64,000 nt of DNA. Origin: Roseimicrobium gellanilyticum. Lineage in GTDB: Bacteria; Verrucomicrobiota; Verrucomicrobiia; Verrucomicrobiales; Verrucomicrobiaceae. The stretch spans positions 838,881 to 902,880 of the forward strand of contig NZ_QNRR01000002.1 in assembly GCF_003315205.1 (NCBI RefSeq), given 5' to 3'. A program made the translations under genes and the position numbers. The notes beneath the pieces are model-generated. The model was given only the letters and a program-made list of their open reading frames with translations, was not told the origin of the DNA and did not search any database. Below are positions 1 to 64,000 of the stretch, piece by piece; position 1 is the stretch's first letter, and each line of letters begins with the position of its first letter.

Positions 1-469
1 TGTCGACCTTGTAGTCCGTCTTCAGCTTCGCGAGAACCGCATCGAAGAATTTGAGATCGCGGTTGCCCTCCAGCCCCTCGCGTCCCTGCCATCCGTTCTT
101 CTTTCCCTCAGGATCCGTGAGCTGACCCTTGGTGGGCAGCCCCTGCATGTAGACCGAGATGGCTTCCGGCCACTCGTGGTAGATGCCGAAGCTGCGCGCC
201 GCCTGCCTGGCATTACCACCATGACCATGGAAAACAAACACGACCGGGGTGGGTGATGATTTTGCCGATGCGGGAGCGTAGATCAGCGCCTCACGGGCTA
301 CGCCCTCCACGGTGTAGGATGCCGCCCCCAGACTCTCTGGAAGCTGCAGGGCCTGCTGCAAGCGCTGACGGGCCGTTGGGGGCTCCGCTTCGACGTACAG
401 TGATGAAGCCGCCAGCAGGGCCAGCAGCAGGCAGGTAACAGGGGAATAGCGAGTCCTGGGAAGTCTCAT
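1..469 (-). CDS. Secreted alpha/beta-hydrolase esterase, PHB-depolymerase/LpqC-like (3' end cut by window edge)
   Basis: The minus-strand frame stays open to the window edge and encodes about 156 residues. It opens with a signal peptide: basic RLPRTR followed by a Leu/Ala-rich stretch of about 16 residues ending near SLYVEA. The next part carries PVVFVFHGHGGNARQAA, the oxyanion-hole region (HGxGGN) typical of polyhydroxybutyrate-depolymerase/feruloyl-esterase-like hydrolases. It continues with YMQGLPT and GWQGREG, also usual in that family. The catalytic GxSxG serine, Asp and His would lie beyond the edge, so activity cannot be judged. Start: the ATG giving a clean signal peptide. Likely an exported ester hydrolase of unknown substrate. 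Confidence 0.8.
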   Translation of the reverse strand, partial: MRLPRTRYSPVTCLLLALLAASSLYVEAEPPTARQRLQQALQLPESLGAASYTVEGVAREALIYAPASAKSSPTPVVFVFHGHGGNARQAARSFGIYHEWPEAISVYMQGLPTKGQLTDPEGKKNGWQGREGLEGNRDLKFFDAVLAKLKTDYKVD

Positions 470-625
470 GACGGGTAACGATGCTGCTGAGGACGTGCAC
501 CAAGTGATGAAGGTTACAAGCTTTGCAGAGCTAAGCACGATTTCCATTGGTGGCTGGAATAACTTGTGCCAGATCCAAACCGCAGAAATCCATCGTTTCA
601 ATAGTTTCCTGGCAACAACTTCCCC

Positions 626-2269
626 ATGTCTCACAGCAAGTCCCGAGTGCGCTCCTTTTCTGTTTTGTGCGGCATTCTGGCAGTGTTGGTGGGACTCGTT
701 ATTTTGCTTCAGCATTCGAGCGGGACTCTGGCTGCATGGACGGCCCGTATTGAAAATTCCAAACTGGAACCCGCGGACGGGGGAGCCTATGCCTGGTCGA
801 TTCCGGCCAAGCTTCGCCAGACCGAGATTCCTACCTCCGTCCGTTTATTGGAAAATGGAGCGCCCCTGACTCAAGCTGCAACCAGCAATCAGGTGCGCGA
901 AGGGGGCAGGGGACTATTCAGCATCAGCCTGAAGCAAGTCTGGTTGTCATCCACCGATGGTACAGACCCGAGACAGAACGGACGCAGGTACGAGGTCCAG
1001 GTTTCCCGCAATGTGCCCAAGCTCATGCTGACCACCGCCTGGATCCTGATCTTTTTGGGTGCTCTCTTTTTGACTCGCGGTCTCTGGGGCTTCTGGATCT
1101 GGAGTGCGTTATGGCCGGGAACAGCCCAGGCTGCCGCTCCACGTCCCAAGCCTGCCCGCGAATGGAGCTTGGATGCCATTCGTGGCATCGCGATCATGCT
1201 CGTCCTTTTCGCGCACGTGCCCTGGCCCAAAGGAGTGCCAGACTTCCCCAAGCCACTGCTCCTCATGTTCAATCGGGGAGGGTGGATGGGGGTGGACCTT
1301 TTCTTTGTACTGAGCGGTTATCTGATCTCGGGTCTCCTGCTGGAGGAGTGGCGGCAGAACGGCTCTGTAAGAGTGGGGCGCTTTCTGTATCGACGGGCAT
1401 GGAAGATCTATCCAGCACACTGGATTCTGATCCTGGCTACGGTGGTGGCAGCGACTTTTGTCCCGTTGCAGAGTGCGGAAGTATCCATCGATCGGATCAC
1501 CCATGAGCTTTTGTATCTCCAAAACTATCTGGGAGGTGTTTGGGGACACACGTGGAGCTTGGGTGTGGAGGAGCAGTTCTACCTGCTTCTGGCCTTCGCA
1601 TTTGCACTCGCAGTTTCCCAAAGGGCTCCCTCGAAAGATGGTGAAAACTTGCGCTGGCTCCCGCGACTCGCACTTTGCATCTGCCTGATCTGCCCGGCAC
1701 TCAGGATACTGAGATTTCTCCATGGCGGGCATTACGCGTACAACTACGCCGCCACCCATCTTCATGGTGATGCCTTGATGTGGGGTGTGCTGCTTAGATA
1801 TGCCCGACATGCTCGCCCAGATGTATTTGTCCGCTGGGCAGACAGGCTTCGCTGGTGGGGCCCTCCGGCAATCGCAGTGCTTTTGTCCCCGTGTTTTGCT
1901 TACGGCAGGAATGACTGGACCATGACCATCGGCCTGACCGCCGTGTCGCTGGCCACCTGTCTTCTCATCCTCACCTTGTATGGATGGCAGCAGAGACATG
2001 GAAGCGGACCTGTGCTGGCTCCGCTGTGTTTTTTGGGGAGGCACTCCTATACGCTCTACCTCTGGCACTTCCCACTCGTCCAAGTCATGAGTCCTTATTA
2101 CCTTGCTGCCCCCACAGCTCCAACTTCGATGGCATGGTTCGCGGGGTACGTGGTAGCGACCATGGGCATATCGTTGTCAGTGAGCTGGCTCATAGAAGCA
2201 CCGTTGCTTCGACTGCGGGATCGACTGGTGCCTTCGGGAATTGGCAATCCGGCAACATCACGCGGGTAG
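626..2269 (+). CDS. Membrane acyltransferase 3 family protein (OafA/YrhL type) with N-terminal extension
   Basis: A 547-residue polytopic membrane protein. The C-terminal two thirds (about 180-530) is an acyltransferase-3 domain. It has the conserved LDAIRGIAIMLVLFAH segment with His197, GVDLFFVLSGYLISG at 222-236, and WSLGVEEQFYL further on. These enzymes transfer acetyl or other acyl groups to envelope sugars. Before this domain are about 180 unusual residues: a membrane segment at 11-29, a soluble stretch of about 100 residues, and a second hydrophobic segment at about 133-149. The soluble part is probably extracytoplasmic. No sugar-polymer genes adjoin it, so the acceptor is unknown. The ATG at 626 places the first membrane segment at the N terminus. 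Confidence 0.85.
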   Translation: MSHSKSRVRSFSVLCGILAVLVGLVILLQHSSGTLAAWTARIENSKLEPADGGAYAWSIPAKLRQTEIPTSVRLLENGAPLTQAATSNQVREGGRGLFSISLKQVWLSSTDGTDPRQNGRRYEVQVSRNVPKLMLTTAWILIFLGALFLTRGLWGFWIWSALWPGTAQAAAPRPKPAREWSLDAIRGIAIMLVLFAHVPWPKGVPDFPKPLLLMFNRGGWMGVDLFFVLSGYLISGLLLEEWRQNGSVRVGRFLYRRAWKIYPAHWILILATVVAATFVPLQSAEVSIDRITHELLYLQNYLGGVWGHTWSLGVEEQFYLLLAFAFALAVSQRAPSKDGENLRWLPRLALCICLICPALRILRFLHGGHYAYNYAATHLHGDALMWGVLLRYARHARPDVFVRWADRLRWWGPPAIAVLLSPCFAYGRNDWTMTIGLTAVSLATCLLILTLYGWQQRHGSGPVLAPLCFLGRHSYTLYLWHFPLVQVMSPYYLAAPTAPTSMAWFAGYVVATMGISLSVSWLIEAPLLRLRDRLVPSGIGNPATSRG

Positions 2270-2324
2270 GGGGAGAGAGAAATCCTCCACAACCATGTGA
2301 GAACCTTCACGTTGAGCTGATAGT

Positions 2325-2648
2325 TCAACGGCAGTTTTGACAAACATCCACCCCGTTCTCTCCGCTTGGTACCAGTCCCGCAGGGAGCTTTTCCCTGCAC
2401 GAATCGCAGGTGCGAAAATAGCGATAGTCCGCCAGAGCTATCATGCGGGCACGGTCCACCTGCAGGGGCGTGGCCTTGGAAGGCAGCACGCACGCGAGGG
2501 ACCAGCGAGTAGCCAGGGTGTCTCCGTCGCCGCCATCCACCATCTTCACCTCCACGAAGATGCGATTGGGGGTTGTGCGTACACGCATGTACTCCTGCAA
2601 CAGGGTCTGGTCTTCTTGAGTCATGGAACGGGCGGGAGGAAAAGACAA
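2325..2648 (-). CDS. Small protein of unknown function with C-terminal zinc-ribbon-like cysteines
   Basis: 107 residues; not recognised. The C-terminal 35 residues contain CDSC and, about 22 residues later, CQNC at the very end. Two such CxxC pairs usually bind one zinc ion. The N-terminal part is soluble and mixed alpha/beta, with no signal peptide. A second ATG eight codons in (MTQEDQ, from 2624) is an equally likely start. It lies between two plus-strand genes and is probably transcribed alone. A DNA/RNA-binding or chaperone-like zinc protein is possible, but nothing visible decides this. Confidence 0.6.
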   Translation of the reverse strand: MSFPPARSMTQEDQTLLQEYMRVRTTPNRIFVEVKMVDGGDGDTLATRWSLACVLPSKATPLQVDRARMIALADYRYFRTCDSCREKLPAGLVPSGENGVDVCQNCR

Positions 2649-2742
2649 AGACTCACGCTGTTTACAGACTATTTACGGAAAGCAAGGGCAAGGCGATGCA
2701 TTTGTGATGACGCACCCAGTGGAACTGCGTTAGCCTACCTTT

Positions 2743-4086
2743 ATGAAAACGATGCCTTTGTGCGCGTTCACCATGCTCGTCACCGGAGTATTGACCACGG
2801 CATACCCCCAGGAATCCTTTCCCATATCCATACCCGTCACGCCTGAACACCACGCCGAGCTGGTTCGCAAGAGGGAGGCTGCAAGTCAGGAACTGACCCA
2901 GAGGGTGCAGAACAAGAAACGCTCGCAGTTGAATCCATCTCGTGAAGCGCGGATCCAGTCCCAGGCTGTCCAGGCCCGGCATCTCATTACGGTGGCTAAT
3001 GATTACATTGTCGAAGTGTACAAGAACGGGAAACGCATTCCCGACGCGAAGCGTGAGCTGCTTGAGGAACGCTTTGGCGCCACCGCAGAACGCATCGCCG
3101 TGGATGTGCGAAAGGGGGACTGGCTCGTATTTCAAGTGGTGCACAATCGCATCCGTTGGGGCGGCTCAAAGTACTTCGCCGTCGCAGGGCTTGTGGATGA
3201 CACGCAGATTGGATTCGTTTCGGATCCTTCCTCCCAGCAATGGGGCGTGTGTGATGATCCGGTGAAGTCGGTGGAGTTCATCCGGAATCGCGATGCTGGC
3301 ATGGAAGTGCGGGCTGGCGCCATTGCCAATCCCTGGGGTGAGGGAGACATGTACATGCGGAAGTTTGTCGGCGATGGCTATGTAGGGAGACCCCTCTGGG
3401 GCGGGGCAGCCTCCACGTGGATCAAGTTCGTGGTGGATGAACCAGCGCCCCTTGTGGGAAGAGGACAGCTCGAAGACATCAGCCAGGATGTTGAGGGGCA
3501 GGGGGATATCGACCCCAAGAAAGTAAACATAGTCCTCCCCACCAATCCCGCCAAGCTTGAGCCGAAGTCGTATCGCCCCAAGCAATGGTCGGTGCAGGTT
3601 CTCTCCGCCATCTACGGCACAGGTGGGAAAGATGCTGATGTCACGGCCAAAGTGCGTGATCTCGTGGAGACAGAGCAGCGCATGTTCTCCGTCAGCCCAC
3701 CCGAACTCGGCGCCGATCCAAACCCCTATTGGAACAAGTCACTCCACATCATCTACATGAAGGACGGCGTGCGTCGCGAGCAGTGGAGAAATGAAAATGA
3801 GCACGTGCTTCCCGAGAGCTTCTATGGGCCGCAAGATGCGGTGGAACTGGCCAAGTGGCTCGCTGGCACACGCTGGTTCGGGGAACGACCGGAGATTCAG
3901 TTTCACGCGGACAGTACGTTTACCTCGCCCGGTACTGCAGGCACATCCCGCTGGGAGGCGACGGCAAACAACAAAATCCGCCTATTCTGGGCGGATGATC
4001 GGAAAGCGGAGTTCACCTTCGACTACACTCGGAGCAGCTTCTCCGAGGACGGCAATGCCGCCCATGTGTATCACGTGAAAAACTAG
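2743..4086 (+). CDS. Secreted protein of unknown function, 447 aa
   Basis: Begins with a signal peptide (MKTMPLCAFTMLVTGVLTTAYPQ, cleavage probably near Ala20-Gln23). Next is a charged helical part rich in Glu, Arg and Gln (about 30-95), then a beta-rich central region (about 95-230) with many Trp, Gly and Val. The last 85 residues form a separable domain beginning DAVELAKWLAGTRWF and continuing with FHADSTF and RWEATANNKIRLFW. That pattern resembles the small beta-barrel domains at the ends of PVC secreted proteins. No enzyme motif was recognised. It appears monocistronic and is followed closely by the convergent small lipoprotein gene. Confidence 0.7.
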   Translation: MKTMPLCAFTMLVTGVLTTAYPQESFPISIPVTPEHHAELVRKREAASQELTQRVQNKKRSQLNPSREARIQSQAVQARHLITVANDYIVEVYKNGKRIPDAKRELLEERFGATAERIAVDVRKGDWLVFQVVHNRIRWGGSKYFAVAGLVDDTQIGFVSDPSSQQWGVCDDPVKSVEFIRNRDAGMEVRAGAIANPWGEGDMYMRKFVGDGYVGRPLWGGAASTWIKFVVDEPAPLVGRGQLEDISQDVEGQGDIDPKKVNIVLPTNPAKLEPKSYRPKQWSVQVLSAIYGTGGKDADVTAKVRDLVETEQRMFSVSPPELGADPNPYWNKSLHIIYMKDGVRREQWRNENEHVLPESFYGPQDAVELAKWLAGTRWFGERPEIQFHADSTFTSPGTAGTSRWEATANNKIRLFWADDRKAEFTFDYTRSSFSEDGNAAHVYHVKN

Positions 4087-4110
4087 ACCCGTTTTGGCGA
4101 GTCTGAGAAG

Positions 4111-4314
4111 TTACCTCCGATTCTCGGCGTCAATCTGCTTGCGATGCTCAGCTTCGAGATCCCATTTGCGATGCTCGACGTAGGCTTCGCGTTGTTCGTT
4201 GGACATCTGTTCCGCGGGGGGCAGGTCCTGGCAGGAGGAGAGCACCAGTGGCAGCAAACAAGCGAGGCAGGCACAAGCAACACCCCAGCGATATGGCGAC
4301 GACGTTGTTTTCAT
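4111..4314 (-). CDS. Small lipoprotein, 67 aa
   Basis: The N terminus has basic/polar residues, then a hydrophobic core (VACACLACLLPLVL) ending in LSSC at 25-28, a good lipobox with Cys28 as the lipidation site. The mature part is about 39 residues, charged and predicted helical, rich in Glu, Arg and Lys (EHRKWDLEAEHRKQ). It converges on the preceding secreted-protein gene with only 24 nt between stop codons. Function unknown; a lipid-anchored periplasmic helical peptide. Confidence 0.6.
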   Translation of the reverse strand: MKTTSSPYRWGVACACLACLLPLVLSSCQDLPPAEQMSNEQREAYVEHRKWDLEAEHRKQIDAENRR

Positions 4315-4434
4315 GGCAGCAAATATACAGCGTGGACAAATGTGTTCGTGTGACGTGCAGAGCCGGTTGCGCCATACGTGAATCGCAAGTGCGATACCTG
4401 TTGCGCAGGTCCCGTGGATTGAATCTGCCGAAAG

Positions 4435-5145
4435 CTATTGCAGGCTTGAAAGTCTGAGCCGCTCCGCTTCCAATTTGGCAATTGCCTGCTCGCACTTCGC
4501 GATCACGGCACCGCGGCTGGAGATACGGTTGTTGATGCTGGCCACCAGTTCCGCATCGCGCTCGTGCTTGATCTTCTCTCGCAAGGAGACGATTTGCCTG
4601 TCAATGGACTCGATGGCGGCGGCTGCCTGCTGGCGGCGCTCAGCTTTCTTGTCTTCGGCATGGGCTTTCACTGCGGCGTTGTTCGCCTGTTCCATTGCTG
4701 CCACTGCCGACTCGCGTTCCTTTTGCTCCAGGGCACCAGCTGCATCCTGCTTGGTGAGGAGATCAGCCACCACCATCATATCCGAGGTCAGGTCGCCAGG
4801 CTTTACGGTGAAGCTTTTGCCGTTGTAGAGAACTTCCGTTTCACTGACTTTGGTGACTTCCCGCCCCGCCGGCACGGACGACACTCCAGTTTCTGACATG
4901 GAGGAAATCCGACGTGCTGTATACCAGACTGCGGGGGGCGCAGGTGCAGCCACCACCGGCTCAGGAGCGGGTTCAGGCAAGGCAGGCGACGGCACAGGCA
5001 ACGGCGGAAGCTCGTCCTCTGCCACCTTTTTTACGACCGTCTTCTTTGGCTTCGAGGTCTCTTTGGACTCGGGCTTCTGCTGAAACACATATACCAGCCC
5101 TGCAGCCACCAGGAGGAACACGACGAGGATAGAGGAAAGGTTCAT
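4435..5145 (-). CDS. Membrane-anchored Pro-rich/coiled-coil protein of unknown function
   Basis: 236 residues. A single N-terminal membrane segment (about 4-20, SSILVVFLLVAAGLVYVF) precedes a Lys/Glu patch. A Pro/Ala/Val-rich linker (about 45-72) follows, then a small globular part (about 73-130) and a long Glu/Ala/Lys/Arg coiled coil to the end. The layout (TM anchor, proline linker, soluble domain) matches the two larger paralogous proteins encoded about 0.5-2.6 kb away on the same strand, though the C termini differ. It was probably anchored in the inner membrane facing outward. No enzymatic motif. Confidence 0.65.
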   Translation of the reverse strand: MNLSSILVVFLLVAAGLVYVFQQKPESKETSKPKKTVVKKVAEDELPPLPVPSPALPEPAPEPVVAAPAPPAVWYTARRISSMSETGVSSVPAGREVTKVSETEVLYNGKSFTVKPGDLTSDMMVVADLLTKQDAAGALEQKERESAVAAMEQANNAAVKAHAEDKKAERRQQAAAAIESIDRQIVSLREKIKHERDAELVASINNRISSRGAVIAKCEQAIAKLEAERLRLSSLQ

Positions 5146-5393
5146 GGGGGTATGCTGGATAATCGTAGAATCAGCCCTCTTGTGCCATACTTTTTCACAG
5201 TCCCGCGTGCTTCATTCATTCAGCACGCATAAAGGCGGAGATAAGAGGAAGCGCACCGATGGCTGCTCATTTGCGAGCTCTTCGAGTCATCGCATTCTGT
5301 TTCCAAATGCCGACGTCGCTTCAATTGTGCATCACGTCTTATTTTGTGATGCGGCGGACTCCCGGCAGTCACTTCTGCATCGGGAAACAAGGC

Positions 5394-5470
5394 TGGCGGA
5401 ACGGACGGGACTCGAACCCGCAACCTCTGCCGTGACAGGGCAGCGCTCTAACCAATTGAGCTACCGCTCC
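5394..5470 (-). tRNA. tRNA-Asp (GTC), 3' CCA encoded
   Basis: Reading the minus strand gives a full cloverleaf. The acceptor stem is GGAGCGG/CCGTTCC (one G-T pair), followed by a D arm with AATTGGTTA. The anticodon stem CTGCC/GGCAG encloses the loop CTGTCAC, so the anticodon is GTC. The T arm is GCGGG-TTCGAGT-CCCGT. Discriminator G is followed by a genomically encoded CCA. Short ORFs read through this stretch in other frames are artefacts of the tRNA. Confidence 0.96.
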
Positions 5471-5652
5471 AACCTTGTCTTCCCGGGTCTCGGGAAGGCG
5501 TGAAGACTAGCTTTGATTCCGTTATACGCAAATGCATTTTGATAGTTTCTTGCAGAATCTTTGATGATCAAACCACGACATCGACACAAACGCAGGTCCT
5601 TCATCCTGCGGAGGATGTGCTGACGGAGGTCGCTCGCATTCAGCACCACTTT

Positions 5653-6642
5653 TCACGGCACTTCTTCGCCCGAGGTGTAGAGCCACTTCTCCACTTTTCC
5701 GTCGTGGATGTGGGCGACCGCCTGGGCATCGATAGGACCGAATGCGGTCTGCACCGTAACGTCGACGGTAATCATCCAGTAGACCTTGCCATCCATCTCT
5801 TCACGCACTGGCTCACCCCACTTGCGTACATTTTGAGGTGTGATGTCAGTGACCTGGCCAGCCTTCATGCTCGCCAGGAGCATGTCATAAGTGCCCTCGG
5901 CATTTCGTGTGGGCGCCCCTGGGGCATCTGCTGCCTTGTTGGTTGGCGAGTTCGCTGCACGCTTCCTTGCGGCAAGCATCGCGAGGTGGGATTTGCGGGA
6001 GCGCTCTGTGATGGACAGTTTCCATTGTTCATATGCCTCCGTGAGTACCGCTTTGAAGTCCGTGTCATCCATCAAGACCTGAACTCGCGCAGGTGAACTC
6101 ACCGACATGGCGATGACCAACATGCTGCCTTCCTGCTCGATGGCCTGCACATGGCTGCCGGCCGGCACTTTGGAGGACATCTTGTTTCCTCCGGACAGGA
6201 CCGTGACAAACTCCACCGACTTCATCACGCGCACCTCTCGCGGAAATGCCGTCACTGGCACCTGGGTCCAATTCTTCACCACGTCTTCCAGCGGAAGAAA
6301 TGTGGGAGGCGTAAAGCCGTCCGCATCAGGCTTCGGTGTGTTCTCCGTCACGGAGGATGGAGGCATCACCGCACTCTGGGTGGAGGCCATCGACAGAGAT
6401 GGCTCCGGCGTTGGGGGCTTGGTCAGGGTTGCCGTGGTCGCCGAGGTACCCGGAGGAGAAGGCAGGGGAGGAGGTGCTGGCACCGTCACGCTTGCGGTCG
6501 CCGTGCCTCTTGAAGTTGCGACTGCTTCAAGCGAAGGGCCAGTGCGGTTCAGCCCCACCCAGTCAATGATGGGATCGTAGGCGTACAGATAAGCGGTGCA
6601 GCTTGTGACTCCCAGCAGCAGGAGCAAGGCGAGCGCCTTCAT
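5653..6642 (-). CDS. Membrane-anchored protein of unknown function, paralogue 1 of a tandem pair
   Basis: 329 residues. The N-terminal hydrophobic segment (MKALALLLLLGVTSCTAYLYAYDPI) could be a membrane anchor or, through VTSC, a lipoprotein signal. A Pro/Thr/Ser-rich low-complexity linker (about 40-100) leads into a globular domain. The domain contains NTPKPDADGF, an MKSVEFVTVLSGGNK segment and a C-terminal part with TYDMLLASMKAGQVT, MITVDVTVQT and AVAHIHDGKVEKW. The neighbouring upstream gene on the same strand has the same architecture and clearly similar text in each block, so they are tandem duplicates 149 nt apart. The fold may bind surface polymers; that is a guess. Confidence 0.7.
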   Translation of the reverse strand: MKALALLLLLGVTSCTAYLYAYDPIIDWVGLNRTGPSLEAVATSRGTATASVTVPAPPPLPSPPGTSATTATLTKPPTPEPSLSMASTQSAVMPPSSVTENTPKPDADGFTPPTFLPLEDVVKNWTQVPVTAFPREVRVMKSVEFVTVLSGGNKMSSKVPAGSHVQAIEQEGSMLVIAMSVSSPARVQVLMDDTDFKAVLTEAYEQWKLSITERSRKSHLAMLAARKRAANSPTNKAADAPGAPTRNAEGTYDMLLASMKAGQVTDITPQNVRKWGEPVREEMDGKVYWMITVDVTVQTAFGPIDAQAVAHIHDGKVEKWLYTSGEEVP

Positions 6643-6791
6643 GCGTGGCGGATGGTGATGATGCTGCGTTCATCAGCGACCGTGTTTCATCCACAACGCG
6701 GACGTTGTCGACGGGGCACTGGCAGCTGACGAACTTGGCTAAACGATCACCCATCCACCCGAAAGGCGCAGTGGCTGGCTTCAGCACACGA

Positions 6792-7760
6792 TCAAGGCAC
6801 CACTTCGCCGGAACCGGTATAGATCCATTTTTCCACCTTGCCGTTGAGGATGCGCGCTTGGGCCTGGGTGTCGAAATCGCCGAACATGGTCTTCGTGGTG
6901 TAGTCCACGATGATGGTCCAGTAGTCCTTGCCATCGATCTTTTCCATCTGGGCATCTCCCCACTTCTTGACGTTGGTGGGAGTGATTTCCGTGACCTGGC
7001 CAGCCTTCATGCTTGCCAGAAGGACGTCATAGGTTCCCTCAGTGTTGCGTGCGGGAGCTCCAGCAGCGGCCGGTGTGGCAGCGCCGCCTCCAGACTTCTT
7101 GGCTTCCTGGGCGCGACCAGCAGACTCCTTGGCGAAGAGATGCTGGCGGCGCTTGTACTCCGTCATGTTCACCTTCCAGTTCTCGTAGGCGGCGGTGAGC
7201 ACGGCCTTGAGATCAGTGTCGTCGATGGACACCTGAGAGGACGGGGCGCCGGGATCGGGCGAGGTAGCCACCATGAGGTTCAGGCCTTCCTGTCCCGTGA
7301 CATAGGCGGTGCCACCAGCGGGCACCTTGGAGCCGATCTTGTTGCCGTTGATGACACGGACAAACTCCAGGGGCTTCATCACTTTCACCGGGCGCGGCGG
7401 ATTGAAGGCGCTCTTGGGGATTTCCATCCAGCCCTTCACCACTTCCTCAATGGGAGGAAATACAGGAGCAAGGAAGCCATCCGCATCCGGCTTGGGAGTA
7501 TTGTCCATGACCAGTGGGACGGAGGGCATGGGCGGAGGCGTCGGCATGGGTTCCGGCTTGGGAGGCTCGGGCTTGGGCTCCTCCATCTTCGGCGGGGCAG
7601 GGGGAGGCTCAGGTGCCTTCACCACAATGGGTTCGACCTCCGACACCACTTCCACCTTGGGTTTTTCCAGGCCAAGGTAGTCAGCGATCGGCTCGTAGGC
7701 GTAGAAGTACGACACGGCGCCGACGGCAACCAGAAGAAGAAGCAGACCAAAAGCTTTCAT
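6792..7760 (-). CDS. Membrane-anchored protein of unknown function, paralogue 2 of a tandem pair
   Basis: 322 residues with N-terminal anchor MKAFGLLLLLVAVGAVSYFYAYEPI. A linker of repeated Pro-Glu-Pro-Lys blocks (about 45-85) follows, then the same conserved blocks as its neighbour: NTPKPDADGF, MKPLEFVRVINGNK, TYDVLLASMKAGQVTEIT and the closing YTGSGEVVP. Here the Pro linker is EPPKPEP-rich rather than Thr/Ser-rich, so the linkers diverged while the globular domains were kept. It has no lipobox cysteine, unlike paralogue 1. Its 3' end is 149 nt before the paralogue's start, so co-transcription is plausible. Function unknown. Confidence 0.7.
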   Translation of the reverse strand: MKAFGLLLLLVAVGAVSYFYAYEPIADYLGLEKPKVEVVSEVEPIVVKAPEPPPAPPKMEEPKPEPPKPEPMPTPPPMPSVPLVMDNTPKPDADGFLAPVFPPIEEVVKGWMEIPKSAFNPPRPVKVMKPLEFVRVINGNKIGSKVPAGGTAYVTGQEGLNLMVATSPDPGAPSSQVSIDDTDLKAVLTAAYENWKVNMTEYKRRQHLFAKESAGRAQEAKKSGGGAATPAAAGAPARNTEGTYDVLLASMKAGQVTEITPTNVKKWGDAQMEKIDGKDYWTIIVDYTTKTMFGDFDTQAQARILNGKVEKWIYTGSGEVVP

Positions 7761-7814
7761 GGATTTTTAAGAAAGAAGCAGGAGACAGCTAAAACGATTT
7801 TGTGCGGTTGTAAA

Positions 7815-8780
7815 TTAGTCCGGTTGGAAAAAGTAGCGCAGGACATGGAAGAAAACAGGGGCTGAAAAGCACAGGGAATCAATGCGATCCAGCATGCCCC
7901 CATGCCCCTCAATCAGGGTGCCCCAGTCCTTGATGCCGCGCTCCCGCTTGATGGCGGACATCACGAGCCCCCCGAAGAAGCCCGTGATGCAGAGGAGCAT
8001 GGCCACCAGAAAGGCCTGCCCCGGGGAAAAGGGGGTCAGGCGGAACATGCCGGCGCCAATCAGGCTCGCCGTCGCTACGCCGCCGATGAAGCCCTCCACC
8101 GTCTTCTTAGGGCTCACTTTCGGGACGATGGGTCGCTTCCCACACAACTTGCCCCAAACGTACTGCAGAACGTCACTGCCCTGGGTCACGGCAATGAGGA
8201 AGAGCACCAGCCCGCCGGGGCCCATCCGCATGGTCTCCACGTTCAGGTTCATGATCATGGGGATGTGGCTGATGAAGTACACGCACACCATCAGGCCCCA
8301 CTGCGTGCGGGCATTCCGCTCCAGAAAGTCCTGCACATCTCCCTGCAATACTGTGAGCATCGGGATCAACACGAAGGCATAGACCGGGATCATGATGGCA
8401 AACATCCCGTACCAGTTCACGGCCACCAGATAGAACTGGTAGGGCACGATGATGAAGAAGCTCACAAAGAGAGCCCAGTGATCTGCCCGCCGGGTGGGGG
8501 TCGCGGTGAGGAACTCACGCAAGGCCAGAAAGGAAACCAGGCCAAAAACAATCGCCGTGCCGGGCGATGAGAGTGACAGGGCGCCGATGATTACCAGCAC
8601 CATGACCCACCAGCTCTTGGTGCGCGCATTGAGATTCGAGACCGTGGCCTTTCCAGACTCACTCTTGGCAGTCTTGGAAAGGATGAAGCCAACGACGCTC
8701 GCCACGACGAGTACGCCGAAGACGACCATCATCACATTTTGGCTGACTTGGGAGGACCAGTTGATGGAGGCGGTGAACAT
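7815..8780 (-). CDS. cdsA: Phosphatidate cytidylyltransferase (CDP-diacylglycerol synthase)
   Basis: 321-residue polytopic inner-membrane enzyme that makes CDP-diacylglycerol from phosphatidate and CTP, the branch point of phospholipid synthesis. The C-terminal CdsA signature is intact: KRERGIKD, then EGHGGMLDRID, with the metal- and substrate-binding Asp and Gly residues. Upstream KVSPKKTVEGFIGG is also characteristic. About eight hydrophobic segments are visible. It is the last gene of a minus-strand set with a CDP-alcohol phosphatidyltransferase, an acyl-glycerophosphate acyltransferase and a small membrane protein. Together these cover phosphatidate formation, activation and head-group transfer. 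Confidence 0.93.
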   Translation of the reverse strand: MFTASINWSSQVSQNVMMVVFGVLVVASVVGFILSKTAKSESGKATVSNLNARTKSWWVMVLVIIGALSLSSPGTAIVFGLVSFLALREFLTATPTRRADHWALFVSFFIIVPYQFYLVAVNWYGMFAIMIPVYAFVLIPMLTVLQGDVQDFLERNARTQWGLMVCVYFISHIPMIMNLNVETMRMGPGGLVLFLIAVTQGSDVLQYVWGKLCGKRPIVPKVSPKKTVEGFIGGVATASLIGAGMFRLTPFSPGQAFLVAMLLCITGFFGGLVMSAIKRERGIKDWGTLIEGHGGMLDRIDSLCFSAPVFFHVLRYFFQPD

Positions 8781-8807
8781 GGAAAGTGTATAGGGCAGGA
8801 GTAAAAG

Positions 8808-9059
8808 CTAGCGCGTGGCAGAGGCGAGCCATCTGAGAGCCAAGCCGACCATAAACGCAAATGTCATGGCTCCGAGAGCCCAGATGGAGACCGCCAGTTT
8901 GCCGTAGGGCGTTCCGTCTGAAAGCCAGCACGCCACCAGCGCCACGGCCACCAGGGCAGCTTGCCAGAGGCAGGGGCGAGTAGCCGGTCGTGCGACAGCC
9001 CCGCTGGCCAGTAACGGGAGCCCAGGCACCACGATGCAAAAGGCTTCTCCAAAGCTCAT
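8808..9059 (-). CDS. Small membrane protein in the phospholipid operon
   Basis: 83 residues with three hydrophobic segments (about 6-22, 30-47 and 52-75). No motif recognised. The start chosen (MSFGEAF) lies 10 nt after the plsC stop. A longer reading begins inside plsC and adds a non-hydrophobic tail, so the shorter start is preferred. It sits between plsC and cdsA with 27 nt to cdsA, so it is very likely co-transcribed and probably acts in the inner membrane with the lipid enzymes. Confidence 0.65.
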   Translation of the reverse strand: MSFGEAFCIVVPGLPLLASGAVARPATRPCLWQAALVAVALVACWLSDGTPYGKLAVSIWALGAMTFAFMVGLALRWLASATR

Positions 9060-9069
9060 GGCACTGCCT

Positions 9070-9690
9070 TCATGCATGCGTCGCATGCGGCATCAGATTC
9101 ACCACCGCCTCCTTGGTGCGTTTCAGGAAGTCCTGCTTCTTCTCTCCAGGCTCAAGCTTGAGCGGTGCCCCAAAGACCACGCTGCTGAGCAGAGGAATGG
9201 GAAGCAGATGCCCCTTCGGCAGGATGCGGTTCAGGTTCTGCAGATACACCGGAACGAATTCCGCTTCCGGCACCTTGGCCGCGAGATGGTAGAGCCCCGG
9301 CTTGAATTCGCACATGGTGCCGTCTGGACTCCGCGTGCCCTCTGGGAAGAGGATGAGTGAGTTGCCCTCCCGCATGGCCGTGGCCATCTGCTCGATGGGG
9401 TTGTCTTTTCGCGTGATGCCTTCCCGGGCAATCAACAACGAATTGAAAAGGCCTACAGCGATCGCGCGATTTGCTGCGGTCTTGCCCCAGTAGTCGCGAG
9501 CGGCGACGGGGCGGGTACACTCACGGGCCGCTGCCGGCAGAGCCGCCCAGAGCGTGGCGAAGTCAAGGTGGCTGCCGTGGTTCGCGAAATACACGCGAAG
9601 CTGCCCGCAGGGCGCAGGGCAATCCACCCAAACGGGATTCACCCCGGTGATGAGCCGGATTAGGAAGACAGAGCTGGAACGGAGCCACAT
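9070..9690 (-). CDS. plsC: 1-acyl-sn-glycerol-3-phosphate acyltransferase (PlsC family)
   Basis: 206 residues with the two hallmarks of the family: NHGSHLD (the HX4D catalytic dyad) about 40 residues in, and FPEGTRS, the glycerol-phosphate-binding motif. It transfers a second acyl chain to lysophosphatidate, making phosphatidate for CdsA. The start MWLRSSS is preferred because it lies 7 nt after the stop of the preceding phosphatidyltransferase gene. The longer possible start would overlap that gene by about 95 nt. Shorter than E. coli PlsC, so it may belong to the related broad acyltransferase subfamily. Confidence 0.88.
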   Translation of the reverse strand: MWLRSSSVFLIRLITGVNPVWVDCPAPCGQLRVYFANHGSHLDFATLWAALPAAARECTRPVAARDYWGKTAANRAIAVGLFNSLLIAREGITRKDNPIEQMATAMREGNSLILFPEGTRSPDGTMCEFKPGLYHLAAKVPEAEFVPVYLQNLNRILPKGHLLPIPLLSSVVFGAPLKLEPGEKKQDFLKRTKEAVVNLMPHATHA

Positions 9691-9697
9691 GGGAGCC

Positions 9698-10399
9698 TCA
9701 AGGAGTATTGGATGCCTTCTTGTGCAATTCCGCTGAAATGAGACGAAGTCTCCTCCAGCAAGTGACAAGACTGCCGACCACAATGACGGCAAGGGCGACG
9801 GTCATGACGGCCTCCGCAGGCTTGGCATCCTGACGGAACCACAGCTCTCCGATGCTCAGCAGGCAGGCCAGCGTGAGCACGGCCATGCGGTGCTGTTTTG
9901 CCATGGGGCCGATGAAACTCTGGGTGCCCAGCAGGGTACCTCCGAGCACCCGGATATAGGCCGTCATGAGCGCCAGTACGGCCGCAACCCAGCCCAGTGG
10001 GATGTCCCAGAGCTTGATGACCCAGTCGTTGCAATAACCCGCAGCCATCAGAAAGAGGGGGTCCGCGATGCGGTCCGGCACTTCATTGTAGAGACCGCCC
10101 ACCACGCTCTTCTTGCCTCCCTCGATGGCCACCATGCCGTCGATCAGATTGCACAGGAGTCGAAGCTGGATGCAGGCGGCAGCGCCGATCCACATGAACG
10201 TGGCCGCGGTTTTGCAGCAGGCGTAGCTCACCGTCATCATGAGGGCCGCTCCCGCGATGGCGAAGAGGATGCTCAATACCGAAACTGCGTTCGGCGTGAT
10301 GCCCATGGCATCCACTTTCCGGGCCAATGCCTGGGCCCACTTGGTATTGCGTGATTTGAGTTCGCGGCGGCTTCCGGTTCCAAGGTCGGTTGGCTCCAT
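9698..10399 (-). CDS. CDP-alcohol phosphatidyltransferase family protein with non-canonical active-site residues
   Basis: 233-residue polytopic protein with about six hydrophobic segments, first gene of the lipid operon. The region matching the family motif D-x2-DG-x2-AR-x8-G-x3-D-x3-D reads NLIDG, MVAI, then GGLYNEVPD. Two of the four usual aspartates are Asn and the Arg is Ile, while the second and last Asp remain. This pattern is known to me from a subfamily annotated only as CDP-alcohol phosphatidyltransferase, so it may be lineage-specific rather than decay. Its position beside plsC and cdsA supports a role in polar lipid synthesis. The alcohol acceptor cannot be told. Confidence 0.8.
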   Translation of the reverse strand: MEPTDLGTGSRRELKSRNTKWAQALARKVDAMGITPNAVSVLSILFAIAGAALMMTVSYACCKTAATFMWIGAAACIQLRLLCNLIDGMVAIEGGKKSVVGGLYNEVPDRIADPLFLMAAGYCNDWVIKLWDIPLGWVAAVLALMTAYIRVLGGTLLGTQSFIGPMAKQHRMAVLTLACLLSIGELWFRQDAKPAEAVMTVALAVIVVGSLVTCWRRLRLISAELHKKASNTP

Positions 10400-10485
10400 G
10401 GCGCAACCCTATGGAGCAGAACTATGCAGAACGCAATCCCGCTCGCAAGTCAGTGCCTGGGCGAAGGGGCGGGAGGCCAAAAAAA

Positions 10486-10950
10486 TCAGACCGGAGCCGT
10501 GACAGCCGCCAACCGTTCCTTTTCGTCGGCTGCCCACTTCTCGATGTGCGCTTTGATGTCGTCCCGCAGAGCCCGGGTCTGGGCCAGCTTTTCCTCCTGA
10601 GTCCCCTCGAAGTGGGCGGGATTGGGGAAACTCCAGAAAAGGCGCTCCGTGAGGCCGGGGAAGAGCGGGCAGCGTTCATCCGCGCTCTGGTCACTGACCC
10701 CGATGACGCGGTCGAAACGTTCGCCCTTGGTGAAAAGGTCCAGCACACCCTTGGTAGGGCTATGGGAAATGTCGATGCCTGCCTCCTTCATGACCTGCAC
10801 GGTCATGGGGTCCAGGATACCGGGTTCAAAACCAGCGCTTTTCGCATGGGCCAAGTCAGGATGGAGGTGATTCAGCCAAGCCTCCGCCATCTGGCTGCGG
10901 GCCGCATTGCGAACGCACACGAACAGGACCTTGAGGGTACGAGCTTCCAT
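10486..10950 (-). CDS. Low-molecular-weight phosphatase/arsenate-reductase ArsC-like protein
   Basis: 154 residues. The N terminus FVCVRNAARSQMAEA is the CX5R phosphate-binding loop of the LMW tyrosine phosphatase fold, with the nucleophile in VCVRNAARS. Length and the downstream WSFPNPAHFEGTQEEK segment fit the thioredoxin-dependent ArsC branch better than eukaryotic-type phosphatases. The usual general-acid Asp of FPDP is Asn here, which could lower activity. No other ars gene adjoins it, so the arsenate role is inference. A protein-phosphatase or regulatory role is the alternative. It lies upstream of the lipid operon but 86 nt away. Confidence 0.75.
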   Translation of the reverse strand: MEARTLKVLFVCVRNAARSQMAEAWLNHLHPDLAHAKSAGFEPGILDPMTVQVMKEAGIDISHSPTKGVLDLFTKGERFDRVIGVSDQSADERCPLFPGLTERLFWSFPNPAHFEGTQEEKLAQTRALRDDIKAHIEKWAADEKERLAAVTAPV

Positions 10951-11337
10951 GAGAACGGACGGAGGGGTTGCGCTTTAAGTGAAGCGCTTATGCCCCCGGT
11001 GACGCAATACGGCGATCCTGACAATGCTGTCACATGGAAAGGGCACTGATGGGGGCGACTGAAGAATAGCCGCAAAGAGACGCAAATGACCCAAAAGAAG
11101 GAGGGAGGGTAAAGTCACGGACGAGTCGCCCCTGCGCATCTCTGCCTCCTGTGCATCAAGGTGTACCACTTGTCTGCAGCGCCGTGCTTTCTAGCTCCAA
11201 GCTTCTTTGCCCCTTTGCGGTTAACCGGAAACGTCCCGCAGTCCTCCACCCGTGATTACGTCCTCTCTGATCTCGCGAGGTACGTTGTTGATATTTCAGC
11301 TTTTCCGATGGGACAGCGTCGCTATTCTGCCCTCCCC
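10951..11337. repeat. Gene-free stretch with inverted GCAAAG-type repeats
   Basis: No convincing gene. Two segments form an imperfect inverted repeat about 120 nt apart: GCCGCAAAGAGACGCAAA (near 11071-11088) and TTTGCCCCTTTGCGG (near 11206-11220). Each contains CCGCAAAG with a second CAAA-type block. The divergent genes on either side (ArsC-like, minus; cupin, plus) must have their promoters here. Short ORFs running into the cupin gene from this stretch have no cupin-like extension and were not used. Confidence 0.4.
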
Positions 11338-11751
11338 ATGTCTGACGAAATCGCTTCACGCCGCTTTGTGACCGCCGCCGAGAAGGTGGATTTTCTTTCC
11401 CCGTGGACCCTCGAAGAATGGCTCTGCCGTGGCGACATTGTGAAGAACGAGCAACTCCTCATGGTGCGGGCAAACATGGAGCCGGGAAAGGACCATCCCT
11501 TCCACACGCATCCGACCCGGGAGGAGATCATCTACATCGTCTCCGGTCGTGCGGAACAGTGGGTGGGCAAGGAAAAGCGAATCCTCGGTCCTGGTGAGAT
11601 TGCCTTCATCCCGATGGGGGAAGTGCATGGCACCTACAATCCCTTCAACGAACGCCTCGTCTTCCTCGCCATCCTTTCCCCGGCCAATGCTGCGGATCCT
11701 GCGATTGTGGATGTGAGCGAGCAGGAGCCGTGGAAGTCGCTGCGGGACTAG
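11338..11751 (+). CDS. Cupin-domain protein
   Basis: 137 residues forming a single cupin barrel. Motif 1 is visible as HPFHTHPTREEIIYIVSG, with two His and a Glu as probable metal ligands, and motif 2 as PMGEVHGTYNP with the third His. The start MSDEIAS is chosen because the cupin fold begins soon after it; the frame is open further upstream but that part looks non-coding. Metal-binding cupins include dioxygenases, isomerases and sugar- or hormone-binding proteins; the sequence does not identify the substrate. Transcribed alone. Confidence 0.78.
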   Translation: MSDEIASRRFVTAAEKVDFLSPWTLEEWLCRGDIVKNEQLLMVRANMEPGKDHPFHTHPTREEIIYIVSGRAEQWVGKEKRILGPGEIAFIPMGEVHGTYNPFNERLVFLAILSPANAADPAIVDVSEQEPWKSLRD

Positions 11752-11804
11752 GGTGCGGGCTCAGCATGGAGGTACTCCGAACCTCTCTCACATGAGGCAC
11801 TGCT

Positions 11805-12383
11805 TCACTTCAGGGTACGCAGGAGTTCCTTTGCCTCCTGCTGTGCCTCTGGATTACTTGCATCTTTGGCAACTTCTGACCAGATAGCCTTTGCGCCAGC
11901 GAGGTCATTTTTGATGCCGTGGAGAAACTCGGCATAGGCCATTTTCATGTCTGAGTTCCCACGGACTGCAGTTCGTGCCAACAAGGCACCGCCGCGCTCA
12001 ATATCCTGCTGGGTACCCGTTCCACACAGGTAACAAAGGCTGAGGGCAAACACAGCCGTATCAACCTCAGGTTTGTCCAAGTGTTCCACTTTCTTGAGCC
12101 AGGACACACCTTCAGTGAAAGCTTCAGGGTCAATCCGGCCACTTTCAGTCGTGAGATAGACGCCTAGAGCCCCCTGAGACACCGGATGTCCTCGTGTTGC
12201 CGCCTTTCGAAGCGCGGCAAGATGCCGGTCATCGAATTTCCCACCGGTTTCCTTAACCAAACGGATGAATTCCGCATACTCATCCGCACCGGGTTCTTTG
12301 CCAGGAGAGGTGCTGGAAGGAGGGGCGGCACTGCACGAAAAAAGGGCGGTAAATGAAAGGGCGAGTGCTAGGAGCAACTTCAT
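11805..12383 (-). CDS. Lipoprotein with Sel1/TPR-like helical repeats
   Basis: 192 residues. Signal sequence MKLLLALALSFTALFSCSAA has a lipobox (ALFSC, Cys17). The rest consists of paired helices of Sel1 type: segments such as HPVSQGALGVYL, AVFALSLCYLCGTGTQQD and AYAEFLHGIKNDLAGA follow the 36-residue A/G-rich spacing. Such repeats are protein-protein interaction scaffolds, often in the periplasm. The stop lies only 53 nt from the convergent cupin gene. No partner is obvious. Confidence 0.68.
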   Translation of the reverse strand: MKLLLALALSFTALFSCSAAPPSSTSPGKEPGADEYAEFIRLVKETGGKFDDRHLAALRKAATRGHPVSQGALGVYLTTESGRIDPEAFTEGVSWLKKVEHLDKPEVDTAVFALSLCYLCGTGTQQDIERGGALLARTAVRGNSDMKMAYAEFLHGIKNDLAGAKAIWSEVAKDASNPEAQQEAKELLRTLK

Positions 12384-12443
12384 TGGATCTGAACCTCAGT
12401 TTGCTGAAACACAGTGTGTCGCTTGCCGACACCCGGACGAAAT

Positions 12444-12833
12444 TCACGGCTCAAAGTAGTCATCCTCCGCGATGTCCGGGATGCCTACCACCAACACTCG
12501 CATGCGACCGCGGGCGCCATGGACCACGCCCGGCGGGATATGAACGAGGGAGCCGGCGTGGACCTCCTGTTCTACGCCATCCAGCAATACGCTGCCGCTG
12601 CCTTCCAGCACATAGTAGAGTTCGGTGGAGCGCTTGTGGTAGTGCAGCTTTGCTCCATCGATGTCCACCGCATGAGCCCATGCGGCAGGTGAGAGGGCTG
12701 CATCTTCCCGGCTGATGAGGCGGTCGCGCCAGCCACACGTGCTGCGCTCGCGGGGAGTGTGGCCCTGATGACGCACCAGCAGGGGACCGGTGGAAGTCGG
12801 GATGGGGGAGGCACTGGCACTGGTGGCTTCCAT
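12444..12833 (-). CDS. Cupin-domain protein
   Basis: 129 residues (start MEATSAS; a start 13 codons upstream is also possible). The cupin is complete: KLHYHKRSTELYYVLEGSG gives His-x-His and Glu of motif 1, and PPGVVHGARG gives motif 2 with the third His. Probably a small metal-binding cupin that stabilises or isomerises an organic acid or sugar. It stands alone between a lipoprotein gene and a secreted-protein gene, all on the minus strand. The 60 nt gap to the lipoprotein gene permits co-transcription. Confidence 0.75.
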   Translation of the reverse strand: MEATSASASPIPTSTGPLLVRHQGHTPRERSTCGWRDRLISREDAALSPAAWAHAVDIDGAKLHYHKRSTELYYVLEGSGSVLLDGVEQEVHAGSLVHIPPGVVHGARGRMRVLVVGIPDIAEDDYFEP

Positions 12834-12910
12834 GGTAAAACCATGCTCAAGGTCGCGAGACTCGTCAACCACGGTTCAAGCTTCCGCCCCCCCTACACTC
12901 ATACAGGCAC

Positions 12911-12939
12911 AAAAAAAGCCCCGCTGGCAGGCGGGGCTT
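12911..12939 (-). terminator. Rho-independent terminator after the secreted-protein gene
   Basis: A 9-bp perfect stem AAGCCCCGC/GCGGGGCTT with a 6-nt loop is followed, on the minus strand, by a run of seven T. It lies about 15 nt after the stop of the 200-residue secreted protein and so ends that transcript. Confidence 0.88.
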
Positions 12940-12954
12940 CTCGGGAAAAGGGAA

Positions 12955-13557
12955 TCAGGGAGCGGGAGCGGGCTTGGCCGTGCCGATCTCGGTGGCAATG
13001 GGCTGCTGCATGTCCGGCACAATGAACCACTTCTTGGTGTCTTCTTTGTCCTGAACGAGGGAGACGAGGAGGAGTTCGTCAATTTTAACCTTGGTGGTGT
13101 CCTGCGAGGTGCGCACCAGAGCATGCACAATCTTGCCACCGTCTTCGGGAACGAGACCCAGCACGTTGATCTTGAGGGTTTCCTGCTTCTTTTTCAGGTC
13201 CTCGGGGCTGACCTTCATGCGCTTATGCACCGCCTCACGGTCGGCAATAAAGGCCTCCTGAGGGGTCATTTTTTCGAGTTCCTTGACGTCCTTGACGCCG
13301 AGCATGGCCAGCTTCGCAGCCTCCACAGACATCGTCTCGGAGTTCTTCACGTTGTTGATCAGGCTCAGGCGGCGGCGCTCAAGGAATGTCGGCTGGAGCA
13401 TGGCGGAAACCGTCTTCCAGTCCTGTTTGGCCACATTATCCAGGTACTGCTTCACCAGCGCGTTCGCCGGATGGTCGGCAGGCAGGTTTTGCGCAGGGGC
13501 TTGAACACAAAAGGCGAGTGCGATGCCGAGGGAAGCAAGGATGGCGCGGAAATTCAT
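12955..13557 (-). CDS. Secreted protein of unknown function, 200 aa
   Basis: Signal peptide MNFRAILASLGIALAFCVQAPAQ with a clean A-x-A cleavage site. The mature protein begins LPADHPANALVKQYLDNVAKQDWKTVSAML, resembling the opening of SnoaL/NTF2-like domains in which a helical start precedes a curved sheet. The later part (KINVLGLVPEDGGKIVHALVRTS, KKWFIVPDM) has beta-strand character and ends with VPDMQQPI. Its own terminator sits just downstream, so it is monocistronic. A periplasmic ligand-binding or structural protein is possible; no catalytic residues are evident. Confidence 0.7.
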   Translation of the reverse strand: MNFRAILASLGIALAFCVQAPAQNLPADHPANALVKQYLDNVAKQDWKTVSAMLQPTFLERRRLSLINNVKNSETMSVEAAKLAMLGVKDVKELEKMTPQEAFIADREAVHKRMKVSPEDLKKKQETLKINVLGLVPEDGGKIVHALVRTSQDTTKVKIDELLLVSLVQDKEDTKKWFIVPDMQQPIATEIGTAKPAPAP

Positions 13558-13698
13558 ACGGGACTGGACTTGTGAGGCGAACGGCTAGTGTGCGGTGAAT
13601 CTTCGTTCGCGCAAGCCCTAGACGCGGGCAAAATGTGCGTCAAATGGGAAATCCCCCTAGCAGCCATTTGGATACTGAAACCTTTGTCTTCATATTGC

Positions 13699-14196
13699 AT
13701 GAAAGCGGCCATCGTCAGTGACATTCACGACAACATCTGGAACCTCGAAGCAATTCTGCGGCAGATTCAGCACTCGGGAGCCGAGGTGCTTCTGTTCCTC
13801 GGGGACCTCTGCGCCCCCTTCACCATGGGGCAGATCGCGGAGGGCTTCAGCGGTCCGATTCATCTGGTCTTCGGAAACAATGACGGGGACCCCTTTAACA
13901 TCTCCAAGGTGGCCTCCAAGCACCCCCATGTGACCATCCACGGCCAGCTCGCCGAAATTGAGGTGGCCGGCAGGAAGGTGGCGCTGAACCATTACCCGGA
14001 CATTGCCAGGCGGTTGGCGGAGAGCGGAGCTTATGACGCCGTCTTCAGCGGCCACGACCACAAGCGCTACATTCACAAAATCGGCCGCACCTTGTGGGCA
14101 AACCCAGGGGAAGTGATGGGCCGCTTTGGCCAGCCGGGCTTCGGCCTGTGGGACACAGCCACCATGGAATTTTCACACGTGGATTTGGCGCGCTGA
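13699..14196 (+). CDS. YfcE/MJ0936-type metallophosphoesterase
   Basis: 165 residues. The metal-binding motifs of calcineurin-like phosphodiesterases are all present: SDIHDN near the N terminus, FLGDLC, FGNNDG and FSGHDHKRY, with a preceding NHYP. Its compact length fits the YfcE/MJ0936 group, which hydrolyses phosphodiesters with Mn2+ or Ni2+ in the cytoplasm. Start: MKAAIVSDIHDN, the canonical family N terminus; upstream residues in frame do not match. The rhomboid gene begins 34 nt after its stop, so they may share a transcript. Confidence 0.88.
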   Translation: MKAAIVSDIHDNIWNLEAILRQIQHSGAEVLLFLGDLCAPFTMGQIAEGFSGPIHLVFGNNDGDPFNISKVASKHPHVTIHGQLAEIEVAGRKVALNHYPDIARRLAESGAYDAVFSGHDHKRYIHKIGRTLWANPGEVMGRFGQPGFGLWDTATMEFSHVDLAR

Positions 14197-14230
14197 GACG
14201 ATCTGTGGTAAGAAGGTAATAGAATCCACC

Positions 14231-15184
14231 ATGGCTCTGCATGACCGAGACTACATGCGTGGGCGGCAGTCCTTCCGCTGGAAGGACCTTTTGCTGCCAG
14301 ACGCGGTGACAGCATTGATTCTTCTCAATGTGGCGGTCTTTGTGTTGCAGCACTTCTTCCGCGTGGCCATTGACGAAACGGGCCGGCCGTGGGGTGCCTT
14401 CTCCCTGGCGGCCCTGCTGGATGGCCGGGTCTGGACGCTCTTTACTCACTTGTTCGTGCATCAGGGGCTGGTGCACGTGTTGGGGAACTGCGTGTTCATA
14501 TTCATCGCCGGGAAGGCAGTTCAGGCGCTGTTGGGGGCCAAGCACTTCCTGTACATCTACTTTCTTTCTGGGGTGGTTGGGGCAGCCAGCCAGGCCGTTT
14601 ACGGATTGGGGGTTGGCCAGGCACAGACGGTGATTGGTGCCACCGCCGCGGCGTATGGCACCTTCCTTGCGCTGGCATCCATGCTGCCGCAGGAGTCGGT
14701 GAGTGCGATGCTCCACTTCGTACTGCCAGCCCGGTTGCGATTCTGGACGGTGGCGGTGTTTGCCATGGGGGTGTCTTCCGTTCTGGCCCTGCTGCAAGTC
14801 ACCAAGATCCTGCCCTCGGACATCTCGCACTTTGCGCACTTGGGTGGCGCGCTGGCTGGCTGGTGGTTTGTGCGCTTGCTGGGCTATGGCGGACCGCCGG
14901 TGACTTATGAACGCATGTGGCACGAGCGTCAGCGCACGGAAGAAGCCAGGGCCTTTGCCGGAGTGCCGCGCCGCAAGAGGACGGCGAGAGTAGCGGAGGA
15001 ACCGGCAGCAACCCTGCCACCGGTGAGCACTCGGGAGTTCATCGCGCAGGAGATCGATCCTCTGCTGGACAAGATTGCCGAGCATGGCCTCGACAGCCTG
15101 AGCGGCGAGGAGCGCGAATTGCTCGACCGTGCGCGGGAAGAAATCATGCGGCGGGATCAAAGTGGTGGCGCTTCACGGAAGTAA
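14231..15184 (+). CDS. Rhomboid-family membrane protein with Thr at the usual catalytic Ser position
   Basis: 317 residues with at least six membrane segments (about 25-215) and a charged cytoplasmic tail of about 100 residues. Rhomboid landmarks are present: FTHLFVHQGLVHVLGN, with the loop His and the Asn, and AHLGG in the last helix with the catalytic-position His (about 203). Where active rhomboids have GxSG, this protein reads GATA (residues 136-139), replacing the serine nucleophile by Thr. It may therefore be an inactive rhomboid acting as a binding or chaperone protein, unless Thr serves as nucleophile. It is followed 20 nt later by rsmD. Confidence 0.85.
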   Translation: MALHDRDYMRGRQSFRWKDLLLPDAVTALILLNVAVFVLQHFFRVAIDETGRPWGAFSLAALLDGRVWTLFTHLFVHQGLVHVLGNCVFIFIAGKAVQALLGAKHFLYIYFLSGVVGAASQAVYGLGVGQAQTVIGATAAAYGTFLALASMLPQESVSAMLHFVLPARLRFWTVAVFAMGVSSVLALLQVTKILPSDISHFAHLGGALAGWWFVRLLGYGGPPVTYERMWHERQRTEEARAFAGVPRRKRTARVAEEPAATLPPVSTREFIAQEIDPLLDKIAEHGLDSLSGEERELLDRAREEIMRRDQSGGASRK

Positions 15185-15204
15185 ATGGGAGAGAGAGCCC
15201 ATCC

Positions 15205-15891
15205 ATGAGGATCATTGCAGGAAGTGCCGGGGGCATACCGGTCAAAGTTCCCCCGAGCGTGACACGCCCCACCACGGACCGCGTGCGTGAAGCCGTATTC
15301 TCCATGTTGGGCGAGTCGGTGGTGGAAGCACGGGTGCTGGATCTTTTCGCCGGCTCTGGAGGCATGGGACTGGAAGCACTCAGCCGGGGGGCCGCGCACG
15401 CAACATTCGTGGAGCAGCAGGGACAGGCAGCGGCCATTGTTCAGGACAATCTCACCCGCTCCCGCTTGAAGGGCGGCCAGATCGTGAAGGCCGACGCTTT
15501 TGCGACCTTGCGACGACTCGCGGAAAGTGGCACGCATTTCGACATGATCTTTGCCGATCCGCCCTACGCCAAGAAGCCGGGTGACGTGGATTTTGGAGCA
15601 AAGCTCCTGGAAGATGAGAACCTGCGCAAGGTGCTCCACCCAAACGGCATCTTCGTACTGGAATGCATGGTGACAAAGGGCGATGGCGGGGCTATCGCCG
15701 GATGGGACGTCCTGCGCGATCGTGCGTATGGCTCCACCCGCATTCTCATCCTGCAACTTCCGACACTGACTCCCAACGATGGCGCGATTCCTGGTGCTGC
15801 TGCTCTACAATCTTCTCCAGCCCCTGATGCTGCTGGCCATGGCGCCGAAAGCCTGGAAGAAGATGAAGGCGCGCGGGGGCAAGTCGGCTGA
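15205..15891 (+). CDS. rsmD: 16S rRNA (guanine-N2)-methyltransferase RsmD
   Basis: 228 residues; the enzyme methylates G966 of 16S rRNA using S-adenosylmethionine. Its family start MRIIAGSAGG is intact, with the SAM-binding DLFAGSGGMGLEALSRGA and the catalytic FADPPY. The final 37 or so residues (from LTPNDGAIPG) go beyond the usual RsmD length, are low in predicted structure, and overlap the start of waaA by 113 nt in another frame. The extension is probably a read-through tail rather than a domain. Follows the rhomboid gene at 20 nt, so the two are likely one transcript. Confidence 0.9.
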   Translation: MRIIAGSAGGIPVKVPPSVTRPTTDRVREAVFSMLGESVVEARVLDLFAGSGGMGLEALSRGAAHATFVEQQGQAAAIVQDNLTRSRLKGGQIVKADAFATLRRLAESGTHFDMIFADPPYAKKPGDVDFGAKLLEDENLRKVLHPNGIFVLECMVTKGDGGAIAGWDVLRDRAYGSTRILILQLPTLTPNDGAIPGAAALQSSPAPDAAGHGAESLEEDEGARGQVG

Positions 15892-17119
15892 TCTCTGGCA
15901 GAGGTTTGGATACTTCAGCGCAGAGCAAGAGCAGCGCCTGCACGACTTTCGCGCCTCGGGAGAAGTGTGGTGGATCCACGCGGTGAGTGTGGGGGAGTCG
16001 GGCATTGCGATGAAGCTCATTCGCGAGCTGCGCAAGCGCCGTCCAGATCTTGGCTTCTTCGTCACCACCACCACGCCGACGGGCTTGCGGCAGTTTGAGG
16101 ACTTCGCCGTGAAGTGCGATGGCCGCGTGATTCCCATGTACAGCGCGCTGGACGGGTGGTTTACGGTGCGGCGGTTTTTGAACCTGGTGCAGCCCGCACA
16201 ACTCGTGCTCGTGGAGGCTGAGGTGTGGCCAAATCTGGTGCTCGCCTGTCATGTGCGAGGCATCCCCGTGAGTTTGGTGAATGCGCGGCTCTCGCCGAGA
16301 TCGGAACGGCGGTTCCGCAAGATGCGCTTCATGGTGGAGACCATCTATGAACTGCTCGACCATGTGGGTGTGCAGGAAGCGGAGGATCCACAGCGTTTCG
16401 CCTCTGCGCTTGGCATCCGTCCCGAGTGCATCGTCCATACCGGTAGCATCAAGTTTGATACGGCAGGGGAGAAGGAACCGGTGGAGCAGGTGGCTGCGTT
16501 CCGGGCTTTGCTTTCCGGCATGGGTATCGTTGCGGAGAGGCCCATTCTTCTAGCCGCCAGCACGCACCCGGGCGAGGAACTGGCTCTGGCGAAGATGTAC
16601 CAGCGGCTGCGCAAGGAGGTGCCGGGGGTGTATTATGTTGTAGTGCCCCGCCATGCGGAACGTGGTGGAGAAATCACGAAGGAGCTGGAGGGGGTGGGCC
16701 TGCAAGCGCGGCTGCGCTCCACACTTGGCGGTGACGCAACAGTCTCTTCGGGAGGTGGAGATTTGCTGGTGGTGGATTCCACCGGCGAACTTCGTGCCTG
16801 GCAATACCTCGCGAGCGTGGTGGTCATTGGGAAGAGCTTCCTGGGCATCGGTGGGCAGAATCCTGCGGAAGCCATCGTGGCCGCCAAGCCCGTGGTCTTC
16901 GGTCCGCACATGGAGAATTTCTCCGCGCTGAAGGACCTGCTGCTACAGCACCAAGGTGCCTTGGAAGTGGCCGACATTGATGCGTCCGAATCCGTGATTC
17001 GTTCGCTCCTGAAGTCTCCTGCGAAGGGACAGCAACTCGCTCAAGCTGGCCGCAAAGCCCTGCTTCCGCATGCAGGAGCCACGGAGCGCACGGCGAGTCT
17101 TCTGCTCGGCGAAAAATGA
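15779..17119 (+). CDS. waaA: 3-deoxy-D-manno-octulosonic acid (Kdo) transferase
   Basis: 446-residue GT30 enzyme that attaches Kdo to lipid A at the inner membrane. An N-terminal hydrophobic anchor (FLVLLLYNLLQPLMLLAMAP) precedes VWWIHAVSVGESG, which holds the catalytic Glu. The C-terminal half has LLAASTHPGEE, VVVPRHAERGGEI and GKSFLGIGGQNPAEA, the CMP-Kdo-binding part. kdsB and a KdsD/KpsF-type isomerase in the same window complete the Kdo supply, so this organism makes LPS. The start lies inside rsmD; a later start (MAPKAWK) would remove the membrane anchor and is less likely. Confidence 0.93.
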   Translation: MARFLVLLLYNLLQPLMLLAMAPKAWKKMKARGGKSADLWQRFGYFSAEQEQRLHDFRASGEVWWIHAVSVGESGIAMKLIRELRKRRPDLGFFVTTTTPTGLRQFEDFAVKCDGRVIPMYSALDGWFTVRRFLNLVQPAQLVLVEAEVWPNLVLACHVRGIPVSLVNARLSPRSERRFRKMRFMVETIYELLDHVGVQEAEDPQRFASALGIRPECIVHTGSIKFDTAGEKEPVEQVAAFRALLSGMGIVAERPILLAASTHPGEELALAKMYQRLRKEVPGVYYVVVPRHAERGGEITKELEGVGLQARLRSTLGGDATVSSGGGDLLVVDSTGELRAWQYLASVVVIGKSFLGIGGQNPAEAIVAAKPVVFGPHMENFSALKDLLLQHQGALEVADIDASESVIRSLLKSPAKGQQLAQAGRKALLPHAGATERTASLLLGEK

Positions 17120-17187
17120 TGCAGAAACACTGCAAAAAGTAGTTGCATCTTATTCATTCCAAAGCACTATAACCGCCCGCTCAACAA

Positions 17188-17262
17188 GACCCTTTCGTCT
17201 AGCGGTTAGGACACGGCCCTTTCACGGCTGTAACACGGGTTCGATTCCCGTAGGGGTCGCCA
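17188..17262 (+). tRNA. tRNA-Glu (TTC), 3' CCA encoded
   Basis: Complete cloverleaf: acceptor GACCCTT/AGGGGTC, D arm with AGCGGTTAGG, anticodon stem CGGCC/GGCTG around CTTTCAC, giving anticodon TTC. The T arm is ACGGG-TTCGATT-CCCGT, the discriminator is G and CCA is encoded. It lies 68 nt after waaA. Confidence 0.96.
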
Positions 17263-17382
17263 TCTTTCTTATGAGATTAAGAAGATGGAAAGGCAGAGAT
17301 AACCCAGTGAGGTTCCTGCTTGGATCGAGAAGTTCGCCTTTCGCGATTGACCCGTCGTGAACTTTATCGTGAACTGCGGCCC

Positions 17383-17982
17383 ATGAGTTCTCCCGGCTGG
17401 CTCAGCGCATTCATCCTGCTGCTTCTGGTGCTGGACCCGATTGGCAATGTGTCCACCTTCATGGCACTGCTGCGGGGTGTGGAACCGGCGCGGCGGAGGA
17501 AGATTGTGCTGCGCGAGTGCGCGGTGGCGACCGTGCTGTTGGTGTTGTTTCTTGGAGTAGGGGAGCAGTTCCTGAAATTGCTGGGACTCTCGCAAAGCTC
17601 ACTCGGTATCGCGGGTGGCATCATCCTGTTTCTGATTGCACTGCGGATGGTGTTTGAGTCTTCCGCGAACGTGTTTGGGGGACTGCCGGAGGGAGAGCCT
17701 TTTATCGTACCACTCGCCGTTCCCATGCTGGTGGGACCCTCGGCGCTGGCGACGGTGATCCTGCTCAGCACGGAGCATCATGTGGGAACGGGCACCGCGA
17801 TGCTGGCCATCGTGCTGGCGATGGGCGCGACAACGATCGTGCTGCTACTGGGCGAGAGGATCGCTCGTGTGCTTGGCGAGCGCGGTCTTCAAGCCATGGA
17901 GCGGCTGATGGGGCTGCTGCTCACCGCGATTGCCGTGGAGATGTTCCTGCGGGGGATCAAGGAGTTCATGAAGACAGCGTAG
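17383..17982 (+). CDS. MarC-family integral membrane protein
   Basis: 199 residues with six hydrophobic segments, the size and topology of MarC/UPF0056 proteins. Typical blocks include LLLVLDPIGNVSTFMALLRG near the start, GGIILFLIALRM, and PLAVPMLVGPSALATVILL in the middle. The family lies in the inner membrane; its role is not settled, and the older link to multiple antibiotic resistance has been questioned. Start MSSPGWL places the first membrane helix at the N terminus; the frame upstream runs toward the tRNA and does not look coding. Ends 4 nt before a REP-like repeat. Confidence 0.85.
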   Translation: MSSPGWLSAFILLLLVLDPIGNVSTFMALLRGVEPARRRKIVLRECAVATVLLVLFLGVGEQFLKLLGLSQSSLGIAGGIILFLIALRMVFESSANVFGGLPEGEPFIVPLAVPMLVGPSALATVILLSTEHHVGTGTAMLAIVLAMGATTIVLLLGERIARVLGERGLQAMERLMGLLLTAIAVEMFLRGIKEFMKTA

Positions 17983-17985
17983 AAA

Positions 17986-18317
17986 GTAGTCCGCCGAGCT
18001 TCGGCGGTCATGTACGTTTCTCTGGTCGATCACCATGCGGGCCTTATCCACCGGTCGGAAGCCGCAGCGCCGTTTCCTTAACTAGAGAGGGCGGAGTATC
18101 AGCGTGAAGGCAGCTTGCCACGCGTCAGTTCCACACCGCCTCCGCCCACCTTATCAGGAAGCCGGCGCAGCGGCTCCCCACCAGTTTTCTGGGCTCGCAA
18201 AGCAATAGATCAGAGGAGTGCTACAAGAAATGCATGGATAACACCGTGGGACTGCTCGAAGCGCTGTCGAGCCTCCTGCGTCAGGAGACGTCTCGACGCC
18301 GAAGCTCGGCGGACTAC
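17986..18317. repeat. Inverted pair of REP-like palindromes (family A) between convergent genes
   Basis: Two copies of GTAGTCCGCCGAGCTTCGGCG, 21 nt and identical, face each other: plus strand at 17986-18006 and minus strand at 18297-18317. Each folds as a hairpin (CCGCCGA/TCGGCGG) and starts with the GTAG tetranucleotide typical of REP sequences. The 290 nt between them hold no gene. The pair fills the whole gap between the stop codons of marC and nfeD. It could act as a bidirectional terminator as well as being a BIME-type repeat. Confidence 0.75.
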
Positions 18318-18319
18318 AC

Positions 18320-18886
18320 TCACTCCACCAGCAACGTATTCCCCGAAACCACGCCGGTCACCTTGATGTGCTTTTGCGGCATGAGGTCATTCTCGGAGTC
18401 GGTGCAGGCTTCGATCATCTGCAGGCGCCCTTGCACCATGACCTGCACCTTGCCAATGCCATCGCGTTTGGCAGGCACGCGCTGGTAGACGTTGCCGGTC
18501 TGGCCCACGGCGTTCTGCAGGCTGATGGTGCCATCCGCGCGAGCCGCCTGAAACACCCGCATCAGCAAGGCGAGACCGAAGGCGATGACAATCCCGACAC
18601 CCAACCCAATGAAGGTTGCGAGCACTCCGCCCAATCCCTTGTCCAGGGCAATGAGGCCACCGAACCCGAGGCCCAGCATGAGGCCAAGCATGCCACGCAC
18701 GGAGAAGAGCCCCCACGTGTGACCGATGTCGCCATGATCCGCAGTCACTTCGAAGTCATGATGCACATCACCACCCACCAGCGACATGAACGTGGTAAGA
18801 ATGATCAAAGCCAGCGAGGTGAGGCCGATGACGGCAAAGACCTTTTGCAACAGTCCAAGGGTGCTCCAATCGAAGAGGTCAAACAT
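18320..18886 (-). CDS. NfeD-like membrane protein, partner of flotillin
   Basis: 188 residues: one membrane segment at about 13-33, two more at about 64-110, then a soluble C-terminal OB-fold-like part (about 115-188) with GQTGNVYQRVPAKRDGIGKVQVMVQG. This is the short NfeD/YuaF type, which lacks the serine-protease domain of long NfeD. Such proteins are encoded with SPFH/flotillin proteins and join them in membrane microdomains. Here it is the third gene after flotillin and an SRPBCC protein, with gaps of about 43 and 54 nt, so all three are likely one operon. Confidence 0.8.
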   Translation of the reverse strand: MFDLFDWSTLGLLQKVFAVIGLTSLALIILTTFMSLVGGDVHHDFEVTADHGDIGHTWGLFSVRGMLGLMLGLGFGGLIALDKGLGGVLATFIGLGVGIVIAFGLALLMRVFQAARADGTISLQNAVGQTGNVYQRVPAKRDGIGKVQVMVQGRLQMIEACTDSENDLMPQKHIKVTGVVSGNTLLVE

Positions 18887-18940
18887 TGGGCAGGTCGTGG
18901 TTGTTCAATAGGAATAGTGTAGTAGCGACAGCAGAAAGGA

Positions 18941-19495
18941 TCAAGATTTCGGCCAGGGGAGGGGCTTGCCGGTCTCCAGAAGGGTCTTGAGCGAGGAGGC
19001 AATCATGGGCCAGCCTCCGACGGTATCGTGAAAAGTCTGGTTCTCCTCCTTGAATCCAATGTGAACGATCCGCAGCCGGCACATGGCCTCTCCCTCGGGC
19101 GTGACTTCATAGATGACGGTGGTTTCTGGATCGTTGGAACCCACGAACCGGAAGGTATGGACCAGACTCCTCTGTGGTTCGAACTGTTTGATGACACCCT
19201 CGATCATAGCTGTATCCCTGCCGTAGGCGATACGGCCGCCCACTTTGGCTTCCAGCTTCAGCAGCGGCACGAGATAGTAGCGGTCCACGACCTCTTTCGT
19301 GACGAGCGCGGCCCAGACTTCTGAAGCTGGCTTTCCGACGTATACCGTGATCCCGAACTGAGGCCCCTCACTGAGGCTTGCGGGTGCGACCGCAGCATCC
19401 GCCCCCCGGCAGAGGGACGCCCCACTAGAGACAACTGCCATGGCAGCAAGCACGAGCCAGCCGCGACGACAGGTGAGTGAAGATGTGGGTGTCAT
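18941..19495 (-). CDS. Exported SRPBCC (AHSA1/START-like) domain protein
   Basis: 184 residues. The signal peptide ends near SGASLCRGADA. The mature domain shows the SRPBCC pattern: ITVYVGKPASEVWAALVTKEVVDRYY, GGRIAY, VIKQFEPQRSLVHTFRF and TVIYEVTPEGEAMCRLRIVH, closing with GGWPMIASSLKTLLETG. Such domains bind hydrophobic ligands in a deep cavity. Most AHSA1-type proteins are cytoplasmic, so a signal peptide is unusual. Its place between flotillin and NfeD suggests a role in lipid binding or envelope stress; that is inference. Confidence 0.78.
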   Translation of the reverse strand: MTPTSSLTCRRGWLVLAAMAVVSSGASLCRGADAAVAPASLSEGPQFGITVYVGKPASEVWAALVTKEVVDRYYLVPLLKLEAKVGGRIAYGRDTAMIEGVIKQFEPQRSLVHTFRFVGSNDPETTVIYEVTPEGEAMCRLRIVHIGFKEENQTFHDTVGGWPMIASSLKTLLETGKPLPWPKS

Positions 19496-19538
19496 GGTCG
19501 GTCGAATGGAGAGCGCGAGTTACCTGACGAGGCAGGCC

Positions 19539-21026
19539 TCACTTCGTCTTGCCCGCGGGCGGCGTGGATGGCGCTTCGCCTGAAGGCTCTCGTGAGCTGC
19601 CGTCGGAACCCCGGGTGCGACCAAGAACCTGCGGCAGCTCAATGCCGGCATTCCGCGCCAGTTCATGGATGGGAGGCAGGCTGCCCGCAAGGCCGCTGAG
19701 GAAGGCAGCCGTGCTGTTCTTCCCATCGGCACCGGCGCCGCTGTCCCACACGGTGACCTTGTCCACCTTGATGTTGGAGATGGCCTTGACCTGCTCCTCT
19801 ACGATTCGCGGGAGCTGCTCGGTAATGAGGAGGTTGATGGCCAGATCAGGATTGGAGGAGGTGACCTCCACCAGCGCACGGAAACCGGCTGCCTTGCTCT
19901 TGAGCACCTTTTCTGTACCCTCGGCTTCAGCGAGCAGCTTGGCGCGTTGACCTTCGGCCTCGGCCAGGAACTGGGCCTTCTGGCCGTCTGCTTGCGCCTG
20001 CTGCACGAGGCGGATGGCATCGCCCTTGCCCTTGGCTTCGATCTGCTGCTTCGCGGCCTCGGCGGCGGCGATGGTCTCGATGCGCTGCTTCTCAATCTCC
20101 GCGGGCACCACGACGCCCGCATACTGGGCGGCCTTGTCCCTCTCCGCACGAGCGAGTTCGGCCTCACGCTGGGCGAGCAGAGCTTCCTGCTCCACGCGGG
20201 CGGCAGCCACGCGCTGGGCGGCCTCAGCGAGACGATCCGCCTCAGCTTCCTTCACAAGTCGATCAGCATTCGAGTTGGCGATGTCCACCGCCGCGAGGTT
20301 CTCGCCCTGGGTGGCCTGCGCGTGTGCCTGGCTCACCATGATCTTCTGCTCCTTCTGTGCCTGGGAGCTGCCGATTTCACCATCACGCTCGGCCTGGGCG
20401 ACCTTGATCTTCGCGTCGTTGATGGCGCGGGCAGCGGCTTCCTGACCGAGGGCGGCGATGTAGCCACTCTCATCCGTGATGTCCTGGATGTTCACGTTGA
20501 TGAGGCGGAGCCCCACCTTCTCCAACTCGACCTCGACACCACGACTGATGTTCTCAATCAGCTTGTCACGGTCGGCATTGATTTCTTCAATCGACATGGT
20601 CGCGAGAACCACACGCATCTGGCCGAAGATGATGTCTTTTGCGAGTTCGCGGACGCTCTCCGGAGGCAAGCCCAAGAGGCGCTCAGCGGCGTTTTCCATC
20701 ACCCCCGTCTTCGTTGAGATACCCACGGTGAACGTAGATGGCGTGTTCACGCGGATGTTCTGCTTCGAGAGCGCGCCCGTGAGCTTGATATCAATGGGCA
20801 TCGGTGTGAGGTCCAGGAAACGGTAGTCCTGGACGATGGGGAGGATGAAGGTCGCGCCGCCATGAATGCATCGCGCGCTCTGGCCCTTGCCCACCTTGCC
20901 GTAGACCACGAGAATCTTGTCCGAAGGGCAGCGCTTGTATCGGGAAGCGAAGAGGACGATCGTGGAAAAGGCGAGGACGGCCACGCCCCCCACGAGAAAC
21001 AGCGTGAATAGTTCAGACGATCCCAT
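19539..21026 (-). CDS. Flotillin (SPFH-domain membrane scaffold)
   Basis: 495 residues. An N-terminal membrane segment (about 6-27) is followed by the SPFH domain: GGATFILPIVQDYRFLDL, ALSKQNIRVNTPSTFTVGIS and NVNIQDITDESGYI. From about residue 215 to 400 there is a long coiled coil of Ala-Glu-Ala repeats, then a hydrophobic oligomerisation region and a disordered Pro/Ser tail. The layout matches YuaG/FloT and YqiK. The start MGSSELF is the one that keeps the anchor at the N terminus; the frame runs 98 codons further without a flotillin-like sequence. First gene of an operon with the SRPBCC protein and NfeD; divergent from the sugar transporter genes. Confidence 0.92.
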   Translation of the reverse strand: MGSSELFTLFLVGGVAVLAFSTIVLFASRYKRCPSDKILVVYGKVGKGQSARCIHGGATFILPIVQDYRFLDLTPMPIDIKLTGALSKQNIRVNTPSTFTVGISTKTGVMENAAERLLGLPPESVRELAKDIIFGQMRVVLATMSIEEINADRDKLIENISRGVEVELEKVGLRLINVNIQDITDESGYIAALGQEAAARAINDAKIKVAQAERDGEIGSSQAQKEQKIMVSQAHAQATQGENLAAVDIANSNADRLVKEAEADRLAEAAQRVAAARVEQEALLAQREAELARAERDKAAQYAGVVVPAEIEKQRIETIAAAEAAKQQIEAKGKGDAIRLVQQAQADGQKAQFLAEAEGQRAKLLAEAEGTEKVLKSKAAGFRALVEVTSSNPDLAINLLITEQLPRIVEEQVKAISNIKVDKVTVWDSGAGADGKNSTAAFLSGLAGSLPPIHELARNAGIELPQVLGRTRGSDGSSREPSGEAPSTPPAGKTK

Positions 21027-21151
21027 AACGCGCGAATCTTGGCATGGTGCCTCCGTGGAGACAACACAAACCGGCCTGAATCGGCGAAACTTTTGGCTTG
21101 GCACTTCTGTACCCGTTTCCCTAGCATCATTGAACGATTCCTTCTCACGCC

Positions 21152-22171
21152 ATGAAGCCACGTTTACGCCTCCTCCTTCTGCCGATCCTCGCTGTGTCCG
21201 GCTGTCTTGCCCTGACCCAGTGTGGCAAGTCCGGTGAGCCCTCCGGTGGAGGCAAGCCGCGCGTGGCCTACATGGGCAACGCCATCGCTCCCTTTTGGAC
21301 AATTGCAGAGAAGGGCGCACGCAAGGCAGCGGACGAATTCGGCGTGGAGGTGGATGTGCGCATGCCCGCCAATGGCGCGGCGGATCAGAAAAGGATGGTG
21401 GAGGAGTTGCTGGCGCGCGGCATCAAGGGCATTGCCTTCAGTCCCGCGGACCCGAAGAACCAGCTCGATCTCATGCAGGAGATCGCGAAGAACACGATTC
21501 TCATCACGCAGGACAGCGATGCCCCGGACGCGCCAAGGCAGTGCTTTGTGGGCATGGACAACTACCAAGCCGGTCGCCTGTGTGGAAAACTCATCAAAGA
21601 AGCCATGCCGGAAGGCGGCACCGTGATGTGTTTCGTGGGTCGTGCGGGCCAGCTCAACGCAAAGCAACGTCGCCAGGGGCTTACGGATGAACTGCTGGAT
21701 CGTCCCGAAGGGCAGCAGGGAGACGATCCCCCGGATGTGGAACTGAAGGGTGCGAAATACACCATCCTCGGCACGCGCACGGATGAGGTGGACTTTGCCA
21801 AGGCGAAATCCAATGTGCAGGACGCGTTGACCCGCCATCAGGACATCGGGTGCCTCGTAGGACTCTTCAGCTACAATACGCCCAAGATCTATGAGGCCGT
21901 GAAAGAGGCGAACAGACTGGGCAAGGTGAAGATTGTCGGCTTTGACGAAGAGGATGACACCCTGCGTGGTGTGCAGGAGGGACACATCTACGGCACCGTG
22001 GTGCAGAGCCCGTATCACTACGGGTATGAAAGCGTGCGTATCCTCGCTGCCTTGGCCAAGGGAGATAAGAGTGTGATTCCAGCAAGCAAATTCGTCGAGG
22101 TGCCAGCCAAGGCGGTGAAGAAGGGGGATGTGGATGCTTTCTGGAAGCAACTGAAGGAATTGGTGAAGTAG
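21152..22171 (+). CDS. Sugar ABC transporter substrate-binding lipoprotein (RbsB-like)
   Basis: 339 residues. The signal sequence contains two possible lipobox cysteines (AVSGC at 18, ALTQC at 24), so it is membrane-anchored in the periplasm. The mature protein has the two-lobe periplasmic-binding fold of the ribose/galactose family: VAYMGNAIAPFWTIAEKGARKAADEFGV, GIKGIAFSPADP, FVGMDNYQAGRLCGKLI and KIVGFDEEDDTLRGVQEGHIYGTVVQSPY. First gene of a three-gene transporter operon, 16 nt before the ATPase gene. The sugar cannot be told from sequence. Confidence 0.9.
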   Translation: MKPRLRLLLLPILAVSGCLALTQCGKSGEPSGGGKPRVAYMGNAIAPFWTIAEKGARKAADEFGVEVDVRMPANGAADQKRMVEELLARGIKGIAFSPADPKNQLDLMQEIAKNTILITQDSDAPDAPRQCFVGMDNYQAGRLCGKLIKEAMPEGGTVMCFVGRAGQLNAKQRRQGLTDELLDRPEGQQGDDPPDVELKGAKYTILGTRTDEVDFAKAKSNVQDALTRHQDIGCLVGLFSYNTPKIYEAVKEANRLGKVKIVGFDEEDDTLRGVQEGHIYGTVVQSPYHYGYESVRILAALAKGDKSVIPASKFVEVPAKAVKKGDVDAFWKQLKELVK

Positions 22172-22187
22172 TCAGCGCATTCCGTTC

Positions 22188-23684
22188 ATGGATTTTGTCC
22201 AGCCATTGCTCGATGTCAGCAGCCTCACCAAGCGCTTCCCCGGTGTGGTGGCGCTGGATAGTGTATCACTTTCCGTGGCACCCGGGGAGACCGTCGCCGT
22301 CATCGGCGAGAATGGCGCGGGCAAGAGCACGCTGATGAAGATCGTGGCGGGTATCTACCAGCCGGAGGCGGGCACGATTTCATGGAACGGAAATCCGGTG
22401 ACGCTGCGCTCGGTGAATGATGCACAGGCGCTGGGCATTTCGCTCATTCATCAAGAGCTCAATCTTGCGGAGAATCTCGATGTGGCAGGCAATGTGTTCC
22501 TCGGTCGCGAGCCTCGCCGCGCGGGACTGCTGCAGCGCAAGGTCATGCGCGACCGCACCAATGTGCTGCTGAAGCGACTGCGTGCGAACTTTAACGCCGA
22601 CACCCAGGTGGAGCGGCTCTCGCTCGGCCAACGGCAACTGGTGGAAATCGCCAAGGCGCTCTCGCTCGAGACGAAATTGCTCATCATGGATGAGCCCACC
22701 TCCAGTCTCTCCGGCGGCGAGGCGGAGGTGCTCTTCGACGTGATGCAGGGCCTGCGACAGGAAGGCATGAGCATCCTCTACATTTCGCATCGACTCGGCG
22801 AAGTGAAGCGTGTGGCGGATCGCGTGGTAGCGCTGCGCGATGGCAAGAATGCGGGCGAGTTGCAGCGAAACGAAATCAACCATGACGCCATGGTGCGCCT
22901 CATGGTGGGGCGGGACCTCTCGCAGGTCTTTGAGCACCGCCCGCAACATCCCGAGTGGGTGGTGCTGGATGTTGTGGGCCTGCGTACCCAGGCACATCCG
23001 CAGCATCAGATTGGAATCGATTTGAAGAAGGGGGAAATCGTGGGCATGGCAGGCCTGGTGGGAGCGGGGCGTACGGAAGTGTTGCGCACGCTCTTTGGTG
23101 TGGAGCCGCCCGTGGGTGGTCGGATTCTGGTGAACGGAAAGGAATTGAGGGCCGCGCATCCTCGTGATGCCATCGAGTCTGGTATGGCGCTGGTGCCGGA
23201 GGATCGGAAGGCGCTCGGTGTTTTCCTTCCGGAGTCCGTGAAATGGAATGTGGGCCTGCCCGCAGCTACCTATGACGCCAAGGCTGGCATCTTCCTGAAC
23301 CGTGGTGCAGAGAAGCGGCATGCGGAGAAGGCGCAGCAAGATCTGCGTGTGAAAACAGCCACGCTGGAAACGCTGGTAGGTACCCTCTCCGGCGGGAACC
23401 AGCAGAAGGTGGCACTGGGCAAATGGCTTGCCATGCGTCCCATGGTATTGCTGCTGGATGAACCCACACGCGGCATCGATGTGGGAGCGAAGCGGGAGAT
23501 CTACACCCTGATGGAACAGCTCGCTGCGGAAGGCATGGCCATCTTGTTTGCGAGCAGTGAGATGGAGGAGATTCTTGCCATGTCCGACCGCGTGATTGTC
23601 ATGCATGAGGGCCGGCAGGCGGGCTGGCTGGATCGCGAGGATCTGAGCGAAGAGGCAATCATGCGCCTTGCCACCGGGCACTGA
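22188..23684 (+). CDS. Sugar ABC transporter ATP-binding protein, tandem-domain (RbsA type)
   Basis: 498 residues with two fused nucleotide-binding domains, as in RbsA/MglA/XylG. Domain 1 has Walker A GENGAGKST, signature LSLGQRQ and Walker B LLIMDEPTSSL. Domain 2 has a degenerate Walker A (GLVGAGRTEVL), intact signature LSGGNQQK and Walker B LLLDEPTRGIDVGAK. This asymmetry is normal for the family. It energises sugar uptake with the binding protein and permease encoded on either side. Confidence 0.93.
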   Translation: MDFVQPLLDVSSLTKRFPGVVALDSVSLSVAPGETVAVIGENGAGKSTLMKIVAGIYQPEAGTISWNGNPVTLRSVNDAQALGISLIHQELNLAENLDVAGNVFLGREPRRAGLLQRKVMRDRTNVLLKRLRANFNADTQVERLSLGQRQLVEIAKALSLETKLLIMDEPTSSLSGGEAEVLFDVMQGLRQEGMSILYISHRLGEVKRVADRVVALRDGKNAGELQRNEINHDAMVRLMVGRDLSQVFEHRPQHPEWVVLDVVGLRTQAHPQHQIGIDLKKGEIVGMAGLVGAGRTEVLRTLFGVEPPVGGRILVNGKELRAAHPRDAIESGMALVPEDRKALGVFLPESVKWNVGLPAATYDAKAGIFLNRGAEKRHAEKAQQDLRVKTATLETLVGTLSGGNQQKVALGKWLAMRPMVLLLDEPTRGIDVGAKREIYTLMEQLAAEGMAILFASSEMEEILAMSDRVIVMHEGRQAGWLDREDLSEEAIMRLATGH

Positions 23685-23738
23685 AGAGAGAAAAGGAGAG
23701 CCCGCCTCAAAAGCAGGCACAAGAAGCGGCACGCACTC

Positions 23739-24689
23739 ATGAAGAAGATTCTCGGCATCACCACTCTACTCGTCCTGGTCTGCGTTATCACCGCCGCGGT
23801 AAATCAGAACTTCTTGGGCGCGTACAACGTGGGGAACGTGGTTAAGTGGACCTCGCTCTTCGCCATCCTTGGCATCGGTGCGGCATTTGTGATCATCACC
23901 GGTGGGATAGATCTGAGCATCGGCAGCGTGGTTGGCTTGGTGGGAACGCTGTTGCCTTGGTTGCTCGTGAAGAAGGGGTGGAGTGTACCCGTGGCTCTAG
24001 GAGCAGGTGTCTCGCTATCCGTGCTGATTGGCTTGTTTCATGGCGTGCTTATCACGAAGGTGAGGTTGCAGCCGTTCGTGGTGACCTTGTGCGGGCTACT
24101 CATGTACCGGGGCATCGCGCGTACACTGACGCATGATCAGGACCAGGGATTTGAAGGTAAGTTCGATAGCCTGCGCTGGCTCGCAACCGGGCGTGTGCAG
24201 CTCCCCAATGATTATTGGCTTCCAATACCTTTCTTCATCATGATTGGCATCGCCATTGTGGCGGCCATCTTCTTGAACAAAACGGTGTGGGGCCGGCACC
24301 TGCTGGCGCTGGGAAGAAATGAAGATGCGGCACGCTACAGCGGCATCCGCACGGACCGGATGATCATCCTGGCGTATGTGCTTTGCGCTTTCTTGAGTGG
24401 TCTGGGCGGGATCCTGTTCGCGCTGGAGCTGAATACCGTGCAGCCAGCCGGACATGGAAACTTTTACGAGCTGTATGCCATCGCCGCAGCGGTGCTGGGC
24501 GGGTGCAGCCTGCGTGGGGGCGAGGGGAGTATTCTCGGCGTACTCATTGGCGCGGCGGTGATGCGTGTCCTTTCGAATTCAATCGGAGTCCTGGGTCAGG
24601 CGAGCCAAATGGAATTTGCCATCATTGGCGTGGTGATCCTGCTGGGAGTCACTGCGGATGAATTGCTGAGGCGAAGGCGGAAGGTGTAA
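23739..24689 (+). CDS. Sugar ABC transporter permease (RbsC type)
   Basis: 316 residues with about nine membrane segments. The family motif GGIDLSIGSVVGL is present near residue 60, as is the EAA-like region before the last helices (ELYAIAAAVLGGCSLRGGEGSILGVLIGAAVM). It forms the channel with the tandem ATPase encoded 54 nt upstream. Last gene of the operon; followed within 1 nt by an inverted REP-like pair that probably also ends the transcript. Confidence 0.92.
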   Translation: MKKILGITTLLVLVCVITAAVNQNFLGAYNVGNVVKWTSLFAILGIGAAFVIITGGIDLSIGSVVGLVGTLLPWLLVKKGWSVPVALGAGVSLSVLIGLFHGVLITKVRLQPFVVTLCGLLMYRGIARTLTHDQDQGFEGKFDSLRWLATGRVQLPNDYWLPIPFFIMIGIAIVAAIFLNKTVWGRHLLALGRNEDAARYSGIRTDRMIILAYVLCAFLSGLGGILFALELNTVQPAGHGNFYELYAIAAAVLGGCSLRGGEGSILGVLIGAAVMRVLSNSIGVLGQASQMEFAIIGVVILLGVTADELLRRRRKV

Positions 24690-24690
24690 A

Positions 24691-24794
24691 GTGGAAGGCT
24701 TCTCCAGAAGCCTTTCAGGATGGTCCATCGCTTGTGCATGACGAGTCCGGTCTCTCTACCAAGTGAGCCCAAGGCTTCTGGAGAAGCCTTCTAC
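24691..24794. repeat. Inverted pair of REP-like palindromes (family B) between convergent genes
   Basis: GTGGAAGGCTTCTCCAGAAG (continuing CCTT) on the plus strand at 24691-24714 faces the same sequence with GTAG as first tetranucleotide on the minus strand (24794-24771). Each is a 9-bp perfect palindrome AAGGCTTCT/AGAAGCCTT around a 2-nt centre. About 56 nt lie between them. As with the pair near 18 kb, the GTAG/GTGG heads point outward and the pair fills the gap between two stop codons. Confidence 0.72.
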
Positions 24795-24823
24795 GTTGGA
24801 ATGCATCGCGCCCGTCGGTTAAT

Positions 24824-25996
24824 CTACCCACGCGCAATCAACTCCAGATAGCTGTCCTCCAGCAGGCGGATGTTTCTCGCGCGGTCGAACTTCTCTTCCA
24901 CGGCTTTCCTTGCGCCATGGCCGAGTTTGGTCGCGAGGCTTTCGTCCTTCAGCACGGAGAGCAAAGCCTTCGCCAGGGCTTCGTGGTCGTCTTCCGGCAC
25001 CAGCAGTCCGCTTTCACCATCCGTCACCGCCTCGGGAATGCCACCGTGTTGGGTTGCGATGACCGGGGCACCGCTGGCCATGGCTTCGAGCATGGAGTTG
25101 GGGATGCCTTCACGGTTGCCGTCTTTGCTGGTGCGGCTGGGGTGCAAAAAGACATGGGAGGCGTAGACATGCTTCCGGAGTTCGTCCTGGGCAAGGAAGC
25201 CGGTAAAGGTGACAGCGGCGGCGATGCCGAGCTTCTCTGCCTGCTTCTGGAGTTCCTCCTTCAGGGGACCGTCTCCAGCGAGAATGAGTTGCGCTTGGGG
25301 GAACTCGCGATGCGCTGTAGCAAAGGCTCGCAGGGTGAGGTCGAGGCCTTTCTTCGCGATAAACCGGCAGCTTTGCAGCATGCGCCAGGCGCCGTCCGCG
25401 GGAGTCGTGCGGGGCACGAAAGACCACTCCTCCAGGGGAATGCCGGTGCGCTGCACACGGAGTTTCTCAGGAGGGCAGCCCAGTTTCACCAGGTCATCCG
25501 CGAGACTTTGTGAGCGGGCCTGAATCTGATCCGCCACGGCAAAGACCTCTTCCATTGCGGAACGGTGTGCATTCTTGCCCATGTCCACCCCGGCATCGGC
25601 TCCATGGAAGGACACCACCGTGGGATGAGGAAAAGCACGCAGCAGGGGACGCAGATGAATGGCCGTGTGGCCGAAGTACACATGCAGCAGCTTGGCGTCG
25701 GCACGCACCAGCTCCAGCAGGGCATGACGAAGCTCCCAGCGATAGAGTTGCCACGGCTCCCTCTTGATGGACTTGCTCACGAAGCGCCGCCACCAGCGCA
25801 GCCTGGGCTTGGGCAGGACCACGAGACGTTTTTTCTGAAATGGGAAACGCTCCTCACCCTCGCGTTTGTGCGTGAAGACCCACGGAGTGACCCTCTGCTG
25901 ACCGGTGATCTGCCTGTACACGTGCAGCATATCTGGCTTCACGAAGTCCGACACATAGCTGGCAATGACCGGCTTCGTAGCGCGCTCAGGGTTCAA
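24824..25996 (-). CDS. Glycosyltransferase family 4 protein
   Basis: 390 residues, GT-B fold. The N-terminal half recognises the acceptor (LLHVYFGHTAIHLRPLLRAFPHPTVVSFHGAD). The C-terminal half has QLILAGDGPLKEELQKQA and VTFTGFLAQDELRKHVYASHVFLHPS, and then the donor-binding EGIPNSMLEAMASGAPVIAT, holding the EX7E motif. It closes with HGGIPEAVTDGESGLLVPEDD. It transfers a sugar from a nucleotide donor to an extracellular polysaccharide or LPS, in the cytoplasm or at the inner face of the membrane. It stands alone; no polysaccharide cluster is visible nearby. Confidence 0.88.
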   Translation of the reverse strand: MNPERATKPVIASYVSDFVKPDMLHVYRQITGQQRVTPWVFTHKREGEERFPFQKKRLVVLPKPRLRWWRRFVSKSIKREPWQLYRWELRHALLELVRADAKLLHVYFGHTAIHLRPLLRAFPHPTVVSFHGADAGVDMGKNAHRSAMEEVFAVADQIQARSQSLADDLVKLGCPPEKLRVQRTGIPLEEWSFVPRTTPADGAWRMLQSCRFIAKKGLDLTLRAFATAHREFPQAQLILAGDGPLKEELQKQAEKLGIAAAVTFTGFLAQDELRKHVYASHVFLHPSRTSKDGNREGIPNSMLEAMASGAPVIATQHGGIPEAVTDGESGLLVPEDDHEALAKALLSVLKDESLATKLGHGARKAVEEKFDRARNIRLLEDSYLELIARG

Positions 25997-26120
25997 ATTT
26001 AGGTGGGCAGGGTTGGGGGTTGAAGAAGCAGATAATCACTGGCATGGATCTCCGGGTGCGGCAATGATGCGTAACTATTAACCGTCAAGACCCGCACCTC
26101 TCAACCTCGAACTGCCAGCC

Positions 26121-27101
26121 TTGAATCGCGAAGACTTCCCAGACCATGCCCGCCGTGTGATTGCCCTCGAAATGGAGGAGCTCGGCAGGTTGGGTGAGCG
26201 CATTGACGGCGGCTTCACCCGCGCCGTGGAGCTCATGCAGCAGTGTCTGGAAACGCGCCGGAAGATTGTGGTGTGCGGGGTGGGGAAGAGCGGAAACATC
26301 GGCCGCAAGTTCACCGCGACGCTGAACAGCACCGGCGCCACCTGTGTGAACCTCAATGCCCAGGACGCCTTGCACGGAGATCTGGGCGTGCTGGATGAGG
26401 GGGATGTGGTGGTGCTGCTGAGCTACTCGGGGGAGACCGCCGAGCTGCTGACCCTACTGCCGCACCTGCGTCGGTTGGATGTCACGCTGATCGCCATCAC
26501 CGGAAATGTGGCCAGTCCCCTGGGAAAGAATGCCGATGTGGTCCTGGACGTAAGCGTGCAGCGCGAGGCCTGCCCTCTGGGCCTTGCGCCCACTTCGAGC
26601 ACAACGACGATGCTGGTCCTCTGTGATGCCCTGGCCATGGTGCTGCTGGAGGCGAGGGGATTCAACACTGACGACTTCGCGAAGTATCACCCCAGCGGTT
26701 CGCTGGGCCGGGCGCTGCTCACCAAGGTATCCGATGTCATGCGGCAGGGGGATGCTCTCGCCATGGTATCACCCGCTACGCCGGTAGCCAGTGTGCTCAC
26801 GGCCATGACCAAGGCACGTGCTGGTGCTGCCATCGTGGTGAACGAGGACGGATCGCTGGCCGGAGTTTTCACACATGGAGATTTCGTGCGGGCCTGGCAG
26901 GCCGATCCACTGGTGGGACAGAACGCGGTCGCGGGCTACATGACCCGCAAGCCCATCAGCATTTCCGCGGAGAAGCTCGCCACGGAAGTGCTGGCGGTGC
27001 TGGAGCACCATCGTGTGGACGATCTGCTCGTGATAGATACAGATGGCCGACCGGTGGGCATGGTAGACACCCAGGACCTCACGCGCGTGAAGTGGGTGTG
27101 A
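26121..27101 (+). CDS. kdsD: D-arabinose-5-phosphate isomerase (KdsD/KpsF/GutQ family)
   Basis: 326 residues. The SIS domain (about 35-190) has KIVVCGVGKSGNIGRKFTAT and ALHGDLGVL; two CBS domains fill the C-terminal 125 residues (MRQGDALAMVSPATPV and MTRKPISISAEK). It converts ribulose-5-phosphate to arabinose-5-phosphate, first step to Kdo. A TTG start at this position is inferred: the residues after it (FPDHARRVIALEMEEL) match the normal family N terminus, no in-frame ATG lies between it and the upstream stop, and the first ATG (codon 18) would cut into that helix. waaA and kdsB are elsewhere in the window. Confidence 0.9.
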   Translation: MNREDFPDHARRVIALEMEELGRLGERIDGGFTRAVELMQQCLETRRKIVVCGVGKSGNIGRKFTATLNSTGATCVNLNAQDALHGDLGVLDEGDVVVLLSYSGETAELLTLLPHLRRLDVTLIAITGNVASPLGKNADVVLDVSVQREACPLGLAPTSSTTTMLVLCDALAMVLLEARGFNTDDFAKYHPSGSLGRALLTKVSDVMRQGDALAMVSPATPVASVLTAMTKARAGAAIVVNEDGSLAGVFTHGDFVRAWQADPLVGQNAVAGYMTRKPISISAEKLATEVLAVLEHHRVDDLLVIDTDGRPVGMVDTQDLTRVKWV

Positions 27102-27105
27102 GGCA

Positions 27106-27132
27106 CCATCGCTTCATCTTCTGAAGCGATGG
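27106..27132 (+). terminator. Hairpin after the KdsD gene (possible terminator)
   Basis: Perfect 10-bp stem CCATCGCTTC/GAAGCGATGG with a 7-nt loop, 4 nt after the stop codon. No T run follows on either strand, so termination would be weak or Rho-assisted. A second, smaller stem (GAGCCCA/TGGGCTC) follows at 27143-27163, ending at the stop of the convergent gene. Confidence 0.45.
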
Positions 27133-27162
27133 CAAGCGAAGGGAGCCCAACATCGATGGGCT

Positions 27163-27693
27163 CTACCGAGAACGTCCTCCCGAGTCGCCACTCTTCGAGT
27201 CGTTGTCACTGGACTTGCTGTCGCTCGATTTACTGTCGTTGTCGCTGCTGCTACTGCTATGGGAGTCACTGCCACGCGAGCGACCACTGTCGTTGTCGCT
27301 GCTTCGTGAACTGTGGTCACTCCTGGAGCTGTGATCACTGCGGGAAGACTCACTTCTGGAAGAGGAAGAGTCCCGGTCGCGGCTGTGGCTGCGGTTATCA
27401 TCGCTACGGTCATGGCGGTCACTCCGGTGGGAGTCACTTTTGGACGATGACGATCGGCGATCGTGGTCATGCGAGCCACCACCATGATCGTGATTGGAAT
27501 GCTTGTGCTTCCTGTCCGAGTCGTTGTCGTAATGACGGTCGTAGTCCTCGTAGTGGTCGTCGAAGAGCGTATCCGTGATCCAGTAGGTTTCGCCATTCGG
27601 CCCCCGGGTGGAAACCGTGCTGGAGGGTTCAAAGAAGACACAACCAGTAAGGCAGGCGGAGCCGAGCACCAGGAGTCGGGAGATGGATCGCAT
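27163..27693 (-). CDS. Lipoprotein with very low-complexity Ser/Asp/His/Arg tail
   Basis: 176 residues. Signal MRSISRLLVLGSACLTGC has a good lipobox (CLTGC). After a short normal stretch (FFEPSSTVSTRGPNGETYWITD) the protein becomes almost entirely Ser, Asp, His, Arg and Lys. Blocks such as SSRSDHSSRSDHSSRSSDNDS and DSKSSDSKSSDNDSKS repeat. The tail should be disordered and highly charged, and His/Asp clusters could bind metals. The start chosen gives the lipobox; a longer reading overlaps the alkyltransferase-like gene by about 25 nt. Function unknown. Confidence 0.6.
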   Translation of the reverse strand: MRSISRLLVLGSACLTGCVFFEPSSTVSTRGPNGETYWITDTLFDDHYEDYDRHYDNDSDRKHKHSNHDHGGGSHDHDRRSSSSKSDSHRSDRHDRSDDNRSHSRDRDSSSSRSESSRSDHSSRSDHSSRSSDNDSGRSRGSDSHSSSSSDNDSKSSDSKSSDNDSKSGDSGGRSR

Positions 27694-27764
27694 GGCGGGT
27701 GAGCAGGGTGGATACAGTCTAATGTGACGTACGGTCCGGGTTGGACATTCGATTTTTTCCACTC

Positions 27765-28142
27765 TCATGAATCCTTTAGCGCACTCCAACGAATATCCCT
27801 ACGCGGACCTACGACATGGAAATGGTCGTCCGTGTCCTGAATGTATCCCTCTCGATTGATCTTCATGCCCTCCGCCTTCAGCCGGGAACGCTGCAGAGCG
27901 GCCAGCTTGCGCTCCATGTTCGGGCTGATGCGGGCATCCGCGCTCACGACGCGATGCCAGGGCAGCGCGGCGGACTCTTCCTCCGTGAGATGGCTCATCA
28001 CCGTAGCCACATGCCTTGCCACCACGTTCATGTGCACCGCGATGCTACCGTAGGTGGTGAACTTGCCCTCGGGAATCAATCCTACGAGCCGGATGACTTC
28101 CGCTCGGATGCGGGTAAAGGCTGCTGACTTCGGCTTGGCCAT
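27765..28142 (-). CDS. Alkyltransferase-like protein (ATL; MGMT fold without the acceptor cysteine)
   Basis: 125 residues covering the DNA-binding/active-site domain of O6-alkylguanine-DNA alkyltransferases: KFTTYGSIA (base-flipping Tyr), VARHVATVM (arginine finger) and LPWHRVVSADARI. In alkyltransferases the last motif is PCHRV, the Cys taking the alkyl group. Here Trp62 replaces it, the defining change of ATL proteins. Those bind O6-alkylguanine and hand lesions to nucleotide excision repair, instead of repairing directly. Gene is 71 nt from the downstream lipoprotein start. Confidence 0.85.
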   Translation of the reverse strand: MAKPKSAAFTRIRAEVIRLVGLIPEGKFTTYGSIAVHMNVVARHVATVMSHLTEEESAALPWHRVVSADARISPNMERKLAALQRSRLKAEGMKINREGYIQDTDDHFHVVGPRRDIRWSALKDS

Positions 28143-28339
28143 GGTGAGAAGAACAATGGATCATTCCACGTGCTCGAAGCAAGCCGCGGAGTTCTTTCTT
28201 CCACGCGAGGGGATGGAGTCCACCAAGACTCACCAGCGTTTGAGTACAGCGCCTCCAGTTCCGAATCCAAATCGAGCAGTGCCGAGGAGCAAGAGACAAT
28301 GCCAAACTCGACCACCTCGAGAGCTCGCTTTTGAAAAAG

Positions 28340-28423
28340 TACCGGCGGTCGGACTCGAACCGACACGTCCTCGCGGACACAAGATTTTGAGTCTAGCGCG
28401 TCTACCAATTTCACCACGCCGGC
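28340..28423 (-). tRNA. tRNA-Leu (CAA), no CCA encoded
   Basis: Class II tRNA. Acceptor GCCGGCG/CGCCGGT (terminal G-T), D arm GTGAAATTGGTAGAC, anticodon loop CTCAAAA giving anticodon CAA. A variable arm built on GTCCGCGAGGAC follows, then T arm GTCGG-TTCGAGT-CCGAC and discriminator A. The bases after it are CTT, so CCA must be added post-transcriptionally, unlike the Asp and Glu tRNAs here. One T-T mismatch occurs in the anticodon stem. A 37-nt piece nearly identical to its D and anticodon arms occurs near 58.1 kb. Confidence 0.93.
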
Positions 28424-28511
28424 CTTTTCTTTTCTGCGGAAGCAGAGAAAACGAGTAAGCCAGCCGCGCGTTCGTTGCAAGCTCGTTTGCAAAGGAACCG
28501 CACTCTGGAGC

Positions 28512-29048
28512 TCACTTCTTTTCTGCCGGGGCCGTGTTGGCCTGGGCATTCTTCGCAGCGACGGCTGCACGGATGCCCTCGATGAAGTCGCGGTCGGGTT
28601 GGGACAGACGCTCCAGCGGCACTTCATAGGGCGTGTTTCCAGAGAGAAGGCGGGCCTTCCCGTCGCGTACCAGCGTCGGGTTGGTGGGCATGGGAGGTGC
28701 AGTCACCGGGGGAGGCTGGTTTCCCTGCGTCTCGATGACGTGCTCTTCAAACGCGATGAGCTTCGCCAGAAGGGGCTTGCCGTCGGCGCTGGTCCACTGC
28801 CGTGAATCAGACAGGGTGTAGTACATCGTGGTGCGGACCACGGGCGGCGGCTTCGGCGTGGAGGGCGCGAGTCCAGGCCCGATGCTGGCACCGCCGCTGC
28901 CCTCGACCCGTTTGGTGAATTTCTTGGGCGTCGCAGGGATGGCGATCTGGGCAAGCAACCCGGCTCCGGTGAGTGCCAGTACCGCTGGGACGAGGAGGGC
29001 TCTACGCACGAAACCTTGGCGCATGAACGCGGACAGGGCTGTCTTCAT
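28512..29048 (-). CDS. Exported SHD1-like (SLA1 homology domain) protein
   Basis: 178 residues. N-terminal signal/anchor (RRALLVPAVLALTGAGLLAQ), a Pro/Lys linker (about 50-75), then a small domain with SDSRQWTSADGKPLLAKLIAFEE, LVRDGKARLLSGNTPYEVPLERLSQPDRDFIE. The pattern of W-x-Gly-K...L...G-x-V...V/P-L-x-x-L-S-x-x-D is that of SHD1-like repeats, which are common in PVC secreted proteins. Role likely structural or binding at the envelope. Stop codon lies 88 nt from tRNA-Leu on the same strand. Confidence 0.65.
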   Translation of the reverse strand: MKTALSAFMRQGFVRRALLVPAVLALTGAGLLAQIAIPATPKKFTKRVEGSGGASIGPGLAPSTPKPPPVVRTTMYYTLSDSRQWTSADGKPLLAKLIAFEEHVIETQGNQPPPVTAPPMPTNPTLVRDGKARLLSGNTPYEVPLERLSQPDRDFIEGIRAAVAAKNAQANTAPAEKK

Positions 29049-29100
29049 GAAAGGCAGGATACCATGTCCCGCGGCTGGGCCGCAAGCCTTCGCGGTTCCT

Positions 29101-29811
29101 TCAGGGAAGGTCGCCCCAGGGGGACTGACGGAGGCCCTTGGGCGTATCCAGCACTTCCTTCAGTACGAAGGCCTGCCGATAACCCTCCGAGGTGTGCAAC
29201 ATGGCAGTAAGCGGGTGCGCTGCCCGCCGCGGCTGGCGTGTCCCCGAGTAGGCAGCGGCCGCCCGGCGCGCGGCTTCCAAGTGGGAACCGGCGTCTTCCT
29301 TCGGACCCGGGGCCAGAGGAAAGGGCTCCACTCGCGCGCGCGTGGGTGCCGGTGTAGGCGTAGACGCAGACCGGCTGGGAGCAGCCAGGGGCGGGGGTGT
29401 GGTTGCAGGGGCAGGTCTATGGACGGGCCGTTGCGGCTGGCGCTCAGATTCTTGGGCTATCGGTCGGCCCACATTCGTGGCTCCCTCCGCAGCGCGTTTC
29501 AATTCTTCAAACAGTTCCTTCAAGGAGCCGCCGCCACCACCACTTCCTCCTGAGGCGGGGAAAGGAGGTGGTGTGGGTGGCGCCAGATGCCGCCGCTCCG
29601 GTTGCCGGCCGCGCTCCTGCTCGGCGAGGATGCGCCGGTTGTTCTCCAGTTCCTCCGTCGTTGGCAGGCGGCGGGAGCGTTCCGCATCCTCGCTCTTTTG
29701 CTTCCAGAGCTTGTAGAGCCAGTTGATGAATCCCGCCACCAGGAAGACGATGACCATGATCACCTGGCCGAGATCGACTTCGGCAAGGATGGGCTGAAGG
29801 TCTGTCCTCAT
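29101..29811 (-). CDS. Membrane protein with disordered Pro/Ala linker, next to FloA
   Basis: 236 residues. A single membrane segment (LGQVIMVIVFLVAGFINWLYKLW, about 14-36) is followed by a charged helix with repeated Glu/Arg. A very long Pro/Gly/Ala/Arg linker (about 75-170) leads to a short conserved-looking end: RRAAHPLTAMLHTSEGYRQAFVLKEVLDTPKGLR. The closing motif reads like a docking segment. It starts 69 nt after the FloA gene on the same strand, so it probably belongs with the FloA scaffold. Function unknown. Confidence 0.65.
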   Translation of the reverse strand: MRTDLQPILAEVDLGQVIMVIVFLVAGFINWLYKLWKQKSEDAERSRRLPTTEELENNRRILAEQERGRQPERRHLAPPTPPPFPASGGSGGGGGSLKELFEELKRAAEGATNVGRPIAQESERQPQRPVHRPAPATTPPPLAAPSRSASTPTPAPTRARVEPFPLAPGPKEDAGSHLEAARRAAAAYSGTRQPRRAAHPLTAMLHTSEGYRQAFVLKEVLDTPKGLRQSPWGDLP

Positions 29812-29880
29812 GGCAGGGAATAGGATGGCTGGAGGGAGGAGAGGGGAATCAGAAGCTTACTGGGAAGAGCGCTCGTCACG

Positions 29881-30900
29881 CTACTTCTTCTCGTGCTGGG
29901 CGGGATTCTCCCCGGCAATGCTCTGCCTCATCTCGGTATCGGCGGAGATGTTGCGATAGCGCGCGTAGTCCATGATACCGAGGTTTCCATTGCGGAAGGC
30001 TTCGGCGATGGCCATGGGCACCTGGGCTTCTGCCTCCACCACCCGAGCGCGCATCTCCTGTGTCTTGGCAGACATTTCCTGTTCGGCGGCCACGGCGGCG
30101 GCTCGGCGGACTTCCGCATTTGCCTGGGCAATCTTCTTGTCCGTCTCGGCCTGGTCGGCCTGCAGTTTCGCACCCACGTTCTCACCCACGTCCACATCCG
30201 CAATGTCGATGGAGATAATCTCGAACGCCGTCCCCACGTCGACGCCCTTCTGCAGCACCACCTTGGAGATGCTGTCTGGATTCTCCAGCACGTCCTTGTA
30301 ACTGCCGCTGGAGCCGATGCAGGTCACGATGCCTTCACCCACGCGGGCGATCACGGTCTCTTCCGTGGCGCCACCGATGAAGCGATCCAAGTTCGTGCGC
30401 ACCGTCACGCGGGCACGCACGCGCAGGGAAATGCCATCACGCGCCACAGCGTCGATTTTGCCTCCCTTGCCCATCTCGGCGCTCGGACAGTCGATGACCT
30501 TCGGGTTGATGCTCGTGCGCACCGCTTCAATCACGGTCTTGGCGGTGCCCTTCACTGCGAGGTCGATGGCGCAAGCCCGGTCAAAATCAAGCGCGATGCC
30601 CGCCTTGTTCGCGGCGATGAGGGAAAGCACCACGTGGGTGACATTCCCGCCCGCGAGATAGTGAGCTTCCAGTTGATCCGTGGTCAGGGGAATACCCGCC
30701 TTCACCGCAGTGATACGGGTATCCACAATCAAGGCGTTGGGTACGCCGCGCAGCCACATGGCCACGAGAGTGGGGATGCCCACGGGGGCATTCGCCACTT
30801 TGGCGCGCAGCCACAGGTTGAAGAACTTCGCGAGGATGAGCACGAAGACGATTCCGAAGATGACCAGGACGCCGGTGCCGATGATTTGGAAGGTGGACAT
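29881..30900 (-). CDS. floA: Flotillin-like protein FloA (UPF0365)
   Basis: 339 residues. Hydrophobic N-terminal anchor ([24 protein letters not shown]), then the UPF0365/FloA core: [72 protein letters not shown] and [25 protein letters not shown]. The C-terminal third is the Ala/Glu/Arg helical region with [14 protein letters not shown]. Such proteins form membrane microdomain scaffolds. This locus is 9 kb from the classical flotillin operon. The 245-nt divergent region upstream should hold its promoter. Confidence 0.93.
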
Positions 30901-31145
30901 AGTGCGTGTGGGTGATGTGTGATGCTATGTACGAACGAAAGCAAGTCGTGGGGATCTGGCTGTATCACTCGGAGGATCCCGAAATTGTCTGGCGATGCTG
31001 GGAGATTTTTTAGCTCAGAACCATGAACACGCAATCGTGGCCTTGAGTATTGCCCGATTGAGTTCTGTTCAATCTTGGAAACTTTTTCCGGCACCGCACG
31101 ATTCTTAGTTGAGTCTGCGCGAATCCCTAAGGTAACATTCGGGCC

Positions 31146-31928
31146 ATGGTAACTCGCGCATTCATGGGGCTGGTGCTGGCCTTCTGGCTGGTGATGACGG
31201 TGTTGCTGGTGCGCTATACCTACTTCCCGGAGGGTTCGAAATTTGCCGAGGTGCCGCCAAGGGTGGTCATGAAATTGTTCCTGGAGCAGGGCTCGAAGAA
31301 CAACGCAATGCACGTGTACCACTACGACAAGAAGATCGGTCACGCAGCCATCGATACCCGCAAGGTGAAGAGCATCGAAAGCCTGCCCGGCGACCCCGTC
31401 ATCCACGTGCTGAAGATGAATGGCCTGCTGGAAAGGGGGATGCTCAGCATGGTGAAGGAACCGGTGGTCTGGCGGATGGAGGCACGGCTGAAGCGCATGG
31501 AAGAGTTTGAATTCTTCAGCGTCCACGTCTTCATGCAGGAGTCCGGCCTGACAGCAGAACTTGTCTGGAACGCCGGCGAATCCGCCCCCAAATTTTCCTT
31601 CTCCAGCAAGGGGCAGCCCAACCCCCAAGCCGAAATGGCGCAAACACTTCTGACCCAGATGTTGGGTGGGGGAGCTTTGCCAGGCGGTGTAGCCAAACCC
31701 TCTGAAGAGTCTGTCCACATCAGTTCGCGCCAGAACTCCATGAACATCGGCGGGCAGAAGCGCAACGGTTTCACCATGGAAATCGGCGCCTCGGAAAGCT
31801 GGCGTCTCAAGGCCTTTTTCACCGAAGCCGGCGAACTCGCCCTGGTGACCCTGCCGGAGGGGTATCGACTCATGGAGCAAACCATTTACGGTCTCGCTCC
31901 CGATTATGGGGATGAAGCGGAGGAATGA
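31146..31928 (+). CDS. Membrane-anchored protein of unknown function
   Basis: 260 residues. A single N-terminal membrane segment (ALMGLVLAFWLVMTVLLV-like, about 5-22) is followed by a soluble extracytoplasmic part. The soluble part includes VVMKLFLEQGSKNNAMHVYHYDKKIGHAAIDT, RMEARLKRMEEFEFFSVHVFMQ and a C-terminal ESWRLKAFFTEAGELALVTLPEGY. Strands dominate, as in beta-sandwich or lipoprotein-carrier-like proteins. It lies 60 nt before an ABC ATPase gene and may work with that transporter, whose permease is not in the window. No enzymatic motif. Confidence 0.68.
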   Translation: MVTRAFMGLVLAFWLVMTVLLVRYTYFPEGSKFAEVPPRVVMKLFLEQGSKNNAMHVYHYDKKIGHAAIDTRKVKSIESLPGDPVIHVLKMNGLLERGMLSMVKEPVVWRMEARLKRMEEFEFFSVHVFMQESGLTAELVWNAGESAPKFSFSSKGQPNPQAEMAQTLLTQMLGGGALPGGVAKPSEESVHISSRQNSMNIGGQKRNGFTMEIGASESWRLKAFFTEAGELALVTLPEGYRLMEQTIYGLAPDYGDEAEE

Positions 31929-31988
31929 ACTTGCGGCGGACGTTCTGCCGCCGACAGGTCGCAGTTTCCTCCCCCCAAGAATTCGAGC

Positions 31989-32720
31989 ATGATTGAGATA
32001 GATGACCTGACGATGGACTACGGCAGCCTGCGGGCGCTTGACGGTCTGACCCTCAATATCCCCCAAGGGGAATTCTTCGCATTCCTGGGCCCCAATGGCG
32101 CAGGCAAGACGACCGCCATCAAACTCCTGACCGGGCTCATGCGGCCCGTCCGCGGGTCCGTGAAACTTTGCGGCTACGATGTGCAGAAGGAGCCCCTCAA
32201 GGCCAAAGCCGTGCTTGGGTATGTGCCGGACGTGGCAGTTTTTTACGAGAAGCTGACCGCTCTCGAGTTCATGCGGTTCATCGCGGACATCTTCGAAATG
32301 GACGAGGCCCAGGCCGAGGAACGCGGAGCGGATCTCTTCAAGAAATTCCACCTCGACCACTATGCGCACCAGCGCATCGAGAACTTGAGCCACGGCACGC
32401 GGCAGCGGCTGGCCATCACCAGCGCGCTCCTTCATGAGCCGAAGGTTTTTGTAATCGATGAACCCATGGTGGGCCTGGACCCCATTCACGCCCGGGTGGT
32501 GAAGCAGGAACTGAAGGAACGCAGCCGTGCCGGCATGACCATTCTCATGTCCACGCACCTGCTGAACATCGCGGAAGAACTCGCCGACCGCATCGGCATC
32601 CTGCACAAGGGAAAACTGATTGCGCTGGGTACCATGCAGGAACTCCAAAGCATGCGTGCAAGCAATGGGAAACGACTTGAGGAACTCTTTCTTGAGATGG
32701 TATCGGGTGATTCCGATTGA
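31989..32720 (+). CDS. ABC transporter ATP-binding protein
   Basis: 243 residues. Walker A GPNGAGKTT, Q-loop region VLGYVPDVAVF, signature LSHGTRQR (variant of LSGGQ), Walker B VFVIDEPMVGLD and the H-loop STHLLN are all present. It resembles the ABC-2 exporter ATPases (CcmA/NatA type). The usual permease gene is missing on both sides, since gluconokinase follows 38 nt later. Either the permease is encoded elsewhere or the preceding membrane-anchored protein is a partner. Confidence 0.88.
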   Translation: MIEIDDLTMDYGSLRALDGLTLNIPQGEFFAFLGPNGAGKTTAIKLLTGLMRPVRGSVKLCGYDVQKEPLKAKAVLGYVPDVAVFYEKLTALEFMRFIADIFEMDEAQAEERGADLFKKFHLDHYAHQRIENLSHGTRQRLAITSALLHEPKVFVIDEPMVGLDPIHARVVKQELKERSRAGMTILMSTHLLNIAEELADRIGILHKGKLIALGTMQELQSMRASNGKRLEELFLEMVSGDSD

Positions 32721-32758
32721 GCGTAACCGCCCCGTTCCATTTTCATCTTATTTCTTCC

Positions 32759-33304
32759 ATGTCTGATTCTGTGAAGCCACCCTCGCGCACCCTCATTGTC
32801 ATGGGTGTGAGTGGTTGTGGGAAAAGTCTCATTGGCGCCATGCTGGCGAAGGCCCTCGGTGGTGTGTTCGATGATGGTGACGATTTTCATCCTCCCGCCA
32901 ACAAGGCGAAGATGTCCCAGAAGATCCCGCTGACGGATGAGGATCGCTGGCCATGGCTGGCGAATCTGCGGGAGCGCATTCTGGAAATGCGACCGAAGAT
33001 CGCCTGGCACGTGGTGGCCTGCTCCGCCCTGAAGCGGAAGTATCGCGATCTACTGCGAGGGGATGACACGACGGAGCAACTGCAGTTCGTCTACATGCGC
33101 GGCAGCAAAGAACTGATCGCCTCCCGGCTGAATGCGCGGAAGGGACACTTCTTCAAGCCCGAGCTGCTGGACTCCCAATTCGCCGCGCTGGAGGAGCCGG
33201 AAGCAGGGGAAGCCATTGTGGTGGATATCTCCGGCACGCCGGAGGAGATTGTACAGGAGGTGCTGAGGGTGCTTGGGCAGGAACAGGCAGCTGCTTCAAA
33301 CTAG
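32759..33304 (+). CDS. gntK: Gluconokinase
   Basis: 181 residues, the usual length. Walker A GVSGCGKS near the N terminus, then the gluconate-binding DDGDDFHPPANKAKMSQKIPLTDEDRWPWL, ACSALKRKYRDLLRG, and the lid GHFFKPELLDSQFAALEEP. It phosphorylates gluconate to 6-phosphogluconate with ATP in the cytoplasm. Start MSDSVKP is preferred over an in-frame ATG 14 codons upstream that overlaps the preceding ABC gene. No gluconate transporter is near. Confidence 0.93.
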   Translation: MSDSVKPPSRTLIVMGVSGCGKSLIGAMLAKALGGVFDDGDDFHPPANKAKMSQKIPLTDEDRWPWLANLRERILEMRPKIAWHVVACSALKRKYRDLLRGDDTTEQLQFVYMRGSKELIASRLNARKGHFFKPELLDSQFAALEEPEAGEAIVVDISGTPEEIVQEVLRVLGQEQAAASN

Positions 33305-33389
33305 GCGTTAGCCCGGCTCTTCGGAAGAGCAGCCTCTTGGATTTACGGTGGCCCGTGCTTTAGTCGCGGATTCGCCACACCACGAAGCC

Positions 33390-36233
33390 ATGTCCACCGC
33401 CACTCTTCATTTCTGGAACTGGGACCGCCCGGTGCTGGAGCATGCTGTGGCAGAGCTGACCTCTGGCTGGAAGTCGGGTGCGCTTGATCTGAGCGATGCC
33501 GTCATCGTGTGCCCCACAGCGGAAGCGGTGCGCCGTCTGCGACAGGCCTTGGCCGAGGCAGCATCGAAGCGTGGCAGTGCGGTGATGGCCCCGCATGTGT
33601 GGCACCCGGCCAGTGCGCTGAGTCCATTGGCAGACCAGCAACAGCAGCATGCCATCGCGCCGATACTCCAGGAACGCATGGCTTGGAGCGAGGTGCTGAT
33701 GAAGGCTCGTGTGGTGGAAATGCAGGCGCTGTTCCCTTCGCTGCCGGAATCGCGTGATCTGGGTTGGGCATCGTCCGTGGCAGAGACGCTGCGAAAGACA
33801 CGCCATGCCCTCGGAGCTAGTGGACATACCATGGAGTCTGCAGCGCAGGAACTGGGGGGCATGGATTCCACGGAACGCTGGCAGCATCTGGCGGAGTTGG
33901 AGAAAGGCTATCTACAACAACTGGACGCATGGGGCCTGGAAGATGCACAGGAGTACAAGCGGCATGCGGCCCGCCATCCCATGCTGCCCGAGGGCGTGCA
34001 CCGGGTGCTGGTATGTGCGGTGGCAGATGCACCACCGCTCTTCCTGCAATGGCTGCTGGCCCTGCCAGAGGAGATTGAGACAAACATCTTTGTGCATGCA
34101 CCGGAAACCATGCGCGGCTGTTTCAGCGGGCTCGGTGTGCCGCTGCCTTCTGCCTGGGGAGACGAAGCCGTGCTGAGCTGTCCGGTGCCGCACTCGCATA
34201 TGCGAAGCGTGACCGGACCAGAGGAACAATCGCGTCTCGCGGTGAAGTTGCTGACAGCCATGGCGGCGCAGGGATTGCCCGTAGCCATCGGCACGTGTGA
34301 TCCCACGCTGGCCAGTTCGCTGGAGGGCACGCTCTCCGCTGAGGGCGCTCGCGTGTACAATCCCGCGGGCCGCTCCGCACGGCAGCACATCATTGCCCAA
34401 GTGCTTCGCGCAGGATGGAAGTCAGCAACTTCCGCTTCATGGCGTGCCTGGCTGCCCTTTCTGCGGATGGATGATGTGATGCGGGCGATCTGCCGCGATG
34501 CGAATGCCAAGCCCACGGAGGTGCTCATCGTTCTGGATGACTTCCATGCCGTGCATCTTCCTCCCACGATTGAAGATGCGGTGAAACTCTCCGCAGGGAA
34601 GGAGGACTATGCCAAGGTGCATGCGGCGCTGACTGCCGCGATGAAGGCGTCGGAAATCTGGGGTGCGGGTTCATGCGTCGCTGCCGTGCGCGAGTTCCTG
34701 CTGTGGCTCTATGGCGAGCGCAGCTTCGACACGGCAAAGGAATCGGATCGTCACTTCGGTGAGATCTTTGGTGAGGTGCTGCGCCTTGCCGCGGATGTGG
34801 ATGCAGTGCGGGGCAGCGCCTCACCCATGGACCTTCTCGGCCAGGTGCTGGATGCGCTGGAGGAGTCGCAAATGAGTGACCTGCGCGGCGAGTCAGAATT
34901 GGTCATCTATGGCTGGCTGGAGTTGCCGTGGGAACCCTCGCCAGGCCTGGTGATCACCGGCTTCAATGATGAGCATGTGCCCGGCAATCCGGGCAACGAT
35001 CCCTTCCTGCCAGATAAAGCTCGCGAGAAGCTTGGGCTCTCCTGCCAGGCCTCACGACGCGCTCGTGATACGTATCTGCTGCATGCCATGGCAGGACAGC
35101 GTGAGGTGCAGGGCTCTCTCCACATCCTTCTTGGGAGGGTGAGCAAGGACAGCGATGCGCTGCGCCCCTCCCGCCTGCTGCTGGATGCCAGCGACGAGGC
35201 TCTGCCCGGGCGTGTGCGGCATCTCTTTCCGCAGGAGGAAGAGAGCACCGGCCAGTCACGCCCCGCACGCACGCTGGCGTTTGGATTGCGTCCCGAGCTG
35301 AAGCCATGGAAAGCGCAGAAGATCTCGCCCTCCGATCTGCGTGCGTATCTCGCGTGTCCCTTCCGCTTCTATCTCTCGCGAGTGCTGCGCATGGAGGCCG
35401 TGGAGACCGGGCAGCGTGAAATGTCGCCTGCGGACTTCGGCAGTCTGATGCACGCCGTGCTGGAGTCTTTTGGACGGGATACGATGATTTCCACCAGCAC
35501 GAATGAACTGGAGATCGCCTCATGGCTGGAAGATGCGCTGGAGAAGCACGTGCGCGCACGCCATGGACTGCAGCCGCTCTTTGCCGTGGCCCTTCAGGCG
35601 GAGTCAATGCGGCAACGCTTGCGCGCCTTTGCCAGGATTCAGGCGGAGCAGCGCAGTGATGGATGGCGTATCATTGCAGTGGAAGAGCGCATGGATGAAT
35701 CCTGGGGTGCCACGATCGGCGGTGTGCCACTCGTGGGTACCATTGACCGCGTTGAGCGTCACGACAGCACGGGAAGAATGCGCATCGTGGACTACAAGAC
35801 CGCGCGTCTCAAGCAGGGTCCTGCAGGTGCCCATCGACGCAAGGTGAGAGCCGAAGAACTGGCTGATGAGACGCAGAAGTGGAAACACTTCACCGATGGC
35901 AAAGGGCATCTCATGCGCTGGGTGGATCTGCAGCTTCCTCTGTATGTGGAAGCTGCACGCAGGAAGTGGCCCGAAGCCGGCGAAATCGAAGCCGCCTACG
36001 TCTGCCTGCCGGCCACGGTGGAAGACATCAAGCTCCGCCCGTGGGAAGGACTGGATGAGCACCTGCTCTCCAGTGCCTGGCTATGCGCTGAGCGCGCGGT
36101 GCAACTGATGAAGGATGGCGTCTTCTGGCCGCCAGCCAGTGAAACGGACTACGATGCCTTCGGCGAAATTTTCGCCGGGGATGTGATGCACGGAGTGCTG
36201 CCACCAGAAGCATGGAAAGGAGGTCGTGTCTGA
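33390..36233 (+). CDS. addB: AddB-like subunit of an AddAB recombination helicase-nuclease
   Basis: 947 residues. The N-terminal two thirds is a UvrD-like helicase without the usual Walker A, as in AddB. A characteristic GFNDEHVPGNPGNDPFLP block lies about residue 535. The C-terminal part is a PD-(D/E)XK nuclease: SDLRAYLACPFRFYLS, DFGSLMHAVLESF, then GTIDRVERHD and RIVDYKTA with the catalytic Asp and Lys. It probably processes double-strand breaks together with AddA. The stop overlaps the next gene's ATG by one base, so the two are translationally coupled. Possible FeS cysteines were not checked one by one. Confidence 0.85.
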   Translation: MSTATLHFWNWDRPVLEHAVAELTSGWKSGALDLSDAVIVCPTAEAVRRLRQALAEAASKRGSAVMAPHVWHPASALSPLADQQQQHAIAPILQERMAWSEVLMKARVVEMQALFPSLPESRDLGWASSVAETLRKTRHALGASGHTMESAAQELGGMDSTERWQHLAELEKGYLQQLDAWGLEDAQEYKRHAARHPMLPEGVHRVLVCAVADAPPLFLQWLLALPEEIETNIFVHAPETMRGCFSGLGVPLPSAWGDEAVLSCPVPHSHMRSVTGPEEQSRLAVKLLTAMAAQGLPVAIGTCDPTLASSLEGTLSAEGARVYNPAGRSARQHIIAQVLRAGWKSATSASWRAWLPFLRMDDVMRAICRDANAKPTEVLIVLDDFHAVHLPPTIEDAVKLSAGKEDYAKVHAALTAAMKASEIWGAGSCVAAVREFLLWLYGERSFDTAKESDRHFGEIFGEVLRLAADVDAVRGSASPMDLLGQVLDALEESQMSDLRGESELVIYGWLELPWEPSPGLVITGFNDEHVPGNPGNDPFLPDKAREKLGLSCQASRRARDTYLLHAMAGQREVQGSLHILLGRVSKDSDALRPSRLLLDASDEALPGRVRHLFPQEEESTGQSRPARTLAFGLRPELKPWKAQKISPSDLRAYLACPFRFYLSRVLRMEAVETGQREMSPADFGSLMHAVLESFGRDTMISTSTNELEIASWLEDALEKHVRARHGLQPLFAVALQAESMRQRLRAFARIQAEQRSDGWRIIAVEERMDESWGATIGGVPLVGTIDRVERHDSTGRMRIVDYKTARLKQGPAGAHRRKVRAEELADETQKWKHFTDGKGHLMRWVDLQLPLYVEAARRKWPEAGEIEAAYVCLPATVEDIKLRPWEGLDEHLLSSAWLCAERAVQLMKDGVFWPPASETDYDAFGEIFAGDVMHGVLPPEAWKGGRV

Positions 36234-39200
36234 TGGCCAAACGTGCCAGTTCCAAGTCTCCCGCAGCGGCACCCTCCACCAGCGAGGTGATGATGAATGA
36301 GCTCATCCGCGCCTCCGCCGGCACGGGGAAAACCTACGCGCTGGTGCAGCGCTACCTGTGGCTGTTGGAACGCGGTGTGGAGCCGGAGCGCATCGCGGCA
36401 ATGACCTTCACCCGCAAGGCGGCAGGTGAATTCTTCGAGCGCATCCTGCAGGAGCTGGCCACGCGAGGCACGAAGGAAAACGGTGAGGCAGCGATCGCGC
36501 TACTGCGCAAGATGGTGCGGCGCATGGACCGGCTCCGGCTCGGCACGATTGACGCCTTCTTCATGGCGATGACCCAGTGCCTGCCCTTCGAACTTGGCCT
36601 TACCGGTCAGACCGGGTTGATGGGGGAAGAGGATTTCGTGCAGGCACGCGATGAGGTGCTGGACTCGCTCATGCTCTCCATCACCCGCATCGACGACCGC
36701 AGCATGCTGGATGAGCTTCGCGAAGCCTGGAAGGATGCCAGCCACGGGCATGAACAAAACCGCCCCGCGGAAGCGCTTTCATCATGGTGTAATAGATTGC
36801 ATCAGCTCTACATCGAATGCTCCGATGCTGAACGATGGGGAGGGGAGTCGGTCATCTGGCCGGACAAGAAGGCAGGCTTGGAGCTGATCCCGGCACTGAA
36901 CCGGCTGCAAAGCCTCCTGGTGTTGGGCACGTTCGACAAGCGGGCACAGGCAAAGTGGGAGGACTTCTTCCTTGAGGTGGCCACATTGCCGGTCACTGGC
37001 AAACTGGGCGGGACCGTTCAATACATGATGGACTCGAAGCGGGGCGTGCATGCAGACCTCCGCCGCGGGACCGACTGGATGATGTGGCGGAAACGGATGC
37101 TCACTCCGGATGAAGGCTCGGCGCTCGCGGATGTGCTGGACGCCATTGTGGTTGCAGTACTGAAGACCCACATCCGCCGCTCACGCGCGCAGTGCCGCAT
37201 CATGCAGATGTATGAGGGCAGCTATCATCGCCTCGTACGCGGGCGGGGACGCCTGGTGTTTGGCGACCTTGCCTGGCTGCTCAGCGGCAGGCTCGGTGCA
37301 GGCAGCGGGGACACCTGGGAGTCTGTCCGTACCGCCGTGGAGTACCGCATGGATGCGCGCTACGACCACTGGTTGCTGGATGAGTTCCAGGACACCAGTG
37401 AGAGGCAGTGGGAGGTGCTTTCTCCCTTGCTCGAAGAAGCGCGCCAGGATGTGGCAGAGGAGAGAAGCGTGTTCCTTGTCGGTGACTTGAAGCAGAGCAT
37501 CTACCTCTGGCGCCAGGCGGAACCGGAGATCTTCCACCATGTAGAGCACACCTGGGCCGGCAATCGCCTGGAGATCACGCCCCTCAATCAAAGCTACCGC
37601 TCCTGTCCGCAGGTGATCGAAATGGTGAACACCGTCTTTTTGGAGGCGGAGCCGGTGCTGGAGGCGATGTTTCCAGGGATTGGCCACCTCTGGGCGTACG
37701 AGGAGCATCGGTGCTCAACAAAAGTTGCTGAACTCTCCGGACACGCCGCGCTCATCCATGTGGGTGGTGAGGGCGAGGAAAAGGAAGGTGATGCCGACAC
37801 CGGGAGTGATCCGCTGACGGACGCCGTGGTGACACTGATACGGGAGATCAATCCGCTCGATCGAGGCCTCTCCTGTGCTGTTCTGGTGAGGAAAAACGAT
37901 ACCGCCCGCCTCATGAGTGACACCTTGCGCGCCCGCCTTGGCGTGGAGGTAATCTGCGAGAGTGAGGAGACCGTGCTGGTGGACAATCCCGCCACCCTGG
38001 CGCTGCTCAGTCTGGTACAGCTCAGTGTCCACCCGTCGGATACCCTCGCATGGCAGCATCTATCCATGACCCCGCTGGCCGCCCAGCTTGAGAAGGAGGA
38101 GATCAGCCCCGCACTACTGAGTGCTCGCGTGCGCAGGGAGATTTCCGTCTCCGGGTTCCTGCCAGTGCTGCGCGATTGGGCTCAGCAACTTCGCGACTGC
38201 ATGACCGCGACGGACGCATTCACCGAGCGGCGGCTCACGCAGCTTCTTGATTTCGCCGCAGCCTTCGATGAGACAGGGAGTCGTGATGCGGATGATTTCC
38301 TGCGGCGCGCCCGTGCGCATGCACTGCGGGAGGATGCCGTGGGCGCGAGGGCCATCCAGGTCCTCACCGTGCACAAGAGCAAGGGCCTGCAGTTTGACGT
38401 GGTCATCCTTCCTGAACTCCAGGGCGAGGCGCTGGACACAGTGACTCGCAACCGCCTCTTTGTCTCCCGCAGCCCGCGCGGCGGTGTGCAGTGGATTCTC
38501 GACAAGCCGGACAAAATCATCATTGATGCGGATGCCACGCTCAAGGCAGAGCTACAGCGTGAGCAGGCAAGGAGAGCCTTCGAAGGCATCTGCCGCCTGT
38601 ATGTGAGCATGACTCGGGCGAAGCTCGCGCTTTATGCCATCACGGCAGAACGCTCCCGCGACTCCAGCCGAAACGAAGCCGGCCTGCTGAAACAGCGACT
38701 TGGAGCCACGGAGCCAACACCTTACGCCATGGGAGCTCTCGAGGCGGATTGCCTTTGGGAAACGGGTGACCGTCGCTGGCACCATCACATCCCAGAAATG
38801 CCGCCCGTACACCTGCCGGAGTTGGCTCGTACGGAGGGGCCAAAGCTGGGCGATTTGCTACGTGAGGTGAATGCCACCGTGCAGCGTCGAGCACCATCAG
38901 GAGAGGAATCGTTCCAACTCACCGGCAAAGAGTTTGCCTCACCAGCCCGTGAGGTAAAGCGCCTCCATGGCGTGCAGGTGCATGAGATGCTGTCCCTGGT
39001 GCCGTGGCTGGAGAGCGCAGGAGACGTGCGCCATCGCTGGCAGGAGAGGGGGTATGACCTCGATTCCGCAGCTGCTCAACAGGCGTGGGAAGTGCTGCAG
39101 GAACCTTCCATCAACGCATGGTTCACGCGGGGGAATTCCAAACGCGAGGCCTGGGTGGAAAAGCGGTTCGATCTGGTCACCGGAGACGGTTGGATCAGTG

Positions 39201-39454
39201 GCATCTTGGACCGCGTGGTGCTGGAGACGGATGGCTCTGGTGGGTACACCTCAGCCACGATTCTGGATTTCAAGACAGACGAGGTCGTTGATGAAGCCGC
39301 TCTGCTTGAGCGGGTGCAGGGATACGTGCCCCAGTTGAAGCTGTACCATGAAGCCGTGCAACGTCTGGCAGGCCTGCCAGCGGTCTCAGTGAAGGCAGTT
39401 CTCATTTTCACCGCCTCCCGCCGGCCATGGTCCGTGGACTTGACCGCGAGGTAA
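36233..39454 (+). CDS. addA: AddA-like UvrD-family helicase-nuclease
   Basis: 1073 residues. Walker A ASAGTGKT at 27-34, then MTFTRKAAGEF, DEFQDTSERQWEVL (motif II), QSIYLWRQAEPE, VHKSKGLQFDVVILPEL and YVSMTRAKLALY (motif VI). The C-terminal nuclease carries HEMLSLVPWLESAG, GILDRVVLE and ILDFKTDE. It unwinds DNA from ends and feeds it to the nuclease, initiating recombination repair. Start MAKRASSK overlaps the addB stop as TGATG; an earlier in-frame ATG lies inside addB and is not needed. Confidence 0.9.
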   Translation: MAKRASSKSPAAAPSTSEVMMNELIRASAGTGKTYALVQRYLWLLERGVEPERIAAMTFTRKAAGEFFERILQELATRGTKENGEAAIALLRKMVRRMDRLRLGTIDAFFMAMTQCLPFELGLTGQTGLMGEEDFVQARDEVLDSLMLSITRIDDRSMLDELREAWKDASHGHEQNRPAEALSSWCNRLHQLYIECSDAERWGGESVIWPDKKAGLELIPALNRLQSLLVLGTFDKRAQAKWEDFFLEVATLPVTGKLGGTVQYMMDSKRGVHADLRRGTDWMMWRKRMLTPDEGSALADVLDAIVVAVLKTHIRRSRAQCRIMQMYEGSYHRLVRGRGRLVFGDLAWLLSGRLGAGSGDTWESVRTAVEYRMDARYDHWLLDEFQDTSERQWEVLSPLLEEARQDVAEERSVFLVGDLKQSIYLWRQAEPEIFHHVEHTWAGNRLEITPLNQSYRSCPQVIEMVNTVFLEAEPVLEAMFPGIGHLWAYEEHRCSTKVAELSGHAALIHVGGEGEEKEGDADTGSDPLTDAVVTLIREINPLDRGLSCAVLVRKNDTARLMSDTLRARLGVEVICESEETVLVDNPATLALLSLVQLSVHPSDTLAWQHLSMTPLAAQLEKEEISPALLSARVRREISVSGFLPVLRDWAQQLRDCMTATDAFTERRLTQLLDFAAAFDETGSRDADDFLRRARAHALREDAVGARAIQVLTVHKSKGLQFDVVILPELQGEALDTVTRNRLFVSRSPRGGVQWILDKPDKIIIDADATLKAELQREQARRAFEGICRLYVSMTRAKLALYAITAERSRDSSRNEAGLLKQRLGATEPTPYAMGALEADCLWETGDRRWHHHIPEMPPVHLPELARTEGPKLGDLLREVNATVQRRAPSGEESFQLTGKEFASPAREVKRLHGVQVHEMLSLVPWLESAGDVRHRWQERGYDLDSAAAQQAWEVLQEPSINAWFTRGNSKREAWVEKRFDLVTGDGWISGILDRVVLETDGSGGYTSATILDFKTDEVVDEAALLERVQGYVPQLKLYHEAVQRLAGLPAVSVKAVLIFTASRRPWSVDLTAR

Positions 39455-39473
39455 GGTCGCGTTTTGTATCGGT

Positions 39474-41495
39474 GTGAGCCGAAAACGGACGCCAGCAATG
39501 CAGCCCGATGATGCGGGAGCTACCGCCCTCGTGGCCGCCGCCATGTTGGAAGGTCATATCGAGCTTCCCATGCTCGCGGCCCTGGGGGTGGCTCCGGCGC
39601 AACTCGACAGGCTCTTCGACCGGGGCCTGCTGGAAGCTGTCGGAGCATCGTCCGCCCGGCTGTCCGCGAAGGTGGATGCCTCAGCGACACTCAATGTCAT
39701 GTCCTGGTCCCGGCGCAGGCAGTTGCATGAACGCATCGCCGGGTTGCTGGCCACCAAGGCGGACAGACAAATGGAGGCAGCCAAACACTATGCCGCCGCG
39801 TGTTGCTATCCAGAAGCACGGCGGTTGTGGGTGAAGATCGCGCAAAAAGCCTGTGAGGAGAAGCGGTATGCGGATGCACTCTCCGCACAGGAGGAGACAC
39901 TGCGTATCTGGCCCGCGAACGAGGAGACGGATACGCGCATCCAGTTCATCAAGGACATGATCCGCTGTGCCCGCAACTGTGGTCGACTCGACAGTGCCGG
40001 CGAGAGGCTGCATGAACTGCTGGAGATCGCTGACCTCGCGCAGGACCATGAACTGAAAGCGGATGCACATCATCAGCTTGCGGACATGGCCTTGCTGAAT
40101 CTCGACTACACGTCCGCACGTACGCATTTGCAAGCCGCGGCGGAACTCGCTGAAAAGTCAGGGGATGAGGAGGAAGCAGTTCGCCGATGGTTCGCTTTCG
40201 CTTCGTTCCTTGCCGACCAGATTCGTCCGAAGGAAGCACATCGTACACTGACCCATGCCATCACCCTTTTGGGCAGGAGAGACGCACCGGCATTGCGATC
40301 TCAATTGCTCGGCTATGAGGGGCTACTGCTCTCCATGATGGGCGATGCGCCTGCTGGGCGAAAACAGGTGGAAAAGGCCATGGCCATCGCGATGGAGCAC
40401 CGGCTGGAGCCGGAGGTTTCCAATGCATACCGACGGCTCGCAAATCTCAACGAGTATGCCAGCGACTACTCCGGCGAGCGGGATGCCCATCAACAAGCCA
40501 TCCGCCTGTGCAAGAAACAAGGAGCGAAAGAGGGTGAGCAATCCTGCATGATGTGCCTGTCCTATGCCTTCTTCCGCATGGGTGAGTGGAGGCGCGCGCA
40601 GGATACCGCGAAGAAAGTCATGGATGATGCAGAGGCGCATCCCTTGCTCCGCGCAGGCTCCATGGGGGTACGCTCCTTGATTGCCGCATTCCGCGGAGAG
40701 CATCGGCAGGCGCGCCAGTGGATGGAGGAGGCTTCATTGCAGATGCGCCGTCACGGTGTGTTGAGTCTGGAGTTTCATCTCATGTGGGCTCAAGGGTACA
40801 GCTTCGAGGCATGCAGCGAGCTGTCTGCGGCCGCCCATGCCTACGGCAGGCTGCTGGACTTCTGGGGCGAAACGGAAGACCGCCATGATGTGGCGCCCGG
40901 TGCCATGGCTGCCGCGGCCTTCTTTGCTGACCATGGAGAATGGAAACGCGTGGCTCAGGCAACGGACATTCTGCATGCCGTGGTCAATGCCAACGACAAC
41001 GAAGAGACCCGAGCAGCACGACTCGCCGTAATGGGCGAGGCAGACCTTGGCAAAAACGACGTGCAAGCCGCCATCGTGCACCTCACAGCGTCACGTGATG
41101 GCTATGATCGGCTGGGCACTCCGGTAGAGCGGGTGATGGTGCGTCGACGGTTGGCCCGGTTGCTGACTCAAGTGGGCAAAGGAAATGAGGCCAATGTGGA
41201 ATATGAGGCTGCCTCTGCGATTGCGAAGGACCTGGGCATGCGTCCCCTGCTGGCCAGCCCTTCGAAACAACATTTTCCACAGGCGAAAGAAGCAAGCTCA
41301 GAGCTTCTCACTGGTCGTCAGCGCGATGTGTTGCAATTGCTTGCCGATGGTTTCACGAACAAGGAAGCTGCGGATCGGCTGCACCTGAGCCCACGCACGG
41401 TGGAGATGCATGTAGCGGCCCTACTGGATCGCCTGAACTGCCGCACACGTGCAGAGGCCATCCGCCGTGCTGCGGAGATGAAGCTCCTGGGGTGA
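39474..41495 (+). CDS. LuxR-type transcriptional regulator with a long TPR-like array
   Basis: 673 residues from a GTG start; an ATG eight codons later (MQPDDAG) is an alternative. Residues about 1-600 are helical repeats of TPR character (AAKHYAAACCYPEARRLW, ALSAQEETLRIWP, SNAYRRLANLNEYASDYSGERDAHQQA). The C-terminal 65 residues are a LuxR/FixJ helix-turn-helix: LTGRQRDVLQLLADGFTNKE, AADRLHLSPRTVEMHV. There is no N-terminal ATPase of the MalT type, so it lacks the usual STAND signature. It lies 20 nt after addA; what ligand or partner the repeats sense is unknown. Confidence 0.82.
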   Translation: MSRKRTPAMQPDDAGATALVAAAMLEGHIELPMLAALGVAPAQLDRLFDRGLLEAVGASSARLSAKVDASATLNVMSWSRRRQLHERIAGLLATKADRQMEAAKHYAAACCYPEARRLWVKIAQKACEEKRYADALSAQEETLRIWPANEETDTRIQFIKDMIRCARNCGRLDSAGERLHELLEIADLAQDHELKADAHHQLADMALLNLDYTSARTHLQAAAELAEKSGDEEEAVRRWFAFASFLADQIRPKEAHRTLTHAITLLGRRDAPALRSQLLGYEGLLLSMMGDAPAGRKQVEKAMAIAMEHRLEPEVSNAYRRLANLNEYASDYSGERDAHQQAIRLCKKQGAKEGEQSCMMCLSYAFFRMGEWRRAQDTAKKVMDDAEAHPLLRAGSMGVRSLIAAFRGEHRQARQWMEEASLQMRRHGVLSLEFHLMWAQGYSFEACSELSAAAHAYGRLLDFWGETEDRHDVAPGAMAAAAFFADHGEWKRVAQATDILHAVVNANDNEETRAARLAVMGEADLGKNDVQAAIVHLTASRDGYDRLGTPVERVMVRRRLARLLTQVGKGNEANVEYEAASAIAKDLGMRPLLASPSKQHFPQAKEASSELLTGRQRDVLQLLADGFTNKEAADRLHLSPRTVEMHVAALLDRLNCRTRAEAIRRAAEMKLLG

Positions 41496-41536
41496 CGCGT
41501 GGCTCAGGCAAAGGCCTGTGTGAACGACTGGCAAGG

Positions 41537-43246
41537 CTACTTCCGCAGCAGCTTCGCCACACGATCCAGCATGCCCTTCAATGCTTCAGAAGTGATTGGC
41601 TTGGTGAGATGCTCTACGAATCCAGCATCACGACTCGCCGCGATGTCCTCCTCCATGCCATACCCACTGACGGCGACACCCACGAGTCCAAACTTCTTGT
41701 GCAACTGCCCCATGAGTTCCAAGCCGGATTTGTCCGGTAATCCGAGGTCGCTGATCACCAGTTCGAGTTTCTCTTTGGAGGCTGCCTCCAGGGCTTCCTG
41801 GGCATTCGATGTGGCAACGACCTCACAGTGGTACTTGCGAAGGATGATGGTCATCGCACGGCGGGTGTCGGCATGATCCTCGACCAAGAGCACCCGCACC
41901 GGTTTGCCCGGTGCAGAAGTCTTCGCCCCCATCTTCGCGGAATCGTGTTCCTTGCCGTTTCTTCCTTTGAGCGGGAGCGTGAGCGTGAAGGTGGCGCCCT
42001 TGTTTTGCCCAGCGCTCTTCGCTTCAAGGGTGCCCTGGTGCTGCTCCACAATGGATCGGCAGATCATCAAGCCCAGCCCAAGGCCACCAAACTGCCGTGT
42101 GATGTGCCGGCCACCCTGCTCAAAGGGCTCAAACATCTTGCGCACCATGTCCGGCTCGAATCCAATGCCGGTGTCTGTAACTTCCACAGAAATGCTCCTG
42201 GCCGAATCATTCCAGGTGCGGATGGAAATGGATCCTCCCGGCGCCGTGAACTTCGTGGCGTTGCGGATGAGATTCCACAGCACCTGCTGCATGCGCACGG
42301 GATCCATGCTGCCACCGTGGTGTTTCGCACGCAGTTCCAGTGCGAGCACCTGACTCTTGGATTCGACCTCGGTCTGACAGATGGCGAGTGCCTGCTCCAG
42401 CACAGCATGAAGATCTGCTTGAGCGAGGTTCAGCTCCAACTTTCCGCGCGCGATCCTCGTGAGATCCAGAAGGTCATCAATCAACCGCGCCTCCAGCTCA
42501 ATGTTCCGGCGAATGATCTCGAGTTCGCGCCTGGCTGCCCCAGCCAGACCACCTTCTTCCTCCAACTGCTTGAGTCCGAGCAGGGCAGGGGTGAGAGGCG
42601 TGCGGAGCTCGTGGCTGAGCGCGGCAAGGAAACTGTCCTTCGCGAGATTTGCCTGCTCCGCCACTTCCTTGGCGAGTCGTGTGTTCTCCGTTTCACGCTG
42701 TTCGGTGAGATCGGTAACCACAAGACAGATGACCTCCTGCTCGGGAAGGGGAAGTTTGCTGGCCGTCAGTGTCACTGGCAGCACGGCACCCTTCTGAAGG
42801 CCCAATTGCGTTTCATGCTTCACGGACTCTTCATCCGAGCCCAGCACGCTGGAGACCTCGCACCACGCTTCTTCCGTGAGAAATCGCTGCAGGCTCTCAC
42901 TGATCACCTTCTCCAGGGGAAGACCCACCATGTCCGCAAAGCGACGATTGGCGAAAAGGATGAGACCTTCAGGCGATACTGTCACGGCACCTTCCTGCAT
43001 CTGCTCCACATAGACACGGTACGGGTGATCGGAGCCAGCGAGACTGTAGACCTGATCGCCATTGTCCCCATGCACCACCAGTGCATCCACCTCACCATTG
43101 CGAATGGCTTCGAGCGTTTCCTGGGCTTCGCGAAGGCGATCATTGAGCGCGCCAAACTCCTCATGGCTCACCCAATAACCTCTGCCATTGTTGCCTTGGG
43201 CAACCCGGCTCCGACTGGCGGAAGATGTGGCGGCGGCCTTCTTCAT
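41537..43246 (-). CDS. Hybrid histidine kinase with C-terminal receiver, in the kai operon
   Basis: 569 residues, no membrane segment, so cytoplasmic. A helical region (28-60) precedes a PAS domain (about 75-185: YVEQMQEGAVTVSPEGLILFANRRFADMVG). The HisKA motif ALSHELRTPL has His212. HATPase boxes are NLIRNATKF, DTGIGFEPDM and GGLGLGL. After a short linker a receiver domain (about 450-569) has VEDHAD, ISDLGLPD with phosphoacceptor Asp500, and LTKPI. It overlaps the upstream kaiB by 4 nt (ATGA), indicating coupled translation. The kinase probably reports the KaiB/KaiC state, playing a SasA- or CikA-like role; this is inference. Confidence 0.88.
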   Translation of the reverse strand: MKKAAATSSASRSRVAQGNNGRGYWVSHEEFGALNDRLREAQETLEAIRNGEVDALVVHGDNGDQVYSLAGSDHPYRVYVEQMQEGAVTVSPEGLILFANRRFADMVGLPLEKVISESLQRFLTEEAWCEVSSVLGSDEESVKHETQLGLQKGAVLPVTLTASKLPLPEQEVICLVVTDLTEQRETENTRLAKEVAEQANLAKDSFLAALSHELRTPLTPALLGLKQLEEEGGLAGAARRELEIIRRNIELEARLIDDLLDLTRIARGKLELNLAQADLHAVLEQALAICQTEVESKSQVLALELRAKHHGGSMDPVRMQQVLWNLIRNATKFTAPGGSISIRTWNDSARSISVEVTDTGIGFEPDMVRKMFEPFEQGGRHITRQFGGLGLGLMICRSIVEQHQGTLEAKSAGQNKGATFTLTLPLKGRNGKEHDSAKMGAKTSAPGKPVRVLLVEDHADTRRAMTIILRKYHCEVVATSNAQEALEAASKEKLELVISDLGLPDKSGLELMGQLHKKFGLVGVAVSGYGMEEDIAASRDAGFVEHLTKPITSEALKGMLDRVAKLLRK

Positions 43247-43641
43247 ATCTTTGCCCAGGTCGGCGTCGACCCCTGCGGAGCATCTTTGAGATTCAGCGCG
43301 ACGAGGATCTTGTCCCTGTCAGCGAGATTTCCCACGACGCGACGCATGGGTTCGGGGAGTTCCTTGATGAGAGTGGGGGCGGCCACGATCTGGCTGCCCC
43401 TCGCTTCGGTGGGTTGTTGGAAAATATCCACCACCTCCAGATCATAACGACCCTGCAATCGCTCCTCGCACAGGGCACGAATGGTGGAAATAGCCTGGGT
43501 GGAGCGCGGGCTGGAGCCGGAGACAAAAAGCTTCAGCACATATCTCTGGCCATCGTGCACGCCTTTGAGCAGACGCTCGAATTCCTCGGTCACGTCGGCA
43601 GCGTCCTTTTTGGGAACGGGAGATTTCTTGGGAGAGGGCAT
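43243..43641 (-). CDS. kaiB: KaiB-like protein
   Basis: 132 residues. A basic N-terminal tail (about 35 residues) precedes the KaiB domain: RYVLKLFVSGSSPRSTQAISTIRALCEERLQGRYDLEVVDIFQQP, then IVAAPTLIKELPEPMRRVVGNLAD. This is the thioredoxin-like fold that can switch topology in clock KaiB. It has no CxxC redox motif. The stop overlaps the histidine kinase start by 4 nt, and the preceding kaiB lies 18 nt upstream. In known systems KaiB binds KaiC to reset phosphorylation; without KaiA in view, an hourglass-type or stress role may apply. Confidence 0.9.
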   Translation of the reverse strand: MPSPKKSPVPKKDAADVTEEFERLLKGVHDGQRYVLKLFVSGSSPRSTQAISTIRALCEERLQGRYDLEVVDIFQQPTEARGSQIVAAPTLIKELPEPMRRVVGNLADRDKILVALNLKDAPQGSTPTWAKI

Positions 43642-43659
43642 GTTACTGTGACCGCCGGA

Positions 43660-44028
43660 CTAGCTCGACGGGATCGGTTTGAGGTCCATACCCACCATCA
43701 CACGCTCGAGATTCGAAAGGTCGCCAATGATGCGCTTGATTGGCTCCGGCAGCTTCCGCACCAGGGTGGGGATGGCGAGGATCTGATCATTCTGCGCAAG
43801 CTGCGGTTTCTTCACCAGATCGATGACCTCGATCTCATACCGGCCTGCGAGGTGCTCTTCGCAGAGGCGCTTCAGGTTGGCGAAGGCCGTGAGGGACTTC
43901 GGCGTTTGTCCGGCCACGTAGAGCCGGAGCTTCCAGCTATCGTGATCCTCAGAGGCTGCTGCCTTTGGCTTGACGGCCTTTTTTGCCGATTTCTTGGTGA
44001 TTTTCTTCCTGGCGGCGCCTGCGCTCAT
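43660..44028 (-). CDS. kaiB: KaiB-like protein, second copy
   Basis: 122 residues. A Lys/Ala-rich N-terminal tail ([19 protein letters not shown]) precedes the KaiB domain: [44 protein letters not shown], then [24 protein letters not shown]. It is clearly paralogous to the next gene but differs at many positions, so the two are old duplicates or belong to different KaiB groups. Start MSAGAARK; the frame extends upstream into kaiC but with no similarity. It lies 31 nt after kaiC. Confidence 0.88.
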
Positions 44029-44059
44029 GTGTGGGAGTCCTCTCGTATCGCTTCTCGTT

Positions 44060-45748
44060 CTATTTCCGGCTGCGTGCCATGGCATCTCGATCCTGTTCGA
44101 GCGTGTTCGCAGCGAGCTGGCTGGCATTGCGCATGCGCGCAAACTCCTCCTCCTCGGCCTTGAATCCGGCCTGCAGCGCCTCGATCTGGGCCAGCATGGC
44201 TTTGCGGCGGTGCTCCATGGCCATCTCCTTGCGGCGGAGTTCATCCTTGAGTACCAGCTTGGTGGCCTTTTCCCGGGCCTCCTGGCTGAGCCGGGCAGAT
44301 CCGGTGAGCACACCTTCAGCACCGAGATAGGGTACTACGAGCTTGATGCCCTTCGAGCTGATGAGGAACTCACGCACCTGGTTGGAGTGGTTCATGCCGC
44401 GCGACTTGAGCACGTACAGGGCGCGATTGCGTTCACCACCCAGTTCGATGTCGCGCAGCAGCAGCCAGGTGTCGACCATGGAGCTGAGCCCTTCGTCCGT
44501 GGACTCCTGCTGATTTCCCATGGAGCCGAGACTGATGAGGAAGCCGGTAATCTTCTCCTTCCTCAGGAAATCCACCAAGCGAATGAGCATGGAGGAGGAA
44601 TCCTCAAGCGTGCCAGCGGACTGCAGATTGGAAATGGGATCCACAATCACCACCGAAGGCTTGAACTCGGAAATGAGTTTATGCATGAGCACCAGATGCA
44701 TCTCCAGGCCATGCACCGTGGGGCGGGTCGAATGAAACTGCAGGAGTCCTTTCTTGGTCCACTGGTCGAGGCGAATGCCGATCGAGCGCATGTTCCGCTG
44801 AATCTGCGACGGAGATTCCTCGAAGGAAAAATAGAGGCAGCGCTCGCCGCGGCGACATGCGGCGTCCGCCAGATGCGCGGCCACGCTGGACTTCCCGGTG
44901 CCCGCGGTACCGCTGAGCAGGACGGTGCTGCCGCGGAAGTAGCCTTCGCCACCCAGCATCTCGTCCAACGCCGGGATGCCCGAGGATACGCGCTCGCTTG
45001 ACACGGTGTAGTCCATGCCCGTGGCGGTGATGGGCAGGACGGAAATGCCCTTCTCATCAATCAGGAAGGGGTATTCATTCGTACCGTGCGTTGAGCCTCG
45101 GTACTTCACCACGCGCAGGCGGCGCGTGGAGATTTGGCCATAGACCCGGTGATCCAGCAGGATTACGCAGTCGGACACATACTCCTCCAATCCCTGCCGG
45201 GTAAGCTGGCCCTCGCCACGCTCACCGGTGATGATGGTGGTCATACCGCGTTCCTTCAGCCAGCCAAAAAGACGGCGCAACTCGGAGCGGAGGATGGCTT
45301 GATTGGTGAGGCCGGAGAAAAGTGTCTCGATGGTATCCAACACCACGCGCTTCGCCTTGATTTGATCAATCGCGTAGCCAAGGCGGATGAAAAGTCCTTC
45401 GAGATCATACTCGCCGTTCTCCTCAATCTCGCTGCGTTCGATGTGGACGTAATCAATGATCAGCTTCTTTTTCGCGATGAGTTCATCCACGTTGAAGCCG
45501 AGCGAGGCGACGTTCTTTTTGATGTCTTCCACGCCTTCCTCGAAGGTCATGAGCACGCCGGGCTCGTTGTATTGGATGGCGCCGCGGATCAAAAACTCAA
45601 TGGCGAGAAGGGACTTGCCGCAACCGGCCGAGCCACACACCAGCGTTGGCCTGCCCTCAGGTACGCCTCCATTGGTGATCTCGTCGAGTCCGGTGATGCC
45701 GGTTGGCGCTTTCTTCAGCAGGGGAGGAGAGGAGGCTGTCTTAGCCAT
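44060..45748 (-). CDS. kaiC: KaiC-like dual RecA-domain ATPase
   Basis: 562 residues. CI domain: Walker A GSAGCGKS (39-46) and paired catalytic Glu FEEG (70-71). CII domain: Walker A GTAGTGKS (280-287) and FEES (310-311). At the place of the cyanobacterial Ser431/Thr432 autophosphorylation pair, this protein has Ser422-Ser423 followed by MVDT. A C-terminal coiled coil (about 485-555) replaces the cyanobacterial KaiA-binding tail. Operon: kaiC, kaiB, kaiB, hybrid histidine kinase. No kaiA is visible. Start MAKTASS; an upstream in-frame ATG adds 22 residues that look non-conserved. Confidence 0.92.
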
Positions 45749-45972
45749 GTGTGTCGCGGTTGTTGCGGGAGAGGATAGCCGTTGCAGGATTTCCAATATG
45801 CGGATGAGAGTCAAGGCGAAACGCCGGAACGGACTCCGAGATGATGAAAATCTGTTGGAGTAAATTCCACGAACGAAGGTTTATCGCCATACATGTTTAT
45901 GCACCAAATTCCCAATGACGCGCGGGAGCTTCTACAGCCATACTGGTGAGTGTCCGCGAACCAGTCGCTGCC

Positions 45973-46170
45973 ATGAAAACAAAACTCCTTTCCCTTGGCG
46001 CTGCCCTCTCCGCCCTTCTGAGCCTTGCAAGCTGCACGACCGTGGAAGTGCCACCACCTACGGTGGTGACGACGACCACTACTACTCAGGAAACTGTGAG
46101 GTCCATCCAAACGCATACTCCCGGGATGGGCGCGAGCACCACCACGACGCGAACCTATCGCACCTACTAA
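45973..46170 (+). CDS. Small Thr-rich lipoprotein, 65 aa
   Basis: Signal MKTKLLSLGAALSALLSLASC ends in a good lipobox (SLASC, Cys21). The mature 44 residues are Thr/Val/Pro-rich (TTVEVPPPTVV, then runs of Thr, and TTTTRTYRTY at the end) and without predicted globular fold. An earlier in-frame start is less likely because it spoils the signal peptide. A hairpin with a T run follows about 40 nt downstream. Divergent from the kai operon across 224 nt. Confidence 0.6.
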   Translation: MKTKLLSLGAALSALLSLASCTTVEVPPPTVVTTTTTTQETVRSIQTHTPGMGASTTTTRTYRTY

Positions 46171-46208
46171 CTCCTGCGGTTGCCTTGCATTGCAAATTTG
46201 TAATCCCA

Positions 46209-46242
46209 CCCGTCGCTGGCGAAATGCTGGCGACGGGATTTT
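46209..46242 (+). terminator. Rho-independent terminator after the small lipoprotein gene
   Basis: An 8-bp GC-rich stem CCCGTCGC/GCGACGGG with a 13-nt loop is followed by ATTTT on the plus strand. It begins 39 nt after the stop codon of the 65-residue lipoprotein. Confidence 0.7.
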
Positions 46243-46269
46243 GCATTCGCCCCTTTCGCCCCTGTGACG

Positions 46270-46611
46270 TCAGTCCTTCGTGCCTGGAGGATATGCAGGC
46301 ACAGCGTAGACATTGAAGGTCACTGCCTCTCCTTGGCCATGATTGCGGAACTGGTGTTTCACACCGGCAGGGATCACGACAAACTGCCCGGTGCACACTG
46401 TGACCTCATTCTCACCAATGGTTCCAGTGACACAACCATCCAGAACCAGGAGCACCTGGTCGCTTTCCGGATGATCCTCTGACTCGCCTGTCACCTGCCC
46501 TTCAGCAAGGCGCATCATCGCCACCTGGCTCCGCTCCGTGGTGGTGAGCACTTCAAACCAGGACTCCTTCTTCGCGATGTCGTGCGCCAACGGATTGCTC
46601 ATGGAAGGCAT
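46270..46611 (-). CDS. Cupin-domain protein
   Basis: 113 residues. The beta-barrel reads VAMMRLAEGQVTGESEDHPESDQVLLVLDGCVTG and VCTGQFVVIPAGVKHQFRNHG, giving cupin motif 2 with one clear His; motif 1 has SEDHPESDQ, with fewer metal ligands than in the other two cupins of this window. Start MPSMSNP is chosen for spacing; the longer frame overlaps the next gene. Probably a small ligand-binding cupin of unknown substrate. Confidence 0.7.
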   Translation of the reverse strand: MPSMSNPLAHDIAKKESWFEVLTTTERSQVAMMRLAEGQVTGESEDHPESDQVLLVLDGCVTGTIGENEVTVCTGQFVVIPAGVKHQFRNHGQGEAVTFNVYAVPAYPPGTKD

Positions 46612-46637
46612 GACCTGTGGCTGGGAAAGGAGTGAAA

Positions 46638-46835
46638 TCAAGGACGCCGCTCTGTGGGCGCCGGGTTGCTCTGAATCTGCTTTTGCGCATCCCGCATCCC
46701 TCCTGACCACAAAAGAATCCAGGCACCTGCGGCAGCCAGGACCACGAGGAAGATGAGAATCACGATGCTGAAGGCGCAGCCGCGGTCCTTCTTCAGAGGC
46801 TCAGGCTCGGGCGGGAATTGCGGTTCAACTTTCAT
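46638..46835 (-). CDS. Small single-span membrane protein, 65 aa
   Basis: A Pro/Glu-rich, Lys-containing N terminus (about 20 residues) is followed by one membrane segment, AFSIVILIFLVVLAAAGAWILLW, and a short polar tail ending TERRP. The topology suggests a type II or tail-anchored peptide. It lies 26 nt upstream of the cupin gene on the same strand and may be co-transcribed. Not a known family. Confidence 0.5.
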   Translation of the reverse strand: MKVEPQFPPEPEPLKKDRGCAFSIVILIFLVVLAAAGAWILLWSGGMRDAQKQIQSNPAPTERRP

Positions 46836-46916
46836 ATCACGTGAGGAAACGATTCCCTACTGAATCGCTCAATCCTCATGCGGCGTCCGTACTCCCGCCA
46901 GAGAAGGTGCGCCCGT

Positions 46917-48683
46917 TCACGTGGGCAGTGACGGAGGCTGCGGTCTGCGCAGGGTAACCTCGCCATCGAGAGGTGCTGATTCGGCTGGCACATCGTCAGA
47001 CGAATGGGAAGAGGGGAGGGGCGGCGGGGGCGAGGATGAAGTGACGGGGGCCGTGATCACGGCCAGGATCTTTCTCCGGCTGTCAATGAATGCCTCCAAG
47101 TCCTGGGGCTTGATACGCTGGTCGAGGCGATACACGAACAGACGGCCACTCACGGCCTCCACGGTCCACCCACGATCACGGTCGAAATGACTGAGCAGGG
47201 GCTCGGTGAAGAAACGACGGATGGCGAGCTCATTCATCCCACGCAGCAGATACTTGCTGCTGAACTCCGGATGGGAGGGGAAGTCGATATCCTTGCCGCC
47301 GAAGAGGCTGCCCAGTTTGTCTCCCAAGTGCTCGGGACGAAGCTGGAAATGCGGCAGCATGCGCGTGCGCTCATCCTGGAAACAGCAGACCGTTTGCACA
47401 TGGGTGCGCGCACTTTTGCCACTGCCTTCCGTGAACTGGATGTCGAAGATGCGCGGCTGGCCGGGACCAGGGGGCAGGTAAATGAAGTTCGACAGCTTGC
47501 GATTGCGACCGCGCATGCTCAACTCGGAACTGCTGATGAGTTGGTCATCTGCGGGCGTGGAGTTCTGGCGCAAGGTCCAGCCCATGGAGTCCACCGTGTT
47601 TTTCAGTGCGCCGGTGCGTTTCCGCTCAAGATACAGAATCACGACCACGATCGCGGCAATGAACAAGAAAGCGCCTGTGATGAGAGCAACGGTGATGGCA
47701 ATGTTCAGCCATGATTTGTCAGAACCGACCTTCCTCGTCGTGACCGGTTGAGAAGCGGTAGGAGACGGAGGATTCGCAGGAACGACCGGCGTCGCAGGAG
47801 GCGTTGCCTGGGAGGGCGGCGTGGGCGCGGGGGGCTCAGGAGCCTTCGCTGGCTGTGGCGGAGATGGCGCTGGAGGTGCTGTTTCTTGCGAGGGTGCTGG
47901 TGCGGGCGCCGCCGTGGGAGCACCATACAGCTTCCTCACCTGGTCAAAGAGCGGGCTCTTCACGCCAGCCTCTTCAAGCTCCTTGAAGTCATCCAGCACC
48001 GCCTGGCCAAAGGTGCGCTTGTCTGCGTCCGCGTCCCCGAGGGAGGAGTTCTGCTCAGCCTTGTAGATGGCCATGGCCTCCTGCACCTCACCCGTGAGGA
48101 GCATGCCATGAGCGAGGTTTGTCTTGATCCAAAGCTGCGTGGGATCCAGACGCAGCCCGCGCCTGGCACTATTCTCCGCCTCGGCAGGACGATTGGCCAG
48201 CAACTGCTGGTACGAAAGGCGTCCGTAGATGACGGCGGTGCGCTCGCGCAGCTCCAGTGTGTTCTTGGCAGCCAGCAGCGCATCATATTCCGGCGCGGCC
48301 TTTTCAATCATGGCCAGCGCTCGGGCATTGTCATGCATGAGCATGTACACCGTGGCGATGCGATCCTTGTAGTAGGCGCTGAGCTCCCTGTAGAGCGGCC
48401 CGTACTCCACGTGATCCACATAGGTGGGCTTCAGCGTGTCCGCATCTTTCAAAGCGAGCGCGAGAAAGGCGAGCGCGGGCTTGTAGTTCTCCTTCTTCAG
48501 CTCAGCCTCCGCACTTTGCTCGTGCTGCAGCATCCGGTTGTGCACCACATCCGGATCTTCAATCTTCTGCGCAAGCAGGCCGCTGCCGCACATGGCCAGC
48601 AGCGCCATCAGGATCATCCACACCGCGCGGAGACGGGTGGCGCCACCTGGCGCTGCCGAAAGAAGACGCACGCGTTCATCCAT
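46917..48683 (-). CDS. Exported TPR protein with a membrane segment and C-terminal domain of unknown function
   Basis: 588 residues. A hydrophobic N-terminal segment (about 19-38) acts as signal or anchor. Residues about 45-265 form TPR-like helical repeats (YKPALAFLALALKDA, EYDALLAAKNTLELRERTAVIYGRL, AEAENSARRGLRLDPTQLW). A Pro/Ala linker of about 65 residues follows, then a second membrane segment (about 325-347) and a soluble C-terminal domain with LPHFQLRPEHLGDKLGSLFGG, LFVYRLDQRI. A scaffolding role at the envelope is likely. Start MDERVRLL is 53 nt after the pyrG stop; a longer frame runs into pyrG and is discarded. Confidence 0.75.
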   Translation of the reverse strand: MDERVRLLSAAPGGATRLRAVWMILMALLAMCGSGLLAQKIEDPDVVHNRMLQHEQSAEAELKKENYKPALAFLALALKDADTLKPTYVDHVEYGPLYRELSAYYKDRIATVYMLMHDNARALAMIEKAAPEYDALLAAKNTLELRERTAVIYGRLSYQQLLANRPAEAENSARRGLRLDPTQLWIKTNLAHGMLLTGEVQEAMAIYKAEQNSSLGDADADKRTFGQAVLDDFKELEEAGVKSPLFDQVRKLYGAPTAAPAPAPSQETAPPAPSPPQPAKAPEPPAPTPPSQATPPATPVVPANPPSPTASQPVTTRKVGSDKSWLNIAITVALITGAFLFIAAIVVVILYLERKRTGALKNTVDSMGWTLRQNSTPADDQLISSSELSMRGRNRKLSNFIYLPPGPGQPRIFDIQFTEGSGKSARTHVQTVCCFQDERTRMLPHFQLRPEHLGDKLGSLFGGKDIDFPSHPEFSSKYLLRGMNELAIRRFFTEPLLSHFDRDRGWTVEAVSGRLFVYRLDQRIKPQDLEAFIDSRRKILAVITAPVTSSSPPPPLPSSHSSDDVPAESAPLDGEVTLRRPQPPSLPT

Positions 48684-48736
48684 GGCGCCAGTGTAGCAGG
48701 GTGGATGCCGGTGTGCGTCTTCCAGAGTGAAGTTTT

Positions 48737-50344
48737 TCAATGCGCGCCCTGCGTCCTCAGCGCGGCTCCCACGAATCCGTAGAAGATGGGATGCGGGTGA
48801 TTCGGCCGGGAGAGCAGCTCCGGGTGGAACTGGCACGCAACAAAGAAGGGATGACTCTTCAGCTCGATAATCTCCGCGAGCGCTCCGTCTGGCGACGTGC
48901 CGCTGATGAGGAAGTCATGGGCCTCCATGCGTTCCTTGAAGTCCGAGTTGAACTCGTAGCGATGTCGGTGGCGCTCCGTGATGGTGGCGCTGTGGTAGAG
49001 ATCGTACGCCTTCGTACCCGGCAGCAGGTCGGTGACCCACGCACCAAGACGCATGGAGCCGCCCTTCTGCGTGACCTTTTGCTGCTCTTCCAGCAGGCTC
49101 ACCACGGGATATGGGGTGACCTTGTCAAACTCGGTGCTGTTTGCCTCTTTCCAGCCGCACACATTGCGCGCGTACTCGATGACGGCAATCTGCATGCCCA
49201 GACAGATGCCGAAGTACGGAATCTTGTTTTCCCGGGCGTACCGGCACGCAGCAATCTTGCCCTCCGTGCCACGGTCGCCGAAGCCCCCGGGAACGAGGAT
49301 GCCCTGCACCCCGGTGAGGTAGAGTTCCGCTCCAGCCTTCTCGATATTCTCCGCATCAATCTTCACCACTTCCACCTTCGTGTCGTGGGCTGCGCCGGCA
49401 TGCACGAGGGATTCATAGATGCTCTTGTACGCGTCATTGAGCTCAATGTACTTGCCCACTACCGCGATGCGCACGTGGTGGGAAGGATTGATGATGCGCT
49501 GCACGAACTGTTTCCAACGCGTGAGCTCCGGCGGACGGGTATCAATTTTCAGCAGGCGGCACACGAGGTCATCCAGCTTCTCTTCGTGCAGCTTCAGCGG
49601 CACTTCGTAGATGGAGTGCTTCGTGTCGCGGGCCTCGATGACGGCCTCGGGCGCCACGTTACAGAAGAGGGAAATCTTGTCCTTCAGGTCCTGGTCGATC
49701 GGCATCTCTGTACGACAAAGCACCACGCCGGGGCTGATCCCGATTTCGCGGAGCTTCGCGATGCTCTGCTGCGTGGGCTTCGTCTTCAGCTCACCCGCCG
49801 CGCGCATGTAGATGATGAGCGTGGTGTGGATGAAGAGGCAGTTGTCCTGGCCGACCTCCTGGCCGAACTGACGAATGGCTTCGAGGAAGGGCAGGCCCTC
49901 GATGTCCCCCACAGTGCCGCCGATTTCCGTGATGATCACGTCTGCGGTCATCTCGCGAGCCACCTTGCGGATGCGCTCCTTGATCTCATTCGTCACGTGC
50001 GGAATCACCTGCACCGTGCTGCCGAGGTAGCCGCCGCTGCGCTCGCGGGCGAGTACGTTCGTGTACACCTGGCCGCTGGTCAGGTTGTTCAGCTTGGAAA
50101 GGTTGGTCCCCGTGAAGCGCTCGTAGTGACCCAGGTCCAGGTCCGTCTCCGCGCCGTCGTCGAGCACGTACACCTCCCCGTGCTCATAGGGGTTCATGGT
50201 GCCGGGGTCGACGTTGAGGTACGGGTCGAACTTCTGAAGGATGACTTTGAGGCCACGGTGCTCCAGCAGGGTGCCGAGCGAGGCTGCTGCCAGTCCCTTA
50301 CCAAGGGAGCTGACCACGCCGCCAGTGACGAAGATGTATTTCAT
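48737..50344 (-). CDS. pyrG: CTP synthase
   Basis: 535 residues, normal length. N-terminal amidoligase: [27 protein letters not shown] with the P-loop, and [22 protein letters not shown]-terminal glutamine amidotransferase: [27 protein letters not shown] with the catalytic Cys, and [13 protein letters not shown] with the catalytic His and Glu in FHPE. It makes CTP from UTP, ATP and glutamine. CTP feeds CdsA and CMP-Kdo synthesis. kdsB lies 48 nt upstream on the same strand, so the two form an operon. Confidence 0.97.
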
Positions 50345-50392
50345 TGATGCAGGTGAGGTGTGAGGAGGTGAGCGTCAGGTGTCGGTGATATA

Positions 50393-51166
50393 TCAATTGG
50401 AAATCAAAACCTTTTCAATCGCGTCGGCCTGTTCCGGCGTGTCGACTCCGGGGGAGAGGTCCTTGGTGGGCACCACACGAATGCGGGCGCCGTTTTCCAA
50501 GGCACGGAGCTGTTCCAGAGATTCGGTCCTCTCCAGGGGAGAGGGAGGCCACTTGACGAACTGAAAGAGGAAATCCCGCTGGAATCCATAGATTCCCAAA
50601 TGGCGGTACGTGGTGATGCCTGTTCCCGGATTCCGGGGGAAGGGAATGAGCGAGCGGGAGAAGTACAGCGCGTCCTTTTTGGAATCCAGGACCACCTTCA
50701 CCACGTTGGCGTCGTTCAGATGCGCTTCGTCCTCAATGGGCGCCGCAGCGGTAATCATGGGAACATCCGGCTCGCGGATGAGCGTGAGGGCCAGCTCATC
50801 GATGAGGGCAGGGGAAATGAGCGGCTCATCTCCCTGCACATTGATGATGACAGAGTGCTTTGGGAAAGACTTCGCCGCCTCCGCCACCCGGTCCGTACCG
50901 CTGGGGTGATTCGGGTCGGTGAGCACCGGCACCGCATTGATCCGCCGGGCCGCGTAGGCGATGCGCTCGTCGTCCGTGGCAATGACCACCTGGTCGACAT
51001 GCTGGCACTGCAGGCAACGCTCCCAGACGTGCTGGACGAGCGGTTTTCCGGCGATGAGGTGGAGCGGCTTTCCGGGAAATCGAGTAGATCCCCAGCGCGC
51101 AGGAATGACAACGAGGACTTGCGAACGTGATGAGGACAAAGTGTGCGGGCGCGGTTTAACTTCCAT
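50393..51166 (-). CDS. kdsB: 3-deoxy-manno-octulosonate cytidylyltransferase
   Basis: 257 residues. Family motifs: VVIPARWGSTRFPGKPL (nucleotide binding), VVIATDDERIAYAA, PNHPSGTDRVAEAA, INVQGDEPLI and HLGIYGFQRDFL. It activates Kdo as CMP-Kdo for WaaA. Start MEVKPRP is preferred to one 13 codons upstream, because the family begins shortly before VVIPAR. With pyrG directly downstream, CTP supply and use are encoded together. Confidence 0.95.
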   Translation of the reverse strand: MEVKPRPHTLSSSRSQVLVVIPARWGSTRFPGKPLHLIAGKPLVQHVWERCLQCQHVDQVVIATDDERIAYAARRINAVPVLTDPNHPSGTDRVAEAAKSFPKHSVIINVQGDEPLISPALIDELALTLIREPDVPMITAAAPIEDEAHLNDANVVKVVLDSKKDALYFSRSLIPFPRNPGTGITTYRHLGIYGFQRDFLFQFVKWPPSPLERTESLEQLRALENGARIRVVPTKDLSPGVDTPEQADAIEKVLISN

Positions 51167-51488
51167 GCCTCGAAAGAGGGGGGCATGCAAACGGATTTGT
51201 GACATTCTGCGCGATGTTTCGCGGGAGTGTAGAAGGTAGGACAGCCTGCACAGAAGCTTGCATGCGAAACGGCCGGGCGCCAGCGCAGCCCTACCTGCTG
51301 CAATTCGTTAGAACTGTGGATTCTGTACATCGTATTCACGTCTCTGTTCAAGTGTGCAGATGGGCATGTGCGTTCCCGTGGGAGCTGAATAGGATGCCAC
51401 GTCCTTGAGTTGAGTTGTGGTCGGGCCCGCAGTATGGTTCAGGATACTGGAATGGAGGTCCGCCATTCGCTCGGAGAAGGGAAAGGCC
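51167..51488. other. Gene-free stretch between kdsB and a small membrane-protein gene
   Basis: No convincing coding sequence. It must hold the divergent promoters for the kdsB-pyrG operon (minus) and the following membrane protein gene (plus). A purine-rich stretch (GGAGAAGGGAAAGG) just before 51489 is a good ribosome-binding site for the plus-strand gene. No repeat or RNA gene was recognised. Confidence 0.4.
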
Positions 51489-51914
51489 ATGCATGATTTG
51501 TACCCTCAAAAGCAGCCGCCAACGGTGTCAGCGGTCACATGGGCATTCGTCATTGGGAGTTTCCTGCCTCCCCTTGCTTTCTGCTGGTATGCGGGCGCAA
51601 TGGCGCCGGAGAAGGCGCTTGAGGAATGGTGGCGCATCGTGGTCCCTCTTGTAGTAGCCGCAGTGATCGGCGTGGCATTGGGCTGCTGGGTCTCCAGCGA
51701 TCTGCCACTTGGATGCGCCATCCTGCTGTCTCCACTGATTCCAACCACCTTGTGGTTCACGTTCGGAGTTCTCATGGCGGCCTGGAGCCGGGACGAATTC
51801 TTTTCACGGCCATACGTATGGATGTGGGTGTGGCCACTCATTGCGTTTCTTCTATCCACTCCCACTGCCGGAGTGTTTATCCTGACCCGTTGGCTGGTGA
51901 AGGGGAGGGTGTGA
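51489..51914 (+). CDS. Small membrane protein of unknown function
   Basis: 141 residues with four hydrophobic segments: about 16-38 (TVSAVTWAFVIGSFLPPLAFCWY), 48-69 (VVPLVVAAVIGVALGCWV), 75-95 and 107-130. The N terminus is short and polar. Start MHDLYPQK is placed after a strong purine-rich ribosome-binding site. It reads like a DUF-type four-helix membrane protein. The gene for a 133-residue soluble protein starts 60 nt downstream on the same strand. Confidence 0.6.
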   Translation: MHDLYPQKQPPTVSAVTWAFVIGSFLPPLAFCWYAGAMAPEKALEEWWRIVVPLVVAAVIGVALGCWVSSDLPLGCAILLSPLIPTTLWFTFGVLMAAWSRDEFFSRPYVWMWVWPLIAFLLSTPTAGVFILTRWLVKGRV

Positions 51915-51974
51915 TGGTGAACTCTTGAGGCTTTGAGCGCACCTCGAACAACGACTGTCCCCGATTCGTGACCC

Positions 51975-52376
51975 ATGCCCCTTGAGACCCGCTACATCAC
52001 CGTCGACCTCGTCGTAAAAGGAAACGGGGAAACCGACCTCCTCGTCGCCGCGCTGGAGGCCAGGGGCTATGTGGCGCAGAAGCACGACTGGGACGATGAA
52101 CACAAATGGTTTCTAAACATCAGTTGCCCACACGATGTCGACGCTCCCGAAACCTGCATCCTGAGGTGCTGCGAAGACATCGAATCCACGCCCGAAGGAG
52201 CGAAGGCTGAGTGGAATGGAGCCAACTACAGGGAATTCTTCATAGGATATGAAACGGGGAAGCATCCCTTCTGCTCCGAAAACCACCTCAAGCCGGAGAC
52301 CGTGGCAAGAGCAGCAGGGCTGCGAGCGGGAATCGGCATTGCGCTCTATCCTCGGCGCGATGAGCCAGAACCGTGA
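51975..52376 (+). CDS. Soluble protein of unknown function, 133 aa
   Basis: No signal peptide. The N terminus RYITVDLVVKGNGETDLLVAALEARGYV and later WFLNISCPHDVDAPETCILRCCEDIE and GANYREFFIGYETGK suggest an alpha/beta fold of about 110 residues, with no catalytic motif I can name. Three cysteines cluster in the middle. It stands 60 nt after a membrane protein gene on the same strand and ends 18 nt before the convergent phosphatase gene. Confidence 0.6.
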   Translation: MPLETRYITVDLVVKGNGETDLLVAALEARGYVAQKHDWDDEHKWFLNISCPHDVDAPETCILRCCEDIESTPEGAKAEWNGANYREFFIGYETGKHPFCSENHLKPETVARAAGLRAGIGIALYPRRDEPEP

Positions 52377-52394
52377 TTTGAAGCTGGCAGCGAC

Positions 52395-54182
52395 TCACCC
52401 CGCCCGCCGCACTTCCATCCCAATGAGGCACACGTCATCGTCGAACTCCGCATGCTGTGAAAAGTCACGCACATCACCCAGCACCCGATGCAGCAGATCG
52501 TGTGGCGATTCATGGGACCGATGCTCTACCACTTCCGCCAGACGCTCGTGGCTGAAAAGGTCTCCAGACGGATTCTCCACCTCGAAGAGTCCATCCGTGA
52601 ACAGCATGAAGAAGTCACCCGCCGAGATGTCCTCCCGTCTGGTCTCATAGGTGGCATCCTCGAAGAGGCCCAGTGCCCTGCCAGCGTGGCCGTTGCCATT
52701 TCCCATGGAGTGCACACGGCGGGTACGCCGATTAAGCCGTAGCGGTTGTGGATGGCCCGCATTGGCATAGAGCACCTCGCCACGCTCCACATCCGCCACC
52801 AGGTAAAATGCCGTGGCGAACATGGTGGAGCCAGTTTGCTTCAGTGATCCAATCATCGCCCGGTTGATTCTCGCCAGCAGATCGCCGGGATCACGCGCAC
52901 GACTGATTTCCTCACCCACCAGCGCTCGCATCATGGCGGTCACCAGCGCGGCACGCACGCCATGTCCCATGACATCGCAGATGAAGATGCCCACTGCATT
53001 GTCCGAGATCGGCATCACATCAAAGTAGTCGCCGCTCACGCCACCGGTAGGGAAATAGAAGCTGAAGAACTTCAGCGCGCTCTCTCCCTTGGCACAATCG
53101 GGCGGCACCCTCGGGAATTTCTGCGGCAGCATCGCGAGCTGCAGTTCCCGGGCCATGTTCAGCTCCTGCTCCATCTGCTCGTTCTTTTCCCGCAACTCCT
53201 GCGTGCGCTTGATGACCCGCACCTCAAGCTGCTCGTTGAGCGCGCAAAGTTCCTCCTGGGCCTGGTTGCGCTCCACCTCAGCGCGGTCCAGCCGGCCACC
53301 CACCAGCGCGGCCACCCGGGCAATGACATAGCCCAGCAACACCGCGACAGACAATGCCGCGAGCGCGGACAGCAGCACCGGGTTCACATGATAGTTCGTC
53401 AGCACCCAGTTCCGCACCGCGCCATCGATGAGCACCGCTGCCACGGTCATGGGGAGGAAGGAGCGCAGCAGCAGGGCACGGGTGGAGCTGCCCACGAGCT
53501 GATTCAATGGCCAGCCCTCCGGCCCCAGAGAAGCCAGCAACGCGATGCCAAAGCACAGGAACGCCGTGGCCGTGGTGAGCGCCACAGGGATGATGGTGCC
53601 GCCATAGAGCAGGGGAGTGCCGTACCAGTATCCCAGCAGCACCACAAGGCTCACCAGCGTCATGCCAAAGGCCGTGATACCTGCAGCCCACGTGCCTGGT
53701 CGCAGGGTGGCCAGCAGGAGCGCCACACCACCGAGCAGGAAATTCCCCGCTGTCACCGGCGACATGCGCCCCGTGGGCACCGAGCCGAACATCTCTGGAC
53801 TCCGCACAAGCAGTTCCTCAAGTCCAAAACGCCACCCCGTGCTGAACTCGATCACCTTCATCACCGCAATACACGAAACCAACGCCGCGGCCACGACCGA
53901 CACCACACGGAGGCCCTGCCTTGAGGCGAAGAGGCGCACCATCAGCGAGCCGCCCAGCAGCGCGAAGCACAGTGCCGTGCTCGGTGCCATGGGAATATAG
54001 CGAGCACGCACACTCGCCAGCAGTGGCCAGCCTCCCATCCAGGCAGCAAGTGTCAGGAAACTCAGCGTAACGGTGAAGAGCGCCCCGGCGAATGCGATGC
54101 GGAAATACAGCCGTGGCAGCGCCGGCACTCTCGTGCCGAGCCCGCTCTCATCGGAGGAAGAAGATGCGTCCGTACCAGCCAT
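52395..54182 (-). CDS. Membrane-bound PP2C-type (SpoIIE/RsbU) serine phosphatase
   Basis: 595 residues. About nine hydrophobic segments (about 25-300) form an integral membrane sensor of the MASE-like kind. A coiled coil follows (about 305-345, ELCALNEQLEVRVIKRTQELREKNEQMEQEL), then a PP2C phosphatase: GGVSGDYFDVMPI, FICDVMGHGVRAALV, FTDGLFEVENP and DDDVCLIGMEV, with the metal-binding Asp residues. RsbU-like enzymes dephosphorylate anti-sigma factor antagonists. No partner genes are near, so the output pathway is unknown. Confidence 0.88.
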   Translation of the reverse strand: MAGTDASSSSDESGLGTRVPALPRLYFRIAFAGALFTVTLSFLTLAAWMGGWPLLASVRARYIPMAPSTALCFALLGGSLMVRLFASRQGLRVVSVVAAALVSCIAVMKVIEFSTGWRFGLEELLVRSPEMFGSVPTGRMSPVTAGNFLLGGVALLLATLRPGTWAAGITAFGMTLVSLVVLLGYWYGTPLLYGGTIIPVALTTATAFLCFGIALLASLGPEGWPLNQLVGSSTRALLLRSFLPMTVAAVLIDGAVRNWVLTNYHVNPVLLSALAALSVAVLLGYVIARVAALVGGRLDRAEVERNQAQEELCALNEQLEVRVIKRTQELREKNEQMEQELNMARELQLAMLPQKFPRVPPDCAKGESALKFFSFYFPTGGVSGDYFDVMPISDNAVGIFICDVMGHGVRAALVTAMMRALVGEEISRARDPGDLLARINRAMIGSLKQTGSTMFATAFYLVADVERGEVLYANAGHPQPLRLNRRTRRVHSMGNGNGHAGRALGLFEDATYETRREDISAGDFFMLFTDGLFEVENPSGDLFSHERLAEVVEHRSHESPHDLLHRVLGDVRDFSQHAEFDDDVCLIGMEVRRAG

Positions 54183-54385
54183 GCGAGAATGTGATTTCCT
54201 GCAACTGAATCGGATGCCACAGGGACATCACGGGACGGGGGCCGCCTAACCAATCGCCCTGTTGCGCTGGGAATCAACCGTTTCTGCAAAGGAACTGGCA
54301 GCGTCGATTTCTCTCCGGGGCTGACTGGGGGATTGACTGTTTCGCAATTCCTAGTCAGATCGGGTCCGACAAATAAAGGAAAAAC

Positions 54386-54796
54386 ATGGGCCTGTTCGAC
54401 TTCTTCAAAAAGCAAAAACCAAAAAAACCACCGACGCCCTTCGAGACGCTGGCGGCCCTCAGCAAGTTTCAGAATGTGTCCGAGTGCAATCCAGAGTTCT
54501 ACACGAAGCACAAGAAGGCCATCGACATGACGGTGGGCTTTATCGGATTTGTCGCCTCGCAACACGAGAGCCTTGCTCAAGTCTTCATCTACAGCGCAGC
54601 ACCGCTTCCCGGCATTGCCAAGACCGTCGAGAGCGCCATGGCTGCCGCGAAGCTCGAGCAGAGGACGGTCGATTTCATCGACTCAACGATGACCACCATG
54701 ATGCAGGCCCTGCTGCCTGCAGTGAAGGATCCCGATCTTCCCGACTATCTCACGGAATGCGTCTGGCCAATTGAAGGCGCGTTTGAGCGAGCCTAG
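54386..54796 (+). CDS. Protein of unknown function, 136 aa
   Basis: No signal peptide. The N terminus is Lys-rich (FFKKQKPKKPPTP), then mostly helical: FETLAALSKFQNVSECNPEFY, MTVGFIGFVASQHESLAQVFIY and QALLPAVKDPDLPDYLTECVWP. The last 20 residues resemble the end of an amphipathic helical bundle. Transcribed alone, divergent from the phosphatase gene. No family recognised. Confidence 0.55.
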   Translation: MGLFDFFKKQKPKKPPTPFETLAALSKFQNVSECNPEFYTKHKKAIDMTVGFIGFVASQHESLAQVFIYSAAPLPGIAKTVESAMAAAKLEQRTVDFIDSTMTTMMQALLPAVKDPDLPDYLTECVWPIEGAFERA

Positions 54797-54861
54797 CCGG
54801 TAGTCGGAGAGGGGACTCCAGCAACACTTGCCTGGAGCGGACCTCCCAGCCAGCATCTGTG

Positions 54862-54999
54862 ATGTCAGAGCCCGCGCGCAGATGGCACATGGCCACTTGG
54901 TGTGTTGCCGTGCTTGCGGTGCCAATGCTCTACATGATGAGCCTGCCGGTGGTCACCGCGCCCATTCCGAAACCGAAATTCACACTGGAGGAAAAGTGA
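54862..54999 (+). CDS. Possible small membrane peptide, 45 aa
   Basis: ATG-to-stop frame below the usual size cut-off. It encodes MSEPARRWHMATWCVAVLAV continuing with a hydrophobic segment and the tail PIPKPKFTLEEK. One membrane span (about 12-33), a positive N terminus and a polar C terminus are as in genuine small membrane proteins. No convincing ribosome-binding site was identified. Small ORFs of this kind are common by chance, so support is modest. Confidence 0.4.
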   Translation: MSEPARRWHMATWCVAVLAVPMLYMMSLPVVTAPIPKPKFTLEEK

Positions 55000-55093
55000 G
55001 GCGCGCACAGCCTCGCCATGGGTCATGTCCTTTCAAGGGAACACCCTGGGCACCGCTTTCTTCTTCCATGCCCTTCCTTGAGGCTACTCTTTC

Positions 55094-55309
55094 TCAGAGT
55101 CCTTGCTCAGCACACACACGCGCTTGCCATCGGCGCTGCTCACGCATCTCACAGTCCAGGCATGTGAGCTGCGCCTCGATCTCACAGGCATGGCACCTGA
55201 GCCCTTTTCGGCATGCGAAGGCTTCTTGGTACGAACCAAAATGGCAGTGGTCTTGAAAAGTTCTTGATATGGCATTGATGTAAAAACTGACGCTCTACTG
55301 TCCTGTCAT
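55094..55309 (-). pseudogene. Degraded copy of the small coiled-coil gene at 59861-60154
   Basis: Read on the minus strand from the ATG at 55309, 72 codons align with the N-terminal 70 residues of the intact gene about 4.8 kb to the right. Shared parts are SVxFYIxAISRTFQ, YxEAxAxRK and EAQxxxLDxE. Codon 5 is TAG, so translation from the original start would stop. Similarity continues into the upstream non-coding DNA (GGAAAAACGC shared). It is therefore a decayed duplicate, not convergence. Confidence 0.75.
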
Positions 55310-55720
55310 CCGCGTTGTTCGGTTTCACCTCTTGGCAAAGGACATCTATTCCACGGAAAAACGCTACTGAAAACGACAAGAGTCAGGAAAGCTAATCAAA
55401 TTCTGTAGCCATCGCGGCCCAAGTGCCCTCCGGCCGTCAATCAACGGCTAAAAAAGACTTCACAATGACGCCTTGCACTATTCTCAGCGTGAACCAGAGC
55501 TCAAACTTGGCGCTGCCAAAAACCTATCGCGGATTCACAATCCGGCGTGCACTACACAATACAAAACTTTTCTTTCACAATTAACTATATCCAGAAGGAA
55601 ACGCGACACAGGCTCGCACCACCTCGTGTGTGTAGCAGAGTGGGGGAGCTCTCCAAGACCCCGCCCGTCCGGATGCATCTTGTGATCCCGGCGGGCGGAT
55701 GATACCACTTTGGGCAAGTC
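55310..55720. other. Gene-free stretch in the accessory region
   Basis: No gene seen. The first part is the upstream region of the pseudogene and keeps similarity to the upstream region of the intact paralogue. A GC-rich imperfect hairpin (55660-55695) lies 25 nt past the stop of the following minus-strand gene. Just before it, GACCCCGCCCGTCCG (15 nt) also occurs, on the other strand, in the terminator at 59568-59602. The remainder shows nothing recognisable. Confidence 0.4.
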
Positions 55721-56293
55721 CTAGTCGCGTACGATGGTCGCTTTCCCGGGAGGCTTGGAGCCAGCGGCATTGAGGTTGTAGTCGCCCACGTCAAATGTCA
55801 GCCAACCCACGGGCACGGGAGGCGCCTTTTGATGCTCACCGAGCACGTTGAAGTATCCGTCCGGTTTGTGGGCATTGCCCTCTCCGGCCCACTCAATCGA
55901 GACACTGATGGGCTGATCGCCAGGCGCTTTGAAGACCAGCTCGCCATCCAGCAGGATCGTCTTCAGGGGCGACGCATTGAAATCCTGCACGTCCCAGAAC
56001 TCGATTTTTCCAACCTTCTCCTGTCCCATGTCCGTGCGGACCGTCGCACTCAAGTGGAACTGGCCACCATTCCCCTGAGTACCCGAGGAACCCGGCGCCC
56101 CGAGCGTAGCGCCCTTGGCTTCGATGCCTCGAAAGATGAACTTGTAAAGGCCGCCGGGGAAGTCATAGCGCACCTTGAAAGGTGCCTGGGTCGTCTTGAC
56201 CGAACCAGTGGGAACCCCGGGGCCACCGAGGGTGATATCTGCTAGGGCCGGGAGAGCCAGCAGCGACAGTGTGATTGATAAGAGCGCTTTCAT
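55721..56293 (-). CDS. Secreted protein of unknown function
   Basis: 190 residues. Signal peptide MKALLSITLSLLALPALA followed by DITLGGPGVPTG. The mature part is strand-rich: FKVRYDFPGGLYKFIFRGIEAKG, GGQFHLSATVRT, ILLDGELVFKAPGDQPISVSIEW and VGWLTFDVGDYNL. It looks like a beta-sandwich or jelly-roll protein. A start nine codons upstream is possible but weakens the signal peptide. Located at the edge of the accessory region; nearby DNA has short repeats with GAGCAATT just upstream of its start. Confidence 0.65.
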   Translation of the reverse strand: MKALLSITLSLLALPALADITLGGPGVPTGSVKTTQAPFKVRYDFPGGLYKFIFRGIEAKGATLGAPGSSGTQGNGGQFHLSATVRTDMGQEKVGKIEFWDVQDFNASPLKTILLDGELVFKAPGDQPISVSIEWAGEGNAHKPDGYFNVLGEHQKAPPVPVGWLTFDVGDYNLNAAGSKPPGKATIVRD

Positions 56294-56389
56294 GCAATTG
56301 GCAATACAGAGCAAAAACATGGTTTAGCCTGCAATTTAGAGCAATTATGAGCAATTTGAAGCAATGCCCTACGCCTAGTTCTTAGCTCC

Positions 56390-56640
56390 GCCTCAGCATG
56401 GTACTTCGGTCTCAATCCTCCGGCCCAGCCCCGCTCGCCGGTCTTTCTGGGGCCGGAATTGCTCAGACTGCCAGAGATTGTGACCAATGCCTGGAAACCA
56501 CATCCATCACCACACGCTCCCGCTACCCGGCGCGCGAAAACCACCGGCGCATCATCTCCTAGATGCATCGCTACCTTGATGATTGCCATGCTTCATCTCC
56601 CGCCGCGGCATCTTCTGACCGCACGAAGGATGAGGCCACA
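56390..56640 (+). pseudogene. Decayed REP-associated tyrosine transposase (RAYT) relic
   Basis: Two frames together resemble the intact RAYT about 0.9 kb downstream. Frame 1 (near 56402-56530) reads WYFGLN, LPEIVTNAW and HPSPHAPATRRA, matching YFTTF, IPAPVLQAW and HPPPHDAATQRA. Frame 2 (from 56542) reads HRR, then an in-frame TAG, then MHRYLDDCHASSP, matching HRRFTVRMHRFLDDCHGSCP. The frameshift, stop and missing HxH/Tyr half show it is dead. No gene was found between the relic and 56820. Confidence 0.55.
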
Positions 56641-56820
56641 TCGCCCGCCAACTACCTCAAACGTCCCGCTACGAGCCCACGAAAACGTCCGCTTCGCCCA
56701 GCTGCTCGGGTAAACGATGGATTAGCAACTGCACGATTGTCCGATGCCTACGACTCTTTCTTCTTGTTCCCAGAGTAGCCAAAGACCAGATTATTGGCAG
56801 GAACACCACTCGCTCTTGAG

Positions 56821-57045
56821 ATGAACTTTCCCGACGAAGCGAAAGACTGTGTCATGGCAACCTGCCGGAGTGCAGGCGCCCAATTCTCCGTCATCAGCGT
56901 CATCCAGAAGTTGTCCGCGAGCCGTCCGGACCTGCTGCACGAGTTCCCCGATGCCTGGGACAGACTCGTCCGGGAGCGAAAAGTGCGGATCTCCCGCGCC
57001 GGTGAACCCTGTTTGTATGAGGTATCGCAGGGGGATGTTGGCTGA
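56821..57045 (+). CDS. Small protein of unknown function, possible winged-helix-like
   Basis: 74 residues, no signal peptide. Helical stretches (PDEAKDCVMATCRSAGAQFSVISVIQKLSASRPDLLHEF) are followed by a beta-hairpin-like end (KVRISRAGEPCLYEV). The order could suit a small winged-helix fold, but no motif proves it. A TTG start nine codons earlier is possible. It lies between the RAYT relic and the REP-like repeats, so it could be a passenger of the accessory region. Confidence 0.4.
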   Translation: MNFPDEAKDCVMATCRSAGAQFSVISVIQKLSASRPDLLHEFPDAWDRLVRERKVRISRAGEPCLYEVSQGDVG

Positions 57046-57074
57046 ACTGACCCGCGAGCGGGGAGACTGCTGAA

Positions 57075-57292
57075 GGAACACCAAACGTGGCTTCGCCAAT
57101 GTGGCCCACGCTGCCCCCCAGCGTGAATTAGAACCCAAGCGCGAAGCGCCCAATTTCTCATTCCGGTATATTGCAAACCACCCGCCTAACGCATTCTTTT
57201 CTCCCGCCGCCCATTCCAAGCATCCACAAGAGGCGCTGCGCGCAAACGGTTCAATTCACGCTGAGGGCAGCGTGAGCCAGATTGATGGCGCT
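57075..57292. repeat. Inverted pair of REP-like units (family C) left of the RAYT gene
   Basis: Two units face each other. Each contains the hairpin CACGCTG-loop-CAGCGTG (at 57107-57125 and 57257-57274), flanked by a second GC-rich palindromic arm (AAGCGCGAAGCGCC on one side, GGCGCTGCGCGC on the other). The left unit also carries an extension (ACCAAACGTGGCTTCGCCAA) that recurs inverted at the far right copy (58441-58470). Between the two, about 80 nt hold no gene. Confidence 0.78.
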
Positions 57293-57351
57293 TCACTTTT
57301 GTGCTAACAGCAATCTACACCAAACAATTTGTCTGACGCATCCCCTGCAAC

Positions 57352-58011
57352 ATGATTGAACCCTTCCTCTCCGACCCACACCCCTGGGCCACGATTGGAA
57401 GCGGCAGAGGAGGGGAGTACGCCTGGTTCGAAGCCGAGGCGGAAGTCGGCCATGCATGGGGAAGGCATCTGCCCCACTGGCGGCAGGGTGGGGTGGTCTA
57501 CTTCACCACCTTCCGTACGGAGGATTCCATCCCGGCGCCGGTGTTGCAGGCCTGGCAAAGAGAGCGTGACCAATGGCTCGAACTTCATCCGCCTCCGCAT
57601 GATGCTGCCACCCAGCGCGCATACCATCGACGCTTCACCGTCCGCATGCATCGTTTCCTTGACGACTGCCATGGTTCCTGCCCCATGCGTGATCCTGCCG
57701 CTAGGAAGATAGTTACTGACGTCCTGCTGCATGACGATGGCAAGGAAGGAACCGAAGGCTGTGCCCTGGATGCCTTTGCCGTCATGCCCAATCACGTGCA
57801 TGTCCTCGTCTGTCCAAACCCCGATACCTCCATGTCAGAAGTCGGCAAGACCTGGAGGCGAATCACCTCCCATCATCTGAACAAGCACCTGGGTCGCCAC
57901 GGCATCTTCTGGCAGCACGAAGGCTGGGACCACATCGTCCGCAGCCCACGGCATCTGGACCGCTACCGCCGCTACATTTGGGAGAATCCCTTACATCTGC
58001 CGAAGGTATGA
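57352..58011 (+). CDS. REP-associated tyrosine transposase (RAYT, Y1_Tnp/IS200-like)
   Basis: 219 residues. Y1 transposase motifs: VVYFTTFRTED near residue 48, AFAVMPNHVHVLV with HVH at 148-150 (metal-binding HUH), IFWQHEGWDHIVR and the C-terminal YRRYIWENPLHLPK with candidate catalytic Tyr205/Tyr208. Single-copy RAYTs process REP hairpins as single strands. Both sides carry inverted REP-like units, as expected for a REPtron. A start further upstream is unlikely because the REP unit lies only 60 nt before the ATG. Confidence 0.85.
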   Translation: MIEPFLSDPHPWATIGSGRGGEYAWFEAEAEVGHAWGRHLPHWRQGGVVYFTTFRTEDSIPAPVLQAWQRERDQWLELHPPPHDAATQRAYHRRFTVRMHRFLDDCHGSCPMRDPAARKIVTDVLLHDDGKEGTEGCALDAFAVMPNHVHVLVCPNPDTSMSEVGKTWRRITSHHLNKHLGRHGIFWQHEGWDHIVRSPRHLDRYRRYIWENPLHLPKV

Positions 58012-58130
58012 CCTAAGCGGAGGAGTTGGGAATGGCAGGGGGGAGCTAAAAGCCCACCACGAAGGCCTTGCTACATCCCGTTGACGATTGGTTTTCGCAC
58101 AAGACTAAGGATCTCGTGCCGAAAGCAGTC

Positions 58131-58167
58131 GTGAAATTGGTAGACGCACTAGACTCAAAATCTTGTG
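58131..58167 (+). repeat. Partial tRNA-Leu (CAA) fragment, 37 nt
   Basis: GTGAAATTGGTAGACGC, then A, then CTAGACTCAAAATCTTGTG matches the D arm to anticodon arm of the intact tRNA-Leu(CAA) at 28340-28423 with a single change (A for G). Neither acceptor stem nor T arm is found around it. Such partial tRNAs are left where integrating elements insert at a tRNA or where a duplicate has decayed. Confidence 0.75.
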
Positions 58168-58198
58168 CTCATGCTGCAAGCAGACTGCCTTCCAAAAA

Positions 58199-58475
58199 GG
58201 AGCGCCAGCAAAGTGGCTCACGCTGCCCCCAGCGTGAATCAAAAACCCAAGCGCGAAGCGCCTAACTTTCTCAGGGGTCAGCTACCCGCCTGACACGACA
58301 CCTTCCTCGCAGTCACCAGCCGGCGCACAGGGCAGCCATCATCCGGCACTGTGGACGCGATCTCCCAAGAGTGACAACACGCCAAGGAAACAGAGGCGCT
58401 GCGCGCAAAAGGTTCAATTCACGCTGGGGGCAGCGTGAGCCACATTGGCAAAGCCTCGTTTGATGTGCCTCGATG
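58199..58475. repeat. Inverted pair of REP-like units (family C) right of the RAYT gene
   Basis: Same unit as on the left, with hairpin cores CACGCTG-loop-CAGCGTG at 58219-58236 and 58421-58438. The right unit carries the extension CCACATTGGCAAAGCCTCGTTTGAT, the inverse of the extension of the far-left copy. The left unit of this pair shares its inner flank (GGCGCT...TGGC) with the inner unit of the left pair. The RAYT is therefore framed symmetrically by four units. Spacers share TTTCTCA and ACCCGCCT. Confidence 0.78.
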
Positions 58476-58847
58476 GGGGAGACCACGGCGGGAGGGTAGG
58501 GCAGGGGCGAGGGTGGCCCCCGGCTATGCCGCTCCAAGTTGGGCGAGGGGGCGCGATGCGCGTGCTAGCTCCGCCGTCCATTGCGCCGCCCTCGGTTGCG
58601 GTGGCGGTCGCAGAGGCAGTGCGGCTTTCTTCGCTGCATGCCAATTCGCAAGGCCCCGAACTTCAGTTCGGTGGCCGGTATGCCGTCTATGTAGCAAAAA
58701 ACGTCAGCCGTGCGTAGACACGGAAGCACGTATTGCACCTGCGGCGCTTTGCGCTTTGCGCTTTGCCCTCATCGTTGTGGTTTTCTGACGGGCCTTGTAA
58801 ACCCGGCTGCTTGTAACAGTGTCGCAATACAGTCCTAGACTAAGAAT
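58476..58847. other. Gene-free GC-rich stretch between REP-like units and the HEPN-like gene
   Basis: No reliable gene; one frame of about 90 residues on the plus strand lacks any recognisable fold and is not called. A small hairpin (CCGAACT/AGTTCGG) lies near 58656-58671, and a triple repeat of GCGCTTT near 58742-58768. The stop codon of the next minus-strand gene comes directly after this stretch. Confidence 0.35.
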
Positions 58848-59555
58848 CTAGTCAACATCTTTTTTTGGCAGGCGTTTGAGAATGAGCAAGAGTCGAATAG
58901 CAGTTTCGACGAACTCCATTGCCACTTCAGGAGTAACGGTCTCTGGCGCGTGCACCGCCGTATTTCGTACATTTCGGAGTTTCAAGTAAGCCTCTGCCGC
59001 AGAATCGTCGATGCTCATCAGCGCGAGTCGCACGAGAGGGAAATGTTGCTTAGCTCTTGAGGTCACTATCGCGGCTTCTTCAGCGACCCTTTCCCACATT
59101 CGCACGATGGCAGATACTGGAGCAAGCAAGGCCTCTGCACGGAGAGCCTGGACATCCAACAACTCTTGCATCGACCACCCGGCGTAAGGCTGAGCAGGGG
59201 TGGGCGGAGGCGTAGTAGTCGGGGCAGGGGTATTGGTAGGGGTGGTGACAGCCGCCTCCAAGTCACCTTCCTTTGTCTCGACGTTCTCAGTAGCTCGCTC
59301 AACAGCATCCGAAGCCGCCACCAAATCGACCTCCATTTCGCCGTACTTCAGCTTTGAAAGACGCATCTTCTTGAGAAGCTCCCTAATATCAGCCCTCAGA
59401 AGATACACAACGAGCACCACTGCAACGGGCCAAGAAACCTCACCTAGGAGCTGGAGGAAAGAGGGAACAAACAGCCTAATGAATTCGGAAAATACGTCGC
59501 CGAATTGCTGGAGAAGAGGCGGCAGAAATACCGTGATGAATTCGCTGTACGTCAT
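58848..59555 (-). CDS. Membrane protein with HEPN/DUF4145-like C-terminal domain
   Basis: 235 residues. Two hydrophobic stretches near the N terminus (about 4-33 and 41-54), then an amphipathic charged part (about 55-100) and a Thr/Pro linker (TPAPTTTPPPTPAQP). The C-terminal 110 residues are all-helical, with LRNVRNTAVHAPETVTPEV near residue 200. The R-N-T-A-V-H pattern (R-x4-H) resembles the catalytic motif of HEPN RNases, though related domains are often structural. A terminator-like hairpin lies 12 nt before its start. Function unknown; a membrane-linked nuclease or toxin is one possibility. Confidence 0.65.
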   Translation of the reverse strand: MTYSEFITVFLPPLLQQFGDVFSEFIRLFVPSFLQLLGEVSWPVAVVLVVYLLRADIRELLKKMRLSKLKYGEMEVDLVAASDAVERATENVETKEGDLEAAVTTPTNTPAPTTTPPPTPAQPYAGWSMQELLDVQALRAEALLAPVSAIVRMWERVAEEAAIVTSRAKQHFPLVRLALMSIDDSAAEAYLKLRNVRNTAVHAPETVTPEVAMEFVETAIRLLLILKRLPKKDVD

Positions 59556-59557
59556 GG

Positions 59558-59599
59558 CAAAAGAAAACCCGCCCGTGTTACAAGCACGGACGGGCGGGG
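59558..59599 (-). terminator. Terminator-like hairpin just before the start of the HEPN-like gene
   Basis: On the minus strand a stem CCCGCCCG-T-CCGTG pairs with CACGGGCGGG around a 7-nt loop, followed by TTTTCTTTTG; the start codon ATG is at 59555, immediately after. It may end the transcript of the small coiled-coil gene upstream (59861-60154), or act as an attenuator in the HEPN-like gene's leader. Confidence 0.7.
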
Positions 59600-59860
59600 T
59601 CGAAGACTCCTAGCTGCTGATGAGGGCAAGCTAAGGGTGATTAACACCTTCTCACTTTTTTTCAAGCGATTCTGTCAAACGATATTTTGTTTAATATTAC
59701 ATACAGTGCATAACAGCATTTGTATAACCATTCCCCTCTTGAGTGGCGCTTATCAAGCGCGCCGTAATTCGGCAGCGTATAGCCATTTGTATAATTCAGA
59801 CGCTACACCGCAGCCGTTCCACGTGTTTTATGATACACCAACGCAATGCGCAACAACGTT
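59600..59860. other. AT-rich intergenic region with short repeats
   Basis: Markedly AT-rich compared with the rest of the window. CATTTGTATAA occurs twice in the same orientation (59717-59727 and 59784-59794), 67 nt apart, in similar context. GTTCCACGTGTTTT at 59816-59829 resembles half of the palindrome at 60916-60929. No ORF is convincing. A promoter, operator or origin could lie here. Confidence 0.4.
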
Positions 59861-60154
59861 CTAATGCGCATCGGCATTTGCATCACCCCCACCGCTATGG
59901 TTGGCTCCGTCTGCTTTCGCCTCCGTGCCTAGCTTTTTCCAGAGCCCTTGAATTGCACGAACACCCGTTTCCCGCTTGTACTGGTGGCGAATTTCAGAAT
60001 CCAAGTATTCGATTTGTGCCTCGAGCTGACGAACGTAGAGCATGAGCTCTTTTCGTCGGGCAAGCGCTTCGTGGTACCGACGAGAATCACAGTATTCCTG
60101 AAAAGTTCTTGATATGGCATCGATGTAAAACCTGACACTTTCCCGCCTTGTCAT
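59861..60154 (-). CDS. Small coiled-coil protein of the accessory region
   Basis: 97 residues. Strongly helical, charged coiled coil: RRYHEALARRKELMLYVRQLEAQIEYLDSEI with heptad hydrophobics. N terminus TRRESVRFYIDAISRTFQEYC looks like a second helix; the C terminus is flexible (GANHSGGGDANADAH). No signal peptide. A degraded second copy lies at 55094-55309, showing that this gene and its upstream region have been duplicated in the region. Its gene and the following TM protein gene lie on the same strand 91 nt apart. Confidence 0.65.
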   Translation of the reverse strand: MTRRESVRFYIDAISRTFQEYCDSRRYHEALARRKELMLYVRQLEAQIEYLDSEIRHQYKRETGVRAIQGLWKKLGTEAKADGANHSGGGDANADAH

Positions 60155-60245
60155 CCGCGTTTTTCCTTTCCACCCCTCGGAGAAAGATTTCTAAGCGGCG
60201 GAAAAACGCAAACGAAAATCGTAGGAAGCGGCTCAACTAGTCACA

Positions 60246-60599
60246 TTACCTAGGAATCATTGGGTGGGGGGCATGCTGCCGTGCCGGTGTCGGCTTAATA
60301 GTCTGCTGCGGGTTGCGTCGCTGCGTTGTAGTTCTTTGGAGTTCCTGGAATTGACGTTCCAGTTGGGCCGCTGAATTGTTAAGGTCTTTCAAAGAGTCCG
60401 ACGTCATGCCCGAGGTTTGCTTCAGCCCTTGCGCAGCTGAGTCCACTACTGCTGTAAACAAAATAAATATCAGGACACAACCGACGATTCCTGTCAGGAC
60501 GCCGAGCGACATCACACCCACTAGAAAAATTACCACTCGCTTGTGCAACAGGTAAATCTTTCGCAAGGTCTCCGCTGAATCGTTGTTTAGTCCATTCAT
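60246..60599 (-). CDS. Small membrane protein with polar C-terminal helix
   Basis: 117 residues. One or two hydrophobic segments (VVIFLVGVMSLGVLTGIVGCVLIFILFTAVV, about 22-52) are followed by a helical polar stretch (SAAQGLKQTSGMTSDSLKDLNNSAAQLERQFQELQRTT) and a Pro/Gln/Arg-rich tail. Soluble N terminus of 20 residues (cytoplasmic if the polarity follows the positive-inside rule). Size and layout fit small virion or assembly proteins, but no family is recognised. Divergent from the plus-strand gene cluster. Confidence 0.6.
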   Translation of the reverse strand: MNGLNNDSAETLRKIYLLHKRVVIFLVGVMSLGVLTGIVGCVLIFILFTAVVDSAAQGLKQTSGMTSDSLKDLNNSAAQLERQFQELQRTTTQRRNPQQTIKPTPARQHAPHPMIPR

Positions 60600-60961
60600 A
60601 TGTTAATGAGGCACAAAGTTTCGCCTTCAGCAACCGGCGGCAGCGAGTAGTTTGTGCATCTGGGTACGTGGCACACGTACGCGAGTAGGGAAGTCACAGC
60701 AGCTTTTCCGCCTATCTACGAACCTACGGTTCATCGCCGCCCACTGCAGGTGTAAAACGGAACCTTTTCGACGTCCGACCACTATTCCGTTTGACGCCTG
60801 CATTGGGTTTCTAATCACCTCGCTACGCTCGCCGGAGCTTCGGTTACGGCTCTTGAGATGGGATAGCCTGAGTTCCTCAGGCTTTCGATGCACTTGTGCA
60901 TCTTAGTTAATAATAGTTCCACGTGGAACATAACATACTGTATCACACCACCTCCGAAGCT
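60600..60961. other. Intergenic region with several perfect palindromes, candidate regulatory or replication region
   Basis: Lies between divergent genes. It contains three hairpins or palindromes: GTACGTG-GCA-CACGTAC (60664-60680), GCCTGAG-TTC-CTCAGGC followed by TTT (60866-60885), and TGCACTTGTGCA (60889-60900). It also holds GTTCCACGTGGAAC (60916-60929). Short ORFs through it have no support. The density of palindromes in a 360-nt gap between small genes is unusual; promoters for both flanks must be here. Confidence 0.5.
60915..60930. promoter_or_regulatory. parS-like palindrome upstream of the plus-strand small-gene cluster
   Basis: AGTTCCACGTGGAACA holds a perfect 14-bp palindrome. It differs from the consensus chromosomal parS (TGTTTCACGTGAAACA) at three of sixteen positions. 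The position, 32 nt upstream of the first gene's ATG, also suits an operator for a repressor. Which of the two it is cannot be told here. Confidence 0.5.
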
Positions 60962-61204
60962 ATGAACAGATTGAACAAACTTGCCGAACTCGTTGACCTG
61001 CATATTAAGCGTCTCGAGGAATTCCACGCCGAGGACCAAGCAACCATCACTGCACTCTCCACCGAGGACCAATCTGCAAACAGCACAGTCGTCCGGGAGA
61101 GCTACAGCAGAGGTAGCAGACTGGCATTTGAAATCTCGCTGGGCAAGCTGCGCGACATCAAAATTGAGGTCTCGCGGATGCTGGAGAAAGGGGGTGCCGC
61201 GTGA
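60962..61204 (+). CDS. Small helical protein of unknown function
   Basis: 80 residues, all-helical: NRLNKLAELVDLHIKRLEEFHAED, STVVRESYSRGSRLAFEISLGKLRDIKIEVSRMLEKGG. No signal peptide; two amphipathic helices with a polar link. An upstream in-frame GTG would place its start on the palindromic site, so the ATG is preferred. Its stop (TGA) overlaps the next gene's GTG as GTGA, showing translational coupling in a tight three-gene operon. Confidence 0.6.
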   Translation: MNRLNKLAELVDLHIKRLEEFHAEDQATITALSTEDQSANSTVVRESYSRGSRLAFEISLGKLRDIKIEVSRMLEKGGAA

Positions 61205-61464
61205 GCGGGATTCGCTCCCTCGAGGTCCATCCATCCCAGATGGACCTCCTTTGCACCGCGACAACGCATCTGGTGCTTGCGTGCAAGCATGAGGCTGACG
61301 TCGCCCAGGACAATGGGTGGGACGCCAGCGCCGAGGAGTGGCGCACCAAGGCGGCTAAGGCAGAGCACCTGCAACGGACGCTCAATGAAATCAGGCAGGA
61401 ATTCGACCTGGACCCGCACTTCATCCTACAGGTAACCGTAGCTCCCGCATGCATCGTGCTATGA
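61201..61464 (+). CDS. Small helical protein of unknown function
   Basis: 87 residues with a GTG start, overlapping the previous stop by 4 nt. Mostly helical: HPSQMDLLCTATTHLVLACKHEADVAQ, DASAEEWRTKAAKAEHLQRTLNEIRQEFDLDP. Two cysteines lie 9 residues apart in one helix. No motif identifies a role. The next gene overlaps its stop by ATGA, so all three small genes are translated together. Confidence 0.6.
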   Translation: MSGIRSLEVHPSQMDLLCTATTHLVLACKHEADVAQDNGWDASAEEWRTKAAKAEHLQRTLNEIRQEFDLDPHFILQVTVAPACIVL

Positions 61465-61733
61465 CGGACGGCTTCTGCAAACATCCGTTCTGCTTGGAGC
61501 TGCCCGCCGAGGGCGGCTTCCGCAGGGCGGAATTCTGTTCGACCTCGTGCAGGGTAGGATACCACAGGCACCACAAGAAGAGGCTGCGTGCACTTTACAC
61601 CAACCTCACCGCTTACGCTTGGTCTCAGTCACCACTGCCATTCCTAGTCCGCGACCACGCAGTCGAGGTATACCGTATCTCGCACGGACTACCGGCACGG
61701 AAGAGAGGGCAAAGCCTGTCCGACCAGGTATAA
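61461..61733 (+). CDS. Small zinc-binding-like protein (Cys/His-rich)
   Basis: 90 residues. The N terminus has FCKHPFCLEL, then EFCSTSCRVGYHRHHKKR: C-x4-C and C-x3-C with a following H-x-H-H, enough for one zinc site. The rest (LYTNLTAYAWSQSPLPFLVRDHAVEVYRI) is alpha/beta. Short zinc-finger proteins of this style are often phage- or plasmid-borne and bind nucleic acid. Start MTDGFC overlaps the previous stop by ATGA. Last gene of the plus-strand cluster. Confidence 0.65.
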   Translation: MTDGFCKHPFCLELPAEGGFRRAEFCSTSCRVGYHRHHKKRLRALYTNLTAYAWSQSPLPFLVRDHAVEVYRISHGLPARKRGQSLSDQV

Positions 61734-61780
61734 CGTTAACCGGTACGTTTACGTTTCCTGCAGGAAGCATGAATTCCAAT

Positions 61781-61843
61781 CTGATACTTTTATCCCACGC
61801 CGGTGAGCTGCCTGGCGCGGGTTTTTCCATCTTAAAGTATCAG
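61781..61843. terminator. Nested inverted repeat between convergent genes, plus-strand terminator
   Basis: Outer arms CTGATACTTT/AAAGTATCAG (10 bp, perfect) enclose an inner GC-rich stem CCCACGCC/GGCGCGGG (one A-C mismatch) with a T run (GTTTTT) after it on the plus strand. The inner part is a good terminator for the plus-strand cluster; the outer arms allow a long cruciform that overlaps the stop codon of the minus-strand gene. Confidence 0.68.
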
Positions 61844-62127
61844 TTGCTGTCTACCTCGTCCGAGATGCGATTGCGCTTGCTCGGAGGACGCCGCATCCTT
61901 TTACTCCGACAGTCATCCGTTTCGCAAAACCAGCTTCCATCCTTAGTCCTCGCCGAGACGAGCTGATGAGGCCGGGCGAAAAGTACGTCGCCATTGTCTA
62001 GGCTCAGAATCCACCACCGTGCAAGATTTCTCGATCCAGACATCTTAAGGTCAGCTTTCGTCACATGTCTCACGATGCGGCCGTTGATTCTTTGGTTCCA
62101 GTCTGTGCGCCAATCGGGTTTCGCCAT
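61840..62127 (-). CDS. Small protein of unknown function downstream of the secretin
   Basis: 95 residues, no signal peptide. N terminus KPDWRTDWNQRINGRIVRHVTKADLKM, then ARWWILSLDNGDVLFARPHQLV and a basic tail (CRSKRMRRPPSKRNRI). The C-terminal charge and aromatic strands suggest nucleic-acid or protein binding. It lies 7 nt after the 114-residue gene on the same strand and probably ends the secretin operon. Not recognised. Confidence 0.55.
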   Translation of the reverse strand: MAKPDWRTDWNQRINGRIVRHVTKADLKMSGSRNLARWWILSLDNGDVLFARPHQLVSARTKDGSWFCETDDCRSKRMRRPPSKRNRISDEVDSN

Positions 62128-62134
62128 ACGTTAG

Positions 62135-62479
62135 TTAAGGTTGTTTAAGTTCCTCCTGCAAAAGTCCAAATTTTCCGGGGACAGGGGCGCTGGTCACGGA
62201 GCACACGGGTCCCGACACGCTTTCCGGCCACGTCGAGGCGTCCTCACTATCGCCACGCCAATAGCGCCCAGCAGCCTTACAGAGACGCATACGAGCCCAA
62301 TCCCGCTCCATGGACTTCTTGGCATCCAAACGCGTCTGTGGAGGCCTCTGTGGGTCCTCTGCTATCGCACGCCATTTCTCGGCGTCGCGATACCAGTGAT
62401 AGTAACCAAGCCAAAGCGTGCACCGGCGCTCGCGTGTGTGCCACTCGCGCCAGAGTTCCTCTGATGCTGCTTTGCTCAT
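62135..62479 (-). CDS. Small protein of unknown function, overlapping the secretin gene
   Basis: 114 residues, no signal peptide. Trp/Tyr/Arg-rich first half: ELWREWHTRERRCTLWLGYYHWYRDAEKWRAIAEDPQRPP, then MERDWARMRLCKAAGRYWRG; the end is disordered (SGPVCSVTSAPVPGK). The start overlaps the secretin stop by 4 nt (ATGA), so translation is coupled. Function unknown; no similarity to pilotins was seen, for example no signal peptide or lipobox. Confidence 0.55.
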   Translation of the reverse strand: MSKAASEELWREWHTRERRCTLWLGYYHWYRDAEKWRAIAEDPQRPPQTRLDAKKSMERDWARMRLCKAAGRYWRGDSEDASTWPESVSGPVCSVTSAPVPGKFGLLQEELKQP

Positions 62480-63876
62480 TTGCCGAAAAGGTTGCTCACG
62501 TCTCTGGCGCCAGCCTCTGCCGGCAGTGGCGCCCTTCGCGCTGTTTCAAACGCGGCAACTCGCGGCGTCACGAAGAGAAGGATTTCCTTGGTCTCTACGC
62601 CCTTCTTCCTGCTGCCAAACAGCACACGCAGGCCGGGCACCTTCACGAGGCCTGGGATACCGGTGGTAGTCTCTGTGTCTCTACGCGTGCGCAGACCGCC
62701 GAGAAACACCGTCTCAGAGTCTCCACCAACCACAATGTTTTCAACGCCCTGCTCACTGATGTTCGGCAGGCTGTCGCCCTGCACCTCGCTAAAGCCAGTG
62801 ATGTCGTTTTTCTGCTGCTTGAAGTCGAGACGTATCTTTCCGCCTGCGAGCAAGTGAGGCGTTACCGTCAGCTCCAGACGCACCGGCAAATACTCCGTGG
62901 TCCGCACCGTGGCAGTCTCCGTCACCGTTCGCCCAGGTATCGGCACGCGCTCACCAACATAGATGTTCGCCTCCTTGTGATTGAGCGTTTGCAGCTTCGG
63001 ACGCTGGATGATGCGGAAATTCTCGAGCTTCGCGAGGGCCTGTAGCACTGCCGTGTAATCCTTCCCAACCTGTCCGAAGAGTGTCAGGCCTTCACCACCG
63101 AAGAGGGCAGGGGAGCCGCTCCGCACCTGAGCCAAGTCAATGAGGCTGGCACCGCGTATGGTACCAGCCAAGCGCAGCGACTCCGTTGCCTGCGTGAACA
63201 CTTGGGACCAGTCCACGCCCACACTTTTGGAATCGTTGAACGTGTACTCCGCTATGACGACCTCCAACTCGACCATGGCGGGCGCTTGGTCCATCTCCTG
63301 AGCCATGCGCAGCAGCTTTTCGCGGCCCTCCTGTGGGCCGTAGCAGGTGATTGCATTGCTCGCGTAGTCTGGCACCACCCGGAGCCCAAACGCAGCTAGA
63401 ATCCCGCCTACCTGCAAAGGAGCAGCCGCGGGAATTACAGCGTCACCACCGGGCAACACGGGCGCACCCACACTGGACCCCGGAGACGTGATTTCTCCCA
63501 CAACCCGCGACTGCACAGGATTGCCACCGAACTGCGGCTGATTACCTGCCCCAATGGCCGAAAGGAATTCCACCACAGGCAGCGACCGGAAGACGAAGCG
63601 TTGCGCGTCCAGTTCCACCACACGGCGGCGCATGGAGACACGCCCACGTTCCTGCACCACCTCGACGCCTTCCAGCTCCAGTGAATCGCGTATCCACTGC
63701 GCTGCATGCTCCGACTCCATGGGCCGCATGGCCCGCACCGTCACCCGACGCTCTACAAGCTCAGGGTGCACCATGACGCGAAGGCCTGTGCATTCCTCAT
63801 ACACGTCTGCGACCTCCTGCACGGGCACCCCTTCGAACTGCAAGCTGACCACCCCAACTAGGACAGCGAAAATCAT
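62476..63876 (-). CDS. Secretin (GspD/PilQ/pIV-like outer-membrane channel)
   Basis: 466 residues. A short hydrophobic N terminus (MIFAVLVGVVSL) could be a minimal signal peptide. N0-like domain about 12-60 (GVPVQEVADVYEECTGLRVMV) is followed by an N-domain with VPDYASNAITCYGPQEGREKLLRM (about 168-190), then the secretin domain: VELEVVIAE (202-210), RPKLQTLNHKEANIYVGERVPI and the C-terminal GIPGLVKVPGLRVLFGSRKK and EILLFVTPRV. Size fits filamentous-phage pIV or short pilus secretins. Its neighbours are tiny unknown genes, not pilus or type II genes, which favours a phage origin. Confidence 0.85.
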   Translation of the reverse strand: MIFAVLVGVVSLQFEGVPVQEVADVYEECTGLRVMVHPELVERRVTVRAMRPMESEHAAQWIRDSLELEGVEVVQERGRVSMRRRVVELDAQRFVFRSLPVVEFLSAIGAGNQPQFGGNPVQSRVVGEITSPGSSVGAPVLPGGDAVIPAAAPLQVGGILAAFGLRVVPDYASNAITCYGPQEGREKLLRMAQEMDQAPAMVELEVVIAEYTFNDSKSVGVDWSQVFTQATESLRLAGTIRGASLIDLAQVRSGSPALFGGEGLTLFGQVGKDYTAVLQALAKLENFRIIQRPKLQTLNHKEANIYVGERVPIPGRTVTETATVRTTEYLPVRLELTVTPHLLAGGKIRLDFKQQKNDITGFSEVQGDSLPNISEQGVENIVVGGDSETVFLGGLRTRRDTETTTGIPGLVKVPGLRVLFGSRKKGVETKEILLFVTPRVAAFETARRAPLPAEAGARDVSNLFGK

Positions 63877-63878
63877 AC

Positions 63879-64000
63879 TCAGTCGTCGCCCCCTCCTGAA
63901 GCGATTCGAAACGCGTTAAAGATTATTTGGACTCCGAGCCCGAGCCCGGCACCGGTGCCGAACCCCATGAAGACCAAGAACGCCGTGTATTGGAAATAGC
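63879..64000 (-). CDS. Small membrane protein (5' part beyond window edge)
   Basis: The last 39 residues are visible: YFQYTAFLVFMGFGTGAGLG followed by LGVQIIFNAF and RIASGGGDD. A single glycine-patterned membrane helix with a short acidic end matches the style of minor coat proteins (pVI, pVII or pIX) and similar small membrane proteins. It ends 2 nt before the secretin start, so the two are coupled. The N-terminal part lies outside the window. Confidence 0.5.
   Translation of the reverse strand, partial: YFQYTAFLVFMGFGTGAGLGLGVQIIFNAFRIASGGGDD

Follow-up and report, generated by a model that had tools for sequence, protein, structure and literature searches.

Two inverted hairpin pairs around a transposase gene

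The window (the whole stretch of DNA analysed, 64,000 nucleotides) lies in contig 2 of a genome of 7.93 Mb in 32 contigs and contains, at 57352..58011 on the + strand, a RAYT gene encoding a protein of 219 aa. As a sequence-only reading had claimed, this Y1 transposase gene is flanked by two inverted pairs of a hairpin unit. The left pair, or left REPIN (57075..57306, 232 nt as cut), is formed by the outer unit U1 (57075..57130, + strand, hairpin 57107-57125, tag GTGG at 57101-57104) and the inner unit U2 (57252..57306, − strand, hairpin 57256-57275, CTGG at the tag position). The right REPIN (58187..58469, 283 nt as cut) is formed by the inner unit U3 (58187..58241, + strand, hairpin 58218-58237, tag GTGG at 58213-58216) and the outer unit U4 (58415..58469, − strand, hairpin 58419-58438, tag GTGG on the − strand). 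With a covariance model, U1 to U4 scored 61.2, 54.2, 57.6 and 75 bits, respectively, and both REPINs were aligned with five stretches from the genome of a sister species (G001).

The same hairpin therefore stands inverted on both sides of the gene, and the units alternate in orientation (+ − + −). The outer arms (57074-57118 and 58426-58470, 45 nt) are 89% complementary and the inner ones (57254-57299 and 58194-58239, 46 nt) 85%; the earlier description of the locus as nearly mirror-symmetric, with one extension in the outermost units and another in the innermost, was thus accurate. This symmetry derives from the presence of two copies of one inverted pair having outer and inner extensions. 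Since the right pair moreover repeats the left one in direct orientation (57229-57284 versus 58392-58447, 95%), a fuller description is that of one copy of an inverted-pair element on each side of the gene.

Aligned in one orientation, the four units have in common CAA-N-NTGG-C-NCACGCTG-CCC(C/T)-CAGCGTGA-AT, with a perfect 8-bp stem and a CCC(C/T) loop to which U1 adds one extra C. A tetranucleotide of the type GT[AG]G occurs at the 5' foot of the hairpin in three of the four units (GTGG in U1, U3, and U4), and the CTGG of U2 (T/G lost) counts against the interpretation of the locus as a REPtron. The extension located 5' of the tag is ACGNGGCTTNGCC in both outer units and a different one, containing GCGCCA, in both inner units. 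Beyond the hairpin, each pair shows CCCAAGCGCGAAGCGCC in its left member and, in the + strand reading, GCGCTGCGCGCAAA in its right one. The recurrence of the unit exceeds chance: a search for CACGCTGN{2,6}CAGCGTG as an exact core gave 6 sites in the 7.93 Mb, four of which are U1 to U4 as judged by their sequence, versus 0 for the reversed control. An Rfam search of positions 56000-59500 yielded no match at E ≤ 1.

To the left of these elements lies the degenerate relic of a second RAYT (56449..56672, + strand), damaged by a stop codon and frame disruption. It was detected as a tblastn-type match (42%, E 5.4e-4) with an internal TAG, its DNA alignment reached a score of 117 (highest score among 200 shuffles, 40), and it holds a 75% copy of positions 57895-57966.

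Other features occur in the neighbourhood. Between the RAYT stop codon and the right REPIN, positions 58128-58167 (+ strand) duplicate the first half of a tRNA-Leu(CAA) gene (28339-28423) over 40 nt, 38 of them identical. Further to the right, the region 59600-64000 looks like a prophage of the filamentous-phage type, with a secretin at 62476-63876 (6.5e-35). The matching stretch of G001 (L402) encodes a protein with a Zot domain and gives a weak match, below the cut-off, to a replication protein; the blocks follow a different order in the two genomes, resembling a circular permutation.

Family and fold of the RAYT protein

The 219-aa protein matched the Pfam domain Y1_Tnp (2.1e-7), and its best NCBIfam match was the equivalog REP-associated tyrosine transposase (REP_Tyr_transpos, NF047646; 9.2e-15). 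Its score of 54.8 bits missed the curated cut-off of that family (80 bits), which counts against the REPtron reading. In a sequence search of solved structures, the E. coli RAYT (4ER8) was the best match (E 0.0097), the sole other one listed having an E value of 0.94. The predicted model (mean pLDDT 85.4, pTM 0.81) retrieved the same structure, the E. coli RAYT bound to its REP, at the top of a Foldseek search (E 2.4e-5), with all the IS200/IS605 transposases ranked below it. The TM-scores of the model against 4ER8 were low (0.38/0.49), another point against the REPtron reading.

The residues expected of a Y1 HUH nuclease with one catalytic tyrosine are in place: H148 and H150 form the HUH motif and are invariant, together with W187 and R197, across 46 sequences, and Tyr208 is nearly so. 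Besides HUH and Tyr, the W-Q-D-H-R residues are conserved, His194 corresponding to E. coli position 101. Family, residues and fold together identify the protein as a RAYT, an IS200/IS605-like Y1 HUH nuclease.

There is a single copy of this gene in its genome, in addition to five other intact homologs at 35–45% identity, and the nearest relative among the matches listed (L038, from genome G062) is 50% identical. No match to the RAYT was found in phage records, and plasmid records contained one distant match (28.5% identity). A search with this single protein retrieved no match among named relatives; with the RAYT alignment, many of the named loci recovered belong to Verrucomicrobiota, the phylum in which the host can probably be placed as well.

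Dispersal of the unit and readings of the locus

The sequence-only reading had also proposed that the gene has its own REP family, a claim that would fail if the unit were absent elsewhere in the genome and in relatives. We searched with a covariance model built from 22 units (4 from the window, 3 from elsewhere in the same genome, and 15 from G001, the only other genome of the genus searched). It found 10 units in the host genome (G000), 4 at the locus and 6 elsewhere, and 17 in G001. A model necessarily recovers the units from which it was built; 3 of the host matches and 2 of the G001 matches were outside it. The unit is consequently present in both genomes, and the REP family proposed by that reading is real. 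The six units outside the locus occupy five places, two of them overlapping in opposite orientation at C2:936722-936803. They are singles or this overlapping pair and not intact REPINs, which counts against the REPtron reading. The 17 units of G001 comprise nine singles and four complete pairs of ~218 nt each, with start-to-start distances of 162, 163, 163, and 166 nt. The gene thus exists as one intact copy plus a relic, whilst 6 and 17 further units are dispersed without it. These numbers are far from the high copy number typical of known REP families (often over 100), yet such abundance is not needed for a REPtron; passages of PMC3733652 report REPtrons in species without REP families. The bare core pattern was also present in 49 of the 67 genomes of the family searched; as the loops were mostly unrelated among the matches listed, its occurrence outside the genus is probably due to chance.

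Comparison with the sister species revealed pairs that are present in one genome and absent from the other. Six G001 stretches were used as queries together with their flanking DNA. For five of them, namely the four pairs and L397, both flanks were found in the host genome, and the covariance model detected no unit in any of these five matching intervals; the differences may stem from units gained by one lineage or lost from the other. For the sister REPIN L391, ~37 nt separate the flanks in the host genome versus ~293 in G001, with edges that align too loosely to define exact insertion points, and the alignment for L393 was looser still. A weak 79% REPIN match was seen in the host genome at C13:18808-18872, ~0.8 kb beyond the L397 interval, which was absent from the model matches at E ≤ 0.01. 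At the REPtron itself, the left flank (56671-57056) is 82% identical to G001 and the right-flank similarity (72%) starts at 58467, the outer end of U4 and of the right REPIN. The two flank blocks are ~11 kb apart in G001, where a clean empty site of the whole REPtron was not obtained. Beside one sister REPIN (L392, query ~1476-1549) we also observed another dispersed repeat of ~70 nt, found in ~40 places in the host genome.

We conclude, with a probability of roughly 0.9, that the locus is a REPtron composed of a single-copy RAYT and its cognate REP, with one REPIN on each side of the gene. This interpretation brings together the RAYT identity of the protein, the tagged hairpins that flank its gene as inverted pairs, the units dispersed in both genomes, the uniform spacing of the four G001 pairs, the five intervals without a unit in the host genome, and the prevalence of own-hairpin framing among related RAYT loci (see below). 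The anatomy of the locus, the family of its protein, the dispersal of the units and the differences in pairs between the two species of the genus were observed directly, the fold in a predicted model; the activities of the enzyme (binding, cleavage, mobility) are proposed by analogy with E. coli and other RAYTs, the latter from passages of PMC8266576 dealing with the cutting and spreading of repeats. On that model, when the locus or a dispersed REPIN becomes single-stranded, the RAYT would bind the GTGG-tagged hairpin on one strand, cut beside it through Tyr208 and rejoin the ends, such that the repeat pair, and not the gene, would be copied or moved to intergenic sites.

A challenge to a strict match between this RAYT and its repeat comes from G001, which lacks an ortholog of the gene (ten RAYTs, the best at 45% identity; at the DNA level, similarity to the gene is confined to short stretches common to paralogs), an absence that also counts against the REPtron reading. 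Nevertheless, its eight paired units score 65–80 bits, as might be expected if one of those ten other RAYTs had kept the sister REPINs moving in trans, REP and RAYT not being strictly matched. The hairpins of two of them (L028 and L032) share the GTGGC foot, although their stems are quite different, and the loss of the cognate RAYT after the repeats had spread would explain the pattern equally well. We regard mobilization in trans as doubtful, albeit worth serious consideration. Much less credible is an ordinary insertion sequence of the IS200/IS605 type, with the hairpins as subterminal ends and the 45-nt outer arms bounding the whole moving element. The right outer arm does coincide with the loss of sister similarity (58467-58470), and a second, decayed RAYT adjoins the locus. 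However, full gene-bearing copies number one in the host genome and none in G001, the other host homologs are only 35–45% identical, the copies at other sites are units or pairs lacking the gene, and the fold search placed 4ER8 ahead of every IS200/IS605 transposase. Finally, the direct repetition of the left and right pairs might have suggested that the four units arose merely by rearrangement at the locus, a local duplication that the 6 additional units in the host genome and the 17 in the sister species rule out almost completely.

Hairpins and tags of other RAYTs, and known REPtrons

Within the family, having a hairpin of its own is the norm for a RAYT, and tags other than GT[AG]G occur as well. 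We surveyed a first set of 157 RAYT loci (the matches listed from 68 genomes of the family plus the loci of the host genome and G001), considering a hairpin as paired when a common 6-base arm occurred on both sides within 450 nt. Among these matches, 98 of 157 loci had one hairpin on both sides, versus a mean of 4.1 and a maximum of 9 when partners were shuffled 500 times, and 0 with shuffled flank sequences. A wider set, reduced from 170 to 135 loci (coverage ≥0.7, and <80% identity both among themselves and with the first set), gave a similar picture (94 paired; mean 4.3 and maximum 10 in 300 shuffles). Such systems are therefore frequent and diverse in this lineage. In the host genome, three of the six RAYTs have a hairpin on both sides, each with a different stem. 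The L002 RAYT (C5:320361-320927) is associated with the GGAG-footed hairpin family GGCACTA..TAGTGCC, whose core occurs at 34 sites of the genome (control, 1), many in pairs ~105 nt apart, which indicates that REP families of unequal size coexist here.

Tags were called by a script from DNA alone, with a rule that was changed once after the first table with residues had been seen and left unchanged for the wider set. Tags of GT or GG type were assigned in 155 of 292 loci (GTAG 53, GGAG 42, GTGG 25, eleven others 35); left out were 96 loci without a called tag, 23 ambiguous ones, 11 whose tags had other letters, and 7 called GGTG or GGTA and excluded post hoc as shifted in register, 4 of which have His and would be contrary cases if taken as GG. 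At the position equivalent to E. coli 101, a residue among those discussed for recognition of the GTAG guide in passages of PMC6006769, His was found at 89 of the 100 GT loci, the other 11 having Arg (6 of these exceptions with Asn for Asp at position 100), and the 55 GG loci comprised 47 with Arg, 8 with Thr, and none with His. In a reading that we consider less likely than not, RAYTs of this family and its relatives would be split by the residues around 101 into those with GT tags (GTAG, GTGG, GTGA, GTAC, GTTG) and His and those with GG tags (GGAG and kin) and Arg or Thr.

The three best-associated of 205 columns all map to the segment aligned with E. coli 94-111, and columns 98 and 108 associate with the tag as well as 101 or better. 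The tag class changes only 2 times in a tree of the 157 family loci (83 rows) and 4 times in the wider set, where 3 independent pairs lie on supported branches; in those pairs residue 101 follows the tag in 0.9 on average and shows no difference in 2.1. We did not accept a one-residue tag code, given these few independent changes and the behaviour of columns 98 and 108. The association is consequently a lead, not a result, and for GG tags it reflects mostly one clade split and not a proven code. The host genome has one GTGG system and two GGAG systems; if the association were causal, it could represent a specificity switch of a hairpin nuclease letting one genome keep several REP families apart. 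In the main texts of the RAYT papers searched, GGAG was absent at word start, and no paper among those listed in a library search joined REPIN, RAYT and GGAG. In the first survey, the position of E. coli Gln95 was Gln in 25 of 26 GTAG loci and Met in 4 of 5 GTGA loci, a possible link with the last tag base. Two loci (L049 and L054) have pairs whose hairpins carry different tags, GTAG and GTTG.

These data add, beyond the well-studied gammaproteobacteria, a complete REPtron equipped with a REPIN family of its own. The sister species, with REPINs but without that RAYT, offers a natural case for asking how repeats would persist or decay in the absence of their enzyme, and the survey provides ready RAYT/hairpin pairs with which the choice of repeat by the enzyme can be studied.

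The locus is a complete REPtron, ordinary for its kind, with a low-copy REPIN family. With known RAYT/TnpAREP REPtrons (E. coli, 4ER8; Stenotrophomonas and Pseudomonas types) it shares a Y1 HUH protein, inverted REPs on both sides, a single-copy gene, the GT[AG]G tag at the hairpin foot and the organization of REPs as inverted pairs. It differs from them in its perfect 8-bp stem, CCC(C/T) loop, few copies, and long N-terminal part, in the conserved sequences that extend the unit upstream (5') of the tag and downstream (3') of the hairpin, which bring the pair to ~218 nt in the sister species, and in a host that, by its relatives, is not a gammaproteobacterium. The L038 RAYT of G062 has a GTGG-footed hairpin with a CCCT loop just upstream, with a different stem and without a matching hairpin found on its other side. 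GTAG-tagged REPs outside Gammaproteobacteria are already in print, since passages of PMC3733652 include Opitutus terrae (Verrucomicrobia) among their hosts; by description, not by sequence, these resemble our case as tagged REPs in Verrucomicrobia, from which it differs by its small family and GTGG tag. The TIRYT/TIRtron described in passages of the same paper likewise has a RAYT-like gene between long inverted repeats, but a REPtron fits our locus better because its inverted repeats contain tagged hairpins.
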